Shown here: positions 1 through 17,890 of the stretch, piece after piece | Position numbering within the stretch: position 1 is the stretch's first letter | How the letters are laid out: every line of letters starts with the position of its first letter | NCBI GenBank assembly: GCA_023250585.1 | Contig: JAHFAK010000017.1 | Coordinates: 1-17,890 of the forward strand | Length of the DNA: 17,890 nt | From: Deltaproteobacteria bacterium | Lineage (GTDB): Bacteria; Bdellovibrionota_F; JAHFAK01 | Direction: 5' to 3' | The notes under the pieces: model-generated | Database searches by the model: none | What the model was told of the DNA's origin: nothing | What the model saw: only the letters and a program-made list of their open reading frames with translations | Program-made: the position numbers and the translations under genes

Positions 1-797
1 TCGGTATTGAATTGATCTGGGTTTGCTACGAATGGGCAGTTGTCAGAAGTATCAACTTTTCCATCATTATCATCGTCTGAATCACATGCGTCTCCTTGTG
101 AATCTCCATCGTTATTTTTTTGATCTTTATTAGCAGTGAGAGGACAATTATCTTGGGTATCGATAATTGTATCATTATCATCATCATTATCGCATGCGTC
201 TCCCCCATCGTTAGTAGCATCAGTATTGAGTTGGTTGGAGTTGGAAGTTAATGGACAATTATCTTTTGAATCAGTAATGCCATCATTATCATCGTCACTG
301 TCACATATATCTCCTTGTCCGTCGTGATCTGTATCAAGCTGATTGCTATTTGAAAGCGAAGGACAATTATCTCCATCATCTATAACTCCATCAGCATCAC
401 TATCTGGCTCGCATGCATCTCCAATACCATCATGGTCAAAGTCATTTTGATTAGTATTGGATTTGTTTATACAATTATCGCAGACATTTCCGAAGCCATC
501 AGCGTCGCTATCTGCTTGGTCACTATTTGCATTTAAGGGACAATTATCATGATCATCAGAGAATCCATCACCGTCGGTATCATTTTCACATGAATCTCCA
601 ATACCATTTCCATCAGAATCTTTTTGATCACTATTTGATATCAAAGGACAGTTATCTGATGTATCGACTATAAGGTCATTATCATCATCGTCATCACATT
701 CATTACCAAATCCATCGTTATCGGTATCTGTCTGATTATTATTTGAAATTAAAAGACAGTTATCTGCAGAGTCATCTACGCCATCGTTATCGGTATC
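1..797 (-). repeat. Tandem thrombospondin type 3 repeat units
   Basis: At least eight DNC-containing units follow each other, starting with Asn/Asp at residues 75, 111, 147, 170, 206, 242, 279 and 315. The spacing is 36 or 37 residues (about 108 nt) except for one 23-residue step (147 to 170), where half of a unit is missing. This matches the known long and short forms of TSP3 motifs. The DNA repeats are diverged, so the conservation is at protein level. Confidence 0.85.
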
Positions 798-983
798 ATT
801 TTTTTGTATCTTGTCATTAGGTTCAGTAATTGATACTCCTTGTTGGCTTATTATAGTTCCAACAACACGTACTCCTTCAGGGGATTCAATAAAACTTTGA
901 AAAGATCCTTCGCTAGGATCGCTATTACAACGAAGAAGAATTAATAAGATAAGGAAAAATAGTGCCAATTTTAGATGATTCAT
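1..983 (-). CDS. Thrombospondin type 3 repeat lipoprotein, 5' part only
   Basis: The reading frame opens at ATG 983 and runs off the left edge of the window after 327 residues, so the C-terminus is missing. Residues 1-18 form a short charged N-terminus and a very hydrophobic stretch (LALFFLILLILLR) that ends at Cys19, which suggests an exported lipoprotein. The -1 residue before Cys is Arg rather than Gly/Ala/Ser, which is atypical for a lipobox. After a spacer of about 40 residues, from residue 63 onward come Asp/Asn-rich units of the form DxDxDGxxD-DNCP-NxxQ-DxDxDGxGDxCD. These are calcium-binding thrombospondin type 3 repeats, with paired cysteines (76/96, 112/132, 148/168 and so on). Such proteins are normally Ca2+-stiffened stalks on the cell surface or periplasmic linkers. 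The domain they carry lies outside the window. There is no Shine-Dalgarno sequence before the ATG; a possible sigma54 promoter lies immediately upstream. The function beyond calcium binding is unknown. Confidence 0.85.
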   Translation of the reverse strand, partial: MNHLKLALFFLILLILLRCNSDPSEGSFQSFIESPEGVRVVGTIISQQGVSITEPNDKIQKNDTDNDGVDDSADNCLLISNNNQTDTDNDGFGNECDDDDDNDLIVDTSDNCPLISNSDQKDSDGNGIGDSCENDTDGDGFSDDHDNCPLNANSDQADSDADGFGNVCDNCINKSNTNQNDFDHDGIGDACEPDSDADGVIDDGDNCPSLSNSNQLDTDHDGQGDICDSDDDNDGITDSKDNCPLTSNSNQLNTDATNDGGDACDNDDDNDTIIDTQDNCPLTANKDQKNNDGDSQGDACDSDDDNDGKVDTSDNCPFVANPDQFNT

Positions 984-996
984 AGCTTCTATATGG

Positions 997-1013
997 TGCA
1001 AATAATATGCCAG
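997..1013 (-). promoter_or_regulatory. Possible sigma54 (-24/-12) promoter of the TSP3 lipoprotein gene
   Basis: On the minus strand this reads CTGGCATATTATTTGCA. The GG and GC dinucleotides are exactly 10 nt apart, and YTGGCA and TTGCW match the sigma54 consensus; the CG after TGGCA is not conserved. The predicted start point is about 3 nt before the ATG at 983. No good sigma70 promoter was seen closer. A chance match in AT-rich DNA is possible. Confidence 0.38.
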
Positions 1014-1127
1014 ATATATAAAAATAAAGTATAATAATATTAATAACTTATATTTAGGCGCAGAAGGTAATCGGGGATCTTAACTACTTTTTACCAATAA
1101 GCTTGAAAAGTTTGCAGACAGAATTTT

Positions 1128-1796
1128 TTAAAGGAGATTTTTATATGCGATGGGGTCTTTTTTGTTGAGTTTTTCAAAGCCTGCTTTTCGTAACTTACAT
1201 GAGTCACATATTCCGCATGCAAGATTATCAATTGGAAAATAACATGAGGTTGTCTGACTATAATCGACTCTCCGTTCAAGGCCTTTTTGAATAATTTCAG
1301 ACTTCGTTAAATTAATAAGAGGAGTATGAATGACAAATGAAATTTCTTTAAGCACGCCTTTTTTGGTTCCTAAATTTATCGTTTTTTCCATGGCTTTTAT
1401 AAACTCCGGGCGACAATCCGGATAGCCACTATAATCAATTGCATTAACTCCAATAAAAATATCAGCGATATTTAATGTTTCAGCGATCGATGCAGCATAG
1501 GATAAAAAGAGAGTATTTCTGCCAGGAACATAAGTGTTAGGAATTGAAGTTTCATTCGGTTCATTGAAACTAGAGGTGAGAGATGAGCCGCCAATTTTAT
1601 CAAGCTCGAGATTTATGAAAATATGTTTTTCTACATTATAATTTTCAGCATTTTTTTTTGCATATTCGAGTTCTCGTATGTGTTTTTGACCATAACGAAA
1701 ACTTACAGCGGTGACCTTGAACCCTTGTTCAATAGCAAGAGCAAGACACGTTGTTGAATCGAGTCCGCCACTTAAAAGTATCAATGCTTTTTTCAT
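1128..1796 (-). CDS. queC: 7-cyano-7-deazaguanine synthase QueC
   Basis: QueC converts 7-carboxy-7-deazaguanine plus ammonia to preQ0 with ATP, in the cytoplasm, on the route to queuosine in tRNA. The 222-residue protein has the family's usual length. It shows the PP-loop ATP-binding motif SGGLDS (9-14), the VPGRN block (90-94), the DYSGYPDCRPEF block (121-132) and the C-terminal zinc site with Cys185, 194, 197 and 200. All key residues are present. The start is fixed by MKKALILLSGGLDS, although the Shine-Dalgarno sequence is poor. No other queuosine gene (queD, queE, queF) lies in the window. The gene is divergent from mazG, and the first long palindrome starts 20 nt upstream of its ATG. The downstream TSP3 gene is 144 nt away and probably has its own promoter. 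Confidence 0.95.
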   Translation of the reverse strand: MKKALILLSGGLDSTTCLALAIEQGFKVTAVSFRYGQKHIRELEYAKKNAENYNVEKHIFINLELDKIGGSSLTSSFNEPNETSIPNTYVPGRNTLFLSYAASIAETLNIADIFIGVNAIDYSGYPDCRPEFIKAMEKTINLGTKKGVLKEISFVIHTPLINLTKSEIIQKGLERRVDYSQTTSCYFPIDNLACGICDSCKLRKAGFEKLNKKDPIAYKNLL

Positions 1797-1815
1797 AAAG
1801 AGTATTTCTTTCTTA

Positions 1816-1932
1816 AGTCGAGCGTCTATGTTCTGCTTTTGTGTTTTCTATCGAGCGCGCTTTCCTGTTCTTAATAGTATTATGGAAGCGACGTCGATAG
1901 AAAACACAAAAGCAGAACATAGACGCTCGACT
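1816..1932. repeat. Long palindrome 1: 39-bp perfect arms around a conserved centre
   Basis: Bases 1816-1854 and 1894-1932 are perfect reverse complements over all 39 positions; the match stops sharply on both sides. They enclose a 39-nt centre (1855-1893) that is shared with the palindrome at 4129-4262, in inverted orientation. The inner ends of the arms read TATCGA / TCGATA at both loci; otherwise the arms have no similarity to those of palindrome 2. The element sits between the divergent genes queC and mazG, 20 nt from the queC start. There is no T-tract after the stem and the loop is long, so it is not an ordinary intrinsic terminator. Confidence 0.95.
1855..1893 (+). other. Conserved centre of palindrome 1
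   Basis: This reads GCGCGCTT, a short variable stretch (TCCT), then GTTCTTAATA, G, and TATTATGGAAGCGACG. The second copy (4176-4215, minus strand) has ACCCC in the variable stretch and C at the middle; the rest is the same. The centre is itself a nested imperfect palindrome: CGCTT pairs with AAGCG, and TAATA with TATTA around the middle base. I see no start codon with a useful frame and no matched -35/-10 pair. Confidence 0.85.
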
Positions 1933-1944
1933 CTCTTGGGTTAC

Positions 1945-1995
1945 AGCTTGACCATGGAATACAGAAATAATAGAGATGGATGTCTTGGTCAAGCT
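1945..1995. promoter_or_regulatory. 10-bp dyad upstream of mazG, with possible promoter
   Basis: AGCTTGACCA (1945-1954) and TGGTCAAGCT (1986-1995) are perfect reverse complements, 31 nt apart. The left half contains TTGACC, which could act as a -35 box with TAGAGA 17 nt later as a poor -10. A regulator binding both halves could control mazG. This is inference from the dyad alone. Confidence 0.4.
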
Positions 1996-2013
1996 TTGGA
2001 AGAAAGGAATAGT

Positions 2014-2793
2014 ATGAAAAAGAATTCATTTGATGAACTTATTGAATTAGTAAAAACACTTCGAGGAGAACATGGTTGTCCATGGGATAGAAAACAAACA
2101 CTCGAGAGTTTAAAAAAATATGTTATTGAAGAGGCTTATGAAGTGGTTGAGGCAATTTCACAAAAATCTTTTGATAATCTTAAAGAAGAACTCGGAGATC
2201 TTTTATTTCAGATAGTCTTTTTATCTCATATTGCGCATGAAGAGAAACAATTTACTATTATAGAAGTTATTGAGGCAATGATTGCTAAAATGAAATATCG
2301 TCATCCTCATGTATTCAAAGGTGAAAAAGTGGCAACAGCCGAAGAAGCTCTGGGTAAATGGAATGAAATGAAGATGAAAGAAAAAAAACGTCTTTTTGAG
2401 AGTATCCCGAAGAGCCTTCCAGCGTTAATAAAAGCATTTCGTATTTCTGAAAAAGCCGCAGCAGTTGGATTTGATTGGCAAAAAAATAAAGATGTACTCG
2501 AAAAACTCGATGAAGAACGGCGAGAGTTACAAGAAGCAATTGATGTAAATGATCAAAAGAAAATAGAAGAAGAAATAGGTGATATGCTTTTTGTTTTAGT
2601 CAATATCTCGCGAAAATTTCATCTCGATCCTGAAGAAGCGCTCAATCATATGAATAAAAAATTTATTCAGCGGTTTACCTACATGGAAGACCAAGCAGAA
2701 AAAGAGAATCTCAAAATTTCTGAATGTGCTATTACAAAACTGGAACAATACTGGAGCGATGCGAAAGATCATTTTAGTAAGATATTGAAATAA
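2014..2793 (+). CDS. mazG: Nucleoside triphosphate pyrophosphohydrolase MazG
   Basis: MazG hydrolyses (d)NTPs to monophosphate and pyrophosphate and helps remove non-canonical nucleotides. The protein has 259 residues, typical of the two-domain E. coli type. The N-terminal MazG domain shows LRGEHGCPWDRKQT (16-29), EEAYE (39-43), EELGD (58-62) and KMKYRHPHVF (92-101). The second domain shows the KLDEERRELQEA helix (164-175) and EEEIGDMLF (185-193), so both metal-binding sites appear intact. The start at 2014 is chosen because AAGGA lies 5 nt upstream and the family begins here. A longer open frame from 1711 reads through queC and the palindrome and is not credible. It is divergent from queC. 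A small ORF follows after 60 nt. Like RdgB at 3522-4118, it is a nucleotide-pool cleaning enzyme. Confidence 0.94.
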   Translation: MKKNSFDELIELVKTLRGEHGCPWDRKQTLESLKKYVIEEAYEVVEAISQKSFDNLKEELGDLLFQIVFLSHIAHEEKQFTIIEVIEAMIAKMKYRHPHVFKGEKVATAEEALGKWNEMKMKEKKRLFESIPKSLPALIKAFRISEKAAAVGFDWQKNKDVLEKLDEERRELQEAIDVNDQKKIEEEIGDMLFVLVNISRKFHLDPEEALNHMNKKFIQRFTYMEDQAEKENLKISECAITKLEQYWSDAKDHFSKILK

Positions 2794-2853
2794 TAGGTAT
2801 ATTTTTTTTTAATATTGGCATTGTGTTTGCATCTTTTATCTCATGAGGGCTTT

Positions 2854-3006
2854 ATGAGTTTAAGAGATGCTGAAAAAATCATATTACAAGCAGGAGGATG
2901 GGAAAATATTCCACCGCTGCATCGAAAAATCATCGTCGAAGAATTAAGTCTGAAAGATTACAAGAGGATTAAGAATCGATACATTGTAAAGAAAAAAATC
3001 CGTTAG
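2854..3006 (+). CDS. Small hypothetical protein (50 aa)
   Basis: The 50-residue frame starts MSLRDAEKIILQAGGWENIP and ends in a very basic tail (RYIVKKKIR). I do not recognise the family. The start at 2854 has GAGGG 4 nt upstream; an in-frame TTG at 2815 would add 13 residues but has no better support. It lies 60 nt behind mazG on the same strand, so it could be co-transcribed, and its stop is only 5 nt from the stop of the convergent coiled-coil gene. It has no membrane segment or signal peptide. The high share of Lys/Arg and the helix-like pattern would suit a small nucleic-acid- or protein-binding helix bundle, but that is a guess. It could be non-coding. Confidence 0.5.
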   Translation: MSLRDAEKIILQAGGWENIPPLHRKIIVEELSLKDYKRIKNRYIVKKKIR

Positions 3007-3011
3007 ATAAT

Positions 3012-3476
3012 CTATTTGGAAGTCATCGATACGACCTGCATTTCTATTTTTGACACACGCTTTTCTAATACAATAAATTTTTGTAGATCAACCTGAGTTT
3101 TTAAAGATTCTTTTATTTCTTTAATATCAGTCTCAACGCTCACAAGCCTTTTGTCTATACTGCTGATTTTCTTCTCAAGTTCATCAATTCTTTTAATGAG
3201 GAGTTTTTGCCCAACTTCTAAAGCAGAAATTCTATCTAAAGTCTTAGTTTGGTTAATAGCTATAATGTCTACACTCTCTCTGAGATTTCCAAATTTACCT
3301 TCTAAACTTTCGAATTTACCTTCTAAACTTCCGAATTTTTCTTCTAAGCTTTCAAACTTTTCAAAAAGAAGCTTAGAATCGCTTTTTATGCCTTCGAGGA
3401 TTACTCCTACTTCGTGAGCAGTGAATGTGTCTTTATATTTTTCTTTGGTTGATGGTATCTTTTTTGTAGGTTTCAT
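3012..3476 (-). CDS. Coiled-coil protein of unknown function (154 aa)
   Basis: This soluble protein of 154 residues has no signal peptide or membrane segment. After a Lys-rich start, the region FTAHEVGVILEGIKSD (18-33) leads into a helix with exact seven-residue repeats (KFESLEE, KFGSLEG, KFESLEG, KFGNLRE; about 40-67). A longer heptad-rich coiled coil then runs almost to the end (SALEVGQKLLIKRIDELEKKISSIDKRL and following). Such proteins usually form parallel oligomers and act as scaffolds or partners of other proteins; no enzyme motif is seen. There is no Shine-Dalgarno sequence, but a good promoter places the transcript start at the ATG. It has its own promoter between rdgB and this gene, so it need not belong to the rsmD-rdgB cluster. 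It converges with the small ORF at 2854-3006. Confidence 0.75.
   Translation of the reverse strand: MKPTKKIPSTKEKYKDTFTAHEVGVILEGIKSDSKLLFEKFESLEEKFGSLEGKFESLEGKFGNLRESVDIIAINQTKTLDRISALEVGQKLLIKRIDELEKKISSIDKRLVSVETDIKEIKESLKTQVDLQKFIVLEKRVSKIEMQVVSMTSK
3288..3350 (-). repeat. 21-nt tandem repeat encoding coiled-coil heptads
   Basis: Three 21-nt units (3288-3308, 3309-3329, 3330-3350) differ at only a few positions, and a decayed fourth follows at 3351-3362. Each encodes one seven-residue coiled-coil turn, so the number of heptads could change by slippage without a frameshift. Confidence 0.75.
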
Positions 3477-3483
3477 AGGGGGT

Positions 3484-3511
3484 ATGATAGCAATAATGTC
3501 TAGGTCGTCAA
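3484..3511 (-). promoter_or_regulatory. Promoter of the coiled-coil gene, leaderless arrangement
   Basis: On the minus strand TTGACG (3511-3506) is followed after 16 nt by TATCAT (3489-3484), and then after 7 nt by the ATG at 3476. Transcription would begin at or within a base or two of the start codon. The region between contains only ACCCCCT, so there is no ribosome binding site. Confidence 0.6.
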
Positions 3512-3521
3512 GGAATATACG

Positions 3522-4118
3522 TTATGGCATTGATTTGATAAGAAATTCTCGAAATTTTTTTATTGCTTGAGCTCTATGGCTTATATGATTTTTTTCTTCT
3601 AATGATAGTTCTCCCATATTTTTTTGCAGCGATGGAAGATAAAAAATAGGGTCATAGCCAAAACCATTGTGGCCTTTGGGTTGAAAATCAATACGCCCGT
3701 CGCAGATTCCTTCAAATGTAGTCATTTTTTTCTTTTCATCAATATAGACGATAACTGAAACAAATCGTGCAGTTCGCTTTTCTTGTGGAACATCTTTAAG
3801 CTCTTCAAGGAGCATAACAATTTTCTCTTTAAACGGTAAATTTTTCCCACCGTATCGTGATGAATAAATTCCGGGTCGTCCGCCTAATGCATCAACTACT
3901 AAACCTGAATCATCAGCGAATGTAGGTAAACCAAATGTTTCATAATAAGCTTGTGCCTTTATCTGGGCATTCTCTTCAAACGTTTTTCCCGTTTCTTCTA
4001 CGTCTAGTTTTTTTGAAAATGAGTCAGTTGAAATAATAGATAGTGAAGGAAGACAGAGAAGGGGTAAGACCTCGTCTAATTTTCCTCGATTCTCCGTCGC
4101 AAACAGAATTTTTTTCAT
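3522..4118 (-). CDS. rdgB: dITP/XTP pyrophosphatase RdgB (HAM1/Ham1p family)
   Basis: This enzyme hydrolyses dITP, XTP and related deaminated purine triphosphates to monophosphates and pyrophosphate, keeping them out of DNA and RNA. The 198 residues match the family length. Motifs are TENRGK (8-13), ETGKTFEENAQIKA (42-55), FADDSGL with the catalytic Asp69-Asp70, GRPGIYSSRY (80-89), FGYDPIF (153-159) and the terminal SHR (180-182); all key residues are present. The start at 4118 has GAGGGA 7 nt upstream. The rph-rdgB pair is a widespread bacterial neighbourhood. Here the two are separated by 154 nt filled by a long palindrome, whose outer end overlaps the first bases of this gene's Shine-Dalgarno sequence. 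That could lower or tune translation from the operon transcript. Confidence 0.95.
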   Translation of the reverse strand: MKKILFATENRGKLDEVLPLLCLPSLSIISTDSFSKKLDVEETGKTFEENAQIKAQAYYETFGLPTFADDSGLVVDALGGRPGIYSSRYGGKNLPFKEKIVMLLEELKDVPQEKRTARFVSVIVYIDEKKKMTTFEGICDGRIDFQPKGHNGFGYDPIFYLPSLQKNMGELSLEEKNHISHRAQAIKKFREFLIKSMP

Positions 4119-4128
4119 AGAGTAATCC

Positions 4129-4262
4129 CTCAGTTATAAGGGTGAAGGTAAGTTCTCAAAAAGTATGTATATCGACGTCGCTTCCATAATAGTATTAAGA
4201 ACGGGGTAAGCGCGCTCGATATACATACTTTTTGAGAACTTACCTTCACCCTTATAACTGAG
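4129..4262. repeat. Long palindrome 2: 47-bp perfect arms around a conserved centre
   Basis: Bases 4129-4175 and 4216-4262 are perfect reverse complements over 47 positions, and enclose a 40-nt centre (4176-4215) homologous to that of palindrome 1 but inverted. The arms end inside in TATCGA / TCGATA as at the first locus, and differ otherwise. The element fills the gap between rph and rdgB almost exactly: 10 nt separate it from the last base of the rph stop codon, and 10 nt from the rdgB ATG. In the operon RNA it would be a 47-bp duplex, a plausible RNase III substrate. It has no T-tract. Confidence 0.95.
4176..4215 (-). other. Conserved centre of palindrome 2
   Basis: On the minus strand it reads GCGCGCTT, ACCCC, GTTCTTAATA, C, TATTATGGAAGCGACG. 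It differs from the centre at 1855-1893 by one inserted base, a few substitutions in the variable stretch, and C for G at the middle of TAATA-TATTA. Because the middle is symmetrical, the 11 bp TAATAGTATTA read the same on the plus strand at both loci while everything around them is inverted. Confidence 0.85.
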
Positions 4263-4272
4263 CTGTTTTACT

Positions 4273-5013
4273 TCATAGAGTCGTTAACTCAGGAACAAAT
4301 GTGTGAATAACTTCCTTTTGTAAGGCAAGAATTTCAGTAATTCCAGCTTTACCCAGTTCAAGCATTTCGAGAAACATATCTTTTGAAAATCCTTTTTTTT
4401 CGCCGGTTCCCTGGATTTCAATAAATTCACCATTACTCATCATAACAATATTCATATCAACATCGCAGGAAAAATCCTCTTCGTAGTTTAAATCAAGAAG
4501 CATCTGATTTTCTTTAATGCCTAAACTAACTGCTGTAACGTAATGTATGAGAGGAATCTTTTTAATATCTCCATTATTTTTGAGTTTCTTCAAAGCAAGA
4601 ACCATGGCGACAAAGCTGCCTGTAATGGCTGCAGTGCGAGTACCGCCGTCGGCTTGTATGACATCACAGTCGATCCATAATGTTCGTTCTCCGATTTGTT
4701 TGAGATCAACGACCGTACGTAATGATCGACCGATGAGTCGCTGAATTTCATGAGTTCGACCAGTAACTTTGCCTGTTGAAGCTTCTCTTTTTGTTCGATC
4801 AGTCGTTGAACCGGGAAGCAGGCTATATTCCGCAGTAATCCAGCCCGCTCCTGAATTTACCAGAAACTGTGGTACTCTATTCTCGGCAAAACATGAACAA
4901 AGGACTTTGGTATTTCCATAACAGATTAATACTGATCCATGCGGATGCAAAAGATAATTTGGTTCAATCTTGATATCTCGCAGTTCGTTGTGTTGTCTTC
5001 CATCTGATCGCAT
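4273..5013 (-). CDS. rph: Ribonuclease PH
   Basis: RNase PH is a phosphate-dependent 3'-5' exoribonuclease that trims tRNA 3' ends and works as a hexamer ring. The protein is 246 residues, the usual length. Conserved blocks are MRSDGR at the start, GWITAEYSLLPGST (57-70), the RTHEIQRLIGRSLR block (86-99) with the phosphate-site Arg86, DCDVIQADGGTRTAAITG (115-132) with the phosphate-binding GTR (124-126), DLNYEEDFSCDVDMN (174-188) with metal-binding Asp178 and Asp184, and EIQGTGE (199-205). AAGGA lies 6 nt before the ATG. It starts 9 nt after the aminotransferase stop, which suggests co-transcription with rsmD and the aminotransferase. rdgB follows after palindrome 2. Confidence 0.96.
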   Translation of the reverse strand: MRSDGRQHNELRDIKIEPNYLLHPHGSVLICYGNTKVLCSCFAENRVPQFLVNSGAGWITAEYSLLPGSTTDRTKREASTGKVTGRTHEIQRLIGRSLRTVVDLKQIGERTLWIDCDVIQADGGTRTAAITGSFVAMVLALKKLKNNGDIKKIPLIHYVTAVSLGIKENQMLLDLNYEEDFSCDVDMNIVMMSNGEFIEIQGTGEKKGFSKDMFLEMLELGKAGITEILALQKEVIHTFVPELTTL

Positions 5014-5022
5014 ACTTTTCCT

Positions 5023-6204
5023 TTATTTATTTAGTTTTTCTAAACCTGAGAGCAATCGTTCAATACCTTTTTTAATCATCTCGTCACTCATTGCATAGGA
5101 GAGTCGAATTTTACCAGGAGCTCCAAAACCCTCACCTGGAACAACGCTCACGTGATTACTTTCGAGAAGGTATTCCGATAGCGTAAGTGACGTTTTAATT
5201 TCTTCATTAAAAAATGCTGAAACATCAGGAAATATATAGAAAGCACCTTCGGGTTTATTTACCTTTAACTTTTGATTACCTTTGAGCAGCTTATATATGA
5301 GATTTCTCCGCCTTTCAAACACCTCACACATTTTGCGGACACTATCATCAGTATTATTTAAGGCTTCTATGGATGCCCATTGAGCTATAGAATTTGGTCC
5401 TGACGTAGACTGCCCTTGTATTTTTGACATATTTTTAATGATTTTTTGTGAGCCAAGCGTGTATCCAATACGCCATCCTGTCATGGCATATGCTTTTGAG
5501 ACACCATTTATAATCAGGGTACGATCTTTCAACTTCGGTTCGGTATTTAAAATATTAATAAACTTTTTATTATCAAAAATAATATGTTCGTAAATATCAT
5601 CGGTTATAATAACTATTTCTTTATCTACTAAGAATGCGGCAAGCTCCTTAAGAGTTTCTTCAGTATAAAGAGCTCCACTAGGGTTGGATGGGCTATTAAG
5701 TACAATAGCCTTTGTGTTTTTTGTAAATACTTTTTTTAAATTGTCGATATTAATTTGAAAATTATCTTCCATTTTTGTTTCAAGAAGACGAGGAAATCCA
5801 TCGGCGAGTTTTACCATGTCAGGATAGCTAACCCAATACGGAGTTGGGATAATGACTTCATCATTTTTGTTGAGAATTGCTTGGAATGCATTGTAGAGCG
5901 AATGCTTCGCTCCACAACTAACAATAACTTCATCGGGGGTATAGTCGAGTTTATTTTCGCGATGTATTTTTTTGCAAATTGCTTGTCGTAGTTCAATAAT
6001 TCCATGCGCCGGCGTATATTTTGTATGACCATCTTTAATTGCTTTAATAGCTGCTTCTTTGATATTATGAGGTGTATCAAAATCAGGTTCACCGACACCA
6101 AAGTCTATGACATCTTTACCAGCACGGATCATATTGTTTGCTTTTTCAAACAATGCAATCGTCATTGATGGGGCAATTCGTTCTAATTTTTCTGAGAGTT
6201 TCAT
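5023..6204 (-). CDS. PLP-dependent aminotransferase, class I (aspartate aminotransferase I-gamma type)
   Basis: This cytoplasmic enzyme of 393 residues belongs to fold type I aminotransferases, close to the aspartate/prephenate aminotransferases of subgroup I-gamma. Visible are DFGVGEPDFDTP (34-45), the cofactor-stacking Tyr123-Trp124, NSPSNPSG (170-177) with Asn174, TDDIYE (201-206), SKAYAMTGWRIGY with PLP-binding Lys237 and Arg245, and IRLSYA with substrate carboxylate-binding Arg367. It probably transfers the amino group between glutamate and oxaloacetate; a wider substrate range cannot be excluded. The start at 6204 has AAAGG 6 nt upstream and MKLSEKLERIAPS is typical; a longer frame to 6321 lies within rsmD and is rejected. 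The ATG overlaps the rsmD stop in ATGA, so translation is likely coupled. rph follows after 9 nt. Confidence 0.93.
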   Translation of the reverse strand: MKLSEKLERIAPSMTIALFEKANNMIRAGKDVIDFGVGEPDFDTPHNIKEAAIKAIKDGHTKYTPAHGIIELRQAICKKIHRENKLDYTPDEVIVSCGAKHSLYNAFQAILNKNDEVIIPTPYWVSYPDMVKLADGFPRLLETKMEDNFQINIDNLKKVFTKNTKAIVLNSPSNPSGALYTEETLKELAAFLVDKEIVIITDDIYEHIIFDNKKFINILNTEPKLKDRTLIINGVSKAYAMTGWRIGYTLGSQKIIKNMSKIQGQSTSGPNSIAQWASIEALNNTDDSVRKMCEVFERRRNLIYKLLKGNQKLKVNKPEGAFYIFPDVSAFFNEEIKTSLTLSEYLLESNHVSVVPGEGFGAPGKIRLSYAMSDEMIKKGIERLLSGLEKLNK

Positions 6205-6758
6205 ACAGAACCTTTCTTTGTATAAAATGTTAAAGCAGTAGAGCCATATTTTTTGTGTCGTTTTATTGATACTGTTTGATATTCGTCTTTCATCATATTC
6301 TTTGTCCAATGTTTTATACAAATAAATCCATGGGTTTCAAGTAATTCCTTTTCTTCAATTGCTTCGATTATCTGTGCATAATTTTCGAAGTCATACGGAG
6401 GATCAATAAAAATAAGAGAAAACACTTTTTTTTGTTTATATAAAAGCTGTATAGCTTCTTCCCAATTTTTTTCAATGACCTGAGTTTTAATAGCACATCC
6501 ACATTTTTGAATATTATGTTTGGTAAGTAAAGCATCGGAGTCAACAAAAATAGTATAGGCTGCTCCTCTGCTTAATGCTTCAAGACCTAAAACTCCTGTT
6601 CCTGAAAATAAGTCTAGGACCTGAGCATTATGAATATGAACTTGCATAAATGAAAAATCAAAAATCGCTGCTTGAAGTTTACTTGAGATCGGACGTATAC
6701 GAGTATCTTTTGGCGTCAAAAGTCGTCGTTTTTTCAATGTGCCACCGATTATCTGCAC
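6201..6758 (-). CDS. rsmD: 16S rRNA (guanine-966-N2)-methyltransferase RsmD
   Basis: RsmD methylates G966 of 16S rRNA with S-adenosylmethionine. From the GTG at 6758 the product has 185 residues and begins with the family's typical QIIGGTLKKRRL. The SAM-binding motif I is DLFSGTGVLG (49-58), and the catalytic (D/N)PPY motif is DPPY (119-122), inside LIFIDPPYDF. The start is not certain: a TTG at 6794 would add 12 residues, but neither has a Shine-Dalgarno sequence. GTG is preferred because a promoter with a -10 box 7 nt before it fits a leaderless mRNA, and because the N-terminus then matches the family. It is the first gene of the cluster rsmD, aminotransferase, rph, rdgB, and its TGA overlaps the next ATG. 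Confidence 0.88.
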   Translation of the reverse strand: MQIIGGTLKKRRLLTPKDTRIRPISSKLQAAIFDFSFMQVHIHNAQVLDLFSGTGVLGLEALSRGAAYTIFVDSDALLTKHNIQKCGCAIKTQVIEKNWEEAIQLLYKQKKVFSLIFIDPPYDFENYAQIIEAIEEKELLETHGFICIKHWTKNMMKDEYQTVSIKRHKKYGSTALTFYTKKGSV

Positions 6759-6765
6759 GTGAACA

Positions 6766-6794
6766 TTAATAAAGTAAACATACGGTAAAGGCAA
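6766..6794 (-). promoter_or_regulatory. Promoter of the rsmD cluster, leaderless arrangement
   Basis: On the minus strand TTGCCT (6794-6789) is followed after 17 nt by TATTAA (6771-6766) and after 7 nt by the GTG start of rsmD at 6758. Transcription would start at or next to the start codon. The same -10 to start spacing is seen at the coiled-coil gene. Confidence 0.5.
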
Positions 6795-6810
6795 GAGTGT
6801 TTTAAAAAAG

Positions 6811-6839
6811 TTGCTTTTGTACTTCAGGCTCTTTATATT
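6811..6839 (+). promoter_or_regulatory. Promoter of the aldolase/dehydrogenase gene, nearly leaderless
   Basis: TTGCTT (6811-6816), a 17-nt spacer and TATATT (6834-6839) form a good sigma70-type promoter. The ATG at 6849 is 9 nt after the -10 box, so the leader would be about 0-3 nt. No Shine-Dalgarno sequence is present. This promoter is back to back with that of rsmD. Confidence 0.6.
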
Positions 6840-6848
6840 CGTATCATT

Positions 6849-8933
6849 ATGAAAAACCTATGGAAGAGTGCTGACGTACTAGATTTTATTGAGCGTTACA
6901 AAAAATATGGAGAGGATGTTGCACTTCGTACCTATAGTGCTCGTCTCATTGGCCAAGATAGCACGTTAGTTTTACATGGAGGTGGAAATACTTCCGTTAA
7001 AAGTAGGGTGCGAGATCTGAGTGGAGAATCTATCGAAGTAATCTACATGAAAGGTTCAGGTTGGGACTTAAGTACTATCGAACCCGCTGGGCATCCAGCA
7101 ATTGAACTTGCGAAACTTACCCAGTTAAGAAAATTAGATAAACTTTCAGATGAAGAAATGGTCAATCAGTTACGAATTCATTTACTCGATAGTTCAAGTC
7201 CTAATCCTTCCGTGGAAACTTTACTGCATGCTTTTTTACCGCATAAATTTATCGACCACACCCATGCCGATGCTGTATTGGCTATTACGAATCAAGTCGA
7301 TGGCGAACAGAAAGTACGTGATTGGGCTCAAACAAAACTTGGAATAGTGCCTTACATAATGCCTGGTTTTGCGTTGGCAAAATTAGCAGCTACTATGTAT
7401 GAAAAGAATCCTGAAGTAGAGGGTTTAGTTCTACTTAAACATGGTATTTTTACTTTTGGGGCGACAGCAGAAGAATCATATAATCGAATGGTTTATTGGG
7501 TTGGAGAAGCAGAAAAATGGCTCGATTCAAAACCGTCATTTTCATATCATACAGTAATTAAAAATACTTCATATGATCAGTCCGAAGTTATGAATGTTAT
7601 GAATATTCTTCGCGGTGCGAATACACTCTCTGACGAAACAAAAAAGAAAACACAGCCAGCGCAAGATCCTTTGCAAAGAATGCTCTGTGGTTTTCGTTCG
7701 TCTTCCCACATTTTAGATTTTGTCAATAGTCGCGAGGTGCTTGAATTTTCTCAAATCGGCCCAGCTACGCCTGATCATGTTATTCGGACAAAACCAAAAC
7801 CTGTTCTTATTGCACATGAAGCGCTTACTAACGTCGATACTTTTCCTTCTGAAGTGAAGAAATCTATTGAAAATTTTCAAAGTAACTATAGAAATTATTT
7901 TTTGAGGCAATGTGAAAAACAAGGAGTGATAAAAAAAATGTTGGATCCTCTGCCTCGAATTTTTTTAGTCCCTGGGATGGGATGTTTTGCGTTTGCTCCT
8001 ACGCGTAAAGAAGTAACCATTGCTCTTGACATTTATGAACATACAATTGATGTCATTCAAAAAGCTCTGAGCGTTGGAACCTATCAAGCTCTTCCTGAAA
8101 AAGATATTTTCGATATGGAATATTGGTCTTTAGAACAAGCTAAATTAGGTAAAAGCGCAGAAAAAGCATTCAGTCGTAAAATAGTATGGATTTCAGGTGC
8201 TGCGTCAGGAATAGGTTTGGCAACGGCAATTGCTTTTGCACGCCTTGGTGCGCATCTGTATCTAACCGATAGTAATGAAAATTTTTTACAAGAAGCTTTA
8301 AAACATCCGGATCTTAAAAATTGCACCAAAGGTTTACGGTGTGATGTAACTCAGAAAAAAGCAGTCGAAGAAAGTTTTATCCAGTGTTCGCTTGAATTTG
8401 GCGGAGTGGATATCGTTATTTCAAACGCGGGCTTTGCTCCAACATCCCCAATTGCTGAGTGCACCGATGAACTATTACGTAAAAGTTTTGAAGTTAATTT
8501 CTTTGCTCATCAAAACGTAGCGCAAGCTGCAGTCAAAATTATGAAACGACAAAACATTGGCGGAACGTTACTCTTTAATGCTTCCAAAAGTGCTTTTAAT
8601 CCAGGTCCAGATTTTGGCCCTTATACATTACCAAAAGTAGGAGTCATTGGTCTTATGCGCCAATATGCAGTCGAACTCGGTACATATGGTATACGCTCAA
8701 ATGCGGTGAATGCAGATCGTGTTCGCACTCGACTTTATTCAGACAATTTATTGGAAAACCGAGCAGCTTCTCGTGGTATAAGTGTGAATGAATATCTTTC
8801 GGGAAATTTAGTCGCCGAAGAAGTATATGCCGAAGATGTGGCTGAAGCATTTGTGTATTTAGCACGTGCTCGTAAAACCACGGGCGCCGTTATTCCAGTC
8901 GATGGTGGTAACGCTGCCGCTTTTCCACGGTAA
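6849..8933 (+). CDS. Bifunctional class II aldolase / short-chain dehydrogenase (YuxG/RhaEW type)
   Basis: A 694-residue fusion. The N-terminal part (about 1-400) is a class II (AraD/FucA-type) aldolase with HGGGNTS (43-49), the zinc-binding HTHAD (137-141) and LKHGIFTFG further on. The C-terminal part (about 443-694) is an NAD(P)-dependent short-chain dehydrogenase with GAASGIG (450-456), ISNAG, and a catalytic Tyr592-xxx-Lys596 within FGPYTLPKVG, plus a Ser in NASKS. The domain order and length match B. subtilis YuxG (RhaEW), which cleaves rhamnulose 1-phosphate and oxidises the L-lactaldehyde. No rhamnose or fucose gene lies nearby, so the true substrate is open; a role with another deoxy-sugar phosphate or salvage product is possible. 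It is transcribed alone, from its own promoter, probably as a leaderless mRNA. All catalytic motifs appear intact. Confidence 0.92.
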   Translation: MKNLWKSADVLDFIERYKKYGEDVALRTYSARLIGQDSTLVLHGGGNTSVKSRVRDLSGESIEVIYMKGSGWDLSTIEPAGHPAIELAKLTQLRKLDKLSDEEMVNQLRIHLLDSSSPNPSVETLLHAFLPHKFIDHTHADAVLAITNQVDGEQKVRDWAQTKLGIVPYIMPGFALAKLAATMYEKNPEVEGLVLLKHGIFTFGATAEESYNRMVYWVGEAEKWLDSKPSFSYHTVIKNTSYDQSEVMNVMNILRGANTLSDETKKKTQPAQDPLQRMLCGFRSSSHILDFVNSREVLEFSQIGPATPDHVIRTKPKPVLIAHEALTNVDTFPSEVKKSIENFQSNYRNYFLRQCEKQGVIKKMLDPLPRIFLVPGMGCFAFAPTRKEVTIALDIYEHTIDVIQKALSVGTYQALPEKDIFDMEYWSLEQAKLGKSAEKAFSRKIVWISGAASGIGLATAIAFARLGAHLYLTDSNENFLQEALKHPDLKNCTKGLRCDVTQKKAVEESFIQCSLEFGGVDIVISNAGFAPTSPIAECTDELLRKSFEVNFFAHQNVAQAAVKIMKRQNIGGTLLFNASKSAFNPGPDFGPYTLPKVGVIGLMRQYAVELGTYGIRSNAVNADRVRTRLYSDNLLENRAASRGISVNEYLSGNLVAEEVYAEDVAEAFVYLARARKTTGAVIPVDGGNAAAFPR

Positions 8934-8950
8934 AAGAGGTCTTTTTTTAT
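8931..8950 (+). terminator. Weak terminator-like hairpin after the aldolase gene
   Basis: AAAAG, a 4-nt loop (AGGT) and CTTTT are followed by more T residues, beginning within the stop codon. The stem is short and AT-only, so it may be inefficient; no better hairpin was seen before the next promoter. Confidence 0.3.
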
Positions 8951-9011
8951 CCGCCTTCGCAGAATACCATGGGATTTTTCGTAGGGCTCCATTTTATAAT
9001 CGCAATATCGT

Positions 9012-9040
9012 TTGACAAATAAAGCGGGAAAACCTTAAAT
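9012..9040 (+). promoter_or_regulatory. Promoter of the toxin-antitoxin operon
   Basis: A perfect TTGACA (9012-9017) is followed after 17 nt by TTAAAT (9035-9040). The start would be near 9047, leaving a leader of about 40 nt that contains GGAGG 4 nt before the antitoxin ATG. Confidence 0.55.
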
Positions 9041-9085
9041 GAGAAAGCACAAGAGCAATAAAAAAGATTATTTTTTGGAGGTGTT

Positions 9086-9274
9086 ATGAGTAATGCTAAA
9101 CAGCAAGTTCAAGAGATTTTACAAGAAGTTTCAGATGATGCTACCTTAGAAGATATTCAGTATCACATCTATGTGAGAGAAAAAATAGAAGATGGATTAC
9201 AAGATCTACAAGAAGGACGAGTGATCGATCAAGAAGAAATTGAAAAAAGGATGTCTCGATGGCTTGGAAAATAA
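9086..9274 (+). CDS. Putative type II antitoxin (partner of the ParE/RelE toxin)
   Basis: The 62-residue acidic protein is predicted to be helical (MSNAKQQVQEILQEVSDDATLEDIQYHIY...). Small proteins with the pattern 'V..IL..L.DDAT.EDI.Y.IYVREKIE.GL.D...GRV' are commonly found before ParE/RelE toxins and probably neutralise them. No classical ribbon-helix-helix or AbrB DNA-binding motif is obvious, so autoregulation cannot be inferred. Its 3' end overlaps the toxin start by 16 nt, which is typical of such pairs. It has a strong Shine-Dalgarno sequence, GGAGG, and its own promoter. The assignment depends mostly on context and on recall of similar antitoxins. Confidence 0.7.
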   Translation: MSNAKQQVQEILQEVSDDATLEDIQYHIYVREKIEDGLQDLQEGRVIDQEEIEKRMSRWLGK

Positions 9275-9573
9275 TGTGGACTGAGAGTGCTTGGATTGAT
9301 TTAGAAAACATAGCTCGTTATATAGCAGAAGATTCACCGTATTATGCAGCATCATTTGTACGTGAGATTAAGGAAGCAGCTAGATCATTAGAACATTTTG
9401 CAGAACGCGGTCGTATTGTTCCTGAAGTCAATAATCCTTATTTCCGAGAGCTTTTTATTGGTAATTATCGTTTAATTTATCAAATTACCAAAGAAATAGT
9501 CTATATTCTGACATTCATACATGGTATGCGTAATCTTAACAAAAAATCCCTCTCACATGACCAACGAAATTAG
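9259..9573 (+). CDS. Type II toxin of the RelE/ParE superfamily
   Basis: The 104-residue protein begins with the typical ParE pattern: MAWKIMWTESAWIDLENIARYIAED, then a helix (SPYYAASFVREIKEA), a basic turn (AERGRIVPEV), YFRELFIGNYRLIYQI and the C-terminal strand IVYILTFIHGMRNL. RelE members cleave mRNA on the ribosome, whereas ParE members poison gyrase; the FIHGxR ending is closer to ParE. The start at 9259 has AAGGA 7 nt upstream and keeps the first beta strand; an ATG at 9274 (in TAATG) would remove it. The stop is only 3 nt from the stop of convergent sufU, so the two transcripts probably overlap. Confidence 0.85.
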   Translation: MAWKIMWTESAWIDLENIARYIAEDSPYYAASFVREIKEAARSLEHFAERGRIVPEVNNPYFRELFIGNYRLIYQITKEIVYILTFIHGMRNLNKKSLSHDQRN

Positions 9574-9576
9574 CTA

Positions 9577-10023
9577 TTACTCAGTCGTAGTTTTCGTATT
9601 TCCTTCAAGGGCCGATTTTAAAGTATGCCAAATAAGGGTTGCACATTTAATACGGGTAGGAAATGCTTTCACCCCACGAAGAACAGTAATTTTAGCCTTT
9701 TTTCCGATGAATCCAGAAATATTTTCTTCTTTTAACATGAGTCGAAATTGTTCAAAAAGATTTTTTGCTTCTTCAATTGAATCGCCTTTAATACATGAGG
9801 TCATAAGAGATGCTGATGATTTTGAAATTGCACAGCCTTTGCCAGAAAAACCTATATCGATAATTTTTCCGTTTTCTACATATAAATCTAAAATATAATG
9901 ATCGCCACATAGTGGATTGTATCCTTCCGCCGTGTGAGTTGGATGTTCAAGTCTTTTGAAATTTTTCGGATTTTTATTATGATCTAAAATAATTTCTTGA
10001 TAGAGTTCTGAAAGTTTTTCCAT
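9577..10023 (-). CDS. sufU: Fe-S cluster assembly protein SufU
   Basis: SufU accepts sulfur from SufS, acting as a zinc-dependent sulfurtransferase that stimulates the desulfurase for the SufBCD scaffold. The 148-residue protein has the IscU fold and the SufU-type zinc ligands: Cys39 and Asp41 in NPLCGD, Cys64 in GKGCAISKSSASLM and Cys127 in RIKCATLIWHTL. The insertion between the second and third cysteines and the CATL.W motif mark it as SufU rather than IscU. Its ATG overlaps the sufS stop (TAATG), so translation is coupled. It is the last gene of the operon. No SufE or IscU is present in the window. Confidence 0.94.
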   Translation of the reverse strand: MEKLSELYQEIILDHNKNPKNFKRLEHPTHTAEGYNPLCGDHYILDLYVENGKIIDIGFSGKGCAISKSSASLMTSCIKGDSIEEAKNLFEQFRLMLKEENISGFIGKKAKITVLRGVKAFPTRIKCATLIWHTLKSALEGNTKTTTE

Positions 10024-11279
10024 TAGTTGAATACCTTTTTAATTTTCTTAAGACCTTCGATCAGATGATCTACATCTTCTTTCGTATTATAAATTCCAAA
10101 TGAAACTCGAGCAGTTGCTGGGATACCAAAGAATTGCATAACTGGTTGGGCACAATGATGTCCTGTTCGAACGGCAATCCCTTCCTCATCAAGAATTGTT
10201 CCGATATCATGAGGATGAACATCACCGACCAGAAAAGAGATAACTCCGCCTTTTTCTTTACTCTCGCCAATGATTCGTACATCATTGCATTCAAGTAAAC
10301 GCTTAGTCGCGTAATGTACAAGAGTTTTTTCAAATACGGCGATAGTATCCATACCTATACGAGTAATATAGTTAATTGCTTCGGCTAGTCCAATGGCTCC
10401 TGAAACATTTGGAGTACCTGCTTCAAATTTAAATGGTAAATCATTGTAGATTGTTTTTTCAAAGGTAACCGATTTAATCATATCTCCGCCACCTTGAAAT
10501 GGAGGCATTGATTCAAGAAGATGTTCTTTTGCATACAAAATACCAATGCCCGTTGGTCCATATAATTTATGCCCCGAGAAAGCAAAGAAATCACAATCAA
10601 GTTTTTGTACATCAATGGGAATATGAGGAGCTGACTGCGCTCCATCGACAAGAACTGGAATACCTTTTTTATGCGCTTCTTTGATCAGATATTCAATGGG
10701 ATTGATTGTTCCTAAAGCATTTGAAATATGAACAACTGCCAGCAGTCGAGTTCGGTTCGTCAGTAATTTCGGTAATTCATCAAGAATCAATTCGCCTTTT
10801 TTATTAATGGGAATAACTTTAAGACGAGCGCCCGTTTCATTACAGAGAATTTGCCATGGAACAATATTTGAATGATGTTCAAGCCCTGAAATAAGAATTT
10901 CATCGCCAGCAGAGAGGATTTGTTTTCCATATGTTTTTGCTACAAGATTAATAGCTTCGGTCGTGCCACGAACAAAAATAATTTCTTTTGTACTTTTTGC
11001 ATTGAGAAATGAACGCACAACTTCACGACTTTTTTCAAAGCTTTCCGTTGCTCGCTGACTTAATGTATGCACTCCTCGATGAACATTTGAGTGTTCTTCT
11101 TCATAATATTTTTTTACTCTTTCAATAACCGAAGTAGGATTTTGCGTTGAAGCAGCATTATCCAGATAAATAAAAGGTTTTCCATGGATGCGTTGACGAA
11201 ACACGGGAAAGTCATTTCTAATGACATGCGGGGTTAGTGAATATTCAGATTCATTGTCTCTATTTTCTAATTGCTGCAT
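10023..11279 (-). CDS. sufS: Cysteine desulfurase SufS
   Basis: SufS is a PLP enzyme that removes sulfur from L-cysteine as an enzyme-bound persulfide for Fe-S assembly. The 418-residue length fits group II desulfurases. Seen are YLDNAAST (38-45), the SGLEHHSNIVPW block (131-142), VDGAQSAPH (211-219), FSGHKLYGPTGIG with PLP-binding Lys238, and the short lobe with catalytic Cys376 in RTGHHCAQP. The ATG at 11279 has AAGGA 8 nt upstream. It starts 10 nt after sufD ends and overlaps sufU by one base. SufU is the sulfur acceptor here; the sulfide would go to the SufBCD complex. Confidence 0.96.
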   Translation of the reverse strand: MQQLENRDNESEYSLTPHVIRNDFPVFRQRIHGKPFIYLDNAASTQNPTSVIERVKKYYEEEHSNVHRGVHTLSQRATESFEKSREVVRSFLNAKSTKEIIFVRGTTEAINLVAKTYGKQILSAGDEILISGLEHHSNIVPWQILCNETGARLKVIPINKKGELILDELPKLLTNRTRLLAVVHISNALGTINPIEYLIKEAHKKGIPVLVDGAQSAPHIPIDVQKLDCDFFAFSGHKLYGPTGIGILYAKEHLLESMPPFQGGGDMIKSVTFEKTIYNDLPFKFEAGTPNVSGAIGLAEAINYITRIGMDTIAVFEKTLVHYATKRLLECNDVRIIGESKEKGGVISFLVGDVHPHDIGTILDEEGIAVRTGHHCAQPVMQFFGIPATARVSFGIYNTKEDVDHLIEGLKKIKKVFN

Positions 11280-11289
11280 ATAATATTCC

Positions 11290-12579
11290 TTACTCTTTAT
11301 GTAACTTGTTTTTTACTAATGTTGTAATGTGTTCTTTCAATGGCTCTATCGTTATTTTTGAGGTAAGATTTTCTGCAAATGCACGTGTGAGAATCTTTTT
11401 TGCTTCTTCTTCTGCGATGCCACGTGAGCGAAGATAATAAAGGCTCGTTTCATCAAGTTTTCCAACAGTTGCACCATGGGTGCATTTTACATCATCAGCA
11501 AAAATTTCGAGTTGTGGTTTTGTATCCATGCGCGCATCATTTGAGAGTAAAAGTGTGCGATTGGTTTGTTCGGAATTTGTCTTTTGAGCATGCTGAGCCA
11601 CGTAGATTTTTCCATTAAAAACTCCGTGGGCTTTATCGTCGAGAATTCCATGATAATGTTCAGTGCTTGTGCATTCTTCTTTTTCATGAACAATCATTGT
11701 GTGATTATCTATATGCTGTTCATCACTCCCCATATAAAATCCCAAAAAAGTGCACTGGGCGCCTTTCCCATTGAGTCTCGAGGTCATAGTATTTCGCGTG
11801 AGCTTTGCTCCAAAAGAAAATGAATGAGAAGTAAAGGATGAATATTCTTGTTGGTCTATTTCAACCGTTGCAATATGAAGAGCATTATTATTTTCTCGTT
11901 CAATTTTGTAGTGCTCACAGGATGCACGAGCTTGTACATGAATATGCGTTAATGTATTGGTAAAATATTTATTCTCAGTCGTATGTGTATAATCTTCAAT
12001 GATTTTTACCTGAGCGTCGGTATCTAGTACGATAAGATTTCGCGGATAGTGCACATATTCTTTTGTATGAGTACTGAGATATACAATGTAAATTACTTCA
12101 TTAATCACCGTTTTTTTAGGAATGTAGATAAATGTTCCTTGTTCAGTAAAAGCACTGTTGAGAGAGGCAAAACTATTATTTTTGCTCGTGAGAGTATTGC
12201 CGAGATATTGTTTAAGTATCGAATTGTTTTCTCGAAGCGCTTTTTCAAGACTCTCTATTTCAATTCCATTTTTTGAGAGAGGAGTTGAAAGATTCGGAGA
12301 AAAAAGTCCATTAACAAAAACTAAGCGATGGCAGGAAGGAAGTTTCAATAATGCATCAGTCGTTTTATCAAGAAAAGCAGGAGAAGAGGAAAGGGGCACA
12401 AGATCGATAAAAGGATTTACTTCAGTTATATCGGTGTATTTCCATTCTTCAGATTTTTTTGTTGGAAGCCCTATGCGTTCAAATTCTTCTAAAGCAGTTT
12501 TTCTGAATGAACGTATCCACTCAGGATTTTTTCCCCATCGTTCTTTTTCAAGTGTATTAAAATTCTCAAGAAAGCTCAT
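11290..12579 (-). CDS. sufD: Fe-S cluster scaffold subunit SufD
   Basis: SufD pairs with SufB in the SufBC2D complex where the cluster is built. The 429-residue protein has the family's beta-helix region (about 150-360) and the C-terminal signature FADDVKCTHGATVGKLDETSLYYLRSRG, with Cys366 and His368; the equivalent His is important for cluster building in E. coli. The N-terminal part is helical and variable, as usual. AGGAGA lies just upstream of the ATG and overlaps the sufC stop region, which favours coupling. The gene order B-C-D-S-U is complete. Confidence 0.95.
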   Translation of the reverse strand: MSFLENFNTLEKERWGKNPEWIRSFRKTALEEFERIGLPTKKSEEWKYTDITEVNPFIDLVPLSSSPAFLDKTTDALLKLPSCHRLVFVNGLFSPNLSTPLSKNGIEIESLEKALRENNSILKQYLGNTLTSKNNSFASLNSAFTEQGTFIYIPKKTVINEVIYIVYLSTHTKEYVHYPRNLIVLDTDAQVKIIEDYTHTTENKYFTNTLTHIHVQARASCEHYKIERENNNALHIATVEIDQQEYSSFTSHSFSFGAKLTRNTMTSRLNGKGAQCTFLGFYMGSDEQHIDNHTMIVHEKEECTSTEHYHGILDDKAHGVFNGKIYVAQHAQKTNSEQTNRTLLLSNDARMDTKPQLEIFADDVKCTHGATVGKLDETSLYYLRSRGIAEEEAKKILTRAFAENLTSKITIEPLKEHITTLVKNKLHKE

Positions 12580-12588
12580 GTTCGTCTC

Positions 12589-13326
12589 CTATGTGGTCCA
12601 ATCGTATCCTTTTTCTTCAAGTTCAAAGGCTAATTCTTTTCCTCCGGATTTGAGAATTTTTCCACCCGCAAGTACATGAATAAAATCAGGCTGAATATAA
12701 TCAAGAAGTCGTTGATAGTGCGTAATAATTAAAATTGCTTTTTGAGAATTTTTAAAACTATTTACTCCTTCAGCAATGATTCTTAAAGCATCAATGTCGA
12801 GTCCAGAATCGGTTTCATCAAGAATTACGAGTGTAGGGTCAAGAAGCATCATTTGGAGAATTTCATTGCGTTTTTTTTCTCCTCCAGAAAATCCTTCATT
12901 GACGGATCGCGAAGTCATTTCGGGATTCATTTTTATTTTTTTCATGTGTGTTTTTAATGTTTCGGAGAAATCAAATGCATCTATTTCTTCTTTGCCTTGA
13001 TGTTTTCTGATCGCATTTACAGCAGTACGTAAAAATGCCGCGTTATTAACACCGGGGATTTCAACGGGGTATTGAAATGCTACAAATATTCCATTACGGG
13101 CGCGCATTTCTGGTTTATCATTAATAATGCTTTTACCTTTGTATGTAATATCTCCTTGCGTAATTTCATAATGTTCTCTTCCCGCAATAACTTGGGCAAG
13201 TGTGCTTTTTCCTGATCCATTAGGACCCATGATGGCATGGACTTCACCAGGTTTAATCGATAACGTGATTCCTTTGAGAATATCTTTGCCCTCAACTCGT
13301 GTATGTAAATTTTCTATCACTAGCAT
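12589..13326 (-). CDS. sufC: Fe-S assembly ATPase SufC
   Basis: SufC is the ABC-type ATPase subunit of SufBC2D. Its ATP cycle changes the SufB-SufD interface to allow iron and sulfur entry. The 245-residue protein shows Walker [10 protein letters not shown] (34-42), the Q-loop (FVAFQYP, 81-87), the signature FSGGEKKR (146-153), Walker [13 protein letters not shown] (166-177) and the switch His203. It is cytosolic, not a membrane transporter. The start overlaps the sufB stop by one base (TAATG), and sufD follows after 9 nt. Confidence 0.97.
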
Positions 13327-14795
13327 TATCCTACGCTCCCTTCCAATTGAATTGCGAGGAGGCGTTGTGCTTCTACGGAAAATTCCATGGGCAATTCTTT
13401 AAACACCTCTTTGCAAAATCCATTAATAATCATATTCACTGCGTCTTCACGTGAGAGACCTCTCTGTTGTAAATAGAAGAGTTGGTCTTCTCCCACTTTT
13501 GATGTCGTTGCTTCATGTTCTATCGTACTCGAATTATTTGCGACTTCTATATACGGAAATGTATGTGCCCCACATTGATTTCCAATGAGAAGTGAATCAC
13601 ATTGTGAAAAATTTCGAGAATTTTCTGCTTTCTTCAATATCTTGACGAGGCCTCTATATGAATTATTTCCATGATCGGTTGAAATACCTTTTGAGATAAT
13701 TGTGCTGCGTGTATTTTTTCCAACGTGAATCATCTTAGTCCCGGTATCAGCTTGTTGAAAATTATGTGTTACAGCGACAGAATAAAATTCTCCGACTGAG
13801 TTATCACCTTTTAAAATACAACTTGGATATTTCCAGGTAATAGCAGATCCTGTTTCAACTTGTGTCCACGAAATATGAGAATTATTGCCTTTGCAAATTC
13901 CGCGTTTAGTAACAAAATTATAGATACCACCTTTACCTGTTTTATCACCGGGATACCAATTTTGGATAGTAGAGTATTTAATATATGCATTATCGAAAGC
14001 TATGAGTTCCACAACGGCTGCGTGGAGCTGATTTTCATCGCGCATAGGAGCAGTACAACCTTCAAGATAGCTCACGGTACTTGCTTCTTCGGCAATAATT
14101 AATGTGCGTTCAAATTGTCCGGTATTTGCGGTGTTAATTCTAAAATAGCTCGATAACTCCAAAGGACACTTTACCCCTTTAGGAATGTAACAAAACGTTC
14201 CATCACTAAAAACTGCTGAATTGAGAGCAGCAAAGAAATTATCTTGATAGGGTACAACTGAGCCTAAATATTTCTGTATAAGCTCGGGATGATTATGAAC
14301 TGCTTCACTCATAGAACAAAAAATAACACCAGCTTTTGCGAGTTCTTTTTGAAACGTAGTTGCTACCGAAACACTGTCAAAAACTGCGTCAACAGCTACT
14401 CCGGCAAGACGTTTTTGCTCAAGGAGTGGAAGGCCAAGCTTATCAAATGTTTCAAGGAGCTCTTTATCAACTTCTTCTAGGCTGTTTAATTTATTTTTCT
14501 TTTTTGGAGCGGCATAATAAATGATATCTTGAAAATCAATCGGTGCAATTTTTAAATTTGGCCACTCAGGAAATTGCATTGTTTTCCAATGTTCATACGC
14601 TTTGAGCCTCCATTCGAGAAGAAACTCAGGCTCGTTTTTTTTAGATGAAATAAATCGGATGACATCTTCATTAAGCCCTTTAGGCGCAATTTCCATATCG
14701 ATTTTTGTTTCAAAACCGTACTTATATTTACGATTGGTGATTTCATGTATAAGATTGGATTCAGACGTAGGTTCTTTTTTATTTAATGCCTTCAT
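13326..14795 (-). CDS. sufB: Fe-S cluster scaffold subunit SufB
   Basis: SufB is the main scaffold on which the nascent Fe-S cluster is assembled. The 489 residues include the conserved [19 protein letters not shown] region, the beta-helix block with [22 protein letters not shown], and the [26 protein letters not shown] region, where Cys408 lies in the position of the sulfur-relay/cluster cysteine. The C-terminus ([19 protein letters not shown]) is typical. The ATG at 14795 overlaps the stop of the Rrf2 regulator in ATGA. It has GGAG upstream, inside the regulator gene. Confidence 0.97.
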
Positions 14796-15226
14796 ACAGT
14801 ATGCTCCATAAAATTCTCATCTTTAGTAAGCTCTGAAAGCGTTATAGCAGACATACTATCTTTCATGCTTTTACCAAAGCGAAACCAAATGTTTTTCACA
14901 TGACATTTATCGCGAATAGTACATCCATTCGTTGATTTTGGGTAGCATCTATGCTCACTGTAGTCAGGAAAGTCAACTGCAGTAAAGATGTCCCATAATG
15001 TTATTTCATCAGGTTTTTTATTTGATATAAATCCACCACCTGGACCACGAACACTGCGAATGAGCTCTTTTTTTTGGAGTTCAATAAGGATTTTTTCCAA
15101 AAAATGCTCAGAAATATTATAATGTTCGACAATTTGACGACGAGAAACAGGCTTGTTATTGTTATTATTCATGAAAACTTCATAGAGGGCTAGAAGCGCA
15201 TATTCGGTTTTTAGGGTAATATTCAT
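14792..15226 (-). CDS. Rrf2-family Fe-S regulator (IscR/SufR-like), first gene of the suf operon
   Basis: The 144-residue protein has an N-terminal winged helix-turn-helix ([18 protein letters not shown]...[40 protein letters not shown]), the classic Rrf2 pattern. Its three cysteines at 94, 102 and 108 (CX7CX5C), with a His directly after the last, suit an Fe-S cluster; IscR has CX5CX5C. It probably senses cluster status and represses the operon when clusters are plentiful. An IscR-type operator overlaps its promoter, so autoregulation is likely. AAGGA lies 12 nt before the ATG. Its TGA overlaps the sufB ATG. The exact name (IscR or SufR) is not settled by sequence. Confidence 0.93.
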
Positions 15227-15247
15227 AGTTTTCTCAAGTCCTTTAAG

Positions 15248-15277
15248 TATATATAAGTAGTTGCTTTAATAAGTCAA
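15248..15277 (-). promoter_or_regulatory. suf operon promoter
   Basis: On the minus strand TTGACT (15277-15272) is the -35 box, and TATATA (15255-15250 or 15253-15248; spacer 16 or 18 nt) is the -10 box. The start would be about 15-20 nt before the regulator's ATG. The -35 box lies inside the operator at 15257-15281. Confidence 0.6.
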
Positions 15278-15281
15278 CTAT
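15257..15281. promoter_or_regulatory. IscR-type operator of the suf operon
   Basis: This 25-bp dyad has half-sites ATAGTTGACT and GCAACTAC on the minus strand. It matches the type 1 IscR consensus I recall (ATASYYGACT-N5-AGTCRRSTAT) at 20 of 25 positions, and the left half matches all ten. It covers the -35 box, so a bound regulator would block transcription, as at E. coli iscR. Confidence 0.6.
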
Positions 15282-15328
15282 TATTTAAAATGCTAACATA
15301 TTGAAATTACATATAAATTAATAGTGAG

Positions 15329-15358
15329 TTGATTTTTAATAAAAGATGAGCACATAAT
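15329..15358 (+). promoter_or_regulatory. Possible lon promoter
   Basis: TTGATT (15329-15334), an 18-nt spacer and CATAAT (15353-15358) would start transcription about 80 nt before lon. An imperfect dyad lies in the leader (AACTC near 15390 and GAGTT near 15420). No heat-shock consensus or CIRCE element is recognisable. Confidence 0.35.
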
Positions 15359-15446
15359 AGTATATGATAGTCTTATACCTGGTGAATAAAAGAGTACTCC
15401 CTAACTCCACCATTAACTGAGTTGGTACATAAAAGAAAGGATATAT

Positions 15447-17890
15447 ATGTCTCATGAAGTAGCTACTAAAAGCCGAAAACAAGTGCCTCTTTTACCATTA
15501 CGCGATGTCGTTGTATTTCCCTATATGGTTGTGCCTCTTTTTGTAGGGCGCGAAAAATCTATTAGCGCCTTAGAAGAGGCAATGAAAAAAGAAAAGGATA
15601 TTCTTTTGTGCAGCCAAAAAAATGCAAAAACAAATGATCCAGAAGAACCTGATATATATCGATGTGGGACACTTGCTACCATAATTCAGATGCTGCGCCT
15701 TCCGGATAATACCGTAAAAGTTTTAGTGGAAGGACGAAAGCGCGCAAAAGTTAAAAAGTTTCTTACAGCGGAAGATTATTTTTTAGTAGAAATTGAAGAA
15801 ATTAATGAAACATATCGGGAAGTGGAAGATCTTGATGAGTTGATGCGTACGGTTCACAGCACATTTGAAACCTATATTAAACTCAATCGCAAAATTCCTC
15901 CTGAAATGCTCATGAGTGTAGCTTCAATCGAAGATCCTTCTCGCCTTTCTGACACTATTGTTGCTCATCTCAATTTAAAATTAGCAGAACGCCAAGAAAT
16001 TCTTGAGATTGCTGATCCCATTAAACGTCTTTTAAAAATTCATAGCTTAATGATTGCTGAAATTGATGTACTTCAACTCGAACGCAAGATTAAATCACGC
16101 GTGAAAAAGCAGATGGAGAAAACACAAAAAGAGTATTATTTAAATGAACAGATGCAGGCAATTCAAAAAGAGCTTGGCACTCAAGATGATTTTAAAACTG
16201 AAATGCAGGAACTTGAAGAAAAAATTGTATCAAAAAAACTTTCCAAAGAGGCAAGGAGTAAGGCAGAAAAAGAATTAAAGAAATTAAAAGGTATGTCCCC
16301 AATGAGCGCTGAAGGAACAGTTTCACGTAATTATATTGATTGGATCTTATCGCTTCCATGGAATGAGTATACCGAAGAAAAACTCGACATTAAAGAAGCA
16401 GAAAAAATTTTAGAAGAAGATCACTATGGACTAAAGAAGCCAAAAGAACGAATTCTCGAATATTTGGCTGTACGTGCACTTTCAGAAAAAATGCGCGGGC
16501 CAATCTTATGTTTTGTTGGTCCTCCAGGAGTTGGTAAAACATCGCTGGGAATGTCGATTGCGCGCGCTACGGGCAGAAAGTTTATTAGACTTTCATTGGG
16601 TGGCGTTCGTGATGAGGCAGAGATTCGTGGTCATAGAAGGACCTATATTGGAGCTCTGCCAGGAAAAATTATTCAATCTATCAAAAAAGTTGGTTCATCA
16701 AATCCAGTATTTTTACTTGATGAAGTTGATAAGCTGTCGACTGATTTTAGAGGCGATCCATCAAGCGCACTTCTTGAAGTTCTTGATCCTGAACAAAATT
16801 TCTCTTTCAATGACCATTATCTTGATTGTGATTACGATCTTTCACGCATTATGTTTATTACAACCGCAAATACTCTGCATACCATTCCACGACCATTGCA
16901 AGATCGAATGGAAATCATTGAAATATCTGGTTACACGGAACTTGAGAAAGTAAAAATTGCTGAAAATTATCTTATTAGAAAAGAAGTAGAAGAAAATGGG
17001 TTAATGAAAAAAAATATTACTTTTACTGATAGCGCTTTGAAAGTTGTACTTCAAAAATATACACGTGAATCGGGGGTGCGAAATTTAGAACGTCAGATTG
17101 CTACTATTTGTAGAAAAGTTGCAATTGAAGTTTTAAAAGAAGGGCGAGAACATGCGGTCACGATTACCGATAAAAATGTGCAAAATTATTTAGGTGTCCC
17201 AAAATTCCGTCATGGAGTTATTGAAGAAAAAGACCAAATAGGTATAACTACAGGACTTGCATGGACTGAAGTTGGAGGAGAACTCTTAGTTACTGAAGTA
17301 GCGCTTATGCCTGGAAAAGGGAAGTTAACAATTACTGGCCGACTTGGTGATGTTATGCAAGAATCCGCGCAAGCAGCTATTAGCTATGTTCGAACTAAGG
17401 TTGCTCAACTCGGTTTGCCGGGAGATTTTTATCAAAATATAGACATTCATATTCATGTCCCTGAAGGTGCAATTCCCAAAGATGGCCCATCCGCCGGAAT
17501 TACCATGGCAACATCCCTTATTTCAGCAATACTGAATACTCCCGTAAAACGTGATGTAGCAATGACGGGTGAAATTTCTCTTCGTGGTCATGTAATGCCG
17601 ATTGGTGGACTTAAAGAAAAAATCCTTGCCGCTCATCGAGGTGGAATAAAAAAGATTATTATTCCAAAAGAAAATGAAAAAGATTTAAACGATATTCCTG
17701 AAAAAGTTTTAAAAGAATTAGAAATTATTTTAGCTGATCATATGGATATTGTTTTAAAGAATGCTTTAAGGCTTGATGATCCCGATGAATTTTTCAAAAA
17801 TATTCACGAGAAAAATATTGAGCTGTTCAAAAATATAAAAGCTACTCAAGAAAATACGAATCCATTACGTAAAGCCACGCCGGGGGAAAC
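15447..17890 (+). CDS. lon: ATP-dependent protease Lon (LonA), 3' end cut off
   Basis: Lon is a cytosolic AAA+ serine protease that degrades misfolded and regulatory proteins as a hexamer. The 814 visible residues cover nearly the whole protein. The N-domain begins [19 protein letters not shown]; a coiled-coil linker lies near 230-290; the ATPase shows GPPGVGKT (358-365) and FLLDEVDK (422-429) and further AAA+ blocks. The protease domain has PKDGPSAG with catalytic Ser682 and the GGLKEK motif with the paired Lys, probably Lys725. The visible length already exceeds E. coli Lon (784 residues), so a modest tail follows the protease domain ([10 protein letters not shown]... onward). The start is supported by GAAAGGA 5 nt upstream. 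It is divergent from the suf operon, with a 220-nt gap. Confidence 0.97.

Follow-up and report, generated by a model that had tools for sequence, protein, structure and literature searches.

A lineage-restricted family of hairpin repeats whose arms change in mirror image around a near-constant core

Two long palindromes in a 17,890-nucleotide stretch of bacterial DNA (the window) share the same centre in opposite orientation, between arms that pair perfectly within each copy and differ from one copy to the other. This arrangement raises the question of how an element can keep its middle, vary its arms and still have each pair of arms match. An earlier sequence-only reading of the window proposed that the arms come from, or are copied at, the site of insertion. 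Here, we compare the copies of this element across the genome and weigh that proposal against other explanations.

Results

The two palindromes are laid out as follows; type A denotes a copy that sits in a MITE, and type B denotes a bare palindrome.

1816..1854, plus strand: left arm of copy 1 (type B, bare palindrome), 39 bp, exact reverse complement of 1894-1932
1855..1893, plus strand: conserved core of copy 1, GCGCGCTTTCCTGTTCTTAATAGTATTATGGAAGCGACG, 39 nt
1894..1932, plus strand: right arm of copy 1, 39 bp, without target duplication
4114..4121, no strand: target-site duplication of copy 2, TTCATAGA, first copy, overlapping the rdgB start codon
4122..4271, minus strand: whole MITE of copy 2 (type A), 150 bp, with ends GTAATCCCTCAGTTA... 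/ ...CTGAGCTGTTTTAC
4129..4175, minus strand: palindrome arm of copy 2 (right arm in the core's orientation), 47 bp
4176..4215, minus strand: conserved core of copy 2, GCGCGCTTACCCCGTTCTTAATACTATTATGGAAGCGACG, 40 nt
4216..4262, minus strand: palindrome arm of copy 2 (left arm in the core's orientation), 47 bp, exact reverse complement of 4129-4175
4272..4279, no strand: target-site duplication of copy 2, TTCATAGA, second copy, overlapping the rph stop codon

Both palindromes are exact and their cores lie on opposite strands (arms of 39 and 47 bp, cores of 39 and 40 nt), as the first inspection of the window had described. Copy 1 (1816-1932) lies between the divergent genes queC (minus) and mazG (plus), and copy 2 (4129-4262) lies between rph and rdgB. 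Compared with 200 dinucleotide shuffles, both sequences fold far better than expected, with z scores of -16.4 for copy 1 and -19.7 for copy 2.

A search of the organism's own genome, a single draft of 2.24 Mb in 164 contigs, with a 33-nt core pattern allowing up to three mismatches found 71 places, compared with 0 for the reversed control, indicating that the recurrence of the core is not due to chance. A 26-nt pattern confined to the core gave 76 matches, 65 of them without a mismatch. The outcome in which the centre has no further copies is thereby set aside, and the figure of at least 76 copies is a lower bound, as the covariance-model census of this genome scored only 150 candidates.

Outside this genome, the core was absent from 385 other genomes, among them one class-mate, with the organism's own genome serving as the positive control. 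A covariance-model search of the class-mate was also empty, a weak result as only 150 candidates were scored. No match was found for copy 1 among plasmids, for copy 2 among phages, or for the 26-nt core among viral contigs. A 16-mer did match at least 67 stretches in contigs of other genomes, but these belong to unrelated organisms and are presumed to be chance 16-mers. Three such stretches in viral contigs were considered as candidates and none is a copy of the element: two (L098 and L099) match the 16-mer only, and the sequence surrounding the third (L100) has no inverted arms. We did not find such a family described in the literature on repeats, which is weak evidence. Together, these data describe a lineage-restricted hairpin-repeat family, a variant of the MITE/REP-like dispersed palindromic repeats.

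The copies are of two kinds, which we assigned by hand: 43 belong to type A and 33 to type B. An automatic split (49/20) had placed some bare copies in type A, and the hand assignment is used for the later counts. Both MITE ends were present in testable form in 36 of the 43 type A copies, the remainder being partial, chimeric or unresolved. These MITEs measure ~150-160 bp and carry terminal repeats GTAAT..CTCAGTTA on both sides of the 36 copies, the distance from the core being 54 nt on the shorter side and ~63-65 nt on the longer. An 8-bp target duplication matching at 7 or more of 8 positions flanks 34 of the 36 (21 perfect, 13 with one mismatch); with small shifts of the ends allowed, mismatched pairs of flanks reach this level in 2% of cases. 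Type A thus combines terminal inverted repeats with a target duplication of fixed length, as MITEs do.

Copy 2 is a MITE of this kind with a perfect duplication, TTCATAGA. Joining its flanks rebuilds the empty site, ...CTCTATGAAAAAAATT..., in which the rph stop codon TGA overlaps the rdgB start codon ATG (ATGA). The insertion duplicated this stop-start overlap, so that both genes keep their ends. The rebuilt site contains neither arm of the palindrome.

No autonomous transposase was found as the parent of the MITE in a search whose DDE families were limited to IS66 (PF03050). GTAA ends with 8-bp duplications made IS66 a candidate, but no PF03050 transposase was found in the genome, and an IS66 source is not supported.

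Type B copies lack MITE ends by construction of the class. Their arms measure 36-46 bp with variable outer ends, and in three of them a one-sided indel ends the gap-free arm match at 18. Repeats of 4-9 bp in the flanks at the palindrome ends were not in excess, so that type B shows neither the terminal repeats nor the target duplication of a MITE. Both types differ from REPs, which are defined by short tagged stems and a RAYT gene flanked by the repeat (PMC3733652), in having neither a short stem nor a terminal GTAG/CGTC tag. According to crude gene calls, most bare copies occupy short gaps between genes and face either way relative to the neighbouring genes.

The arms are 96% identical within a copy and 62-66% identical between copies. 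At each position as far as nt 37-38, agreement between the two arms of a copy is ~95%; there is a sharp edge near nt 38-39, and past nt 39 only background agreement is left. The outcome in which every site carries the same arms, as in an ordinary repeat family, therefore did not occur, and the idea of an element family that conserves its middle, while its arms vary between copies and pair perfectly within each, is supported. The arms are not unrelated, as had been thought of those in the window. Most arms share ATGTTC at a similar distance, they fall into related subfamilies, and several pairs of copies are one mirrored change apart, or none. As judged from these sequence likenesses, the arms of all copies, including both in the window, are diverged versions of one ancestral arm. 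The TATCGA at the inner end is part of the arm and not of the core, because four copies (L196, L197, L198 and L200) have a different inner arm.

These relationships bear directly on the proposal that the arms are made anew at each insertion from the host DNA beside the site. It would account for the great variability of the outer arms of bare copies, where type B differences per nucleotide (edit distance) rise from 0.10 in the core and 0.23 in the inner arm to 0.43 in the outer arm, and for the lack of target duplications in these copies. However, the outer arms remain closer to each other than the far flanks do (0.60), and GGAG, GAGT or GAGG occurs in the outer arms of 24 of 33 bare copies; the corresponding numbers are 2 of 33 for each flank and 8.8 +/- 2.5 for shuffled arms. 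This shared motif, with ATGTTC, marks the arms as homologous and argues against their capture from the insertion site. Furthermore, the target duplications of the MITEs lie outside the arms, and the empty site of copy 2 is armless. We give a local origin of the arms almost no credence.

The arms instead change together. In an alignment of 40 copies, 336 cells departed from the commonest pair on both sides, compared with 8 on one side only, a level reached in 0 of 500 shuffles. Between nearest relatives, mirrored changes outnumber one-sided ones by 91 to 12 in type A (p 3e-16) and by 123 to 4 in type B (p 1e-31), giving 214 against 16 for both types.

Compensatory change of this kind would also be expected if the element worked as an RNA hairpin and selection fixed the changes one at a time. 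The very strong covariation and the conserved loop agree with that explanation. Such selection would be expected to leave numerous G-U intermediates, but one-sided G-U pairs occupy only 8 of ~1,500 cells, and the residual mismatches (8 G-T, 4 A-C) are not significantly enriched in G-T (p=0.39). Even nearest relatives are separated by mirrored pairs and rarely by intermediates, and the mixed orientation relative to neighbouring genes also speaks against a transcribed hairpin. No Rfam covariance model scored above its gathering threshold, and the only returns were sub-threshold hairpin look-alikes. Selection for an RNA stem is therefore a decidedly unlikely cause.

The target duplications provide a clock for the time since each insertion, as their two copies are identical at insertion and diverge later. 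Across 35 MITE copies, 15 of 280 duplication sites (5.4%) differ, compared with 12 of 1260 arm sites (1.0%; p=1e-5). Copies with poor pairing in the inner 25 nt are left out of the arm counts, and because the best-matching duplication was taken from within +/-3 nt, the duplication figure, unlike the arm figure, is biased downwards. With stricter ends, the values are 13 of 184 for the duplications and 5 of 828 for the arms (p=6e-7). Divergence since insertion is thus about six times lower in the arms than in the target duplications, revealing that the arms of a copy are corrected against each other after it. Inverted-repeat arms homogenised, and spacers inverted, by template switching are known from other systems (PMC8604942; PMC8794818), and the two marks of such arms, an excess of mirrored over one-sided changes and a divergence below that of paired neutral sites, are both found here. 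Recombination between copies also acts, as revealed by four chimeric copies (L017, L106, L127 and L130) with arms from two sources and 7-8 mismatches.

The core is asymmetric, 38-40 nt long, and runs from CGCGCTT to GTTCTTAATAGTATTATGGAAGCGACG. It is predicted to fold into an inner stem with offset single-base bulges (G/T/A on the left, A on the right) around a two-pair CG helix. Although this bulged stem lies inside the arms, just 4 of the 69 copies examined have it in a perfected form, fully complementary through its left side (CGTCGCTT) in three copies and its right side (AAGCGCGC) in one. Either the asymmetry is selected, or the stem is the primer of the switch, in which case it would escape correction.

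We read the direction of each MITE from its unequal outer ends and compared it with that of the core. The core points forward in 16 copies and in reverse in 18. On a weakly supported tree of arms and ends, orientation changes 13 times, compared with 11.6 times for shuffled labels, and hence carries no phylogenetic signal. One pair of copies (L004 and L107) has an identical 107-nt core with the MITE ends swapped. The orientation of the core is at equilibrium, and inversion of the spacer, the further mark of an inverted repeat homogenised by template switching, is thus seen both in the 16:18 ratio and in this pair.

Random orientation and perfect arms could both arise in one step, at transposition, if a single-stranded hairpin intermediate were repaired or copied. 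The absence of phylogenetic signal in orientation suits this mechanism, and the genome encodes Y1 (IS200/RAYT-like) transposases, which act on single strands. Against it, the sixfold lower divergence of the arms shows that correction continues after insertion, and no core was found in the flanks examined of any of the four Y1_Tnp genes. We regard this origin as unlikely.

A site-specific recombinase whose action on the core flips it, in the manner of an invertible switch, would likewise explain the random orientation (16:18) together with the strict conservation of the core, and also the chimeric copies that have different arms on either side of it. Reading the core revealed no recognisable pair of inverted half-sites for a recombinase, and flipping by template switching, or by homologous recombination between the 37-bp arms, would not require such an enzyme; we consider a dedicated recombinase very improbable. 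Sites of the attC, telomere-resolvase and dif-like kinds were also considered, by reading the core only, and rejected.

Discussion

Our data are best explained by a lineage-restricted hairpin family whose arms are corrected in place and whose core is flipped, most likely by template switching, and we consider this explanation probable. At least 36 copies sit in a GTAA-ended MITE of ~150-160 bp with 8-bp target duplications, as its ends and duplications show, and this MITE was presumably moved by a DDE-type transposase. The arms (~37-40 bp) of one copy are corrected against each other after insertion, and the correction step would most likely be a template switch in the hairpin as it is replicated. 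A mutation arising in one arm would be either erased or mirrored, so that arms drift between copies and stay matched within each. The same switching would invert the spacer, so that the core may face either way with respect to the MITE ends, as the random orientation and the swapped pair of copies indicate. The inversion of the core could instead come from homologous recombination between the arms, or from an event at each transposition. Of the earlier suggestion that template switching makes an inverted copy of neighbouring DNA, the template switching is thus the best supported part, whereas the template appears to be the element's own other arm and not host DNA.

The near-constant core amid drifting arms suggests that the core has a function, and it is probably under selection or needed for spread. 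Somewhat doubtfully, we propose that the core may serve as a recognition signal for a mobile element or host factor that recognises hairpins and is indifferent to the sequence of the arms provided that they pair. The element would then be selected for its structure and have a fixed loop, its stems would be rewritten continually by template switching of the cell, and the flip of the core would be a by-product. The family raises the question of why an asymmetric core hardly varies across more than 70 copies whose arms drift.

Concerted evolution of inverted-repeat arms through template switching is usually inferred from one locus at a time. Here, a single genome holds ~36 dated insertions, each with its own 8-bp clock, making arm correction and core flipping measurable; the family records the homogenisation of arms and the inversion of spacers unusually cleanly. 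It also reveals that near-perfect covariation, normally taken as evidence of a functional RNA, can be produced by processes acting on DNA.

Type A resembles bacterial MITEs in its length (~150-160 bp), its GTAAT..CTCAGTTA terminal repeats, its 8-bp duplications and its many copies. It is unlike them in that the interior consists of a long palindrome whose asymmetric core is conserved and whose arms evolve in mirror image, that bare cores without MITE ends occur, and that a search for the IS66 transposase yielded no parent element. With REPs, REPINs, BIMEs and the GTAG-/CGTC-tagged palindromes (PMC3733652), the family shares an intergenic, palindromic and dispersed character, alternative complementary residues in the stem, and the presence of Y1/RAYT-like genes in the genome. 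However, REP-type stems measure 5-13 bp (PMC3733652), compared with 37-40 bp in the present family, and REPs conserve a terminal tag, whereas this family conserves its middle.

The stem-loop microinversions of birds (PMC3123225) and the small inversions of plastids are alike in that the segment between the repeats flips back and forth without phylogenetic signal, but they are not known to form a dispersed family with target duplications as a clock. The parallels in mechanism are the template-switched inverted repeats of yeast (PMC8604942) and of RNA hairpins (PMC8794818), in which arm homogenisation and spacer inversion are also reversible and recurrent. Those systems mostly concern individual loci, with short arms and only a few bases in the flipped spacer, whereas here one genome contains dozens of dated insertions whose arms measure 37 bp and whose flipped spacer measures 39 nt.

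Y1 transposase-like genes and direct repeats

Four Y1 transposase-like genes were found (L numbers denote sequence stretches, with coordinates counted within each). Three of the products are 189-224 aa long, and one, IS200-like, has 145 aa. The core was absent from the retrieved flanks of all four genes (0/4).

L162, 1459-1896: Y1 transposase-like gene
L163, 1210-1863: Y1 transposase-like gene
L164, 1450-2019: Y1 transposase-like gene
L165, 1384-2058: Y1 transposase-like gene

The window itself holds direct repeats, in a region whose minus strand, read by eye, codes for Asp-rich, thrombospondin-type-3-like repeats.

Window, 1-980: direct repeats, 114-nt unit

Contents of the MITE ends

A second palindromic cargo, GGATCCCGTGGTCAAGCCACGGGATGACA..., was observed within the same GTAA-ended MITE in L167, L172-L175, L177, L178, L181, L184, and L185; it occurs in either direction, and several of these copies showed duplicated flanks. 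A third repeat of ~250 bp, AGGTGTGAAAGAATCAAG...CTGATTCTTTCACACCT, is inserted within the MITE ends in L106, L130, L137, L162, and L168, apparently accompanied by a duplication of CTGAG. The MITE also exists in a minimal form, lacking the internal palindrome, and two MITE ends lie ~1 kb apart in L167 with a gene in between, an arrangement that could reflect either chance or a composite unit.

L166, about 3115-3185: minimal MITE, ~44 bp, flanked by TTTTGAAC duplications
L167, 1021-2014: phosphatidylserine decarboxylase-like gene, named by eye

Finally, the bare (type B) palindrome of L102 is followed in its right flank by TAACTGAAATAAC, which is similar to the MITE end. Type B may be partly derived from type A, or type A from type B.
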